Shown here in pieces: positions 1 to 64,000 of a stretch of 64,000 nt of DNA. This DNA is from Halichondria panicea (lineage: Eukaryota; Porifera; Demospongiae; Suberitida; Halichondriidae): assembly GCF_963675165.1 (NCBI RefSeq), contig NC_087383.1, forward strand, positions 6,116,839 to 6,180,838, given 5' to 3'. A program made the translations under genes and the position numbers. How positions within the stretch are numbered: the stretch's first letter is position 1; each line of letters opens with the position of its first letter. The notes below the pieces were generated by a model that did no database searches, had not been told where the DNA came from, and saw nothing but the letters and a program-made list of their open reading frames with translations.

Positions 1-650
1 ACTTCGTAGCCAGTCAGAGAGCCAGAACACACGAGCCATGGAGATAATCAGAACACAACAATCAGAGAGCCACAACAGGGCCAGAGGGAGCAGAACAAGA
101 AAGGACTGCACATTTCAACTTCTTAACCGACCACTTTGTGCTATATAATTATAGTCTGACATTATTTTGTCACTTCACGTCCATTTGTGTACTAACTGGA
201 CTAAGCTATCAAGACCACATAATTATATGATGTTCTATAAAGGTCCAGGACTTGGTCTATAATTATATAATTATGCTCAGGAGCTTTTTCCTCTGGCTCT
301 CCATGTTATAGCTTGATCTCTGAAAAGTATAGATTCCTATTATACCTATAATTATAGCTGTAATAATTATTATGATCCACATAATTATGATGTTCCATAT
401 AGTTACTTACAATGTCCAGGAGACATGATCTATAATTTATATATGCTCCGGCAGGAGCTTCTTCCTCTGGCTCTCCATACATGCTCTTTATTTATAGCTT
501 GATCTCTGAAAAGTAGATTTCTATATGATCCCAGTCACTGTCCTCTCACTCAATAATTATAAGCATCGTTGTTTAGCTGCCCTAGAACCTCCCTGAGGTT
601 GTACTATGAATATATTGGAGCCATTATCAAACGGTCACTAATCTTAGCCT

Positions 651-1200
651 CGATCTCAGGCCTTTTTTTCTTGCCGTTGTTCATCCATAAATAGAAGGTA
701 TATAGCAAAAAAGAATAGCAAAATAAGGCAGCATGCAAAAAAATTAATTGGGGTACAGTAAGAAAAAGTAAGGGCCTGGTTTAGGAAATGGCGTGATCCA
801 AGGATTTTTATGAACGTGGGAGATATGTAGCCCACAATCGGGAATTTAAGGTATTCTCCGACGCATTCAGAGTTAATAAATATTAATAAGACTTGTCCTG
901 AGACACTGCCAACAAGCTACTGCATGCAAAGTCAGGGAACCAGCGTGGCCAGCTCTGGTGACAGTAGCTACCTGCTAGATGATAATGATGACTAAGCTAT
1001 TAGTTTAGATCTAAGACACAACAAAAATATTCAATCTATAAACACACAATAATTATAGACTGGTAGAACATCTCTAGCACTGCATACCCACGCTCATTTT
1101 CACCCTTCTACCGTCCTTCTACCCTTACACGACTTCCCGATATAATTATACATGCATGCTCTCCTCTTTGCATGCTCTCCTCTTTGCTAACTCTACGCCA
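651..1200. repeat. Truncated copy of the TAGCCTC transposon family
   Basis: Begins with TAGCCTCG and shares its body (pieces around the words GTAGCCCACAATCG and CATTCAGAGTTAATA) with 11,676-12,360, 52,670-54,360 and 57,304-58,070. Its right end is degraded, with no clear matching GAGGCTA end and no target-site duplication. It was present before the segmental duplication because both copies have it. Confidence 0.6.
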
Positions 1201-1565
1201 AACGCAATGAAATAAAACACCTACAAATTATATAGCACCATAAATGGGATTTAATTTCAGCAGCTAATAACAAACTTTTATTAGCACACAAAATGTGGTT
1301 TCAACATAAATGATTGGAATAACAATTAGATTTACTGATACGTAAAATGTGGGATATTATTTTCACAGTGAATTATTATTCACATTGTAAAAAAACTGCC
1401 TATTATTCTCCGGATAATTAATTTTGGTACAGGCCTATAGTCCCAGTCCTGCACCTGAGTATGAGGCGCTGGCCGAGTGAAGCGAGTCTCTATAATAATT
1501 ATAGTAATCTGTCTGTATGTCTGTGATGGACGTACGGCACGGATTTTATCGTAATCCTACAATAT

Positions 1566-2114
1566 AAAGTACCTGTTCCGTTCCGTTTACGTAGTACACC
1601 AGTAGTACGTTTCATAACGTTTCCGTTTTTACACCATCATATTAAAAGCGTTGCAATTTACTGTACCGTTGTTATTTACCGTTACATGTTGCAAGTACGT
1701 TGTAGAAAAGTGGCAAACAAAGAGACAATCCTATATTCATCTTAATTACTTAGCTATAATGCTATGGCTTATGTCTAGCTGTAATTAAGCCTATATTATA
1801 GCTATAACAAAGACATAATTATAACGCACCATTCACAGGTTCTTCAACTTCTTTAAAAATATATTAATGTCTGCATGCAGTCTCTATATATAAATATGAG
1901 TCCAATCTCTGTTCTACAAGGTTAGAAAACGCTAGCTATTAGCTAATAATATTATTTATATACATGCATGCATACAGCTAACTACTTCACAATAGCTATA
2001 TAGCTAGCTGCATGCAGAGCTGCACGGGTATGACAATGGTTGAATAAGAAAAAAACGCGTATCTCTATATGCGTATACTACGGACGTACTACGTAAACGG
2101 AACGGGAACTTTAT
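1566..2114. repeat. Foldback repeat with inverted GGAACGG arms
   Basis: The arm at about 1,566-1,600 (reading GTTCCGTTCCGTTTACGTAG) is the inverse of the arm at about 2,087-2,114. The distance is about 550 bp. A related arm is present in the right duplication copy near 56,938-56,970. It is probably a small non-autonomous DNA transposon; no target duplication was resolved. Confidence 0.5.
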
Positions 2115-2784
2115 ACTGGCTGCTACTGTATAGACTGCATTATAGGCGCATTATCGAATATAAGCATATAGAGCTCTGCTACGCTAATAATCCAGTTTCT
2201 ACGGTATATCACTTTACCTTTCTATATCCCAACCCATTGCGTGTACGTCTCAAATGATACTGCATGTGATGAAAGCTGACTCGCAAGCTGGCTAGAAAAT
2301 AAGCATGCAAGCAGGAAACCCTAACTGGATCAATTATCATTATTATGTTACAGTTTATTTTACAGTTCATTTACATCATTTAAATTCATAATTATAAAAA
2401 CAATCATTCATATCGACCAGGAACTTGGAATAAAAGGACCTCATCCATGTCTCACATTCTCTCAGCATGATCAGACAAGGTAACAGCATGCCCAGAGAGT
2501 CCTTACAATTGGATATCACCATCTTTATAGCTATCATACACTATACAAGCTAACTAGCTCATAGATAAACAAAATTAGCTGAATCAATTCTGACTAATAA
2601 CCTTCGCATATAATTATGCGATATAATTGGAAAAGCACTTCAATTCGAGAATAAAAAGTCTGCAGTTGAGCATGCGCTTAAAATAAAGATGCGCTTATAG
2701 TCAAGTAAGCGCTAATAATCCAGTTTCTACGGTATGTCATTACAGTGCATGCATGCATGCATGCAAATAATTATACTAACTTAC

Positions 2785-3495
2785 TATTGATATCCACATT
2801 GCACTCTGTGATGAGGTACTTGATAGTGTCCAGCTTCCCCTCTCTGACTGCCACTCCCAGTGGAGTTAGTCCATCCCTGGTCACAGTTCCTATAGTGGTG
2901 AGTCAGGACAGTGTCAGGAATGCACAACACATTGTCTCAGAAACCATAACTAATGAACGTCACCAACAATTACTATTACCTGAACACCTCTATACATGTC
3001 CCATACTGCACCTACCCAACTATACCCACAGTAAGTGGTGTATATATAATAATACTCAAGACATACACAATGAGTTATGAGGGGCCTAACATTGCATAAG
3101 GTATAAGATATCATTGTTGAGACATACACAATTAATGGGTAGGTAGAAAGGTAAAGTGATGAATGCCATTAGCAATCAGCATTATGATACACTCACCATT
3201 GACATCCACATTGCACTGATTGATCAGATAACGGACAATTGCAGTGTACCCAAACTTGCAAGCAAAGAGAAGTCGATTGTTCTCTGGAGAAAACGATAAA
3301 AAGTGGTTAATATGAAGCACTATAGACCCTTGTGAGGGGTGGATTAATACTATAACAAAAGCAGCATCTGTTGTTAGTCAGTAAATGACCGCCACTCAGT
3401 GTACACCTAATAATAAATCTCACCGTTAACTTTGGTGGTTACATCACCTTTATCTTTCAGTGTCAGCTCTAGGATACGAACTACTAGTGCAGAAT
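2785..3495 (-). CDS. Ankyrin-repeat exons, module 1 (three exons)
   Basis: Three minus-strand exons, in transcript order 3495-3424, 3283-3197 and 2889-2785. The first reads SALVVRILELTLKDKG, the second NNRLLFACKFGYTAIVRYLI followed by NQCNVDVN, the third DGLTPLGVAVREGKLDTIKY followed by LITECNVDIN. The second and third have the TPL..A...G...IV.YL pattern of ankyrin repeats. All exons begin and end in phase 1, so any can be spliced to any other. The donors are GTGAG or GTAAG and the acceptors CAG or TAG. The same three exons recur at 7,152-8,086 and 57,076-58,556. The gene must continue leftward out of the window. Expression is unknown; no frameshift is seen in these exons. Confidence 0.7.
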
Positions 3496-3902
3496 CTGAG
3501 GTGAGAACAACAATTGCACTGTGAATATACTACGCTAATAAATATGCATGCATGATAGAATGTTCAGCACAAAATGGATCACAGTCTACTGGATATGGTC
3601 ACAAGAGCAAGGGCTTACGGCTTAATTGATAACCTCATAATCATAAAGCATGTATGATTCTACATCAGGGTCTCACATGTATCAGGGTCTCTGAATTAAG
3701 TAGTCACTTCAATATACCAGTCGTTATAAATTGCTAGCTTGATCAGACCTGAAGTGCGGCCATGCCTCCGTATATATACTGTAGTTCTGGCTGCCCCAAG
3801 CAAATGTTGGTTTCAGTTAGGCCTGTGCCAAACCTTCAAATTTTTTCACCTATTATTCATACTTGCACTTTATCAGCCTATTATTTAACTTCATCTGCCT
3901 AA

Positions 3903-4433
3903 GCGAGGTATACGGTAGTGTGTTTGTGTGTGTGTGTGTGTGTGTATTTGTGTATAGACTGCTACAGCTGCTCAAGGATCAATGAAGTGCAAGTAAGAGT
4001 TTCTATAGGCTTCTATATAGTCATGTTTTCTTGGATTTTAATTCGTGGATTTGCAAAATAATGCTTCGTTCTCGGGTTATGCCTGGTTTCGCTTACTTAG
4101 AATACCATTGCATGCAGCCTTTTCGGAAGAGTACGTAGCCAAACTTGTTTACCGAGTATTGCTACTCTACTTAGTAGTTAGCTCTGCACTAGAACGCTAG
4201 AGCTGCAAGAGTGAGAAGAGAGCTGCAAGGCTCTGCTGATGGCAGCCATTAATTTTAGACTTGAACTTTGGCATCGATCGTTTTTAGCAACAATCATGGT
4301 CGATCATTATATACCCACTCTTTGAGTTTTTGCATGCAGCATGCAAATTAATCATGTGTACCGTACTACGTGTATAAGCTTTATGTTATGTAGCTTTGGT
4401 ATCTCCACCGAAGCATCAGCACCTGTGGTGCTT
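3903..4433. repeat. GCGAGGTATACGG repeat family, copy 1
   Basis: Starts with GCGAGGTATACGGTAGTGTG followed by a GT run and ends near CACCTGTGGTGCTTTCATTC. Other copies of the same 400-560 bp unit lie at 10,748-11,115, 14,030-14,425 (inverted), 15,436-15,690, 16,480-16,900, 25,052-25,580 (inverted) and 54,540-55,070. No coding capacity. A short non-autonomous element is the likely class. Confidence 0.65.
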
Positions 4434-4684
4434 TCATTCAAATCATTTTCCTTGCTATACTAGCTAGCTAACAGCCGAACTGAAGCAAGATCTGGAAGAG
4501 AAGGGGTGCTCAGCTGGATAATAAGATACATTTCTCTATGATTTGTATATATACTTGACTCAGGCTGGTTGGGTGCTCGAGCACCCCTAGCACCCCCCTG
4601 GCTATATATATGCCCCTGGGGTAGGTATAGAAAGGTAAAGTGATGCATGCCATTAGCAATCAGCATACAAAGATATTCACTCAC

Positions 4685-4982
4685 CATTGACATCCACATT
4701 GCACTGATTGATCAGATAACGGACAATTGCAGTGTACCCAAACTTGCAAGCAAAGAGAAGTTGATTGTTCTCTGGAGAAAACGATAAAAAGTGGTTAATA
4801 TGAAGCACTATAGACCTTGTGAGGGGTGGATTAATACTATAACAAAAGGAGCATCTGTTGCTAGTCAGTAAATGACCGCCACTCAGTGTACACCTAATAA
4901 TGAATCTCACCGTTAACTTTGGTGGTTACATCACCTTTATCTTTCAGTGTCAGTTCTAAGATACGAACTACTAGTGCAGAAT
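4685..4982 (-). CDS. Ankyrin-repeat exons, module 2 (two exons)
   Basis: Minus-strand exons 4982-4911 (ALVVRILELTLKDKGDVTTK) and 4771-4685 (NNQLLFACKFGYTAIVRYLI), nearly identical to the first two exons of modules 1 and 3 and in the same phase 1 to phase 1 arrangement. The third exon type of the set (DGLTPLGVAV...) is missing between here and module 1. This makes the left locus a tandem array of exon modules, produced by local duplication of about 1.5 kb (3,100-3,800 resembles 4,620-5,300). Confidence 0.65.
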
Positions 4983-5321
4983 CTGAGGTGAGACAACAAT
5001 TGCACTGTGAATATACTACGCTAATAAATATGCATGCATGATAGAATGTTCAGCGCAAAATGGATCACAGTCTACTGGATATGGTCACAAGAGCAAGGGC
5101 TTACGGCTTAATTGATAACCTCATAATTATACAGGCCTATACTTGTATGATTCTACACAGGGTCGCACATCATGCAGGGTCTCTGAATTAAGTAGTCACC
5201 TCAATATACCAGTCGTTATAAATTGCTAGCTTGATCAGACCTGAAGTGCGGCCATGCCTCCGTATATATACTATTATAGTTCTGGCTGCCCTAAGCTAGG
5301 TTTTTAATGTACTGTATTTAT

Positions 5322-5710
5322 TTGATTAAACGTCCGGGCGTTTATGTCAGATCAAAGTCTTTAGAGGGGGCGTTTAAACGAGGAGGGCGTTTAATCCAGG
5401 AGGGCGTTTATTTATGTCCAAAACTTTTGCACAGCAGCAGTTATTGTGCTCTTCTTGGGCTACTGTCTCAGCTTAAATCTATTTCTCAGCTTAAATTTAA
5501 GTCATAGGAGTGCCCTCTGTGTCGGTATCTCTCTCTCTGCCATCGATGCATCATAAAAAAGTATTTTTATTCTATGCTTCTACGCTTGCAACTGGGTTCC
5601 ACGTGCTATTTCAGCTCCACCCACAGTGCCACGCCCCATACATGGGCGATTATTTAAGATGGGCGTTTATTGACAAAGACAGAGCTTTTACCCTGGGCGT
5701 TTTAATCAAG
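5322..5710. mobile_element. GGGCGTTTA MITE, private to left duplication copy
   Basis: A 389-bp unit with inverted ends TTGATTAAACG and (reverse complement of the right end) CTTGATTAAAACG, and repeated GGGCGTTTA words inside. The right duplication copy at 58,878-58,905 lacks it, so it inserted after the duplication or was lost from the other copy. The small ORFs inside are chance frames. Superfamily not identified. Confidence 0.65.
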
Positions 5711-6198
5711 TAAATACGGTACGTTTATTACGGCCGGATATGACGTTTTGGTGTGATTTGAAGTATGAAAGTTTAAAATAATAGAGAGCATAATAATTCG
5801 AGATAAAGTCGCAAATTAGTCATTAGATTCGAGGTCAACCTTTACAGTCCCAATTAACTGATACTAATAACTATACCTATTATCGACCAATCATCAATCA
5901 ATTATCGACTAGGCTAGTATACAGAGAAATGTAACGGTAATCCGTATTTTCTCCCTTGTGCCAGTTTGCAAAGAAGCTATACTCGACTCAAGTATACACA
6001 TATCAAGAGCCATCGACTTCCAGGTAAGTAGTAAGTCAGCTATGTTGATGGTAAAATGTTTGAGCGTTTGCATTAACCAGAAATTTACTGAATGGCGTCA
6101 TTAGCTTGCTTTTTTTACTTGATTTGTCTATAGCTAATAATTATTATGTACTAAAATAATGCAGCTGTCCCACTGTAAGAGCTGTCCCACTGTAAGAG

Positions 6199-6497
6199 AT
6201 GCCCAATAATAAGAAGAAGGGGTTTAAACGTTCGAGTATTCAACCACCACCATCCGTTTCCCACCTTAAAAAAGCAACAGGAGAAAACAATGGACGGATG
6301 AGCAAATGCTAGCTGCAATAGAAAGTGTCCAAACTGATCACATGTCCGGTAACAAAGCTGCTGACTTGCACGATGTACCACGTTCTACGTTGAAAGACAG
6401 ACTGAGCGGACGAGTGTCACATGGAACTAAAAGTGGCCCTGTGCCATACCTTAGTGTGACGGAAGAGGAAGAACTGTCCACCCATTATCTAAAGTGA
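6199..6497 (+). pseudogene. Pogo/Tigger-type transposase, N-terminal HTH remnant
   Basis: The frame from about 6,279 reads QWTDEQMLAAIESV, then MSGNKAADLHDVPRSTLKDR and LSGRV.HGTKSGPVPYL. This is the DNA-binding helix-turn-helix start of pogo-like (CENP-B/Jerky type) transposases, where GNKAA..F.VPRSTL is the recognition part. An ATG at 6,199 opens a different frame (MPNNKKKGFKRSSIQPPPS), so at least one frameshift separates start and HTH. The catalytic DDE part is absent: the frame stops at 6,497. It is a dead fragment. A Tigger-type MITE lies at 17,487-17,896 and a related end at about 7,364. Confidence 0.75.
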
Positions 6498-7151
6498 TGA
6501 ATACCTTCACCATGGAGCTACAAGAAGAGCCATACACAGTAAAAATACATTCATTACAGTATCGTTAAATGAAACACATGCATCTTTTGAAATTTCATGT
6601 AGAAATGACATACATTTCTGTCATTCAAACAAAAATACGATGATGCATCTCATAATTATATAATTATAACGTGTTTTTGCTGTTTCACATCCATCACACA
6701 CTAAGATAATATTTTTATATCCACACAACACGCTAATTAACTTCCAGGTACGGCGGGTATATTTCAAGGGTATAAAAATGTTCGCGGTTTTCGCTGATTC
6801 AGCATGTACTATGAACATTTACCCAGAAATTTAATATCACATGCATGCTGCAACAAGCCTGCTATTACGCGTACATTAAATCCACGAAAACCTTTCTAAC
6901 GATCGTTCTGTGAAAGATACCTGCATACACAAAGATGAAGTCATAAAGAGCTTCAACGTTGGGTTAGCGTACGATCGATGCCTCGGGTGAATATAGTATC
7001 TGCGTTGTACACTTACAACAGAAAATGTACAAAAGATTGTGTCCAAAATAGTATTAAAGCATCCGCAACTTACTGGTTGCTAATCATGGATGTGCCAAAT
7101 CCCCCGACATGTACTGCACATGCTGTATCAGCTAACTGTATACTGACTTAC

Positions 7152-8086
7152 CATTGACAGCCACGTTGTGCTCCATGATGAGGCACTTGATAGTGTCCAG
7201 GTGCCCCGCCACTCCCAGTGGAGTTAGTCCATCACTGGTCACAGCTTCTATATAATTATAGTGGTGAGTCAGAGGTCAGAGTTGTGGAAGTGTACGTGAT
7301 AATTAAGGATAGTACAGTGATAATGGAATAGATACGTACAAACAAAATCTAGTTACTACAGTAGAACCTCGCTAATGCCAGACTAGACCCCATTCAAATA
7401 CATGAAATTTCCAGATTAACGGCTATGCTCTATTATAGCTTTCAATCTGAATAGCTAGTGCTGCTCACCGTTAATGAGAGCTCTTCAGATAAACAGTAAG
7501 TTACAGTAATGATTTTTAGCTAAATTCGGGGGATGCTTGAGCACGTACCCTGAGCCTATTGCTAGATACGCTACTGGGGCATGCGCATAATGGAGCAATA
7601 ATAATCAGCTAATGTAACCAAGCCTTCTTATTGAACACCTATATAGCTTCCCTGTCCCATACTCCACTTACCCACAGTAAGTGGTGTACCCAAGACATAC
7701 ACAATGAGTTATGGAGGGCCTAACATTTGAAGATTAATATTGTTGAGACGTACACACTTAATGGGGAGGTAGAAAGGTCATTAACAATCAGTGTACAAAG
7801 ATACTCACGCACCATTGACATCCACATTGCACTCATTGATCAGATATCGAACAATTGCTGCGTACCCAAACTTGCAAGCCAAGAGAAGTCGATTGTTCTC
7901 TGGAGAAAAAAAAATATCAAAAGGAGCATCTGTTGCTATAATTATAATCTATAGTCAGTAAAATTAATGACCTCCATGCACTCAACTCAGTGTACACCTA
8001 ATAATGAATCTCACCGTCAACTTTGGTGGTTATATCACCTTCATCTTTCAGTGTCAGCTCTAAGATACGAACTACTTGTGCAGAAT
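7152..8086 (-). CDS. Ankyrin-repeat exons, module 3 (three exons)
   Basis: Minus-strand exons 8086-8015, 7899-7813 and 7247-7152, paralogous to the other modules. The last differs most: SDGLTPLGVAGHLDTIKCLI followed by MEHNVAVN, with nine bases deleted relative to module 1 so that the REG part of the repeat is lost in frame. The donor of the middle exon is GTGCGT, weaker than the GTGAGT of the other copies. The reading frames are open. Together with modules 1 and 2 it probably forms the 5' part of a gene running off the left edge. Confidence 0.65.
7364..7440. repeat. Tigger-type TIR fragment
   Basis: CAGTAGAACCTCGCTAATGC followed by GACTAGACCCCATTCAAATA matches the left end of the complete element at 17,487-17,896. 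Only the left end is present here. Confidence 0.55.
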
Positions 8087-8099
8087 CTGAGGTGAGAAC

Positions 8100-9182
8100 A
8101 ACAATTGCACTGTGAATATACTACACTATAGCTAATAATTATGTACATGTTCAAAATAACATGTTCAGCACCATGCATGTGTTTATACAACACACTGTAA
8201 GTTAAGTTATTGGGTGCACTGTCGAGTGGACTATTTCAATACAGCGGTAAATATGTATTGGCTCCAGAAGCTATATGATAATTATGGCTTCATCGATTTA
8301 TGTTGTTAAGTAACTTTTAGCTATAGCTCTTTTTGGGGGGTTAGCCTGATCTATGTAACATGTCTCACATTCTCTCAACGACATCATGCAGACAAGGTAA
8401 CAGCATAAAATTACAGAGAGTCCTTCCAGATAGACACAGCAAAAACACTAGGTTATGTTTTATGAGATGCATCATCGTATTTTAGTGTTAAAATGACAGA
8501 AATTCTATGAAATTTCAAAAGATACGTTTCATTTGACATTTTGTAACGAATGTGCATATCTGGAAGGACTCTCTCCAAGGACGCCCTTGGTTAAATAATA
8601 AACAAGGGCGTATACAGAAAAGAGGGCATACAACTCGATATCATGCATGCACCGAAATTCAATATAAGTCGAAGTGATACATGCAGACTAAGCTTGAAAG
8701 ACAAAACGTTTTATAATTATACATGCAGATCGATTAATGTAAAAGAGAAAATGTAAATGCTATAGCTATTATCATGTTATAGTGTGTTCGATTCTGAATT
8801 CTTGATGCGTTCGTGTTTTCTGTACATGCACAGAGGACAGTTGGGTTCGACGGGGTAGGAAAACGTCAGAGTATATAGTATGCATGTTCTTTCGAATGTG
8901 CCTCCCCATGCAGAAGCCGTTAGCTGCTAGATGCTGAGTTGCATGCCCTCTCCCACCTTCAGCAGTCAATACTTCCTTGATATAGCACGTAATTATAGCT
9001 ACAACCATAAGCTAGCTATAGCTCATGATAAACTGACAATTCTTCGCATAATAATTATGGGAAAGCAGCACTTCAATTCGAGTACAAAAAACCTGTAATG
9101 CTAAAAATAACTATTAATACGTTTATAATCAAGTAAGTGCTAATTCTACGAAACTACGTAACTTAAAGGTACATCCATTATA
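8100..9182. other. Intergenic repeat-derived DNA
   Basis: No coding exon recognised. About 9,030-9,130 resembles 2,581-2,700 (shared words CTTCGCATA and CACTTCAATTCGAG). The ORFs here lack any recognisable domain or repeat conservation. Confidence 0.5.
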
Positions 9183-10585
9183 CTCTGCGCACGGCCCGGG
9201 TCCAGATTTCAACACCAAAATTTACACTATACAGTGTATGCTGCATCAAAATGATCCAAAATGAAGCTCAATGTTTTCTTTTTCCAAAAAACTAATTAGC
9301 TTAATTCAATTATGCTAATTAGTCCCATAAAATGGTGATGACGTCATGCCACTTTCAGAAAGAGAACTGCAAATACGGCGTTGAAGATGCTAATATCAAG
9401 CTTCAAAAACAAGGCTAGATGAACATCTCATAGCTAGGTACTAGTATCCTTGATGGGAAGAGTAAGAGTTATTGTATTCTTGAGATACACAAAATAGCCT
9501 ACCTCTAGGGTGGCTGTCAGAGCTAAAGAAGCTAGCATAGCTAAGAAAGTTTTGCTTCCCATCAAGGAAACATCTAGACTCGCAAGCCACTCCCTTTTCT
9601 CTGATTGGACGGGAGTGGGAGAAAAGGGACTGGTGACTCTAGGCTACAGCTTGTGTAAATCAGGAATGCTATTAAATATTAATGTCATGTGCAAATTATC
9701 CAATTTATTCTGATGCGTCAAAGCAGAGTCAAACCAGCCTTTTGATATTATAGTCTATAATATAGATCCTTGTACCAGTGTCTGTTGTGCCACAACTTGT
9801 GGATTAGCATGGGACAGCTGATGAACATAGAAATCTTGGCAGTCCTTCTTTGAACGGAGGAGTGGCAGTGATTTAAGACAGATTGTACAAGTCTGACTAC
9901 TCTCAATCAACTTGCTGCCCTCTGCCATTATCTGTCTTGTATTGTACAGGTTATTAAAAGCTTTAGGCAACCAATGACTTTCGGCTGCCAGTTCTCATCA
10001 CGTACAACTAAAACACAGCTAATCTCAGCTGGTATCCTAGATGACTATATCCTAGCTGAATGCCTGATTTTGTCATTACTCCACCATCTTCTCTTTTCTA
10101 GCACTATATTATATAGCATCTATTCTCAAACTGTAGCTAAGAAGCCCGCGATCACTATTGCAGGCTACGCAATTCTACTTAACCTTACACAATTTTTGGA
10201 TCACGTGGAAAAATCAATGAATAATCTCATTCTGGTAGAGACAGAAGCTGTAGCCCAGCGTCACCAGTCCCTTTTCTCCCGCCCCCGTCCAATCAGAGAA
10301 AAGGGAGTGGCTTGCGAGTCAAGGAAACATAATCATAACAACATACTCTATCTTTTGAGGGCCTAAACAGCTATACGTATTAATTTTGTTGCCAAAGATA
10401 ATCTATAATAGCTCTAGCAGCTAGCTAAGCAAATACATTGACCTTAAGACGTCATGTGCAATGAATAACATTAATAAACATTATGAATCTCATTAACACT
10501 ACATGATCTACATGATCTACATAAAATGTAGGCAATGAATAAATTAATCTTATCAGTGCCTGACCCAGGCCTTAACTGCACAGAG
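9183..10585. mobile_element. 1.4-kb DNA transposon with CTCTG...CAGAG inverted ends
   Basis: Left end CTCTGCGCACGGCCCGGGTC and right end GACCCAGGCCTTAACTGCAC AGAG are inverted repeats of about 24 bp with a few mismatches. TATA flanks both ends (target duplication of 2 to 4 bp). A shorter inverted relative lies at about 53,329-54,002 with ends CTCTGGGTA and TACCCAGAG. Arms at about 9,565-9,660 and 10,238-10,330 are inverted copies of each other and contain the word CACTCCCTTTTCTCTGATTG, suggesting a second foldback unit inside. The 130-codon plus ORF at 9,974-10,366 has no recognisable transposase motif, so it is treated as non-autonomous. Confidence 0.65.
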
Positions 10586-10747
10586 TATATGTAACTATAA
10601 TTATAATAATAATAGAAGCTCATTGATCCTTGAGCAGCTGTATTATAACAGCACTCTAGACACACACACACACATACAGGGAATAATAACTCAGTACAAC
10701 GAATACTACGCTATATATAATTATCCCTCAGGTGTGTATAATTATGT

Positions 10748-11115
10748 GTGCAGCAAGGTATACAGTAGTATGTTTGTGTGTGTGTCTGTGTAGAGTGATA
10801 TACAACTGCTCAACAAGTGTATAGGTTAATTTCAGTGGATTTACAAAAATAATGCTTCGACTAGTTTTGCTTACTTTGAAGGCTATTGTAGACTTTAGCG
10901 TAGCAAAATCTGTTGAGTGTACCTTCTATTCGACTTAGTAGCTATAGCTCTGCATTAGAACGCTATAGCTGCAAGAGTGAGAAAAGAACTACAAAGCCAC
11001 ATGCACTTTCATTATTGCATTTGCTGACATTCGACTTCGAACTTTCGGCATCCTTTTTAGCGACAATCATGTCGACCGTTTCCCCGGCATTTTTTCACAG
11101 CATCATCCATGTGTA
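10748..11115. repeat. GCGAGGTATACGG repeat family, copy 2
   Basis: Starts near GCAAGGTATACAGTAGTATG and contains the family words GCAAGAGTGAGAA and TTCGACTTAGTAG. Diverged and truncated relative to 54,540-55,070. Confidence 0.5.
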
Positions 11116-11126
11116 ATAATAATTAT

Positions 11127-11600
11127 GCCTCGAGGCGTAGCCGCACGAGGGATACGGTAAAGTTGACTGTGTGTGTGTCTGTGCCATGGGTCTGTTCCAG
11201 CTGTAACTAGCTGCTCATGCATGCAACAGTTGCAATGCGACAAAAACTAACAGCTTCAATAGGCTTCTATAATAGTTCTCGATTTGTGGATTAGCAAACT
11301 AAAGCTAGTTTGACTCACATTGAAGGCTGTTGCAGTCTCTTCAGAATCGTTTGTAGCATCATCTGCATGCATGTTTGCACAAAGTGTATAGTCTTGCACT
11401 AAAGTGCTAGCTTTTTGTTAGTTACAAGAGTCCAAAAAGAGCTGCTGTACTGTAGTAGCCATTTGTGAACTTTGATCTCTTGCAGACACACCCAATATTC
11501 ATGTGTATGCACGCACGCTCATTCCAACGTGTGAAAAAATGTCCAGATCTTGTTTAATACTTCTTTTTCTGGTAAGCCACAAAACACTGTAATAATGAAA
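11127..11600. repeat. GCCGCACGAGGGATACGG repeat family, copy 1
   Basis: Starts with CCTCGAGGCGTAGCCGCACG and GGGATACGGTAAAG, then a GT run. A second copy is at 15,690-16,215, sharing the body and the end word GGTAAGCCACAAAACACT. Distant resemblance to the GCGAGGTATACGG family suggests a common ancestor. Non-coding. Confidence 0.55.
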
Positions 11601-12381
11601 GCACCGCGGGTGCTGATGCCTCAGTGGAGGTGCCAAAGCTATACATAACATAAAGCTACTAATAGCTAGCTTTTATAGCCTCGTTTCCAGGCCTTACTTT
11701 TTCTTGCTGTTGTCACTGTTCATCCATAAATCACTAGAAAGACATAGTGCTAGTGAGGCAGCAAAGAAAGAAATGGGCGTACAGTTAAGAAAAAGTAAGG
11801 CCTGGTTTGGGAAATCGCGTGATCCACAAGGATTTTTATGAACGTGGGCGATATGTAGCCCACAATCGTGACGTAAGGTATTCTCCCACGCATTCAGAGT
11901 TAATAAGACTGTACATGTACTGAGACAACCACCAAGCTGTGCTGCAAGTCAGATCAGAGAACCAGCGTGGCCAGCTCTGGTGGCAGTAGCTACCTGCTAT
12001 ATATGATAATGATGACTAACTTAAGCTATTCTTGATCTATACTAGCATGTAGAAAGACACAAGAAAAGGTAATAGTCTGATAGAATCTGAACACACAATC
12101 TAGACTAGTAGATCATCTAAGGTATTAGTGCTTGCAAACTTCCAGTTCCAAGTCCATGTCCAGCTTGCTGCAGGCAAAGTTTTATTAGTCATAGATATCT
12201 GCGTGGGCAGTCCAACATCTCTAGCTCAGCATGCCCACGCTCATTTTCACCCTTCTACCACCCTTCTACCCTCACGCGACTTCCCGATACAGGCTCTCCT
12301 TTTTCCTAACTCTACGTCTATTTCTTTCTTTTTTCCTCCAATTAATACCGTATTTTATCTCATTGAACGATTAAGACAGTA

Positions 12382-13867
12382 CACTGTTAAAAATGGGGTG
12401 TTACGTAGCACACTAATTTTAGTAGGTAAATGTCAGTGGTGTGTTAATGAACACACTCGTGTGTTTGTCGTGCTCAACAACACACTTGGAGTGTAATAGA
12501 ACACACTCGGGTGACACAACAGAATGGTGTGTTACTGAACACTCTGACATCCATACAGTGGTGTAAAGTAGCACACGATATATAAGATATTAAGAAGGTC
12601 TTTTTACTTTTCAGATACCAGAATTAATATTTATGTTCCACTTAGTACAGTTAGATCACCAAGAGTGCTAAGTATGTGCAAGTGAAATAAGAGTTGAAAT
12701 GCTGCAGTCCCTGCAAATACGGGAAACAACTTGCTATCACTCTCAAAGGAAGCTTTATACTTTGCAAACCCAGAAATCCAGGTCCTAAAAGTATGGCTAT
12801 AGTATATAGAAGCCTGCAATGCATGTAGAATCTCTACATGCATGCTATACTAGAGCTAAGTGGCTAAGTCCGGACCTTCTGTGTGCGCATGCGCATTGAG
12901 GCTAGAAGCACATGTAGTGTGCTTTAATTAAAATCAACAACAAGAAGAACTGGAGAAGAACTCAATTTAGCTCTGCACTAACTGCACTGAGTATTTAGCT
13001 TTCCTGAAGAATATACACTGCTGCAGCACTTCATGGAGCTTCCAAAGGCCATTCATGTGGTAAGCTGGTGAAATACTATGTGTGATATGATCATATAAAT
13101 AATATATAGCCTTTCTCACAACTCAGCCCAGAACTTGACCTCATTCTTGACCTGAGCACTGTTTGGGTATAGAAGTGACTATTCTCTGGGACATACTAAC
13201 TGCTATAAATGTGCAGAAAAGTATCCAGATACGTGGAGTAATAGATATGCTTACCAGACATAATTGTATTTATTATTTAGGATGAGATACAAGATGACTT
13301 CAATCAAAATGTGCTACTGCTGCTGTGCGCTCTTTCGTCAAAAAGGAAACATGTGATGTGCTGTCATTAACAGTAATGTGTTATGTAATAATCTGTATAA
13401 CATTTAAATAGTCGTTCGTTGTATATATGTTTTTGATTTGTGTTAAATGACTTGTACATTTCGTTGAAATTGCAACAGCACCAAGCTAGAAGTAATCTTA
13501 CCGTCCTGAAAATAACCAAGTTACGAGGTGCACATGCACTGTATGCATGTGCTAGACAAACATTATTAGTGTGCTTGAAGGCACTGTATGCATGTGCTAG
13601 ACAAACATTATTAGTGTGCTTGAAGGCACTGTATGCATGTGCTAGACAAACATTATTAGTGTGCTTGAAGGCACTGTATGCATGTGCTAGACAACACATT
13701 TACCAGTATTAGAAGGCACCTATGCATGTGCTAGATAACACACTTGCCAATGTGTTCAGCAACACACAACAGCTTCTGTGTTACAAAACACCTTTAGGGG
13801 TGTCAAATTTAAAGTGTCATACCAACATGCCAAAAGTGTGTTCCAGAACACATCATTTTTAACAGTG
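12382..13867. mobile_element. 1,486-bp element with CACTGTTAAAAATG inverted ends, TA target
   Basis: Left end CACTGTTAAAAATG is the exact inverse of the right end CATTTTTAACAGTG. TA flanks both sides. The related copy near 57,355-57,385 (inverted) reads straight through with a single TA, giving an empty site. Subterminal GTGTGTT and AACACAC words recur, as in many non-autonomous elements. A TA target fits Tc1/mariner-like transposases, but no transposase is present. Confidence 0.8.
13536..13720. repeat. 45-bp minisatellite, four units
   Basis: Units start at 13,536, 13,581, 13,626 and 13,671 with GCACTGTATGCATGTGCTAG; a degenerate fifth follows. Because 45 is divisible by three, it gives long false ORFs on both strands (ALYACARQTLLVCLK). 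Confidence 0.9.
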
Positions 13868-14029
13868 TATTTTATCTTATTGAACGATGTGATAAAGAAC
13901 AGAAAAAGGAGAGCCTGTGTAGAGGCTAAGCTTTTATACACACATTTATAATTATAATTATAATAATTAATTATAATGATGAACATCTTTAATTTTGTTG
14001 CATGCAATCAACTAAATAGTGGGTAATGA

Positions 14030-14425
14030 TCAACCATGATCAATGCCAAAAGTTCAAGTCTAAAATTAATGGCTGCAAGTCAGCAGAGCCTTGCAGCTCT
14101 CTGCTCACTCTTGCAGTTACCAATAGCTAGCGTTCTAGTGCAGAACTAACTACTAAGTAGAGTAGTAACACTCGGTGAACAAGTTTTGCTACGGACTCTT
14201 ATGAAAAGGCTGCAATGGCATTCCAATTAAGCAAAACTAGGCATAACTCGAGAATGAAGCATTATTTTGCAAATCCACGAACAAGTAAACATGACTAGAA
14301 GCCTATAGAAACTCTTACTTGCACTTGATTCATCCTTGAGCAGCTGTAGCGGTCTATATATACACACACACACAGACACACAGACACACTATACCGTATA
14401 CCTCGCTTGCGCATGCGCACCGAGG
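14030..14425. repeat. GCGAGGTATACGG repeat family, inverted copy
   Basis: Reverse complement of the family: ends at ACCGTATACCTCGCTTGCGC and ACCGAGGCATAATTATG. Confidence 0.6.
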
Positions 14426-14744
14426 CATAATTATGATACCACAATAATTACTCAATACATGTACACATTATTTAAATATTTTCTTCTTATTAATTCTAAT
14501 TATACCTTCTAAATACTACTTTCTGTGCTTGAATTCTCTCTTAACTTTGCATAATTCAACAGTTATCTGTACTTTTTGAGCGAAAGCAAAACATGGCGAG
14601 AGGCTTAGCACAGTGCAAACTGTATACATGTGTGTAATAGTCTGCTAGTACTGTATAGCTTCATTGGCGTTGGCGCTGCATTAGCACCTGCGGTGTTTCA
14701 TTGAGCACATGCACATAGAAGGGGGAAACCAGCAAACAAAACTT

Positions 14745-14797
14745 CATCCAATGTGGGACTCAAACCCACGACCCTTAGATTAAGAGTCTGATACTCT
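14745..14797 (-). pseudogene. tRNA-Lys(CTT) 3' part relic
   Basis: On the minus strand the sequence reads AGAGTATCAGACTCTTAATC, then TAAGGGTCGTGGGTTTGAGT and CCCACATTGG. This is the anticodon arm (loop with CTT), variable region and T arm (GGTTTGAGTCC) of a eukaryotic lysine tRNA. The acceptor 5' strand and the D arm (TAGCTCAG) are missing, so it cannot fold as a full tRNA. A pseudogene or the head of a tRNA-derived SINE are both possible. Confidence 0.75.
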
Positions 14798-15435
14798 AAA
14801 GAAAAGGGGATTTCAATGAACGAGCGCACAGCGCGAACATTTTTGGGGGTTACGCCACATTTAGTAACACGTTGTGCAGTAAGACTATGTAAGTATAAAG
14901 AAAATCCCATTCTGAAGTCCCATAGATATATAGCTAGCTGCTATACTATATAATTATGAACAGTCAACTAGCTAGCGAACCATTGAAGTTGATACATCAA
15001 AACAACAATCATTAAATCAAATTGTAACTACAAAAAGCTAGCTGGTATAGTTGTAGCGTTATTGTGCAGAGCTATATATATCTACTGAGTATAGAGAACA
15101 CTCCATGGACAAATTTTGCTATAATTATACGCACTCTTCTGAAAATAATATTAGTCTGCAATAGCTAGCTATAACTGAACGAAGCATTATCCGGGTTGGG
15201 ATGTTTGAACTTGGTTTCTGTACAGACTATGGCAAGTCTTTGACGTTATATATGCTCAGTTCCAACTTAACTGTGACAATACAACCATCGTAGAGTAGAT
15301 GAGAGCCTCTTCTGGCTTCAGAATAGTGTGCAAGCATTCTCGACAACGCAATAGAGGGCATAAGCCACAGCTTCACAGGACAATTGTTAAAATTAATACG
15401 AAAAAAATAGTAAAAAACTAGTTTACAGTATAATT

Positions 15436-15690
15436 ATGCCTCGGTGCGCATGCGCAAGCGAGATATACGGTAGTGTGTGTGTGTGTGTGTGTGTCTGTGT
15501 AGACTGCTACTGCTCAAGGATGAATCAAGTGCAAGTAAGAGTTTCTATAGGCTTCTAGTCATGTTTACTAGGATTTTAATACGTGGATATGCAAAATAAT
15601 GCTTCGTTTTCAAGTTATGCCTAGTTTTGCTTCATTATTTACTTTGAATGCCTTTTCAGAAGAGTGCGTAACAAAACTTGTCCATATAAT
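15436..15690. repeat. GCGAGGTATACGG repeat family, partial copy
   Basis: ATGCCTCGGTGCGCATGCGC followed by AAGCGAGATATACGG and a GT run. It is cut at about 15,685 by the neighbouring GCCGCACGAGGG element. Confidence 0.6.
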
Positions 15691-16215
15691 TATGCCTCGA
15701 GGCGTAGCCGCACGAGGGATACGGTAAAGCTGACTGTGTGTGTGTGTGTGTCTGTGTGTCTGTTCCAGCTGTAACTGCTCAACGGTTGCAATTCGACGAA
15801 AGCTAACCAGCTTCTATAGGCTTCTAGCTACGTTCTCTTGGATTTTGATTCGTGGATTAGCAAACTAAAGCTTCTTTCTCGAGTTATGGCTAGTTTGACT
15901 CACATTGAAGGCTGTTGCAGTCACTTCAGAATCTTTCATAGCATCATCTGTCCGCACAAACTTTCTATTCAACATAATATGAGTTAGCCTTGCACTAAAG
16001 TGCTAGCTTTTTGTTAGCTACAATACACAGAAAATATCTGCTAGCTAGCAGTAGCCATTTGTGAAATTGATCTCTTTGGACACACCCTTTAATTATTCCT
16101 ATGGATGTAATGCGCATGCGCGCTCATTCCCACGTGTGAGAAAATAATATCCAAGATCCAGATCCAGATCCTCCTGGCAGAATCATCTTTTTCTTGAGGG
16201 CCTGGTAAGCCACAA
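15690..16215. repeat. GCCGCACGAGGGATACGG repeat family, copy 2
   Basis: Matches 11,127-11,600 over most of its length, starting CCTCGAGGCGTAGCCGCACG. It appears inserted into, or joined to, the preceding repeat. Confidence 0.55.
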
Positions 16216-16479
16216 AACACTACCATATAACAATATAAATAACAATATGCATGTACACAGGTCTTTTCTTCTTAGATTCTGAACTACAGATTCTGGAAGA
16301 ATCAATTTTCTTCTTTCTTGAGGTCCTGGTAAGCCCCATAATACAATAAATAATAACAACAATAGATGCATGTAAATAAGTCTTTTCTTCTCAGTGACTT
16401 TATAATTATAGATAAGCTAACTTTAATATAAAATTCATTATAGAAACTAATATAACACTCTAATACTTTTGAGCGAAAG

Positions 16480-16900
16480 CAAAAACATGGCAAGAGGCAT
16501 TAGCACAGCGCCAGCTTGAACACTAGTTAATGGAGTGTTGCTACTCTACTTAGTAGTTAGCTCTGCACTAGAACACTAGCTATTGTTATATAGCTGCAAC
16601 AGTGAGAAGAGAGCTGTAAGTCTCTGCTGATGTAGCCATTCTATTATCGCTAAAAAGCATAATAGAGGGATGTGAAGAAGAGAGAAGAGGAATTAAAATC
16701 TTAGGCTTGAACTTTTGGCATCAAAGGTTTTTAACAACAAAATAATGGTTGATCATTACCCACTCTTCGAGTTCTGCATGCAGCAAAATTAATCAATGCA
16801 AAAAATTTTCATGAAATATTCTGTGTGTATAAACGCTATTTAATTTATGATATGTAGCTTTGGCACCTCCATCAGGCATCAGCACCCGCGGTGCTTTCAT
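16480..16900. repeat. GCGAGGTATACGG repeat family, 3' part
   Basis: Contains the family words TGTTGCTACTCTACTTAGTA, GAGAAGAGAGCTG and ends near CACCCGCGGTGCTTTCATTT. The GT-containing start is missing. Confidence 0.55.
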
Positions 16901-17486
16901 TTTATAAAGGTTTACTAACGTAGAACGAATCCCCCAAATTCTGGGGAACTCAGTTTGCTCATGTGCACTATCACCCATGCAATAGATACCAGACAATATT
17001 TTAATTGGCCTGGTCTTGTCAGGAATGTACAGCATAATAATAATTATTATGGTCAGAAACCATAACCGATGAAAAAACCGCGGGTGCATGCTGATGCCTC
17101 ATAATATGGAGGACAGTATTATAGTGTATCTAAATGTAAAAGCGGGAAATGATCGACCATGATCAGTGCTAGTATACCAGAGTCTTCTATACATGGAATA
17201 CTAACGTTAGGAGAGCTTATCAGCTGAAGAACATAATTATACATAGAAGCGCTTTTTCAAAGAATCCAATAGTATAATTATATCCGACTAGAAAAACATT
17301 TGCTATGATCGGCAACGAAACCATCAAAAAGCGTTGAAACAAGAAATCTGGTGAGAAGGCAGGGATAATTTATAGTTTATACGACAATTGAGATCGAAAA
17401 AAATTAGTATAAGGCGCTCAGTGGGTAGCTAGCTGAAGATCAAAGTGTTCTGGTGTAATTTAACTTAGTAGCTTTGGTATAATATA

Positions 17487-17896
17487 CAGTAGAACCTCGC
17501 TTATCCGAATAGAGCGGGACTAGACCCCATCCGAATACATGAAATTTCCGGATTAACAGACGTCACTAATAATTGATTATGAATATCATTAACGAAGACA
17601 CTTTTGTAGATGTATTATGATTATTATTACTGTGGCCAGAAGGGAAGCTGCTAGCTAGAATAGTCTTTATCTCTCCAATACAGTGAGTCTTGTGAGCTCT
17701 CTCTTCGTTTTCTTTGCAGTGGCCATTGTCTTGAGCAGTTTATCTATCAAATTATTGCTGATTCAGCTAAGCACTTTACATTGCGCATGCGCAGTACTCT
17801 ATTCTACTGACAGCCCCACCTCTTTTTCAGTTTGCTATTTTGTCCGGATTTGCGAGGTTTCGGATTAAAGGGGTCCCGATTAGCGAGGTTCTACTG
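17487..17896. mobile_element. Tigger/pogo-type MITE, 410 bp
   Basis: Ends CAGTAGAACCTCGCTTATCC and (right) GCGAGGTTCTACTG are inverted repeats, flanked by TA on each side. CAGT.GAACCTCG with TA target duplication is the known end signature of Tigger/pogo elements. A second pair of words (GACTAGACCCCATCCGAA and its inverse near 17,850-17,875) extends the inverted repeat. No transposase inside. Confidence 0.8.
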
Positions 17897-18592
17897 TACT
17901 GTACAACAGAACAAATTTGCAGCGTGTTTTGAATGCTATTATTATATAGCTTTGCTAGAGAATGATAGTATATCGAATTGTATTGAGCGCCTAACTGTGT
18001 CCATAGAAAGGTCAACGCAATGAGTAACCATTCCCTATAATTATGACAGTATAGTCTACAAGTTACTATACACCCTAGAGCACTGAAGTGCTAACCCTCG
18101 GCTGTTGTCAGGATAATGGAGTGTGTTCAGTTATACAATAATAAAGAGACCGGTAAAGGATCACTTTAGCTACATGTAGATCTACCTCGAATAAAGGTCA
18201 CGTATGGAGCTCATGCAAGTTCAAGCTATTCTGCAAAAATTAAATGAGCGAAAACTATTTTAACGCTCATTTCGCGAAATTTCATATATAATATAATTAT
18301 ACCCTCATAAACTATACCCATGCACTATATACGGTAGGAAGAGAGCAGGCAACAACTATATTATTGTTTAGTGTTAAGTGCCATCAACACGCAGGAACAT
18401 TTCACCTATATATTAGGGGTCACACAAAGAGAAACTACATTTGCCCACATGCTACTGATTGTACAGAGCATGACCACAAAGCTAATAACTATACGTAAGA
18501 GCAAGCCACAAGTATTGTAACAGAGGTATAAATTATATTCGGTCCATCGGTCAATTTCTGAGCAATTAGCCGACCATTAACTACTTGCTCGG
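17897..18592. other. No gene recognised
   Basis: AT-rich sequence without a supported exon. A short inverted word pair AAATGAGCG / CGCTCATTT lies near 18,240-18,275. Confidence 0.4.
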
Positions 18593-18619
18593 TCATAGTG
18601 TCCTAGAATGCAAAGATTG

Positions 18620-18835
18620 AAGGTCAAAGGTCATAACTAGGGTGACACAAGGTGTCATGGGGCGAGCGTGTTTGGCTAGCCTGACTTCTTTCTCTTTAGC
18701 TGTTTCTTGGGCTCTTGCTTGTCTCTCTCGATCCCTCCTTATTCGAAATCTTTCTTGTTTGCGTTCGTTGTCAGGATTCATTTTATGCAACTTTTTCTTA
18801 TGCATCCAGTTGTGCAAAATACACGAGGAATACAC
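18620..18835 (-). pseudogene. Basic Arg/Glu-rich ORF fragment, possibly transposon-derived
   Basis: The minus frame reads MNPDNERKQERFRIRRDRER followed by QARAQETAKEKEVRLAKHAR. Blocks of the form R.RERQA.A.ET..E...RL are common in the N-terminal repeat of Helitron-helicase-like and related transposon proteins. Only one and a half blocks are present and no catalytic domain follows. The identification is a guess from composition. Confidence 0.3.
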
Positions 18836-19282
18836 GAAATTGGTAAGGACCGCGTGTGTAAAAACCAGCTATCAGGCCGTACCAACGTACCATTACATAC
18901 ATACATACAGAGAAATTTCCTACTGTCGTCACTAAGTTATGGCTCGCTATGCTCGCCCCAATTAAAGTTATGATGAACATATGCGCACTCATAATTATAT
19001 CAGCTATGTTGTTCATTGCAAGAACAGGCCTATAGCTATGTAGCTATGTAGCAGAGTGACAAACCGACTATTAATTGGTAAGCTTCTACCTACACCCTAC
19101 TTGATTACTAAGGACATTGCATGGGTAATATTGTGTGTGACCAATATCACCTGATGGCAGAACAAAATGGTATTATGCTAGGACAACTTATCAGTATAAT
19201 CAAGAGGTGTTATTTCTACCTCTGCTGTTAAGTGCCATCAAAATTAATGTCTTATTGTTTTGTTTAAAATCTAAAATGGAAG

Positions 19283-19380
19283 TGAGTGTGTTTATGTGTG
19301 CGTCTCTGTGTATGTGTGTTTGTATGTGTGTGTGTGGGTGGGTGTGTATGGGTGTGTGTGGGTGTGTATGTGTGTGCGTC

Positions 19381-19419
<39 letters not shown>

Positions 19420-19506
19420 ATGTGTGTGTGTGTGTGCCTGTGCGTCTGTGTGTGTATGTGTGCGTGTGTGTGTGTGTGTGTGCGTGCCTGTGCGTGTGCG
19501 TGCACG
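19283..19506. repeat. GT microsatellite, about 220 bp
   Basis: GT repeats with interspersed GC and AT substitutions on the plus strand. It yields overlapping false ORFs in all plus frames (Cys/Val) and minus frames (His/Thr). Confidence 0.95.
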
Positions 19507-19866
19507 ATCAGAAGTCCTCCCATTACTTACTGCAAAGGCTGTCAGTCGCAGTACAGCGTGGAAATGCGGCCTCAGTGATGGGCACAATGGACTCGCAGAC
19601 CCTCTCCCTCGAAATATTGGAACTTTGAATTACTACATTATTTATTGTTGTACGAATTACACCTGGTCTGTACATGTATATATATATTATATAATTATAT
19701 TATTAAACGAACAGGAAACATAATTATTCATGTACATTTCTAGCAATATTGAGTGTTTGACATAAGCACATGTACATGCATGTGTCTAGCCCTAACCACT
19801 TATGTACGTTAGTTCAGCTATGATAATACGGCCTTAAAGTTTTACATGACACACACACAGACTTAC

Positions 19867-20159
19867 CTAGGTCACACTGTCCAGTTGCCACCAGCAACTG
19901 GACACACTTCAGGTGTCCCTTGTAGCAGGCCAAGTACAGGGCAGTGTCCTTATCAGTATCCTGTACATTGACATCGATGCCATCTTGCTGTGTGAGTATC
20001 TTCACTACATCAGGGTGACTGTTCCAGCATGCCCATTGGAGAGCGGTCCATCCACACCAGTCCGTCCAGTCTACAGGAGCTCCTCTAGCCAGCAGCCTCT
20101 CCACCTCGTCCACACGACCATCACGGGAAGCATCACAGAGTTGCTGACCCAGATCATGA
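19867..20159 (-). CDS. Ankyrin-repeat exon, isolated
   Basis: A 293-nt minus-strand exon between a TAG acceptor and a GTAAGT donor. It encodes QQLCDASRDGRVDEVERLLA, then TALQWACWNSHPDVVKIL and TALYLACYKGHLKCVQLLVA: three ankyrin repeats with the TAL..AC..GH...V..L pattern. Not a close relative of the small-exon modules elsewhere in the window: here one exon holds three repeats. No matching upstream or downstream exon was found within several kb, where repeats dominate, so it may be part of a gene with long introns or an orphan. The frame is intact. Confidence 0.75.
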
Positions 20160-20259
20160 CTACAGTGTATTGTGGGAGGAGGTAAACAATGAAGGGCAGA
20201 AATTATCATTATTATGTACCTATACAAATGACAATGAGTAATCTCAGTCTCCAATTAGT

Positions 20260-21263
20260 GGACTCTTAGGTGGTGAGGAGTGAGTGGGTGTATTATAGAG
20301 GATGTGACTGTATTGACCACAATCTTAGGAGCTAGCCTTCACTTGCTAGCTATACCCACATCTAGACACCAGAGGAGCCTGCAACTAATTAACCATCGCT
20401 CAATTAGGTCACTCATTAGTTTCTGAGGTTGTCATCTAAATAAGTAATACAGTCATCTTTGCTTCTATAGCTAGTAAGCACGAGTTATACTATTATACAG
20501 TATAAACAATACATGTAGTGTTAGGAGTATACATTATGGTCACAGTCATTATTGGAGTGTCTGGATTCATAGATAAGGAGTACTGTATTCATTGTGGCCT
20601 CTGAGATATGGTCACCTCAATGTACACAGCCATTCCACCAAATGTTCACCACTTAGTAAACCATAGATTATAAAGTTAGAGAAGTTACATTGAATCTGCA
20701 ATGGATCCTCGAAACTATTTATGTTACTTATGAACGAGGCTGTTAAGCAATTTTTTGCCGGGTAACTCCATTAAAATAAGAAAGTTGTGTTTCCTCGAGA
20801 CATCATCTGTTTATAACATGCCTAGTCCGTCAGCCACATGTAGTACTTATAATGACTGACAACGTACACCCAGTAAAAAAGATAAATTAGCTAGTAAAGT
20901 CATAAGTTCCCAAGGCTGTTTTAGAGCATGCTAGTTATAACTACTACAATAGGTATAGACCTTGAAATAATTATAAGTAAGTTGCACAGACTAAAGCAGC
21001 TATTTGTAGTTTATTATGCACTGTGTGTAGAAATAGGTATTGTTGTGGCTCGATTAAACCACAGCGTAGCGCGGATGTTACTCGAGGGTACCTTCGTTTC
21101 CAACCCCTTTAACCCCTCAATCTATGGTAAAACATAAAAACTCATGATCAGAGTGTTCCAGGGTTCAATGAACTATTTGTTGTGTGGGTTCTAATGAATA
21201 ATTAAGAATGGTATGCAGAAACATTAAATTTTTTACAGAGCAAATCTAATGTACCTATCAAAG
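20260..21263. other. No gene recognised
   Basis: AT-rich, non-repetitive at sight, no convincing exon. It is the left flank of the HECT/integrase element. The 83-codon minus ORF at 21,282-21,533 lies in the inverted repeat and is not protein-coding. Confidence 0.4.
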
Positions 21264-21407
21264 TGTCGCCCCACTACCCTCCTAGGAGGGAGGGGTCAGG
21301 CTAACATGGAGGATTTGACCATAATTATACCCCAGGTCAAATTCCCCACATGCATGGGGGAGGATTCTTTGTTCAAATACCCTAATTTCCTCAGTCACCA
21401 TGTATGT

Positions 21408-21612
21408 GGTGTTATCTGTGTCAAAATGACTATGACAATGTACACACGTGTGCATTGATATGCACGTTACAATAATTATGCATGTCACCATGCATATGCA
21501 CGTTACAATATGCATGTCACCATGCATATGCACGGTACAATATGCATGTCACCATGCATATGCACGTTCATATTATAAATAATACGCATGGCGATACATG
21601 TTACAATAATAC
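21408..21612 (+). repeat. Left terminal inverted repeat of HECT/integrase element
   Basis: Unique 41-bp block at 21,408-21,448 followed by three to four subterminal units of about 35 bp (TATGCACGTTACAATATGCA, CATGTCACCATGCA). Matches the right repeat in inverted order. Subterminal tandem repeats of this sort commonly bind transposase. Confidence 0.8.
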
Positions 21613-21985
21613 ATCAACATTCATATACATTACAGTCAGTTACCATAATTATTATAATTATTATGCATCATAATTATTATAACCATACACATTTCAATAT
21701 ACATTCTGGTTTCACCAGCAAGACTCCATTTGGCCTTGAAAAAACACCGCAATAATTATAACTACCTGGAGTAGGTGGGACACTAGTCTCGCAGGCCATA
21801 TTTTAAAAACTGATACTGACACCTTGATTGTACATGCGCAGGGTAAAAATATAAGCCCACTCCACGTGTACATGCAGAGTATCAGACCAGACCATTCTGA
21901 TCTTGTTCCCGATTACCTCCTCATCAATTGTCCAACCAAAGAGCAATAACACAGAGATCTGAACTACTTTTGCTATAGCGTTTGA

Positions 21986-24713
21986 ATGGCTGACAAGATT
22001 ACTCGTGCCAATAATCTTTTACGGCAAGCAGTTGACCTATTGAATCCGAATCCTAATCCTCCGAATACAGGTGTACCGGTAGGTGACAGTCGAGCTAGTC
22101 ATGACAGTGGGGAACCCAGTTCCAGTGTTCGTATACGGAAGCAGGTTCCAGCTCCAGCTCCAGCTTTGGCCTTTGTACTAATTTACAGCCAAGGTAGGCT
22201 ATACTCGTAGGGTTTGGTGCACTATTTTATGTTGGTTGTAACTTCTAATACTAGCCATTACTTCTAATTCTGTAGTAATTTTAACGTGCAAGATATGCTA
22301 CGTCCAAGGGCAACAGGCAGACGAAGAAGTAACCCATATGAAAAGAAGCGTGGAGGTTTAACCTGGACGCACAAGTTTGTGTGCCTGGGTCAATACTGTA
22401 GAACTTGTGCCGACTCCACAGGATAAGTATACCCTTAAGATTGCTGAGCTCGGAGAAAAAAAGTTGGTATTTAAGCTAAGTGGAAGTTACGCCTATCTGA
22501 AAGAAGTAATTGTGCAAGCCTTTCCCTTATTAGAAAAAGCTGGTGGGTTTGAGCTTAGTAGAACGAATGGTCCTTACAGCAAGCAATTGGTTCCGATTGA
22601 TTGTACCTTCCTCACGTCTGTTTCCAAGCTCAAGCAGTTTGTCGAACAAGCGAGAGTTTATATCCGGCCCCTTCAAGCTGACATCATCGACATATTTGGG
22701 CAGCCTTGTGATGCAGCAAATGTGGTTAGTAGTAAGAGGGTATGTGGGTGCTAATATAATAATTATACTTACGCAGCTTGAAGACGAGCCGAAGGAGAAG
22801 TGCCTGGAGTGTGGGAAGGAAGTAGACCTCTCGTTTTTGAAAACTCATATAGAAGTTTGCAAGAAAGGAGAAGGAAATGGAAGGGTGTGAAATATGATGT
22901 CCTTATTTTTGCTTTGTTTTTAAAAATTGTCCCCATGCAGGGAAAGTTCGGATCCTGATGTTGAACTTCCACCAGCACTACCCCCAATACTACCACCATT
23001 GTCTGAACTACCCCCATTGTCTGCGTCTTTACGTTACAGGTATAATAAACTTGTGTTCAAAGGAAGAAACAAAGTGCAAAGTGCAAACCTCCTGCACTCC
23101 CAGTGTTTGGGGTTTATATAAATAATTCTTTAATTACAGGACAAATGTTAGCTTGTCCACTCCAGCAGAAGCTCAGCAGTCTACTTATTCACCTGTTGGT
23201 TATTCGTAAGTACCATATCCAGCTGTGTTAGGGATAAGTGTAATATGCATATTGTTTGTTTAGGGCCTATATTAACCTTACTGAGGAAGATCTTCCTGAC
23301 GATGATCCTGATTTTCAAAGAGCATTAGAAGCAAGCTTTTCATCGCAAGCTGAATCCTCAGCACCTATTCCGTAAGAATTATATCTGCTGTGTACAGTTT
23401 AAAATTCACATTTTGCTATTATAGGTCTACAAACACTGCGCACATTCTGCAAGAACACATCAATAGTTTAGAGATTTTGTCTGATTTTGATGATGCTCAT
23501 CAATTGGTTACTGTGAGACGCAAACATATTTGGAATGACGTCAAAAGGTGTTTCAGCAAATCGTACACAAATCTTTCTCTACCGTTAAGAGTTACATTAA
23601 TTTTGTTGGGGAGTCAGCTGCTGATGAAGGTGGTCCAAAACGAGAGTTTTTTAGGCTTGCTATGGAGTCCTGTTTGAACGATCCGTCCTTGTTTTCTGGT
23701 CCTGCATTCTTAAAAGTACCTCTTCACAACACTGCTGCTCTCTTGCAGAGGCATTTTAAATACGTCGGCAACGTATTAGCGATGTCTCTTATTCAAGGAG
23801 GGCCTGTACCTATTTGTTTCGCAAGTTGGGTCTATGAGTATATTGCAAACGGTCTGGAACGTATGGAGATTAATGATGATGAACTTTCTTCTGATTCAGT
23901 GAAAGTTTTTCTGAAACAGGTAAAATGTCATTTTTTTGGTTGTGATAATCATGATAATTGTCTTTTGTGTAGGTAAAAGATGCTAACGACGTTGACATTC
24001 TTCATGAGGTTCTGTCACGAGATGAAGCAGACGTTGTGTTTGCTAGTGGTTTTGCTAAGCCAATAAACCAGGTGACCTTTGACGATATTTCAAGTATTTG
24101 TCAAATGGTTCGTATTCATTCATCTGTGCTGCCCGTAAAGGCTGAGTTAGATCAAATCAAGGAGGGTTTAAGTCTCTTCAGTGTTGCGGGCTTCATATCA
24201 CAATCACCCTCTATGCTTAAAGAACTGTTTGTGTCCCGTGTGCAGCCACTTGCACTTTCACTCACTAATTTCTTGGAGTTGATTGAATACAAGTACTCCA
24301 GTATAGGTTTAAATATGAGAGAGAGGGAGGAGTCCACTACGATGCACTGGAATGAGCTGTTAATAGAGGTTGATAACAAAATGGCAGGTATGGCAATAGA
24401 ATAATTATAATTTTGTAAATCATGTTTGGTATTTTCTTTTTCAGAGTGTAACGTTTACTCCATTGATGGGGAGCATGAAAATCGATCCCTCACATTTGAA
24501 GACTTCCTAACATTTGTATCTGGAGCAAATCGCATACCACCAACAGGGTTTGAAAAACTAATCACGATTGATTTCAACGATACTTCTTTGTACCCTACCG
24601 CCTCAACCTGTGGATTAACGATGTATTTACCCACCAAATTTGACACCTACAGTGACTTTAAGAGTGCTATGATTGAAGGACTTGTTAGTGGATTTGGATT
24701 TGGACAGCCATGA
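21986..24713 (+). CDS. UBZ-UIM-HECT E3 ubiquitin ligase, nine exons, probably frameshifted
   Basis: Exons about 21986-22193, ~22291-22735, 22777-22883, 22941-23038, 23140-23205, 23264-23371, 23415-23919, 23973-24387 and 24445-24713. Exon 3 encodes KCLECGKEVDLSFLKTHIEV C, a C2HC (UBZ-like) zinc finger. Exon 6 encodes DDDPDFQRALEASFSSQ, matching the ubiquitin-interacting motif. Exons 7-9 form the HECT domain: VGESAADEGGPKREFFRLAM is its N-lobe signature, LYPTASTCGLTMYLP holds the catalytic cysteine, and the chain ends QP as a normal short HECT tail. HECT enzymes take ubiquitin from an E2 as a thioester and pass it to a substrate. The layout resembles the G2E3-like HECT proteins that are multicopy in fish and cnidarians. 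Two probable one-base frame breaks (near 22,390 and 23,550) suggest a decayed copy or sequencing errors. A poly(A) signal AATAAA lies at 24,834. Confidence 0.85.
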
Positions 24714-24833
24714 AGCATTAAATTAGTAACGTTTTTCATGAACATGCAGTTATTCTCCTCACCCCCATCATACTATGATAACCCAATTGTGGTTCAGTCC
24801 CCATGATTACAATGTGTTTGTTCTTGTCTTGCA

Positions 24834-24839
24834 ATAAAA
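24834..24839 (+). promoter_or_regulatory. Polyadenylation signal of the HECT gene
   Basis: AATAAA about 120 bp after the HECT stop, just before the convergent 3' end of the integrase at 24,882. Confidence 0.5.
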
Positions 24840-25051
24840 ATTAACTATCAAATTCATCAGCTAAGTATATCTAATGCTCGTCTATACATACATAGTGATA
24901 CCATAGTTGTTGTCATCCTCAAGTGGATCCACATTATACCGACTTAGTTGCTTCCACAGGGGGTACTACCACCACATTGTTATCGACTCTAGATGGTAAT
25001 AGTGCACAAAGGTCAACTCCACAGCACCCACGAGTAGAACCCTGAGATAAT

Positions 25052-25580
25052 GAAAGCACCGCAGGTGCTGATGCCTCGGTGAAGATGCCAAAGCTACATA
25101 ACATAAAGCTACTGATAATTTTGCTGCATGCAAAAACTCACAGAGTGGGTAATGATCGACCATTATTATTGTTAAAAACGATCTATGCCAAAAGTTCAAG
25201 TCTAAAATTAATGGCTGCATTAGCAGAGCCTTGCAGCTCTCTTCTCACTCTTGCAGCTACCAATAGCTAGCGTTTTAGTGCAGAGCTAACTACTAAGTAG
25301 AGTAGCAACACTCGGTAAACAAGTTTGGCTACGTGCTCTTCTGAAAAGGCTGCAATGGCATTCCAAGTAGGTATAACTCGAGAACAAAGCATTATTTTGC
25401 AAATCCACGAATTAAAATCCAAGTAAACATGACTAGAAGCCTATAGAAACTCTTACTTGCACTTAATTCATCCTTGAGTAGCTGTAGCAGTCTACACAGA
25501 CAGACAGACAGACAGACAGACAGACTCACAGACACACAAACACACTACCGTATACCTCGCTTGCGCATGCACACCGAGGC
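25052..25580. mobile_element. GCGAGGTATACGG repeat inserted in integrase intron
   Basis: Inverted family copy flanked by ATAAT on both sides (25,047-25,051 and 25,581-25,585), apparently a 5-bp target duplication. It fills nearly all of the intron 25634-25042. Removing it leaves an intron of roughly 60 nt. Confidence 0.65.
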
Positions 25581-26628
25581 ATAATAAACCCACTGTACAT
25601 AATGTATAATTATATATACTGATAACAAACTTACTTGTGGTAGGGTTTGTTGTAACTGAGCGTAGCGAATTGTACCAGCAAAGAAGAGTTGAGCGGGTGA
25701 ACGGTTTGCACATGAACTGAGTGGATGATTAATATAGGCTTGCCTAAAACTATTCAAGCTTTGTTGAATTCTGGGCTGATATATAAAGTGTAAAACAAAC
25801 AAATGCAACTCGTTAGAAGGGTCAAGAACACCACAAGTTTCAAGGTGCGTAAAAATACTGTAGAATAGACAGAGGCATCCTTGGTAAACATCTCTCCAAA
25901 GCCTTTCAATCCTCTGATTGTGTACTGATCGACCCATAATCATTCCTTGGCCTATTCCTACATGCTGCAAAGACCACATATGTTCAGCAACCCCGATATT
26001 TTTGCCCCCCATATCAGATCGAACTTTGAGTGGATTTCCATAAGTACCAACAGCCTCAATGAAGTGTACTTCAACACTTCACCAGAAGTATTAGTAGTGG
26101 AGCACTTTAAGTAGACAGGTAGCCTTGAGTAACCGTCTATACCGCCATGGACTACGAATATCCATCTATAAGACATGATTTTATTATTATACAGACAAAC
26201 ATTTTATAACACCTCTAATTTTATATACCTCGATACAAAGGATAGCTACATCGCACTAGTTTCATTAAAGTCTATTTGCGTTAAGTTCGGCCCCAGTGTG
26301 GTCAATTATGGCTTCATTTATACTTTATGTGGTTGACAATACATGGAAAGTGCTAACTTTTAGTTTAAGCTTTCAGATCAACTACAGCAAAAAATTACGT
26401 TTTTTTTGTTCAGTTCATAAAGGAAGTATAATTAAGAGGTGTGAAAAAGTATTTGCAAAATCCGTGAATTCTATCAAACATACCTTACTAATTTATGGTG
26501 TCCGTCGATATGCCATAAGCTGCTGGAACGTCATAAACACGTCTGCGTACACTGGTAGAACGCCTAGCAGCAGTACCAACAGGATCAGTTCGCCGTAAGG
26601 ATTCTCTAACCCTAATTTGTTGAACAAT

Positions 26629-29519
26629 CACAGCAAAAACTGCTAACAAATACGGGAATTACGGGATGATCGTTAATGTCACACACACGGTACAGGTCAC
26701 GGACTTTCACGGGGGAGTGGTTTAACGGGAACCGTAGACAACCGTTGCCGTGGGGGAGGGGCTGGACGGGCAACCGTATGAAGACCGTGCAGTCTGACCA
26801 CATTAGCTGACGGACAATAAAGAGACACCGTATATCTATAGAGTTTTGCTACTATATAATTATGTGCCCACTTCATCAATGGCTATACTAATAAAAAAAA
26901 CAGGGTGTAAATCTAGTTGATCAAGACGAGAGTGGATTAGAGCCACAACCAAAGAGGACCAGATCTAGAGCTGCTAGATCTAGTGTCCTGTGTCCTCACT
27001 TGCGATCAGCACATATCCAAATCTAGTTATTACCGTATTCAGATACAGACCTGAGTGACCATGACTTGCCTGGATAGCTATATTCAACTGGAGTTGTACT
27101 GTCGACTCGTTATAATAATAATAAACTTGCACTGTTTTATAATAAATTATTATTCTTATACGTACTGATAGGAGGAGGAGGAGGAGGAGGAGCTCGTAAT
27201 TGCGCATGCGTAGTATGAAACCCACATTTTAAGCGGGATTTGGAGAAGCTGAGGACTTGGATTTTAAGATCAAGAGCCTTCACGTTGACGTTGAGCATGA
27301 GAGAGCCGGTTCTCTAGCTTTATGGAAGGGAAGCCTGTACGTATCTGTTCATGAACCAGCCAAAAAGTGTGTTAAGACAAGTACGTATGAAATATTAAAT
27401 ACGTGTGTAAAGTACGTGTATTGGGTCTTGTGTCTGTCAGGATGTTTCATCCTTCGGCAACAGCCTGTCAAGATGTATCATCTTTCGTCAGGTGGCCCGT
27501 CCATGTATACACTGTTTATGAATATTAATTTAGCCGTGTGTGTGTCACGTAGAGTGTGTGTATAAGTGTATTGGGTCCTTGTGTCTGTCAGGATGTTTCA
27601 TCCTTCGGCAACAGCCTGTCAAGATGTATCATCTTTTGTCAGGTGGCCCGTCCATGTATACACTGTTTGTGAATATTAATTTAGCCGTGTGTGTGTCATG
27701 TAGAGTGTGTGTGTAAGTGTATTGGGTCCTTGTGTCTGTCAGGATGTTTCATCCTTCGGCAACAGCCTGTCAAGATGTATCATCTTTCGTCAGGTGGCCT
27801 GTTCATGTATACACTGTTTGTGAATATTAATTTAGCCTTGTGTGTAAGTGTATTGGGTCCTTGTGTCTGTCAGGATGTTTCATCCTTCGGCAACAGCCTG
27901 TCAAGATGTATCATCTTTCGTCAGGTGGCCCGTCCATGTATACACTGTTTGTGAATGTTAATTTAGCCTTGTGTGTAAGTGTATTGGGTCCTTGTGTCTG
28001 TCAGGATGTTTCATCCTTCGGCAACAGCCTGTCAAGATGTATCATCTTTCGTCAGGTGGCCTGTTCATGTATACACTGTTTGTGAATATTAATTTAGCCT
28101 GGTGTGTGTCACGTAGAGTGTGTGTGTAAGTGTATTGGGTCCTTGTGTCTGTCAGGATGTTTCATCCTTCGGCAACAGCCTGTCAAGATGTATCATCTTT
28201 CGTCAGGTGGCCCGTCCATGTATACACTGTTTGTGAATATTAATTTAGCCTTGTGTGTAAGTGTATTGGGTCCTTGTGTCTGTCAGGATGTTTCATCCTT
28301 CGGCAACAGCCTGTCAAGATGTATCATCTTTCGTCAGGTGGCCCGTCCATGTATACACTGTTTGTGAATATTAATTTAGCCGTGTGTGGGCAGTTAGGAT
28401 GTTGCATCGTTTGTGTCAATTATTGTGTACTAATGATAATTGTATTGAAATGGGTTCTTTTGTCTGTTTAAATATCTATTTTCTCACTCTAAATGTAGAT
28501 GCTCATGTGATCAATCAATGACAATCGCGTACTGGGCGTGGAATCAAAAATATGATGTGTCATGACAGTGGACATTACAGGTAATGTTTACACATATTAA
28601 ATACATAATTGATAAAGTTGCTCACTATACAGGCACCCATTAACGTGTTGAAAACGACTCGTTGGACAATCATAATTATTATGATGATTTAATAATAGAA
28701 TCTCAGGTGAGATATTAATGTCAGTGTTCAAACATAATTATAATAATGTGCTTGTGTATTACTAGTACAGTAATGTTGCAGACGTAAACCAACGTCAGTT
28801 CTTATGATCGTTCTCAAGGCCTGGAAACTGCTATTAAATCATAAAGGTACTATTTCTCACAATGTAATTATTGTCTACCGTATACCTCTTGACTAGGTAT
28901 CGATGTCGATCTCTCAGATATGTCGATTCTGTTAAATTACCGACCGGTAAGCTAAAAGCGAGCTAAGTTTGAAACTCTGTAATGGCATACTTCTTTTCTC
29001 ATGCAGGCTACCATGATCATACAAGTCATTGAAAGTGAACATAATGATGGTAAATAATACAAGTCAACACTAGGTAGCCTTTAAGTCACTCATTTTGTGT
29101 CCAGCTAGCTGTTGTCTTGTGTTTCTTGTCTTGTTTCTTTCTGATGCATGCTGTATATATAAATTATATTTTTGATTGAACTTTGAACTCAACTCTAAAT
29201 AATTACAATGACATCATTAACTAGTACTAGCTGTAGCTAGCCAACGATCGATTACATAGCATGAACGGTCGACAGTCTATCAGCTCGTTTGTGTGATTTA
29301 TACGGTAGCTATCACGGTCCATCACGGTAGGTTGACGGGTGTAGACGTGTAACAAACGGGGACTTTGGCGGGTACCGTCTGAGCGTCCCCGTCTAATTGG
29401 TCCCAATCCGGGATTACACGGTGCCCGTTTATTGAAACACGGGATACCGTTTATTGACCCGTTTCATCTAATAGTACGGGCGCACACTGTACCCGCATTT
29501 GTCAGTAGTTTTTGCTGTG
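26629..29519. mobile_element. CACTA-like DNA transposon inserted in the integrase gene, 2,891 bp
   Basis: Left end CACAGCAAAAACTGCTAACA and right end (reverse complement) CACAGCAAAAACTACTGACA are inverted repeats, flanked by AAT on each side (26,626-26,628 and 29,520-29,522). Removing the element plus one AAT rejoins the integrase frame exactly (RSRGI to IVQQIRVRES), which proves the borders. A 3-bp target duplication and CAC termini fit the EnSpm/CACTA superfamily. As in CACTA elements, the subterminal 200-300 bp on both sides are packed with short ACGG/CCGT words. No transposase was recognised; it carries a minisatellite (27,420-28,380). It appears non-autonomous. Confidence 0.85.
27420..28380. 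repeat. Minisatellite with 131- and 151-bp units, seven copies
   Basis: The word GATGTTTCATCC starts at 27,441, 27,592, 27,743, 27,874, 28,005, 28,156 and 28,287, giving spacings 151, 151, 131, 131, 151, 131. The 20-bp difference is a GTGTGTCACGTAGAGTGT-type insert. Units are almost identical, so the array is recent or homogenised. A degenerate unit follows to about 28,400. The Cys-rich ORFs here follow from the repeat. Confidence 0.95.
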
Positions 29520-30309
29520 AATGATTCCCCGTGATCGTAAATGTCCATGCATCATTTTGCTGCCACAACGAGGATGATCCATAGATATCTCCATAACAAT
29601 TTCATCGAGATTGCAATCACTAATGCAGCAGTAGTTATCTGAATATGAGAGCCCATTCTGTCGCATTCTTCTACATACAGTGCTTCTAGACACACCTAGA
29701 ATTAGAGCAATGTCGAAAGATGTGAACTGGAGATTCATAAGGGTTTCAATTATAGAGGGTGAAATTTCAAACAATGGCCTCCCTGGAATTGAACCAGACT
29801 CTTCACAATCTTGAAACAGCTCCCAACACTCAAACACCTTCTGCAAAACTTGAGGGCAAATACGGGTGGAATCAGAGCTCAAATCTAACTCTATCAAGTC
29901 GGCATATATACATTCGACATGTATACACACATAATCAATAGAATCATTGTTGCTGAGATCGAGCTGCCCTATCAACAACATGAGTGCGTTCAGTTTGCTT
30001 ATAATAGTTCTTCTTTCTGCTGCTGCTGTGTCCATAACTTAACTGTATATCTAGCTGCACTATACAACTAGCTGCAATGTAATTATAGTCTCGACTATTC
30101 TATATGATGAGCACTTGCACTTACATGTACTTGTCACTCTAATTAAATTTAGACTCCACCCACCCACCCTTTCCCCGCCTAGATCTACCAATTATTATTA
30201 AACACTGTAATGCATACATGTATGCATACAATACGCATGCCATTATAATATTATGCATGTGGATAATCATAATAATTGACATGCATATAGTGTAACCTAT
30301 ACCGTGTGC

Positions 30310-30600
30310 CTATTGTAACATGTAATTGCCATGCGTATTATTTATGTTGACATGCATAATTATTGTAATGTGCATATGAATGCTGACATGCATAATTATT
30401 GTAACGTGCATATGCATGTTGACATGCATATTGTAACGTGCATATGAATGCTGACATGCATAATTATTGTAACGTGCATATGAATGCTGACATGCATAAT
30501 TATTGTAACGTGCATATGCATGTTGACATGCATATTGTAATGTGCATATGAATGCACGGCGTGTGTACATTGTCATAGTCATTTTGACACAGATAACACC
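30310..30600 (-). repeat. Right terminal inverted repeat of HECT/integrase element
   Basis: Reverse complement of the left repeat, with more subterminal units (about six GACATGCATAATTATTGTAA / CGTGCATATGAATGC pairs) than the left side. The 41-bp unique block is at 30,560-30,600. Confidence 0.8.
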
Positions 30601-30729
30601 CCATAACCATGCACCAGTCACAGCCTCAAGCAGTTGTACAGTCTTTACTATGCAAGGCCAGGTCAAATCATATCAGTATGGGGCCAACATTTCAAGTCAA
30701 ATTCTCTCGTATATCCCGGGGGGAGCACA

Positions 30730-30962
30730 TTAGGTGCATAAAATTGCAATCTATTATTATTTCCTGAATCAGCAATCTCATGATGTAGTGTTTGATTGAA
30801 GCTGTACATGTATACTGATGTATCTTTGTCAACCCTGAATACATACACAGACAGCCCACCAGATATTATGTACACCTTGTAGCTGTACAAGCTCACCTTG
30901 TTGCCATTGTCCTCACCTTCCTGACCTGCCCTGGGGCGGAGCTGCAGCAAGATAGTGTAGCC
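30730..30962 (-). CDS. Unknown exon, cut by the right end of the HECT/integrase element
   Basis: After a CAG acceptor at 30,963 the minus frame is open: GYTILLQLRPRAGQEGEDNG, then NKVSLYSYKVYIISGGLSVY and VFRVDKDTSVYMYSFNQTL. Composition and hydrophobic alternation look like protein, not noise. The frame runs into the candidate end of the mobile element (GTGCTCCCCCC at about 30,720-30,729), and no clear continuation was found beyond 21,263. The family is not recognised. It could be an exon of the minus-strand gene whose other exons lie further right. Confidence 0.45.
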
Positions 30963-31494
30963 CTGATCCGCAGAGTTACTTCAGCTTACAGTCACTTTTT
31001 GCATTTAAGAGCTGACACACCCTGACACTTTGTTTACTGAGTTACAAACTACGCCCCTTTTTTTTTAAATTAATGGATGCAAACAGGATGTGGTACTAAT
31101 GTGTGCGCAATAATAGAAGGTTCAAAGTAAGTGAAAAAAAAGAGTAAGTGAAAATAGTTCATAATGTAATGTTACATTCAGAGTTAACCAGGTCCACGGC
31201 TGTAGGGATTAGAGCGCTGCGCGCCCACATGAGGACCTTTTTAGCTTGCACGGTCTGTAATCATTTATTATTAATGATCTTTACCTATACACCCAATATT
31301 TGCATCCCCTAAATAAAATGATGTATTTTTGTTGAGGTCTCACCAAGAGGTGTTATACATATTTACGGTATATAGTGTATAATTTCCACCCACTACCAAA
31401 ATAGTCATCATGATTGTATAAAGGACTGCAATGAACAAACATGCATGAAATAAATGGAAGAATAAAATAATGTCACGTATTACAAGGTTGTGTA

Positions 31495-33022
31495 TATACA
31501 GTGCATCCAGCTTAGAGAGTAGATTACCATAAATGTGTGAGTAGCTGTACTTATATGTAAATATCTTTTGATTGGAACATTTCTAAGAAATTATGTTGAT
31601 ACCAATGTGTAGATGAATGATAAAGCTACAACATACTCAAAAATGTTTCCATGGAAACATAAGGTGGTGGGTTTGTGGTGATTAATGTAACAACAGCAAA
31701 TAGTTATAGTGGGTAATCGGTTATAGAGTACTGTATAGCGGGTAAGTTTCGTGGGGTAAAAAATTCGTTCAACTCGAGAAAAGGTAGTTTTTGTGAGTAA
31801 AAACTTCGTTTAGTCTCGTGGCTGCACGGCATTCCTACGTTCAGATAAGCCACGCCTACGATAAAATTTCGTGGAGGTCAGCCTACCCACGAAAATAACG
31901 AATATTTTACCCCACGAAAATTACCCGCTATATGGTAGTAAAACAGTAATCTTGTACAGCTAAGATCCTAGACTTCATCATATAATTGTTCAATGGTTTA
32001 GGTATCCTGACCATCCCTTTATGCATGGGTCTTATACATAATTAGTGCTGTCGCATGATCTCCAGCCAATCAGCTTATCTGAAAGTAGTCAGGTGACCAT
32101 GGATTAAATAACTTAATCCACACTTACGTGTGCTTTAAGTTGGTTTGTTAATGCACACTTTTATCAAACAATCATAATACAAGCAGATTGAATCTGAATG
32201 TCATCATAATTATAATTATAATACAAGCAGATTGAATACGTACACAAGCAAAGCTGAAAAGTATTAGAAAGTTGAATGTTATTGTTTCGACTTGTTTCAC
32301 GTGTACCGAATTGCTGACTTGACCATAGCATCACTTTTTCGTCTGGAGAAATAGGCTCAGCTTGCTTCGAAGATGTACGTACATGTACCTAAGCCAGATC
32401 CATATATTTAAATCGTTTCATCAAAGGTGCTTCAAATATCATAGCGTTCCAAAAGAGCAAACCAGATACTCATTGCCATATAGTTTGCGCACAAAGTTTC
32501 CCATCCAGTAAGCCAGATCAACTGGAGGCATATCCAGTAGTGGGATCGGGACTGTTGGTCAGCCGGTGAAATAAGTCGAGAACATGCCCAGTCAGTCCAG
32601 ATAGCTTTAGATCGTATCTCCTTCTCCTTTGCATCAGTTACTGGATCTACAAACCTACTAAAACTTGCTATTACGTCTAGCTAGCTAGCTAGCCACCAGC
32701 AACTGATTTAAAATGTAGCTAGATCTAGCTGCAACGAGGCTAGAGCTCACGTGACAGCACTAAATCCTTTAGAACACACCTAGCCAAGTCACGTGTTTTA
32801 ATGCTGGTACAATTTGCTGTTGTTCTATTAATCACCACAAACCCACCACCTTATGTTTCCATGCAAACATTTTTGAGTATGTTGTAGCTTGGTCATTCAT
32901 CTACACATTGGTATTAACACCATTTCTTAGAAATGTTCCAATCAAAATATAATTATTTACATTTAAGTACAGCTACTCACAAATTTGTGGTAATCTACTC
33001 TCTAAGATGGATGCACTGTATA
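31495..33022. mobile_element. Foldback element with ~220-bp inverted repeats
   Basis: 31,495-31,720 and 32,815-33,022 are inverted copies: both ends read TATACAGTGCATCCA.CTTAG then AGAGTAGATTACCA, and both inner edges read GGTGGTGGGTTTGTGGTGAT. A second, longer member is at 49,241-51,361, and a lone end at about 56,650-56,690. The middle is unlike in the two copies, and no transposase is seen. Target duplication not resolved. Confidence 0.75.
31736..31930. mobile_element. TAGCGGGTAA MITE, 195 bp, TA target
   Basis: Ends TAGCGGGTAAGTTTCGTGGG and CCCACGAAAATTACCCGCTA are inverted repeats (about 35 bp including GTAAAA.ATTCGTT words), flanked by TA. It is nested in the foldback element 31,495-33,022. 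A single end (TAGCGGGTAATTTTCG) is present at about 37,602-37,620. Confidence 0.8.
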
Positions 33023-33259
33023 CGTAGGTCACTAGTAAGCTAATAAATTGAGTGCATACATGTATGTCAGAAAACAATGGATAGTGTACACAGAGTTGAA
33101 AGATCACATAAGCAATCTTGCACCTCATGACAAAAAAATTTATACTCGTCATTCCAAAGTTAGTATGGGGCCAGGTCACACTCTTGAATTCAAGCAGATT
33201 GTGTTCTTGTGTGTACATATCATACAGTTGAAGGTGTAGCTTCACCATGAGGACACTAG

Positions 33260-33345
33260 TCTGCCTTGTTCCTGCATGTGGGTGTGGTGTGTGTGTGTGT
33301 GTGTGTGTGGGGTGTGTGTGTGGGTGGGTGTGTGTGTGTGATTAG
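33260..33345. repeat. GT microsatellite
   Basis: GTGTGTGT with GGGTG variants; source of a short false plus ORF. Confidence 0.85.
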
Positions 33346-33868
33346 GATTTTAGCTGTTTTTGTACAATGTGGATATATAGCTACGTATACTAAAATCAAT
33401 CCATCAAAAGGAACACACCATCAAAAGGAACACACATTCTTTAGCTAGACAATTATACCGTACGTATAATTATAGTGGGAAATGTTTGTCAAGTGTGCAA
33501 AACTTTGAGTTATTCTAGGGCAGAGCAGTTAACACAAACATTGAAACTGGGATAAACTACCATGCACTGGTATTTCACATGCATATTAGTGGGTGTGATT
33601 TCCTAGCATTGAAACGCAAATATTAGAATACACGAACATTTATGCTGAGCTAAATGGAGAAATTTTCCCACTTATAGATAACGTTATGGGCTGTCAAAGA
33701 TAGCTATGTAATTATATCAACACATGCATAATGTATATCCTTGCTCTTTCTTCAAAAAATAAAAGATTTAGGCCCAAAAGCAATCATTGATCTAAACATA
33801 CTCATGACCTCTGACCTCTGTATTTCAGAGTACATGCAGAGGTCACGCCCATGTAACTACATACTGAC

Positions 33869-33959
33869 CTCTTAATGATGCCATGACCCCGCAGTAGGGT
33901 CTCAGGTCATTGTGAACAATCCCCTGACAGTGCAGGTAACAGAAAGCCTGCTGCAGTGA
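33869..33959 (-). CDS. Kinase-like exon with HNDLRP catalytic loop
   Basis: A 91-nt minus-strand exon between a CAG acceptor and a GTCAGT donor encoding SLQQAFCYLHCQGIVHNDLR then PYCGVMASLR. The pattern YLH..GIVH.DL.P is subdomain VIb of protein kinases. The usual HRD has become HND (aspartate kept), and the N of the DLKPEN block is absent, suggesting a divergent kinase or pseudokinase. No glycine loop or DFG exon was found nearby. Whether it belongs to the PDZ gene upstream is unknown; the phases require at least one missing exon. Confidence 0.4.
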
Positions 33960-34130
33960 CTGTGAGTCTGTGCTGTGAGGTGTGTGGAGGTGTAGTGTGT
34001 GGGGTGTGTGTGGAGTGTGTGTGTGGAGTTGGTGGAGTGTGTGGGGGGTGTGGAGTGGGTGGGGGTGTAGTGTGTGGGGTGTGTGTGGAGTGTGTGGAGT
34101 GTGTGGGGGGTGTGGAGTGGGTGGGGTGTG
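33960..34130. repeat. GGTGTG/GGAGTG satellite
   Basis: Degenerate GTGTGGAGTGTGTGG repeats with overlapping false ORFs on both strands (Thr/Pro/His on the minus strand). Confidence 0.85.
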
Positions 34131-34784
34131 TACATAAAATTACATGCACACATGAAGCCAGCAGGTCCACCCAACAAACACATTGCAGCCACCACACACA
34201 CTATCACCTACACCAGGGCTAGGGAACAACTACTATACAGTGGTTCATCAGAACCAAATTCTTGATTAAACAGATGACAGATTTGTCCATGCACGATATT
34301 CCTAGCATCACATACTCACACGTGTGCACTAAGTGTCCACGTGGTTGAAACATGTTTGTGTGGCTCATGAACCCTGACCCTAAAATTGGTCGTGGTTGAA
34401 ACCTGTTTGATAATGTACGTATGGCTTCTATAGAAAAGAGATTAGGTGCAAACAAAACTACTACCTTAAGACCTCGATTTAAATTAATAATTACAAAGCC
34501 AGAGGTCGCTTCTTTTGAAAAATTATATTGAAGTCCTGGTGTCGCATATTTAGAGGGTCGCATCTAATTGGAGGTAACTTAAAGAGTCCATACTTGCCTC
34601 AATTTCAGGCCACTTAAAAACACTGATTTTCCAGTGGGCTACAATCGAGGCTAGGGAGTGGCTACATTTACCTCTATTTAGAACGCGACATTAAAAAATA
34701 ATTGTCAACGCAGCTGTCGCTACTTAAAGAGGTCAGAAAATTGCTGAAACTCCTGGGTGTCGCATATTTGGAGGGTCACCTTAA

Positions 34785-35314
34785 CCCTTTAACCGTCGGA
34801 TTCTTAATTAACAGTGAAGTGAAATGTCTGTAAATTCTCTATCGGGTTTCCAGAGCAATAAAATGCCTAGCAACCATATACCAATAGAATGCCCATACAA
34901 CAAGGAATAAAATGGTGCAACATGTGTTGCCATAACAACCAGTCCCAGACAGTTCATCAGCGTCTGGCATAAAGCTGGTAGCCTGTGGGAGGTATCCTAC
35001 TATCCCCTCTCCTTCATAGGCACTGTCATCACCAGAGGAGACATCGCCATTGCTGTCCTCAAGCTGTTCAAGCACATCGGCACAAGTAAACAACCTAGCC
35101 ATAGCTATAAACTTCGTGCGGTAAGATGCTAATGAAATTTTAACATAGCAACGTGGCTTTAAAATTTCTAGACTAAATTGCACGTGATTCTACAGCTCTT
35201 CCTCTATACAGGGATGTGCGTAGTTCGAGCTACTTCCTAAATATCGCAGAATTAGAATTTCGCAAAAAAAGTCACTATTGCGGGCCACGATCGTGGCCCG
35301 TGGCGGTTAAAGGG
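34785..35314. mobile_element. piggyBac-type element, 530 bp, with transposase N-terminus remnant
   Basis: TTAA flanks both sides (34,781-34,784 and 35,315-35,318). The ends CCCTTTAACCGTC and (inverse) CCCTTTAACCGCC are inverted repeats beginning CCC, as in piggyBac. The minus strand keeps a start codon at about 35,102 and MARLFTCADVLEQLEDSNGD, then VSSGDDSAYEGEGIVGYLP. An acidic N-terminus like this is typical of piggyBac transposases, but everything after it is deleted. A second piggyBac-type element lies at 62,375-63,275. Confidence 0.85.
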
Positions 35315-35461
35315 TTAAATCAAGGTCTTACAGTAACTAGATATAGTGTGATGCACTAGCATGTAATAGTGGGTGTGGTCACGGGAGTGATCAAACATTA
35401 TGTGGTGTGCGTAAACCACCCCCCCAAACTTTTAATGAAACCCTGGTCACTGTACACATAC

Positions 35462-37662
35462 CTTGAGGCATCGTCACGTGCCATAAAGCCGACACCTGTG
35501 CCCTCCTCCTCGTCACTGTGATGCTGTGTGGGAGCCTGCGTCGTCATCATTGTGTCCACAGTCAATCTAGTGGAGGGAGGGTGGAGGGAACATTAATGGT
35601 GATATTACCAATTATGATTATGGACGTAGCCACACGAGTAGATTAAACAGACTGTGTGTGTGTATCTAGCTGATAGATTCTGGCAACAGTGAGTTGACAA
35701 ATTGACACTTTGCCCACACATTCCACACACCCACCTGTTATGTGAGGGGGTGGTCTGGAAGGAGTGGAAGGTGAGATCGCTACTCTGAGTGCTGCTCAGT
35801 CCACCATAGTAGCTACTGTAGGATCAAATAACATTATTTAATAAAAACGGGTGATGATAACCAGCTATACGTTGTTACACACCTCTCAGAGAAAGCTTTA
35901 AGACTGTGAACACACACACACACACACACATCCTACACGCCCACTCACACACGCCTTTCACGCAGAGATATAGCTCTCAGACTGTGAATATACACACACC
36001 CTACACGCCCACACACACACACGCCCACACCACACACCTCTCAGAGAGATAGCTCTCAGACTGTGAACACACACACACACACCCTACACGCCCACTCACA
36101 CACACGCCCACACCACACACCTCTCAGAGAGATAGCTTTAAGACTGTGAGTACTGGCTATCAGTACGCTCAGACAAGAGCACTTCCTCATATTCAATCCT
36201 CCTCTCATTGAAGTTGCCATATATAACACCGTCAGATGTAGGCCTCGGTGGTTGTTGCTGGGAGGGTTGCGGATGATATGCCTCCGCACCGCTGTCATGG
36301 TTACGCTTGACGGCAGTTACCATAGAGACCAGCTTTGTGGGCTTGTTGCCACTGCTATCCTGAGACTACGGGAAACAAAAGATATAACTAACAACACCCA
36401 ACATGCACAGCCGACTACCGTATTACTAGAATGTTTCAAACATACATGTATAATATGCGAACTTTGCGAGGGTTGATCATTTCACAACAATAAGATCACA
36501 AAACCTACTAGTAACAGGGGCGTAGCTACCATTGTTTCCTGGTTGCCCAGAAACCCCCCCAGGAGCGCTGAGAAAATTGGGCAGGGCTCTCCTATAGTTG
36601 AAATCAAGCAGCCCTGCCCATCTTTTCATGCACGTGGCTGCAAATCAATCATCAGAGCTAGAGATGGCACCATGAAGCGTTTCACTTTGGCTTTGTCTCA
36701 GCTAGTCTCAGCTAGCTAGCTACCTCAAATAAAGAAGACCAAGACTTAAGTTCTAGTATCAATCCCAGTATTCTCAGACTCAGCTCTAAGCACAACTTTA
36801 TTCAGGAAGTATAAGTTTAGAACAATCTCAGCCACATGAAACCTCTCAGGTAAATGACATTTAATTGTGCTCAGCTAGACTAGCAATACACAATTAATTA
36901 ACACCTGGCTTTTAGTATGTCTATAGCTAGCTAGCTAGCTAGCTTCTCACAAACATGTAAAAAAAGTCAATGAGCAGTAGGTGTGCCCCAATCAAGAGGG
37001 TGTGGCACCGGAAGTGGGCGTGGTCAAAAATTTCGCGGCGCTATTGCGCCGCTCATTTTTCTGAGGAAACCCCTGTCTCAAAAGTCTGGCTACGCCCCTG
37101 AGTAAATACTCACGATCCTTGCCAGAACGCAATAAGTTAGATTGCTAATGGTCAAATTTTTGCTAATTTGGCAGATTCGATGCACAAATTAATATTCTAG
37201 TAATACCTAGCTGGCATACCTCTGTTTCACAGGAATAGTCCTTTAATTGAGTCTGGTGAGCTGTAGCTCTCTCTGCTCTGAGGCTTATAGTTGGTGAATG
37301 AGGTCCTCCTCTGGGCAATGGCTTCACTCAGCGGCTCTGAGTCATGTGATACCTGTATAGGGGGGGGGGGGTAATGTCACGTGACAAAACTCTTCTCATT
37401 GCTTGGTTGAAGTGTACAGTGAAGCCTGTCTAAAATACTGCCAGCTCCAAAGTCAAAGCAAATTTTTGCTAATTTATTCTAGTAATACCTAGCTGGCATA
37501 CCTCAGGAATAGTCCGAGTACTATAGTACTGGCCCACGACAACCTCTAGCTTACTGTCCGTCCAACTACAAGGAAGAGGGAACATTATAATTATAACCGT
37601 ATAGCGGGTAATTTTCGTTGGTGGAAATGTTTGTATGAACAATATTTCGCTATAACAGTACC

Positions 37663-37693
<31 letters not shown>

Positions 37694-37753
37694 GCGTGTG
37701 TGCTGTGTGTGTGTGTGCGTGTGCGTGTGTGTGTGTGGGTGTGTGTGTATGAG

Positions 37754-37827
<74 letters not shown>

Positions 37828-37856
37828 GTGTGTGCGTGTGTGCGTGTGTGTATGAG

Positions 37857-37895
<39 letters not shown>

Positions 37896-39559
37896 AGGAG
37901 TGTGTGTGTGTGAGTGTGTGTGTGTGTGTGTGTGCGTGCGTGTGTGTGCGTGCGTGCGTGCATGTGCGTGTGCATGTGCTAGTCAGTACCTTTCAGCACC
38001 TTTCAGCACTGTTCTTTGCCGGGAGAGCTTGACCGAGGTATGACCGGTTGTTCTTGTGAGGTCGCTCAATCTCAAGCCTCAGGATGGGGCCACGTCATTT
38101 GAATCCAAGATCAGACTATGTGTGTGTGTGGGGGCGTAGGTACATATGAATTTAACCACATCAAAGGCTTGCGGTACACAATTATTGACGACATCAAAGG
38201 ATTTGGATACATGATATTAACCACATCAAAGGCTTACTCTCTTTGCTCGTGAAGTAGAGAGAATACTCGAGTGTCTCAGTGTTGACCACTGTCACTTGAG
38301 GAGGGGGTGGGTGGGGTACAGAGTTCACTGATTGTACGATACCCATGACGATGGGATACGCACTCTTACGCTTACGGAAGATGTGTGAGGGGACGGGACA
38401 CATACACTGAAGGAAGGTGGCCATTGTTGTTAGCACTAGCATGTGAGCATGCTCAAAGTTAAATTAAGTTTTTAGAAAGGACATATGTACGTGACTAATA
38501 CAGATAGCTAAATGAAGCTAGTAATCAAGTTAGTCAAAAAGAAAATTACGTAGTAAAAAACAAAGCTTACAATGCTGAGGGTCCTCTTCGTCTCTGACTG
38601 CCCTCACTGCCTCTCTGTGGTCGGCATTGTCCAGGTTGATGCCGTTCACTGACTCTAAGATGTCACCAACCCTGTGTGTGGGTGAGGTGTGAGTGTGTAT
38701 GTGAGGTGTGGTGTGGGTGTGTGAGGTATGGTGTGGGTGGTAATTCTGAGATGAAATTGACAATCTGAACACAAATTCTAAAAAATAGCTACTAAATTGG
38801 CCGAATTCTAAAAAAAGACGCAACACCTTTGCTTTTGAAATGCTCGATTTTGACGTAATTAGAAAGGTCATATCTCACTCACTTTAGTTGACCTTCGGCA
38901 GGTCCGCCCTGATTCACCGATGAAGGCGAGTCCAGGTCAATCGATACGTGCTTCTCCTCCCACGCCTGTGAGGGTGTGTGTGTGTGTGTGTGCATACGCA
39001 CATCGTCCCAATTGACCGGCCACTTCTGCTTCCATAGTTCAGTGACCCTCTCCAGTGTTTTAGAGTGCTCCTCCACCAACCTGCACACACAATAATAGCT
39101 AGCAACCTAGATAATTATTTCTAAACAAGCAATGCAGTTTCCAACCATGCAAGCCAACTAGTATATATACTTATTTTAATTTTTGTACACGTTTTTAAGG
39201 AGAAAAATCATGACATGATTAATCTCTCAGATTTATAGGGGGAATCCCCTCCCCTCTCTATGAAACCCTGCCCAATAGTTACACCTAACAAAGTCAATTC
39301 TCATCAGAGTACATCTAAATCAGCAGAGTTGTGTACCCACCTTTCTTGATGATGACTAGATTGAGCACACTCAGGTTGCTGTCCACTATGCAGTCTCTCA
39401 CTGACTTGCGTTTCCTCGTCTGTAACAACTGTGCCACTTCTAGAGGAGGAGCTTAACACGGCCATTAGTGAGGATACCTTGCAAGCAATGACAAGCATTG
39501 CCACCGCTGATACGAACCACATAGCCCTGTGTGTGTGTGTGTGTGTGTGTACGAGGGTC

Positions 39560-39600
<41 letters not shown>

Positions 39601-39967
39601 GGTCGGGTGTGTGTGTGTGTACGATCTTACAGAGCTGGAATATATTTTTAAAAAAAGTTGCCCAAAGGTAGTGAGATTAGATCATGTGATTGGTCTAATC
39701 CCCACCTATCCCTGGTAGGGGGGCATTATAGTTTGACAAGTGCATTCAGTATGTACTACTGAGATAATTGTTTACCTCTCCACTGTTGTCTGAAGTCCAC
39801 ACGACAACCTTTGAACCTCCTGGTATTTGCGACAACCACATTGCCCGATCCTTCGTCCTCCAGCCTCTCCCATAACACACCAAAAGTTGTTGTTGTCATC
39901 ACTTCGTTCTGAGGTTCTTTTCATTCTTAGCTCGTCGGCATTTGAAATGCTGAGCTGGGTATCTGCT
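35462..39967 (-). CDS. PDZ-domain protein, multi-exon host gene (partial)
   Basis: Exons in transcript order: 39967-39776 ([20 protein letters not shown]), 39439-39341, 39080-39002 ([20 protein letters not shown], coiled-coil-like), 38965-38883, 38671-38571, 38435-38238, 38077-37990, 37565-37502, ~37360-37230, ~36363-36145, micro-exons 35,884-36,143, 35815-35735 and 35566-35462. Exons four and five join to [20 protein letters not shown] and [17 protein letters not shown], the core of a PDZ domain (GDxI..VNG), which binds C-terminal peptides. Splice phases agree through 37,502. The next exon has an in-frame TGA. The tail is Ser/Gln-rich ([24 protein letters not shown]). It recalls polarity or scaffold proteins, but no family is assigned. 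5' and 3' ends are not found. Confidence 0.65.
35884..36143 (-). repeat. Tandemly repeated micro-exon and intron, four units
   Basis: On the minus strand, units of about 80 bp each read TTCACAG, then TCTGAGAGCTATCTCTCTGA, then GAG and GTGTGTGG. Each has an acceptor, about 22 coding bases (SESYLSER) and a donor. Two middle units keep GAG; the first and last have TAA at the same place. The phase fits the following exon ([13 protein letters not shown]). Spacing repeats are GT-rich. Confidence 0.6.
36515..37100. mobile_element. CAGGGGCG element with 5-bp target AGTAA
   Basis: Ends CAGGGGCGTAGCTACC and GGCTACGCCCCTG are inverted, flanked by AGTAA on both sides. 586 bp, non-coding, lying in an intron of the PDZ gene. 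Relatives at 43,706-44,303 and 50,108-50,542 share the CAGGGGCG ends and 5-bp target duplications. Confidence 0.85.
37661..37979. repeat. GT microsatellite with TATGAGGAGT interruptions
   Basis: About 320 bp of GT repeats with three TATGAGGAGTGTG breaks at about 37,748, 37,850 and 37,893. It lies in an intron of the PDZ gene and gives a 168-codon false His/Thr ORF on the minus strand. Confidence 0.95.
39527..39622. repeat. GT microsatellite with TACGAGGGTCGG units
   Basis: Two TACGAGGGTCGG interruptions in a GT run, in an intron of the PDZ gene. Confidence 0.85.
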
Positions 39968-40887
39968 CCATGCCCATGGTGTGTTCCTCAGTACGGCTGG
40001 ACCAAAAACCACCTCACTCTTGCCCCGCAATACTCTACCCTCAAGAGTTTCTTTTAAAGTGAGTCCCAGCTCTGAGCTAGCTGACTGTCATTCCTTGTCC
40101 ACGTGGGTGAGAAGCCTGAGATGGTTATGGTCATCACACAGATTACTAACAAAACACAAAACATGGAGAAAGCTGTTCCAGGGTTTTGATGATCTTTACC
40201 ACACACACTCGCAGAATTGACTGGTGGGGAAAGCGATCGTTTGGCGATCCCTATAGGAGCTTCCGCAAGGCTCGAAAATTAGATCAGTAAATAGCTATAT
40301 AGTGGCAGTAGATAATGTGGCTATTCATGCAGTAGAGTGTATTGGACGGCCATTAATAAAAAGGACTCCCTGCATGCACCTTAATATCAGCAGCTCTTGT
40401 GGCTCCTGAAGAACGAGGAATGATGTACATCTATAAGCCACCATCACAAGTACACTCACATTATATTATTAATAATTATTATGCATACAAGCACATTGTG
40501 ATAATTATGCTTTCGCATGGTATAATTTATGTCGAAGTTTTTGTGGCATTTTATAGTGTTTGCAACACATCCCTCTTTTCTGGAATAGTTGATGGAGTCA
40601 TGGTAACTTCACATTGTTTTGTTGAGCCATCAAGTCTACTTGTTCCATAGCTTGTAATGTTACGAGGTGCCTTTCTTACTATTTTATTCTTGAATCTATA
40701 AGTAATTATAATTATAGTGATAGCTTCAAGTAACTTGTAATGTCTTCCCTAATAATTTCACCGTCAAGCTTTGTTGGGGCACTCGGACAGATTATGTCTG
40801 TCGTGAATTCTTGCCGGATAGATAAATATTTTGCTTTTTGCTCATAATAATTATAATTATAGCCGGATCAGTTATTATGTTATATAG

Positions 40888-41240
40888 TTATACTATGGCA
40901 ATGGAGAGTGTAAACGATGCTATCTTCTGTGAGAAGACAGACGTGGTATGTTGCTATTAGTTCATTGCTCTGAAGAGGTGTTGCTCTAAATCTCAGTTTT
41001 GTGCTCTCAAATTGAATTGAAATTACGAATAATTGTCTATTGTCTCCCCAATATAATTATAGTGGTATTACGGTGTGACTGTGTGGGACGTCTTCAGTAG
41101 TGGCCGGACCACCTACCCTGCATGGAGTGGACCCAATGTCCCTAGTGGCTCTATACTCAGAGAAGACAAGAGATTGGAATTTCCCGAGAATAATAATTAT
41201 TGCCTGCACTACGGAGATGTACACAAATTCACATTAATTG
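40888..41240 (+). CDS. Tyrosine-kinase C-lobe fragment, two exons
   Basis: Plus-strand exons 40888-40945 (MAMESVNDAIFCEKTDV) and 41063-41240 (WYYGVTVWDVFSSGRTTYPA, later ILREDKRLEFPENNNY). Joined in phase 0 they give the activation-segment end and subdomains IX-X of a receptor tyrosine kinase: family pattern W.A.ESI....F...SDVWS.G, then V..WE.FS.G..PYP and L..G.RL..PE. Changes from the consensus (AMES, PAWS, YCLHYG) suggest a divergent or decaying kinase. The glycine loop, HRDL and DFG exons were not found to the left. A possible last exon at about 42,937-43,021 ends ELLPDKQTVV plus stop. Confidence 0.6.
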
Positions 41241-41268
41241 GTATGCACTTATAATACTGGGTAAACCT

Positions 41269-41326
41269 TAGCCTCGAATCCAGGCTGATTAAAATACGTA
41301 TTTTAATCGGCGTGGTCTCGAGGCTA
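41269..41326. mobile_element. 58-bp TAGCCTC mini-element with 9-bp target duplication
   Basis: TAGCCTCG...CGAGGCTA, flanked by GGTAAACCT at 41,260-41,268 and 41,327-41,335. The inside is mostly a palindrome around TACGTA. Same family as 57,304-58,070. Confidence 0.85.
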
Positions 41327-41976
41327 GGTAAACCTGAGCGCATGCACTTCATCTCCAAAGTTGAGTTTTGTAAAAAGTTGTATGATTTGCGGACACCACT
41401 ACTGAAAAGGTTGCCATACGGGTTAGATCCAAATACCAGTTACAAGCTAGACTAGTAACCATGGAGACGTACCAGCTAGAAATGAAAGTGAACTGCCAGA
41501 AAATTTCGCCGAACAAGTTACTGAAACAGATGACTAAACAGTGACCCACACTTTCCACTGCTAGAACCATGGACTTGTTATTGCACCTCAGATGAAGCTG
41601 TGACTAAGGCTATAGAACTGAGTCAGTTCCAATCTAAACAAGAGATGGCACTGCATATTGTGTGAAATTGTGGCATGACTGGGCTATAATTATCGTCAAT
41701 CCTTGCCAGAACGCAATAGTTAGATCGCAAAAAGGGTCAACTTTTCTGCTGATTTGGCTCATTCGCAAAAGTTTTTCACCCGCAAAAAATTTTCTAGTAA
41801 TGCAGTATTGAATGATTCTGATAAAGAACACTATATAAAGTTACTCCAGCCCCTCCCATAACACACCAACAGTTGCATTTTGAGTGGGCAGATCAAATGA
41901 AACACTGTGCCAATATCTGCCATATGGCACAGGTCAAATAGTGAACTGTGTCACTATCTAGATACTGGCATAGTAT

Positions 41977-42001
41977 TAGCCTCGGCCTGGGATCGAGGCT
42001 A
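41977..42001. mobile_element. 25-bp TAGCCTC mini-element with 9-bp target duplication
   Basis: TAGCCTCGGCC joined almost directly to GATCGAGGCTA, flanked by GCATAGTAT at 41,968-41,976 and 42,002-42,010. It is little more than the two ends of the family fused together. Confidence 0.8.
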
Positions 42002-42021
42002 GCATAGTATAATTATTATGG

Positions 42022-42124
42022 TAGCCTCGACCCCAGGCCGATCCGTCTCCAATTGAACGCTAGGTCGCCTACGTATTTTTCAACTTCGTTCTATTAAAAA
42101 AAAATCGGCCTGGGACCGAGGCTA
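42022..42124. mobile_element. 103-bp TAGCCTC mini-element
   Basis: TAGCCTCGACCCCAGGCCGA at the left, GGCCTGGGACCGAGGCTA at the right. It lies only 20 bp from the 25-bp element. No perfect target duplication. Confidence 0.65.
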
Positions 42125-42557
42125 AGTATATGGCTGAGGTCACCTAAAGCCCGCCCTCCAACCAGTAACCTGAAACGGTCCCTTTTAGGCCACTCCAAGT
42201 GACACACTGGTTTCTGGTCCTGAAAGTTTTTCTAATTGCATGCGGGCAGGTGGCTTTTCTCATTATGTCATTATCAATTGCACCTTATGAATCTCATTAT
42301 TTTGCAAATGAATATCATTATCACACTATTTTGTACCACATGGACCATTCTGCGCATGCATAGTAGAAATAATGAGATAGAAATCCAAGAATAAAATCTG
42401 ATGCGGGCGGTGGACCAGAAACCAGAGTATCACTTGGAGTGGCCTTATAGTATAACAGATTCAGTGGTAGGCAGAAAACGTTTTTCATGCGTCTGGTGCA
42501 TTCCACAGCCACCACAAGTAGTTACAAACTAGTTGTCCTATAAAAGTGTACACGAAG

Positions 42558-42610
42558 GATATATTGGCTCAGTAGTGCCTGCGGCCCTCGGTACTGAGCC
42601 AATATATCCA
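42558..42610. repeat. Hairpin with GCCTGCGGCCCTCGG loop, copy 1
   Basis: GGATATATTGGCTCAGTA and its exact inverse TACTGAGCCAATATATCC surround the word GCCTGCGGCCCTCGG. An unpaired copy of one arm (GATATATTGGCTCAGTA) follows at about 42,689. Confidence 0.8.
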
Positions 42611-42936
42611 AATATACTTTTCTCTGGTTTCGAATTCCATTTGTATATATACATTATAGTTGTGACACATGCACGAGTGCCACATGGGATATATTGGCTC
42701 AGTATAATTATTAAAATTATATTTAAAGTTGTACAACACCAGAATCTATTTTACTTGTTGCCCAGTGAGTGGGCAGATCAAAGCAATCCAGTGCTCAGTA
42801 TATGGCATGTTGCATCACTGCCATGGCTACCATAATTGCACTGCATTATATGGCATAATGCACTGGATTATATGCACTTGCACTGTGTGTAAATGCAGTA
42901 GATTTCTTTAACTCTTTCCTTGGCAATCTGTTGTAG

Positions 42937-43021
42937 AAATTACAACAACGGTAACGAATCGTTATGATGAATTAGATGAAGTTGTATGTGAGCTCCTCCC
43001 TGACAAACAAACTGTAGTCTA
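42937..43021 (+). CDS. Possible terminal exon of the kinase gene
   Basis: After a GTTGTAG acceptor the plus frame reads EITTTVTNRYDELDEVVCEL, then LPDKQTVV and TAG. The entry phase suits the donor at 41,240. No domain; support is only frame and splice fit. Confidence 0.25.
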
Positions 43022-43705
43022 GGTAACGGCCTTATCAGTCAAGTAGGCTAAAAATCTGTGTCCTTTGATGTAAGCTTTGATGTCTCTTTGTGCATATGTA
43101 GTTAAAAAAAAAAAAAGAAACCTTTGACTAGCTAGGAAGAGTAGCAGCAGTAGTAGTAGGAAGAGTAGCAGTAGTAGTAGCAGTGCAAGAAGGACTAGAC
43201 TAGATTAAAAAGTTGGTGGAAGGAATAACTGACCGTTTGGACGTCACCTGGCTGCCAGACTTTCATCTGGACTCTTCCCCCTGAGTAGCTGGCCTTCTCT
43301 AAGCCACAAAACTGAGCAAGAAGCTGAAGAAGCAGCTTGTACCTAGCCTTGAGAATTGGGAGGCGTGGCTCAACTAGTTAGCCCAGCCCAGCCTAGAGGA
43401 ATTGTTACTGTGGGTACTGAACAACCGTAGAAGTAGGGCTACCCCTGGCTTTACTGAATTAACTAGCTGTGTCTGCTGTCTAGTTGGACCAGATTTAGCT
43501 AGATAATGGGGTAGAGAATAGTTGAGCGGTGCTGTGTGTAGCTTGAACTGTACTGGCTGGCAAGAATCTAGTAAGCACCCTATGCACTGATAACTCGTCA
43601 GAATGGAGGGTATGTTCTAGGGATCTGGACAGCTGTACATCCAAAGGAGCCAGGGAGTGCCAATCATCTTCTCCCAGTCTCTGACACGCTAAACAAAACG
43701 AGCTA

Positions 43706-44303
43706 CAGGGGCGGATCCAGAGGTAGTTCGTTGGGTTGGTACGAACTACCCTTCCAGCTAGTATATATTAGCTAGCTAGCTAAGTACGTCCTCTCTGCTT
43801 AATAAAAGGGTGGGGCTGGTTCTCTTTGCATAATAAAAGGGTGGGGCTGGTTCTCTCTACATAACAAGAGGGTGGGGCTGGCTACTGCAGCCACATTGAT
43901 TTGCACCGTGGTCAAGCGATAATATTATTATATCTAGCCATGAATCCTTGACTCCTGGTGTAAGAAGAGGAAAGTTTCAGGTAAGGGAGAGTGCATGACA
44001 CTGCATATTGAATGACACTGCATACTTACATGTATAATTGCTATAATCATTAATATATTGATGGTCAAGTTCTACAAGTCTATAGCCAAGTCTCCTCTTC
44101 ACCAGCCACCACCGTCTGTCTTTCCACTGGGGACCACTACTATCTCTAGCCTCCAGTCACAACCATCTCTCCTGTGTTTATAAATCATGAGGGAGAACAT
44201 GAGGGTTAATTAGTGGGCGTGGTCACAAAAATTTCGGCGCTTTGCGCGGACAAGAAGTACTGTATAAGAACCCCCCCTTTCTTAAATCCTGGATCCGCCC
44301 CTG
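43706..44303. mobile_element. CAGGGGCGGATCCAG element with 5-bp target AGCTA
   Basis: Ends CAGGGGCGGATCCAG and CTGGATCCGCCCCTG are exact inverses, flanked by AGCTA. 598 bp. It contains GGGTGGGGCTGGTTCTCT direct repeats near 43,805-43,875. No coding sequence. Confidence 0.85.
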
Positions 44304-44683
44304 AGCTAGAACTGGGAGTCCCAGCTAGAATTGCTAGCCATGCAGATCTAGACTAATAGAATGACATGGAGGTGTGGTGAGGCCGGATCCACACTAATTG
44401 ATCGACCTAAGACGCTCCTGTTCCAGACTTTCACGAATGGTAAGGAAAGAGGAAAGGATTATGAGATATCCATTTGGGACTTATGCCCCACCATCCCACC
44501 CAATACTCAGTTGGTCCCTTTTATAGGCTACTACCTTTACAACTACTAGTGGGAAGAAAACCTAAAAAATTTACTATTTAATTCAGAAAAACTAATGAAT
44601 ACACTAAATTCCTTCAAAACACATGTCTTTTATTACGATTTATATGACCAGTCAGAGGAGTTTAACGTCATTGGGCAACAAGT

Positions 44684-44822
44684 TAGTTATTGCCGGCGCC
44701 CTCGTGCAACATGCCATATATTGCACTGGATGACATAATGCCCTCGGGGCCTGCGGCCCTCGGGCATTATATTGCTCCAGTGCAATATATGGCATGTTGC
44801 ACTCTGGCTGGGCAATAACTAA
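44684..44822. repeat. Hairpin with GCCTGCGGCCCTCGG loop, copy 2
   Basis: TAGTTATTGCC at the left and GGCAATAACTA at the right bound a palindrome with inner arms ATGCCATATATTGCACTGGA and inverse. The loop word is the same as in the hairpin at 42,558 although the arms are unrelated. Confidence 0.75.
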
Positions 44823-45503
44823 TACTTAATGTCTTTGTATACACCATGCAACATAATTATAATTATAATAATTATTATACGGGTGGATTTTAGCCCGGTA
44901 TATATACACACACACACACACATTCTAACCACTCCTCCCACACACACACTCCTGCATGTATAGCACCTTCCGATCAAGTGCTAGTTTCAAGCTTAGATGA
45001 GCTATACAGCAAAATTGAGGACCGTCAATCTTTATAGTGACGCTAGTATCATGATCTTATTTTGTAAGCTCATCACAAATCACAATCATAATTATCATAA
45101 TTATAATAGATCGATTCCATGCAGCTATAGCTTTTTGTATTCCATTTGCTAAGAAATCACTTTTTTATCACTCAAAATTGTACAATCATGATGATGTTAA
45201 TTAACTATAAAAGTGTGTACATAGAATCAGAATAATAATAATCTGTAAAATTATAGTGTTGTAAAATTAGTGTTCTATAAAAACTAGAAGGTGTGCCGGA
45301 ACAGAATTAAATGATATTGTGTCAGTGTGTACTAAACAGAACAATCTAAAACTGTGTGCATATCAGAATAATAAAAATCTGTGAATAAAGTGCATGTCAT
45401 AATAAAAAAAACGTGAGTATACATGCAGAAACTAGAATAGGATGTGTGAGTGGTACTAAACACAGAGCAGAGGCTATAATAGGAAAGTGTTGAGAGTCCA
45501 TAA
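44823..45503. other. No gene recognised; 3' flank of the Roco gene
   Basis: AT-rich, with a CA run near 44,906. The portion next to 45,503 is presumably the 3' UTR of the minus-strand gene; no clear poly(A) signal was chosen. Confidence 0.35.
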
Positions 45504-48500
45504 TTATTGTGGAACTCTGTCGACAATGTACTGACACACCCTAACAGCCACGTCTCCTCTCTTGAGATCCAGTAAGATGATCAACAGAGCTCGAAACGTG
45601 GCAACAAGAGGGTTGGGGGCACGCCACAGCTTCAAAGCTTTCGCCATTGCAGTTTGAATGTCTCGTTTGACAGCTAGATCATAAAGGTCAGTTTGTTGGC
45701 CGGGAGTCAAGCGTAACTGGTCGAGATAGTTCTCTAGATTATCGAAGCAGCCGGCTAGGATATGAGTGTCGTGTTCTATGACCTCAGTGTCCAGCTGTGT
45801 GTCACTGACTCCAGTCCTCCTCTTTAGAGCAGCCAGTGTTAGACCACTCACCACTGATTCACCTGTGTGCGTGTGTAAGGGAGATTATAACAATAAGTTA
45901 TAATTATAACAATACATGTGGCATTATTTATTAGACATGCACTGCATGACAATAATAATTGTACACACAATGTGTACATTATACTTATAACCTATAGCTA
46001 TGACAAATACACATTAAATACATTACGTCACGAGCTCTTGTGTATATGAGCAGTATAATTACATACCTTCAGTGTGTGTGGTTTGGGTGACTTCCTCTCT
46101 GACTTTAGTCCCCTCACTCACTGACCAGTCCTCAATGGTTGGAGCTGCTCCAGCCACCACAGGGAGAGAGGCTGGGCGTACAATTATATAGAGAGAGTAC
46201 ATTTTCATAGTGCATGCATGAACACAGATTTATTACTGTGCAAGGATAATTACAAGCACTTTAATTACCGTCACTCCACAAACCCAGTACATGGATGTAT
46301 TATACTAGCCATTTAATTACTCAATGTGGACTTCAGGTTAAACATCCCTATACACCAAGTAAAAATGTTCCAACATAATTATACATTCAGCAGTATACCT
46401 GTGCTTGGACAGTTTGCTGTTGGTCTGGGGGCTGGTAGTAGATCATCACTAGTCTCCTTAGCAGCAACACCAGCCAGTTCCTGTATAGAGAAACAAAAAT
46501 TAATAATTAGCAAATCGAAACACTATACAGCAGGCGTGTAATAATATTCAATACCTATGCAGCAAGAAAAGATAGACGCACACATCAACGTAGCCAAGCA
46601 ATCATTTCAACTCACGAGAGGGTTTCGTCCAGCAAACACACTAAGTGGATCCAGAATTCTTCTCAGTGCTTCACCACTGGAATCTCCGGTGCTTTTCCAG
46701 ACTTTTAGAACACCATCGAGATTATTGCACTCCTGAAATGCAGCGCTGGTATTCTCAGTAATAGCTGTGCGTACGATATCAGCCAGTCGAGGATTCTTGT
46801 TCCAACAAGTTGCAAGGGCCGAGATGAATCGATTAGACAGCTCCTTGTCTGCTGGATTGAAAAGAAGCTGTAGAATATTCTCACCGAGATCAGCGTACAC
46901 TTCAGCTTGGAGCAGATCACTCAATGGCATGTTTTCAACACCTTTAGCTGATACGACATAACTTTCTTGGCCAATAATACTTTCAGTGAGGGACTTGAGA
47001 TCAAAGACGTGTGTATCTTCCAGAGGGTAGGTCACACTGTGAGGAGGAAGGAGGGCCTCCTCAGTGACTACAGTAGAGCATAACTCAGTGGAGGTGTCAA
47101 CAACTTTCTTCATCACAGTAGAGCGCAGCTTGAAGAGATCCAGTGAGAGATGGTGAGCTTGAATCAAAACAACCACTTTCTTCTTGTCAATGACCTCCAC
47201 TAGCAGTTTGACACCATATGAAGTGCTCCAGCAAACACCAGTCGTCCAGACCGAGCATTTACTCTGTAGAGAGGGGACGTCAGGATCAATTACTGGAGCC
47301 AGCTTCAATGAAAGAGATATTCGAAGTAATAGGACGTGTAGAAATCGAGCGTCCAGAAACTGGTTTTTGTGAGAGCACGACATAACCCAACCAAAATGAT
47401 AAGCGAGGTCATCGCGATGCTTGAACACTTTCGTGCCAACTTCTAACCGGATGAGGGCAGGACAGAAGAGATACTTCTCGTCAGGTGATACGGATTCACC
47501 AGCGTCTGTTCGATGCTGTTTGATAAGACGTAGGACTTCAGGGTCTTCAATGGGCACAGCAAACTCGAGATTAACCAAAAATCCAGTAAGCATGTCAGTA
47601 TCCAAGTTAGGCAAGTGAGCAGCCAGCTTGGAGCAAGGTACAACACCAGTGCTCGTGGAGAGGTGACAGTGCTGATCAAAATCTTCTGGAGCAAATATGG
47701 TGCCATTGACTTTACCCAAGAGCTCTTCTTTCTTGAGGACAATGAAGCTCTTCTCTGGTGAGCTGGTGTTGCGTAGGAAGAGGATGTGACCTTTGTCATT
47801 GAGCTGAACACAGATTTCAACAAGACGAGGAATGGTTGTCGGAATGAATGGTACAACTTCTTTGTGCTTCTTGGAGAGAACTTGACTGGATTCCTCTTTT
47901 ATTCGTTGCTGAACTTGCTCCAGTGATAACGCAATCTCATCCTTGCCAACAAGGTAAATCAGAAACATGTGTGCATTTAAAGAAACAGCCAACGTTGATC
48001 GAATGCTGGCGCAAGCAGGGCCGACAGTGGCTCGCAATATCTTCATGCCACTAGAGTTGGAGTAGCGATTATCCATGGGAATAAACTTCAGCAGATCCAG
48101 GGTCGGATATCTCGAAACAGCTTCCAAAACAATCTCTTCTTTCTTGGCAATCTTCCGTTTATCGGTTAAGCAATCAGCATAGCTACCTACCACAATGAGT
48201 GGAGCTTTTCCCTCCATATTGGCACACTGGTTGGCAATGATGCCCAACCAATAGGAGGCAGAGTGAGTGGTGAAGGTGTCATCTTTATGGAGCCCTAGGA
48301 CTAGGACAATAATGGGCCGACATGCATCAACTGCTGTCTTAATAATGGCAGCGTGACTGCTGTAGTAGACCTCTTGACCAGCAAAGTCATAGACCAACAC
48401 ATCTCCAAAGACACGGCTCTTGAATAATCGAGGGATGATTCCGGCTGTTTTCTGGCTGACTCCATCGACTTCTTTAGGAGAGACAAAGATGTTGACTAGA

Positions 48501-48825
48501 GATGTGAGTGCAGTTGGCTCGTGTTCCATTGCTTCAATGAGAGTGCTCTTTCCTTCTCCACCGTGACCGATAACAAGTATCTTCACTGGATTTTTCAGAG
48601 GATCCTTTGAAAACACTTTACCAAGAGCTTTGCGATGCTGGGAATATGCATTTTCAGCAGTAGCTCCGTGTTGCAGCAAGAGTAGAATAACGTCCTTGTT
48701 CCCTGCAAGAAAGAGTGGTGTGTGTCCATCGTCATCTTTGATATTGGGATCACAGCCAACAACGTCATTCAAAAGATATTCCACGATTTTGGTAACCCCA
48801 TACTGGCAGGCAAGTAGAAGAACAT
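45504..48825 (-). CDS. ANK-Roc-COR-death domain protein (Roco family), 3' exons
   Basis: Minus-strand exons 48825-46616, 46480-46399, 46171-46067 and 45862-45504, with matching phases. The first encodes an ankyrin end (VLLLACQYGVTKIVEYLL, then DDDGHTPLFLAGN), then the Roc GTPase: P-loop ILVIGHGGEGKSTLIEAM, switch II DFAGQEVYYSSH, and GSYAD at the G4 site. The COR domain follows (VVPFIPTTIPRLVEICVQLN; HLPNLDTDMLTGFLVNLEF). The final exon encodes a death domain (KALKLWRAPNPLVATFRALL then DLKRGDVAVRVCQYI). Roco proteins are GTP-regulated signalling proteins; this order equals the C-terminal part of DAPK1, without its kinase in the visible exons. Upstream ankyrin exons at 57,076-58,556 enter in the same phase. 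The frames are intact. Confidence 0.9.
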
Positions 48826-49240
48826 CTGCAATGGATATGCATCAATAATCATTGAGCACCTAGCTGAAAGTACATGTATAATAATATGCAGTGCTCTATA
48901 ATAATATTAACCTGATCATGATTCGTTCATACAATTTTTGGTTGTTCGAAGATATCTCATCATAATTATAATCATTCACGTGTTGTGTAATGCATGATTA
49001 TAGTTAATTTTATTGTGATTTACTTATTATTGTCTTGCGTCATCTCTACGACGGTACATCAAATAAATTGCGAGTACTACAAAATAATGACAGAACTCAC
49101 TGAGCCGTGAATGCGTAAAGCCAAGCGTTGTGCTACAATACGCCTACGCCCATGTTTTAAGATTTAATTACAGTAACGTTAACCATAGAAATCACACATT
49201 GACAAGTTATAATGTCATGAAATTCAATAATTATACATGT
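48826..49240. other. Intron sequence, nothing recognised
   Basis: AT-rich; inferred intron of the Roco gene upstream of its large exon. The acceptor is TTGCAG at 48,826-48,831. Confidence 0.5.
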
Positions 49241-51361
49241 ACAGTGCATCCAGCTTAGAGAGTAGATTACCACATTTGTGCATGTGAGTGGCTGTACTTA
49301 AATGTTGATTAGAAATGGTGCTGATACCATTGTGTAGGTGAATGAATAAGCTAATTATACAACATATCCCCAAAAAATTAGAATGCCGCTTTAATCAACC
49401 ACAAACTTAATTAAGAGTGGGCGTACAGTTATTGTAGCCCACTTATGTGGTTGAAGCGTGATTAGTTTGTGGTTAGCAGCTGCTGATGTCATCAAAACAG
49501 TACAGTGCTCCAACCAAAGAGACTGGAACTTTTTATTTTTCACATTTCAGTTCATATCTTTAAAAATATAAGTGTTTTGTTCAATATGAGTACAGGTATT
49601 GAAAGATAAAGTATTGGCGCTTCTCTTGGACCACCTCCTGTTACATCATATTACATCATCACTACAAGATGGCTTCCTGAAGAAGATCACTGACGAAAAT
49701 ATGTTAGGCATAGAACTAGTCTATTTCTTTGAGTTAAGATCTTAATTTTGTTGTGCATAAACTACAATATGTTGCTCAACTTTTAAGCCTCAGCGGAAGT
49801 CTTAGACACTAGTAAGTACTGAGAAATACTGTACCTAGTTGTTTTGTGGTAGTAAATATGTTAGGCATAGAACTTTTGAGTTTATGCTAGTTAAGGTCTG
49901 ATTTTTGATGAGTATGTACTATAATAGTGTAGTTTTCATCTACCTACCTTTAGAGATTCTGCAAGAGTCTCTTCGTTGCTAGAGCACCCCTTCTTGCACA
50001 AATTTCTTGTTTTGCTACTTTTTGCTGACGTAAGCAATGAATTTCCCTGATTTGTGACATCACAAATCATCCTATTGTTATTTGCTACATCCAAAGCTCA
50101 TGTGATGCAGGGGCGGATCCAGGAAAAACAAAAGGGGGGGCTAGCTAGAAAGGGGCGAAGCCCCGTACGAGGGCGGCAGAGCCGCCCAGGGCAGCCTCGC
50201 CGGAGGCAAATTTTTTTTGCAAGATTTGACCTTTGAACTTTCATATTAATGAGTAGAATACGTTGACCTCTGCACTTACTTTTAATACTATGGTGATACT
50301 GTACTGATCAGATGTACGTACGTACGTACAGCTAGCTAGCTAGCTAGGTACGTCCAGCTAGCTACCCTAGATCCTTTATACTCCTAGTAGCTGTTGTCTA
50401 GCATCTCTCAAGTGATTTCAAGTGAGTCTACAGATGCATAATTGGTGGCAAAATTGTTGTAGAGTCAGACTACAACACATGGTAGTTTTTTCAAAAGGGG
50501 GGGGGCTTCAGCCCCTCAAAATCACCCCTGGATCCGCCCCTGTGATGCCTACCTTGCAACTGTACAATTGTTTCTGTCATAAAACATCATGGAGGGCGTG
50601 TCAAAGCCATTGAAACGTCAAAACAAGATGGCGTTTTTACACACAAAACATATTAACTTTGCTCTGTTCTTTGCTTCTGTTGTACTGTGCTGGCTATAAC
50701 TCAAGGTATCTGTCTTATATACTATAATAATACATCCCTATCAACCAGTTTATCTTAAATATATACGGATAGAGCTGTATAAAAGTTCCAGTCTCTTTGG
50801 TTGGAGCATGCACTGTAGAAAATAGTAAAATTTGTAGTTTTTCAGTGTTATTACAGCAATGGAATAAGCATGTAGGATGTTCTTGGTATCAAAACGTAGC
50901 CCATTAATTTTATCTGTAAACTTATTACAGAATTTGAAACCTATATAAGCTATTAATTTTTCAGAAGTTATTACTCTAACCAAAAGTATACCTAAAAATC
51001 AGTAAATCATGAATTATATACACTGCGAACATATAATTATAAGACCCATCAAGAATAGCCAGGATACCTAAACCATTCAACATGCAACTATCTTATGAAG
51101 TCCGAGACATTAGCTGTTTAAGGTTAGTGTTTTATTACTCTAACCGATTACCCACTATAACAATTTGCTGTTGTTCTTATTAATTCCCAAACCCACCACC
51201 TCATGTTTTCATGGAAAGTTTTTGGGGTATGTTGTAGCTTATTCATTCACCTACATAATGGTATCAGCACCATTTCTTAGAAAGGTTCCAATCAAAAGAT
51301 ATCATCATTTAAGTACAGCCACTCACACAAATGTGGTAATCTACTCTCTAAGCTGGATGCA
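49241..51361. mobile_element. Long-TIR foldback element, second member
   Basis: Left end 49,241-49,380 (ACAGTGCATCCAGCTTAGAG) and right end 51,160-51,361 (ACTCTCTAAGCTGGATGCA) are inverted and match the ends of 31,495-33,022. About 2.1 kb, with the CAGGGGCG element at 50,108-50,542 nested inside. No transposase frame is seen. Confidence 0.7.
50108..50542. mobile_element. CAGGGGCGGATCCAG element with 5-bp target TGATG
   Basis: CAGGGGCGGATCCAGG to CCTGGATCCGCCCCTG, flanked by TGATG. 435 bp, nested in 49,241-51,361. A cluster of GTACGTAC/GCTAGCTA simple repeat is at about 50,311-50,350. Confidence 0.85.
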
Positions 51362-52812
51362 ATAACAATAGAGATAAAATAATTGTTCTTTTTTCGATAC
51401 TGTATATTGGGAGATGTCTGAAACACATTCACATGACTTGAATAAAGCAGATCCAAGGTTCTAAATCAGTTTTGTTGTAGCTGTTGCTTCTGTGAGCTGT
51501 TTATAGGAAGGAGCTCTATATATAGCTGTCTCACAGCATAATTAAACTTCGTAGTCAGTCCAGTCAGAGAGCCATGCAGAACACACAAGCCATGGAGAGA
51601 ATCAGAGCACAACAATCAGAGAGCCACAAACAGGGCCAGGGGGAGCAGACCTTTCAACATGACAGTTAACATTTCCCAGCTCAAAATACAGACACCTTTT
51701 TCTTAAAAAATCCATATCTTATGAAATCACTTGTAACTAGTAACCCAGACCCCATGCAGCTATCTTGACACTATAGAGAGCATCGATGGAACACTAACAG
51801 CTGAACAGTTTGAGAGAACCCACTAATGTTATAGAAGATCGACCAAAGATTCCAACGTTCGGTCACAAAATTATTGACTGGGTATAGGAATTATCACGTG
51901 GCTTGTGTTCAATAAGATAAAAAAACAGGAAATTAATGTCATGATAAAAACAACAGATATCACGTGATTGATTGAAATAGCGTGATAAAACCAGTGCATG
52001 CATGTATCATGCTAAGTCTCGATTCCAGGCCGCACTTCACATCAGGGAAGTGGCCGGTGAAGGAGGCTAGCATATCATGCTATGATAGCTAGCTCTAGCA
52101 AACAAGCAAGAGACAAGCTACTGTGGCTACTTTAGAGTGAGATTTACGGACTGCATGCACATTTAAACTTCTTGACCGACCACTTTGTGCTATATAATTA
52201 TTATAGTCTGACATTTGTCACTTCACGTCCATTTGTGTATTAACTAGACTAGTATAAGTTATCAAGACCACCTAATTATAATTATGATGTTCTATACAGG
52301 TCCAGGACTTGGTCTATAATTATATATGCTCAAGAGCTTTTTCCTCTGGCTCTCCATGTTATAGCTTGATCTCTGAAAAGTATAGATTCCTATATCTATA
52401 TAGCTATATGATCCACATACTGTTCTATAGTTACTTACAAGGTCCAGGAGACTTGATCTATAATTTATATGCTCAGGAGCTTCTTCCTCTGGCTCTTCAC
52501 ACATGCTCTTTATTTATAGCTTGATCTCTGAAAAGTAGATTCCTATATGATCCCAGTCACTGTCCTCTCACTCAATAATTATAAGCATCGCTGTTTAGCT
52601 GCCCTAGAACCCCCTGAGGTTGCATGTACTACGAATATATTGGAGCCATTATCAAACGGTCACTAATCTTAGCCTCGATCGTTCCCAGGCCTTTTTTTCT
52701 TGCCGTTGTTCATCCATAAATAGAAGGTAGCAAAAAAGAATAGGCAGCATGCAAAAAAAGAAATTGGGGTACAGTTAAGAAAAAGTAAGGCCTGCATGGT
52801 TTAGGAAATGGC

Positions 52813-53268
52813 TAGCCTCGATCCCAGGCCGCACTTCCCACTTCACATGAAGGAAGTAGATAGAAAGTTCAATTGAAGGTTTCTAGCCCATCGGATAGCA
52901 TTCTCTGATAGCTACCCTTAGCCTGCTATGTTAACAAAAGACTCACAGCCTGCAACAGTGTGGATGACAATCGTCTGAACGGAGTGAAAGCTGACAAGAG
53001 CCTATCCTATATGGACAGGCCACGCCAATTTAACATTAACTTGGGTGAAAGTCTACTATACTACTGCTACCAGAAGAAAATAGCTGTACAACAAACCTAC
53101 ACAGCTCTGTCTCTAGCTATATAGCTCTGTGTATGATATTTTCTCTGATGAATTCTGTATTATAGGAACTTAATTTTATGGGAAAAAAATATCTAATAAT
53201 TTTGCGCATGCGCAAGCAGTCGATAGCATGCAGGCCTTCTTTTCTATGAAGGCCGGTGAAGGAGGCTA
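52813..53268. mobile_element. TAGCCTC element, 456 bp, 9-bp target duplication
   Basis: TAGCCTCGATCCCAGGCC to GGCCGGTGAAGGAGGCTA, flanked by GGAAATGGC on both sides. The left duplication copy at about 783-793 has a single GGAAATGGC, an empty site. Confidence 0.9.
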
Positions 53269-53328
53269 GGAAATGGCGTGAACCATAAGGATTTTTATGA
53301 ATGTGGGCGCGACATGTAGCCCACAATC

Positions 53329-54002
53329 TCTGGGTACTTAAGGCCTGGGTCAGGCAATAATTTTATTCATTGCCAACATTTAATGTAGATTATGAGATTC
53401 ATAATGTTTATTAATGTTATTCATTGCAAGTGAAGTCAGTGTCCAAGGTACTTGCTTAGCTAGCTGCTGGAACTATTCTCCAATATCTTTAGCAACAAAT
53501 GCGGTGGGTTTACACGAGGTAAGAGTACTTGTTTAGGCCCTTAAAAGATAGAGTAGGTTGTCATGATTATGTTTCCAGCTGGGGAAATTAATATGTGCAA
53601 AACTGCCTTACCTATGCTGGCTTCTTTAGCTCTGACAGCCACTCTAGAGGTAGGCTATGTTGTGTATCTCAAGAATGCAGTAACTTTTACTCTTCCCCAG
53701 CTGGATCCTAGTACTTAGCTATGAGATGTTCATCTAGCCTTGTTTTTGAAGCTTGATCTTAGCTTCTTCATGTCCGCATTTGTAGTTCTTCTTACAAAAC
53801 TGCCATGACGTCATCACCATTTATGGGACTAATTAGCATAATTGAATTAAGCTAATTAGTTTTTTGGAAAAAGAAAACATTGAGCTTCATTTTGGATCAT
53901 TTTGATGCAGCATACACTGTATATTGCAAATAATACAGCAGTATGAACATAGTGTAAATTTTGGTATTTAAGGCTAGACTCGGGCCTTAACTACCCAGAG
54001 AT
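53329..54002. mobile_element. CTCTGGG...CCCAGAG element, 0.67 kb
   Basis: Ends CTCTGGGTACTTAAGGCC and GGCCTTAACTACCCAGAG are inverted. The left duplication copy (about 832-842) lacks it and has a single ATC. It is an inverted, shorter relative of 9,183-10,585, sharing the words TGACGTCAT and ATTAGCATAATTGAATTAAG. Confidence 0.8.
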
Positions 54003-54539
54003 CGGGACGTAAGGTATTCTCCGACGCATTCAGAGTTAATAATATAAGACTTGTACTGAGACACTGCCAACAAGCTACTGCATGCAAAGTCAGGGAACCA
54101 GCGTGGCCAGCTCTGGTGGCAGTAGCTACCTGCTATAGATGATAATGATGACTAAGCTATAGTTTAGATCTAAGACACAACAAAAATATATTAGATATTC
54201 TATGGATAGAATCTAAACACACAATATAGACTGGTAGAACATCTCTAGCACTGCATACCCACACTCATTTTCACCCTTCTACCGCCCTTCTACCCTCACA
54301 CGACTTCCTGATATAATTATACATGCTCTCCTTTTTGCTAACTCTATATCCCTATATTCCTCCATTCCTTCCGTATTTTATTGAACAATTACAGCTAGTA
54401 TAGAATGTTTTGCGAGCATCAAACATAATTATATGTGAACTTTGCGAGGGTTGATCAATTCGCAATAGTAAAATTGCAAAATCTAAAATTATTACTAGTA
54501 AATACACACGATCCTTACCAGAATGCAATAGTTAGATCG

Positions 54540-55070
54540 CAAAGGGCCAAATGCGCAAGCGAGGTATACGGTAGTGTGTTTGTGTGTCTGTATGTGTGTG
54601 TAGACTGCTACAGCTGCTCAAGGATGAATCAAGTGCAAGTAAGAGTTTCTATAGGCTTCTTGTCATGTTTACTTGGATTTGCAAAATAATGCTTCGTCCT
54701 CGAGTTATGCCTAGTTTTGCTTACTTGGAATGACATTGCAGTCTTTTCAGAAGAGTGCGTAGCGAAACTTGTCCATGGAGTGTTGCTACTCTACTTAGTA
54801 GTTAGCTCTGCACTAGGAGCTGCAAGGCTCTACTGATGCAGCTATTAACCTTGGCTTGAACTTTTAGCATTGATCGTTTTTAACAACAATCATGGCCGAT
54901 CATTACCCACTCTTTGAGTTTCCCTGTGATTCTGGATTCTGCCTGCATGCAGCAAATTCAATGCAAGATTGTTCATCAATAATTAATGTGTGTAAAAGCG
55001 CTATTAGTAGGAATGTTATGTAGCTTTGGCACCTCCACCGAGGCATCAGCACCCTCGGTGCTTTCATTCC
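54540..55070. repeat. GCGAGGTATACGG repeat family, most complete copy
   Basis: ATGCGCAAGCGAGGTATACG, GT run, body, and end CACCCTCGGTGCTTTCATTC. Present only in the right copy of the duplication. Confidence 0.65.
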
Positions 55071-55289
55071 TCCAAGGTTTTTCACCAGCAAAATATTCTA
55101 GTAATATAGATTGATAAAGAACAGAAAAGGAGAGCCTGTGTAGGCTACTTCGACAGTATACTGCACAAAGCGTACGAGGCAGGATATTAATAATACCATG
55201 TGAAAGAGCCGCTCAATGTGCATGTGCTGGTACCTACAACGTGCAAACATTTATCACTATATTTTAAATTATGTGATAGTACTTAGGAA

Positions 55290-56640
55290 AAGGGCCCTTA
55301 ACGCGGGCATTTTCAAATGAGTTTTTATTGTTGAATCGGATAGAGCGTCCGTTAAGCTTCAAAATGATACCAAGATCGACCTCCTAGCTACTTTCTTTCC
55401 GGAGATATGTTCGAGGGAACGCTACGAAGGTATTGCAACGCCCTCTGAGTAAATGACGCTCAAACGTCATGAATAATTGAAGTTCAATTATTGCTTTCCG
55501 GGCACTTCCGTATACTCATAAAGCTTCGTAAAAGATGTTCTGGAGAAGACAAGTTAGTTAGATGAAGGCTAGGCGTTCTAGGACTCTAGCTAGCTAGTAT
55601 AGCTATGTAGCTGGATTGCTTGGCACCTAGGAAGGATCTTCGAAGAAATAAAGAGACAAAGACTCCCGTCGCTCGAATGGTAAGCTCTCATGTCTTGTTA
55701 TAAGCTTGTACTTATTATCTGTGTAATGTATCAGTCTTATAAAAGATCCCTCACTTGTATGGAGCCTACAGAAGTGTCTCTGTCCTTCATACAACTTAAA
55801 GGAAGCCTAAGTGATCTATTATAGGTAGTGTTTCACTTAGTATTCGTCCATATCTATCTAAGGCTTGATCCAACTTATTAGTAGCCTTATAAGAAGCTTT
55901 CCTCCTTTAATTTAGTACTGGTATCACTGCCATTGTGCTTAGTAGTAACAGGCCTGATGGGATGGGTGATCACATCATGGAGGGCCCAGGAAACTGCGTG
56001 GAATTGTCGTATAACATTTATATTGATGGTTCCCCCAGGTGGTGGTAAGTGTCGGAGGCCTGAGAAACGCTAGTCTATTGGCTAGAATGTAAGTGACATT
56101 GATATTGTGTCTATCTTAACTTACTACTTATCTGTAGGTTGTTATGGAGTGTTTATGAGGACACGTGGCACGGGATACGTACATCTACAGAAACAGAGTG
56201 GATCTACGCCAAGCTAGCTAGCTAGATAGCTGCTCTTTCTAATCTATTTCTGTTGCTAAATTATGTTTGTTAAGAAGTGGAGCTATAATATACCTGGCTC
56301 CTCTTGATGATTGTAAGTACTGGGCTGATGAAATAGTCCTGTACAAGTTGTCATCTTTTATTTGTTAAAAATAATTAACAATAATAGGGAAATTCCCAGG
56401 GAATTTCCCCTCACGTAGACAGTAAATTTCATTGTAAAAAATGAACGTTCGGTGAGTTTCTTCAACGTCCGCGCTTGACCTGTTTAAAGCTTCGTAGAGA
56501 CCCAAATTTTTACAGGTAGGTAGAGGAAGGGTTGAAGTTAGCACCTGTGAAAAAAAAATTTTTTTACCCATGTCCTTCATTTCTACTAAATCGGCCTATA
56601 GCTTAATTTAATTATTGCCGCGTTAAGGTCTGTTTTCATT
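55290..56640. mobile_element. Possible 1.35-kb element with TTAACGCGG ends
   Basis: AGGGCCCTTAACGCGGGCAT at the left and CCGCGTTAAGGTCTG...GGCCCT at the right are inverted with a gap. The left duplication copy has no counterpart. No recognisable protein. Confidence 0.4.
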
Positions 56641-57075
56641 GGCCCTGTCACATTTGTGGTAATCTACTCTCTAGACTAAATGAACTGTATATAGCTCTTG
56701 ATCTATAACAAATACATAATTATAACGCACCATTCACAGGATCTTCTACTTCTCATTAAATGTCTGCAGTCTCTATAATATGAGTCCTATCTCTGTTCTA
56801 CAAGGTTAGAAAACGCTAGCTATAGCTAATATCTATATATACAGCTAACTACTTGCTATAGCTAGCTGCATGCAGAGCTGCATGGGTATGACAATGGTTG
56901 AATAAGAAAAAATGCGTATCTATATATGGGTACTACGGACGTATTACGTAAACGGAACGGGTACTTTATATTGGCTGCTACTGTAAAGTATCATTTGAGA
57001 CGTACACGCAATGGGTTGGGATAGAAAACTCAAGTGATGTCATTACAGTGCATGCAAATAATTATACTAACTTAC

Positions 57076-58556
57076 TATTGATATCCACATTGCACTCTGT
57101 GATGAGGTACTTGATAGTGTCCAGCTTCCCCTCTCTGACTGCCACTCCCAGTGGAGTTAGTCCATCACTGGTCACAGCTCCTATAGTGGTGAGTCAGGAC
57201 AGTGTCAGGAATGCACAACACATTGTCTCAGAAACCATAACTAATGAATGTCACCAACAACTATTGCCTGAACACCTCTACATGTCCCACACTGCACCTA
57301 CCCTAGCCTCTACACAGGCTCTCCTTTTTCTGTTCTTTATCACATCGTTCAATAAGATAAAATACTGTCTTAATCGTTCAATGAGATAAAATACGGTATT
57401 AATTGGAGGAATAAAGAAAGAAATAGACGTAGAGTTAGGAAAAAGGAGAGCCTGTATCGGGAAGTCGCGTGAGGGTAGAAGGGTGGTAGAAGGGTGAAAA
57501 TGAGCGTGGGCATGCTGAGCTAGAGATGTTGGACTGCCCACGTAGATATCTATGACTAATAAAACTTTGCCTGCAGCAAGCTGGACATGGACTTGGAACT
57601 GGAAGTTTGCAAGCACTATAGCTAGCTATATACCTTAGATGATCTACTAGTCTAGATTGTGTGTTCAGATTCTATCAGACTATTACCTTTTCTTGTGTCT
57701 TTCTACATGCTAGTATAGATCAAGAATAGCTTAAGTTAGTCATCATTATCATATATAGCAGGTAGCTACTGCCACCAGAGCTGGCCACGCTGGTTCTCTG
57801 ATCTAACTTGCAGCACAGCTTGGTGGTTGTCTCAGTACATGTACAGTCATATTAACTCTGAATGCGTGGGAGAATACCTTACGTCACGATTGTGGGCTAC
57901 ATATCGCCCACGTTCATAAAAATCCTTGTGGATCACGCGATTTCCCAAACCAGGCCTTACTTTTTCTTAACTGTACGCCCATTTCTTTCTTTGCTGCCTC
58001 ACTAGCACTATGTCTTTCATGGATGAACAGTGACAACAGCAAGAAAAAGTAAGGCCTGGGAACGAGGCTACACCTACCCAACTATACCCACAGTAAGTGG
58101 TGTATATATACTCAAGACATACACAATGAGTTATGGGGGGCCTAACATTGCATAAGGTATAAGATATCATTGTTGAGACATACACAATTAATGGGTAGGT
58201 AGAAAGGTAAAGTGATGCATGCCATTAGCAATCAGCGTACAAAGATATTCACTCACCATTGACATCCACATTGCACTGATTGATCAGATAACAGACAATT
58301 GCAGTGTACCCAAACTTGCAAGCAAAGAGAAGTCGATTGTTCTCTGGAGAAAACGATAAAAAGTGGTTAATATGAAGCACTAGACCTTGTGAGGGGTGGA
58401 TTAATACTATAACAAAAGGAGCATCTGTTGCTAGTCAGTAAATGACCGCCACTCAGTGTACACCTATATAATAATGAATCTCACCGTTAACTTTGGTGGT
58501 TACATCACCTTCATCTTTCAGTGTCAGCTCTAGGATACCAACTACTTGTGCAGAAT
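57076..58556 (-). CDS. Ankyrin-repeat exons, right module (three exons)
   Basis: Minus-strand exons 58556-58485, 58343-58257 and 57180-57076, paralogous to the left modules (DGLTPLGVAVREGKLDTIKY in the last). All are phase 1 to phase 1. The last leaves one base (A), and the Roco exon at 48,825 begins with AT, so joining gives N-V-L-L-L-ACQYG, which continues the ankyrin pattern. They are therefore probably the 5' exons of the Roco gene. The gap between the second and third exon is widened by the 767-bp transposon at 57,304-58,070. Confidence 0.7.
57304..58070. mobile_element. TAGCCTC element, full-length 767 bp, 9-bp target duplication
   Basis: TAGCCTCTACACAGGCTCTC to AAGGCCTGGGAACGAGGCTA, flanked by CACCTACCC on both sides. 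The left duplication copy at about 3,009-3,020 has one CACCTACCC and no insertion. Inverted relative of 11,676-13,928, without the nested element. It sits in an intron of the ankyrin gene. Confidence 0.9.
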
Positions 58557-59030
58557 CTGAGGTGAGAACAACAATTGCACTGTGAATATACTACGATAAT
58601 AAATATGCATGCATGATTTCAAAATAGAATGTTCAGCGCAAAATGGATCACATGCAGTCTTCTACTGGATAATGTCACAAGAGCAAGGGCTTAATTGATA
58701 ACCTCATAATTATACAAATTAACAAGCCTATACTGCATGTATGATTCTACATCAGGGTCTCACATCAGGGTCTCTGAATTAAGTAGTCACTTAAATATAC
58801 AGGTCGTCAGCTAGCTGGATCAGACTTGAAGTGTGGCCATGGCTCCGTATATACTATAGTTCTGGCTGCCCCAAGCTTGGTTTTTAATTAATGTACGTTT
58901 ATTACGGCCGGATATGACGTTTTGGGTGTGATTTGAAGTATGAAAATTTAAATAGAGAGCATAACAATTCGAGACAAAGTCGCAAATTAGTCATTAGATT
59001 CGAGGTCAACCTGTACAGTCCCAATTAACC

Positions 59031-61616
59031 GAATAGCCGCGGTTATGACTTCATACCGCCCACCGCGAAACAATAATCTAGTCAAATTGCTTGTTACTCG
59101 AGACTTTTCTTCTGCTCATAATTATATCTAAGAATTGCCGACAAACACTACAATAATACACAAATTGAAAACATTGAATACCAGGCCTTATCAAGATCAA
59201 GCTAATAATTATTATTGTACAAACTCGATTACTAATAGCTCCCAAGCTTATAGGGGGTGTTTCAGCAACCTGAGTCCCTAGCTCGATACGAATGCACAAT
59301 CATACATAATCATACAGTTTTATGAAGAGAAATTTTCTGAGGTATATACAGCCATAAATATTTTTATTTTCTACGTATAGCTTGCTATAGCTCTACAATC
59401 GATCAGTAACTAGCTCGCTTGACCTTGCTTCTTGGGATTCTGTATAGCTGTCTGTGGAGGATGAGGAATCTTTGTTCAACATAATAATAATACAGTTCAT
59501 GCACCAGCTTGATTTCTTGAACACTGTACTGTACTAAGCTATAGTTAGCCATCGTCCGATATCAAGCAGCTACAAGACTTAGTGTGATCGCTATTAAGGG
59601 GGTAGATTCGTACCGTTTTCATTTTTAATGAGCAGTTCTGTTCCGTTTCTACGCAAACGTTTTTACGGTACGGAACGGAAACTTTTACTTGACTTTTATC
59701 TACTGTATACAAGCATGCACACAGTGCAATTACACTACAATTATTACCGAGCGGGAAGTGAGAATAATCTTGCTACCTGATATTATGGCCCATGTAGATT
59801 TATATAATTATGCATGTCTGCAACGAATGAGGGTTGGGCTCACCTGGGGGAGCTTTGAGGCAATTAATTCCCCAGGTTTTCGTGAGAGTTTTAGGAGTGA
59901 AACACAGAGCCGAAAAAATGTATGTAGAATTCAATGTAGAACCATCACGTGAAGTCAGTGCACACTTATGTTATAATTATGAGCGTATTTTAGTGACATT
60001 TTAATAGAAATTTGTATATACGACAAATGTTACTTTGTATAGCGTAGCCAGGGGGTGCATGGCAATGGCCCTCCGGATCTCTACTATATACTCAGCTCAG
60101 GTTAGTGTAACTGATTATCAGGCACCCCCTTTTCTTGCGAATCTTGCTGCTGTTAGCTAGCTAACCTCGGTCCCATAATTATACGGCCTGGTGATGAGTG
60201 TATCTGGGCGTGGCAGAACCGGAAACAAAAGTAGAGATTCTTCACATTTTGTTTCCTGTCATAAGTTTAATACCGTAATTTAACTCTGTGCATGTATTAT
60301 GCTCTCCAGTACTAAAATCTAGTCATAGATTATATCTAACTATATAGCTAGCTACGGTAAGTTTAGATAAACATAATATGCATTGTCTTGCTGAAGCAAG
60401 AAGGCCTCACCCTCATTACAAAACAGGCCCAGGCACTCCAGCTCTTGTCAGAAGAAACATCCTTGTCTGGTTTTCAACATGGTATATGCATGGCAAAATT
60501 AATCTCTGCTATCAATTGCTGAATGCCTTTGTGATGGGCTAGTCGGTATAGAACTAGAATAAGTTAATTATGACGTCATCATTAAGAGACGCAGTTTCCG
60601 GTCATAATAATGCGTGGCTAAGTTTTGCTCCCTCTTCCAAAAATCCTGCATGGCTATAATTATGCTCTAAAAACCACTTCCCTCTCTCTTCAATCTACTG
60701 TCTGACTCTCTCATTCTCTGGGTATATATTATAAACGCCCAAAAATTACATGTATTGCGCAAGCACATGCACGTAGTAAAATGTATAATTATAGCTTGCC
60801 TACCTGCCTACCCATACGTTTACATGGCATGTATTAACCCAGTGAAGTAGAGCGTATTCATAATGGTATTAGTACAACCAGTAGGTTGTACATAGGATTG
60901 ACAGTGCAATTGTGTGTGTTCGCACACATTTTGACTCGTGTGTATAGACTGCATGCATGCTCTATTTCTGCAGGGAAAGGCCACATCAAGAAACTGACTG
61001 GGCAGATAGCTTAGTTAGCTTTTTAGTCTATGAATATTCTCACGCATTACTATTTATATTATTTGCACTATTTTCATATTTCATGGCTTTTCGTCTGACT
61101 GACTAAGTATTAAGTAAGTAAGTAACATTCTTGAAAAACATTTCCTCCTTGTACAAACATGTTCAGAAGATTCTGGATACCGCGTCTATAGTTATAGTCG
61201 ACTACAACCTGCATGGACCATGCATGGGTGTTTTTCTCAGAATTGCGTTTGCTTCCAAGAGGCAGATGACCTCTCAGGCTCCAACCTATGCAATTCTGCA
61301 ATCTTTACATGACTGCCACAGCAACGCACATGCATGGCAACTTATGAGATGGGCGTGGCTGTAACACAAACCTCCTTTTCTTCAGCTCAACTTTTCATTC
61401 TCTCACCTCAGGTATGCTATTTATGCTAGACGTATGCACTGACTAGCATAGATGTACTATAATAGGCCTCCAGGATGATTTTGCATTCACTTCAAACTAC
61501 ATCTACAGTATAAACATGGCTGCATGTCACATAGTTCCTTTCACTTTCATTATTGAAGAGTATGATACTCTGTATACTGAAAAAAGAAAGGGAATCGAAA
61601 CATTTGCAATGTGTAA
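59031..61616. other. No gene recognised
   Basis: AT-rich intergenic DNA with an inverted GTTCCGTTTC / GGAACGGAAAC word pair at about 59,638-59,686. A possible plus exon at about 60,391-60,480 (KQAQALQLLSEETSLSGFQH before a GTATAT donor) has no domain and was not called as a gene. Confidence 0.4.
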
Positions 61617-61624
61617 CGTTGCTA

Positions 61625-62033
61625 TAGGATTGCCAGGAAAAGCACGAAAAAGCGTAGAAACAAGAAATTCGGCGAGTGCATAATTATAATTATATCTCCA
61701 ATCAGTTATATAACGTTACAACATGTACAGTCAGTGTTGATATTACATTAGCACAATTAACAATAAATAAAAATTATTATTAGACAGTGTTCCAAGCTTC
61801 CATGCATCCACCAGTCCACATCATCACTTCCATGTCATGTGTATGTATACCTGTGCTAAACTCTGTATTTAAGTCAACACGGTCATTATCAAAACATTCT
61901 AAAATGTATGTAATAGCGTAAACATTAATTTTGTACATGTGAATGACGTTGTAACGGATTAGAGTTATGCACTCGCCGAATTTCTTTGTTTCTTCGCTTT
62001 TTCGTGCTTTTCCTGGCAATAATTATATCCTAG
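61625..62033. mobile_element. Foldback MITE with ~55-bp inverted ends
   Basis: ATTGCCAGGAAAAGCACGAA plus AAAGCG and ATTCGGCGAGTGCATAA at the left are mirrored at 61,965-62,033. Related words (CAAAAAGCGTTGAAACAAG) occur singly near 17,320. Non-coding. Confidence 0.7.
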
Positions 62034-62374
62034 TAATTTTTAGTTCGATTAATATAATAGTTGCTTACTGTATACTCCTGGTATAATAATAGTGCGGCAT
62101 TGTCGTATTATTTTATTACAACCGTTTATCCATTGGCAAATGTTGTGATATCTGGTACTTGCATGATTTCTGCAACAAGCTCTCATCTATATACTGACCT
62201 CAATTTTGGTCCCATTGTTAACCCACACCCAGTACCCCAGTGAAACCCTTGACACATAATGGCTAGAATGACCAGAGGATTTTTGATGTTTTCGGCGGCC
62301 TCGAAGTGCCGAACTAAGGTGAGGGGCACGGCACATCCAATCCAAGTTAAAGGAGGCTTTTACTCCCCCATTAA

Positions 62375-63275
62375 CCCTTTCCCTGCTTTAATTAAAAGTG
62401 AATATTCGCATATTTTGTTTAAAAAATTTATAACTCATGAACCGTATATTAAAAACACTTGTAACAAAGTTCCACAGGTAGAACCGGACCTGTCGCATTC
62501 GTGGAATCATCATTGTTGCCTAGCAACCAACCACCACCCCACAAATAACAATTGTTAACAAAAATTCACAATTATGTACACAAACAATATTGTATGATGT
62601 TACGAAGTGACTGAACACATGATATAAGTGTTCAGAATGTTCTCACGGTGACATGGCTCACTCAGGACTCAATCATGATCTGCAGAAACTTGTATTTGAG
62701 GTTCTATCGGCAGACGCCCTTTTCCTGGGAAATATTTTCTTCACCTACACACAGGTTTACAAATTTAATGGTGTCTCATGATGTCCACTGTTGTACTAAC
62801 TAGCCTAAATAAACCTATAGTGAAGCTATCAAGACTACAAATGCTACTCTATAGTGACTTACCAGGTTCAGGAAGATGGTCCACCTCAAGTGCGTCTTCC
62901 TCAGGATTCTCAGGCTCTTTCTTTTTAGCTTGACCTCTGAAAGGAAGCTTCCTACCTAGCTATGATCCCAGTCACTGTCCTCTCACTCTACAAGGCCATA
63001 GGCATCGATATTCTCACTCTCTAGCTTCCCTAGAACCTCCCTGAGGTTGTACTACGAAGATCTTGTAGCAATTATAAAACGGTCACTTTTCTTTCGACAA
63101 TTCTGATCGAACCGTACCTCCAAGCAAAATATTAAAAATACCATGTGGAAGAGCAGCTCAATGCGCATGTGCTGGTATCTGCAGTGTGTGCATAGCTCCA
63201 ACACAGTGTGCACAATGATTTTTTTAAATTTATCAGTAGCCATGCCGACTATAGTCGGCTAAAGCGGGGAAAGGG
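62375..63275. mobile_element. piggyBac-type element, 901 bp
   Basis: TTAA on both sides (62,371-62,374; 63,276-63,279). Ends CCCTTTCCCTGCTTTA and (inverse) CCCTTTCCCCGCTTTA are inverted repeats beginning CCC. The segment 62,850-63,080 resembles 470-620 and 52,480-52,660 (words GATCCCAGTCACTGTCCTCT, CCTAGAACC.CCTGAGGTTG), so those regions may be older fragments of the same element. The frames are broken; no transposase core. Confidence 0.8.
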
Positions 63276-63465
63276 TTAAGATCCTCCCCATACACACATT
63301 CAGTAGGGGCGCAAAAGACGGGCAAAAATTACGCTTTACTACAATCATGCAACGATTTTAGCAAACGTGTGCAGCTCAATATCGAGTCAATGGCGGTTAA
63401 TAATATGGTATAATTATGATCTCAGAAGAACACTGACGCCAGTCTGTATAATTATATCTAATTAA

Positions 63466-64000
63466 AAGTGATGATCACCTTCACATTGGAGCTACAAGAA
63501 GAGCCATACACAGTAAAAATACATTCATTACAGTAACATAAAACATGTTAAATGAAACACATGTAGAAATGACATACATTTCTGTCATTCAAACTAAAAC
63601 ACGATGATGCATCTCATAATTATATAATTATAACATTATTAGTGTTTTTGCTGTTTAAAGAGCATGGCATACTATAGTCACACATCCATCACACACTAAG
63701 ATAATATTTTTATGCACACACAACACGCTAATTAACTGCCAGGTACGGCGGGTATAATAATTTCAAGGGTATAAAAATGTTCGCGGTTTTCGCTGATTCA
63801 GCATGTACATGAACATTTACCCAGAAATTTAATATCACATGCATGCTGCAACAAGCCTGCTATTCCGCGTAAATTAAATCCACGAAAACCTTTCTAACGG
63901 TCGTTCTGTGAAAGATACCCGCATACACAAAGATGAAGTCATAAAGAGCTTCAACGTTGGGTTAGCGTACGATCGATGCCTCGGGTATAATTATATTATC
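63466..64000. repeat. Duplicated block matching 6,490-7,000
   Basis: From AAAGTGATGA to the window end, about 95 percent identical at sight to 6,490-6,998, in direct orientation. The pogo HTH fragment left of the match (6,199-6,497) is absent here. Confidence 0.8.

Follow-up and report, generated by a model that had tools for sequence, protein, structure and literature searches.

Does a transposon of the sponge Halichondria panicea carry a ubiquitin ligase of its own, or are a HECT gene and an integrase gene neighbours by accident? The question is raised by a locus in the window, by which we mean the whole stretch of 64,000 nucleotides of contig NC_087383.1 that was analysed. A first-pass annotation had described there a mobile element in which the two genes, facing each other between inverted repeats, travel together as one transposon. 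The best overall explanation, which we hold to be very probable, is a decayed transposon of the IS3EU/GingerRoot type whose transposase is paired with a co-diverged HECT ligase as an accessory enzyme.

The element is shorter than was proposed. Its limits had been put at 21264 and 30729, which is wrong: the outer ~130 bp on each side belong to a chromosome-7 repeat, as seen from sequence matches to other copies of that repeat, and the element itself is flanked on both sides by ACCATG (Table 1). At the site of insertion the chromosome-7 repeat is unbroken in 16 of the 17 other copies found, and empty sites thus exist. The inverted repeats and the subterminal tandem repeats are present as described, the terminal arms (21403-21448 and 30560-30605) being 46 nt long and 98% complementary.

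Table 1. Positions of the features of the element within the window
Feature	Position	Strand	Basis or remark
Whole IS3EU-type element, nested element included	21403..30605	.	9,203 bp; TIR search and empty-site copies; termini TATG..CATA
Left target-site duplication ACCATG	21397..21402	.	
Right target-site duplication ACCATG	30606..30611	.	
Left terminal inverted repeat and subterminal 32-bp tandem repeats	21403..21568	.	
Right terminal inverted repeat and subterminal 36/68/104-bp tandem repeats	30339..30605	.	
HECT ubiquitin-ligase gene, multi-exon, pseudogene in the window copy	21986..24713	+	Start codon by eye; layout from the 9-exon relative L052
C2HC zinc-finger motif, presumed UBZ4 type, spacing C-x2-C-x11-H-x3-C	22801..22860	+	Pattern scan
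UIM-like helix motif (presumed)	23298..23339	+	Pattern scan
HECT C-lobe	24498..24704	+	Pfam HECT 8.2e-10 for the exon, above cut-off
HECT catalytic cysteine codon	24609-24611	+	Cys invariant in 11/11 families aligned
Integrase core, open piece, with D 26013-26015 and E 25905-25907	25545..26078	-	Pfam rva_4 PF24764 9.1e-43
First catalytic D codon of the integrase, in WHIDGHHKL	26504..26506	-	Frame shifted relative to the preceding coding piece (by eye)
Nested unrelated inverted-repeat element, 2,891 bp, TIR CACAGCAAAAACT.., duplication AAT/AAT	26629..29519	.	Interrupts the integrase
Integrase N-terminal piece with HTH, severed by the nested element	29502..30038	-	HTH: Pfam matches below cut-off

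The two genes do converge, and both the catalytic cysteine of the ligase and the D, D and E of the integrase are confirmed. Pfam HECT is matched above cut-off by the C-lobe exon of the window and by the loci L052 and L045. Other parts of the description hold in a weaker form. A UBZ and a UIM had been placed next to the HECT domain, and pattern scans do find there a C2HC motif, which we take to be of the UBZ4 type, and a motif which we call UIM-like; the labels denote likeness at the level of the pattern. Neither pattern was matched on either strand in the window's 54 kb outside the element, and one or the other motif occurs in only three of the nine loci scanned. For the HTH of the integrase Pfam matches exist, all of them below cut-off.

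The window copy is dead, to judge from its sequence, with frameshifts in both genes and a second element inserted into it. A comparison by eye with the relative L052 shows two breaks in the HECT frame, near 22390 and near 23600, and a change of frame in the integrase immediately before the first catalytic D. The nested element separates the HTH part of the integrase from its core, and tandem repeats of 131/151 bp at 27406-28388 lie inside it. The defective state of this copy had been missed earlier.

In many families of this lineage in the genome the transposase gene is paired with one for a HECT E3 ubiquitin ligase, usually in tail-to-tail orientation. The searches of the H. panicea genome score the best candidates only, some of them at E <= 0.01, and the counts of loci are therefore lower bounds. 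At least 75 of the 112 integrase loci listed are followed on their 3' side, within 6 kb, by a HECT piece, and in these pairs the two genes are convergent in 69 cases and on the same strand in 6; three of the 66 convergent pairs that involve the C-lobe are weak 49-aa integrase fragments beyond the HECT gene of a tandem subfamily. When Pfam HECT alone is used, 28 of 54 merged HECT loci are found within 10 kb of an integrase. A protein search with the HECT exon matched five proteins, P0122 among them; for this protein and for the integrase match P0027 the contig given comes from one source and is 3,160 bp long in both cases, and the equal length suggests a linked pair outside the assembly.

That a transposon landed by chance beside a HECT gene of the host, or that the window copy alone captured one, would be in keeping with HECT exons being common (95 Pfam matches) and with one of the genes missing in some copies. 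We give this explanation next to no probability. A HECT piece lies within 1.6 kb at 65 integrase loci, against a mean of 0.43 and a maximum of 3 in 300 random placements, which used approximate lengths for some contigs and a HECT list omitting entries that overlap or adjoin listed ones. All 28 pairs found by Pfam HECT alone are convergent, and in one family other than that of the window both genes lie inside the TIRs in eight of nine long copies, the ninth having HECT only (the count took in 28 of the 41 matches of the repeat search). Chance adjacency is rejected on these numbers, and the claim that the two genes travel together is supported by them. The HECT protein of L052 also scores higher with fish proteins (110-114 bits) than with the ORFs of eight other HECT loci in the genome (at most 20 bits, a score kept low in part by the exon-by-exon reading of these ORFs).

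The pairing is not universal, since no HECT of either lobe was detected at 37 of the 112 integrase loci and no nearby integrase at 21 of 88 HECT loci. Two HECT profiles applied to nine loci, covering ten HECT-less integrase loci, matched none of them; at control loci the C-lobe profile found six of six and the N-lobe profile five of six. Several of the HECT-less loci look truncated. At L053 the integrase frame is long and open, and no HECT lies within 3.3 kb downstream, L056 has other ORFs in the place of HECT, and in a subfamily of four copies (L058 type) both genes run in the same direction with a different gene order. Copies with the same repeats and neither gene exist as well. The first-pass annotation held that gene-less repeats or unlinked genes would make the pairing accidental; such copies are found, yet the pairing is not accidental, and the proposed test was too strict because the gene-less copies resemble the shortened forms that any DNA transposon is expected to produce.

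The two genes have diverged together. Among 12 families the distances of HECT and of integrase are correlated (Mantel r 0.627, 0 of 20,000 permutations), and five sister pairs are common to the two trees, with a support in the HECT tree of 0.000 for the pair L022/L037 and 0.569 for L012/L031. L022/L037 group with L030/L043 in the HECT tree (support 0.996) and with the pair formed by the window and C15 in the integrase tree (support 0.870). The deep branches are thus discordant, and some exchange of HECT genes is possible. A tree that included five host ORFs was set aside, L005 and L006 being poor test sequences and L003/L004 near-identical.

Over both genes pN is 0.16-0.39 and pS 0.64-0.97; we give these values instead of dN/dS because the synonymous sites are too close to saturation for a meaningful ratio. 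The integrase difference between L020 and L021 (286/408) was left out, its coordinates probably being misplaced. The D, D and E of the integrase are invariant in all 18 aligned proteins, and L052 has a HECT frame of 767 aa in nine exons without stops. The copies C15 and C11 are identical over 312 + 423 bp, which suggests recent movement. Transposons do acquire genes, and HECT could be passive cargo that the element keeps amplifying, a reading that the other gene order of the L058 subfamily and the discordant deep branches would suit. Cargo would decay, however, and the HECT coding sequence is conserved at the protein level despite the near-saturated synonymous sites, just as in the transposase, with the catalytic cysteine kept throughout (Table 1); we consider passive cargo quite improbable. 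The HECT ligase presumably works for the transposon as an accessory enzyme and is not passenger DNA.

How would such an enzyme serve the element? We propose that cutting and joining of the element are the task of the transposase, while the variable N-terminal parts of the ligase, which in some families include a ubiquitin-reading C2HC/UIM module, would bring it to chromatin. There it would ubiquitinate a host factor of silencing or DNA repair, so that transposition or the repair following it may proceed. The chances of this mechanism as a whole seem to us evenly balanced, and the recruitment step is weak because the motifs are found in so few loci. The ligase might instead act on its own integrase, limiting the level of transposase or removing it from DNA after strand transfer for gap repair. 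Co-divergence fits a direct partner, and the smallest family, L051 (3,950 bp between the repeat ends), appears from its ORFs to hold little beyond the HECT domain and the integrase; but linkage alone also produces co-divergence, and variable N-terminal modules are unnecessary for self-degradation. We regard an action on the integrase as unlikely compared with an action on host factors.

By sequence, the best match of the L052 HECT part among solved structures is E6AP (UBE3A), to which it aligns through the region of the catalytic cysteine (6.1e-09); E6AP is a cellular enzyme and the likeness is remote. When the 8,000 candidates with the most words in common were scored, the L052 HECT protein had three matches, the fish proteins P0126, P0127 and P0128, with 27% identity over 54% of the query and E values from 3.8e-27 to 2.2e-25. 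The first two are named 'G2/M phase-specific E3 ubiquitin-protein ligase' and the third is uncharacterized, and the comparison with L052 is of proteins alone. A wider reading, to which we give slightly less than an even chance, is that in animal IS3EU, from sponges to fish, the HECT ligase is a second gene of ancient origin that is needed for function, with a role in counter-defence or the steering of repair, and that the fish proteins of this name are largely transposon genes. It is unusual for a DNA transposon to bring along an enzyme that can modify proteins of its host, and a ligase diverging in step with the transposase offers a testable handle on escape from silencing or on insertion repair. 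There is also a warning in it, as some of the genes modelled as 'E3 ligase' in animal genomes may belong to transposons.

Polinton/Maverick elements are large and have genes for a DNA polymerase and a capsid. The ORFs of at least 60 aa in the L051 elements leave little room for such genes. Two scans of viral contigs found no relatives of the integrase. All five families examined (L040, L042, L051, L052 and that of the window) have the termini TATG..CATA and duplications of 6 bp, namely CTGGTA, GATACA, CTTTTT, CAGATG (by eye) and, in the window, ACCATG. Three of three integrases match the NCBIfam models IS481 (1.7e-13 to 1.9e-15) and IS3 (2.5e-07 to 1.9e-14), in both cases below the model's own cut-off.

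IS3EU/GingerRoot is a listed superfamily with TA..TA termini, usually 6-bp duplications and a DDE transposase related to IS3/IS481 (PMC10045372). Because the ends, the duplications and the model matches agree, the window element appears to belong to this superfamily or to work like it; what the sponge elements have in addition is the HECT second gene. Ginger1 and Ginger2 likewise have an integrase-related DDE transposase, but their duplications are of 4 bp or 4-5 bp (PMC10045372), a size seen in none of the five sponge families. Ginger1 has an N-terminal HHCC domain (PMC10045372); in the two full-length sponge integrases the Pfam profiles for a zinc-binding integrase gave no match at E <= 0.1.

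The statement that no described superfamily has this gene content holds only in part: the backbone fits a superfamily already listed, and for the unusual part, the HECT second gene, no published source was found. The papers searched include none on a HECT-carrying transposon and none combining 'IS3EU' and 'HECT', and the main text of neither PMC10045372 nor PMC12730594 contains the word 'HECT' or 'ubiquitin'. Repbase held 45 IS3EU families in 2022, 17 of them autonomous (PMC10045372), and the combination may already be catalogued there while missing from the papers; we lean against this, and it would concern novelty only. In fungi, IS3EU elements with genes for other enzymes are already described (PMC12730594). 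The TET+ elements of fungi end in TAYGG..CCRTA, make a 6-bp duplication and likewise have a second enzyme gene, an alpha-kinase, opposite the transposase (PMC12730594); the enzymes are an alpha-kinase and a TET/JBP dioxygenase in the fungi and a HECT ligase in the sponge.

Both genes are constrained and recur together in discrete mobile elements. The genome (131 Mb in 39 contigs) was searched with the integrase core, and the 127 matches merged into 112 loci. With the Pfam HECT profile, 28 of 54 merged HECT loci lie no more than 10 kb from an integrase, and all 28 are convergent with it. Four transposon-type HECT queries gave 88 HECT loci; with this set 72 of the 112 integrase loci have a HECT within 6 kb, always 3' of the integrase, in 66 cases convergent and in 6 on the same strand, and a HECT N-lobe query paired three more, all convergent, for a total of 75. 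Sixty-five pairs are at most 1.6 kb apart; 300 random placements gave 0.43 such pairs on average and never more than 3. One spacing is common to four of the six same-strand pairs, of which L058 was the copy read. L058 and loci on contigs C4, C15 and C7 form a same-direction subfamily in which the genes are about 3 kb apart.

There are exceptions in both directions. No integrase lies within 6 kb of 21 of the 88 HECT loci, one of which, at C12:4.33 Mb, is a lone HECT enclosed by intact terminal repeats. Two HECT profiles matched none of nine HECT-less loci (L039, L044, L047, L050 and L053-L057, holding ten of the 37 HECT-less integrases) and all six control loci. L053 has downstream ORFs of unknown family, and the ORFs facing the integrase in L056, which gave no Pfam match above cut-off, are possibly a different second gene; the other loci look truncated or decayed by eye.

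The proposal of the first-pass annotation that HECT and integrase travel as one element is supported by the terminal repeat of the L051 family. The 28 repeat matches used (of 41) delimit 12 head-to-head copies, nine of 2.9-5.9 kb and three of 0.6-1.3 kb. Both genes are present in eight of the nine long copies and HECT only in the ninth; the three short ones have neither gene. The window family also has head-to-head copies of 1-3 kb, without integrase among the matches of the integrase-core search. Repeats without either gene had been named as a sign of accidental pairing; such copies exist, yet they resemble the usual non-autonomous derivatives.

HECT distances are correlated with integrase distances across 12 families (r 0.627, 0 of 20,000 permutations). 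The two trees have five sister pairs in common, two of them weak in the HECT tree (support 0.000 and 0.569). The HECT tree places L022/L037 beside L030/L043 (support 0.996), the integrase tree beside the window/C15 pair (0.870). Both points speak against simple co-descent; with a HECT piece of no more than some 70 residues, artefact cannot be told from real exchange. In all comparisons of both genes non-synonymous differences (0.16-0.39) are well under synonymous ones (0.64-0.97). No difference separates the C15 copy from the C11 copy across 735 compared bases, and therefore some families probably moved recently.

The inverted repeats, convergent genes, HECT cysteine and DDE residues annotated in the window are all present, while the limits drawn for the element, 21264..30729, were too wide. 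The smaller extent (see the table) is adopted because the flank matches split there and because empty sites exist on chromosome 7. When 21250-21610 was searched against its own genome, query positions 1-151 matched a chromosome-7 repeat, and from query position 150-159 onward the matches were to the terminal repeat seen elsewhere; on the right likewise, most chromosome-7 matches begin at 30612. Left and right flanks are joined directly in 16 of 17 other chromosome-7 copies (the set from the left-end search). The chromosome-7 repeat possibly represents large genes duplicated into an array, and the gap in one copy could mark a further insertion at the window element's site or close to it.

Features of the window element, its surroundings and related loci (L, loci read; C, contigs of the same genome; unprefixed positions refer to the window)
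Feature	Position	Strand	Remarks
Window element	21403-30605		ACCATG on either side
Chromosome-7 repeat	21250-21402 and 30612-30860; C7 5.83-7.30 Mb		17 or more other copies on the same strand, tens of kb apart
Gap in one repeat copy	C7:6269643-6270901		903 bp, at the window element's insertion point
Ankyrin-like ORF	19814-20254	minus	left of the chromosome-7 repeat; by eye
Nested element	26629-29519		2,891 bp, inside the window integrase; CACAG-ended inverted repeats, 3-bp duplication AAT
C15 copy	L052:1559-7175		inserted in reading frame of Tc1/mariner-type transposase; by eye
Outer inverted repeats	L042:1190-1252 and 8741-8803		63 nt, 95% complementary; enclose the L042 element
Same-strand copy L058	C4:2651500-2660500		integrase and HECT in tandem
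HECT alone	C12:4.33 Mb		
Tiny L051-repeat pair	C12:6067063		additional to the 12 copies
Integrase frame	L053:2720-3287	plus	long, open; without HECT
Two ORFs facing integrase	L056:940-1365 and 2136-2828	minus	

The window copy is dead. Outside the repeats its DNA is 66-77% identical, in blocks, to L052, its near relative on C15. Compared by eye with L052, its HECT frame is disrupted near 22390 and near 23600, and its integrase has a frame shift ahead of the first catalytic D. The nested element holds seven tandem units of 131/151 bp and resembles a non-autonomous element of the CACTA/EnSpm type. The pieces of this copy were analysed separately.

Our model of the L052 HECT gene has nine GT-AG exons and encodes 767 aa without internal stops. 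The protein matches Pfam HECT (1.1e-10), and the alignment of its HECT portion to E6AP (6.1e-09) extends through the region of the cysteine, a residue conserved without exception in 11 of 11 families. From the annotated UBZ-UIM-HECT layout only the HECT is common to all: a C2HC motif, with the spacing of UBZ4 fingers, occurs in three of nine loci scanned (window, L052 and L042), and the UIM pattern in the window alone. An L051-family HECT exon matches 'uncharacterized protein LOC135345463 [Halichondria panicea]'. The L052 protein search (8,000 candidates scored) gave three matches, all from fish; two bear the name 'G2/M phase-specific E3 ubiquitin-protein ligase', and the third is uncharacterized. 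L052 HECT scored 110-114 bits against these and at most 20 bits against ORFs from eight further HECT loci in its own genome, which are mostly single exons; the one long host frame, L001, reached only 9 bits.

The HECT protein would be catalytic and aid the element. The main rival reading of its role is that the ligase acts on the element's own integrase. We favour a host silencing or repair factor as the putative target, because the N-terminal part varies and because other transposons bring along enzymes believed to act against silencing (PMC12730594).

All five families analysed have TATG..CATA termini and a 6-bp duplication, and IS481 and IS3 models match all three integrases, below cut-off. 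IS3EU has TA..TA ends and usually 6-bp duplications, GingerRoot mostly TA..TA ends and 6 bp, and Ginger1/2 duplications of 4 or 4-5 bp (PMC10045372). In a mostly open-access literature collection, no paper listed describes a HECT-carrying transposon, judged by title and opening of the abstract, and none mentions both IS3EU and HECT. Fungal IS3EU elements are described with TAYGG..CCRTA ends and an alpha-kinase gene opposite in orientation to the transposase, with a TET/JBP gene between (PMC12730594). Set against that description the sponge families follow the same layout idea with a different enzyme, a HECT ligase instead of alpha-kinase and TET/JBP.
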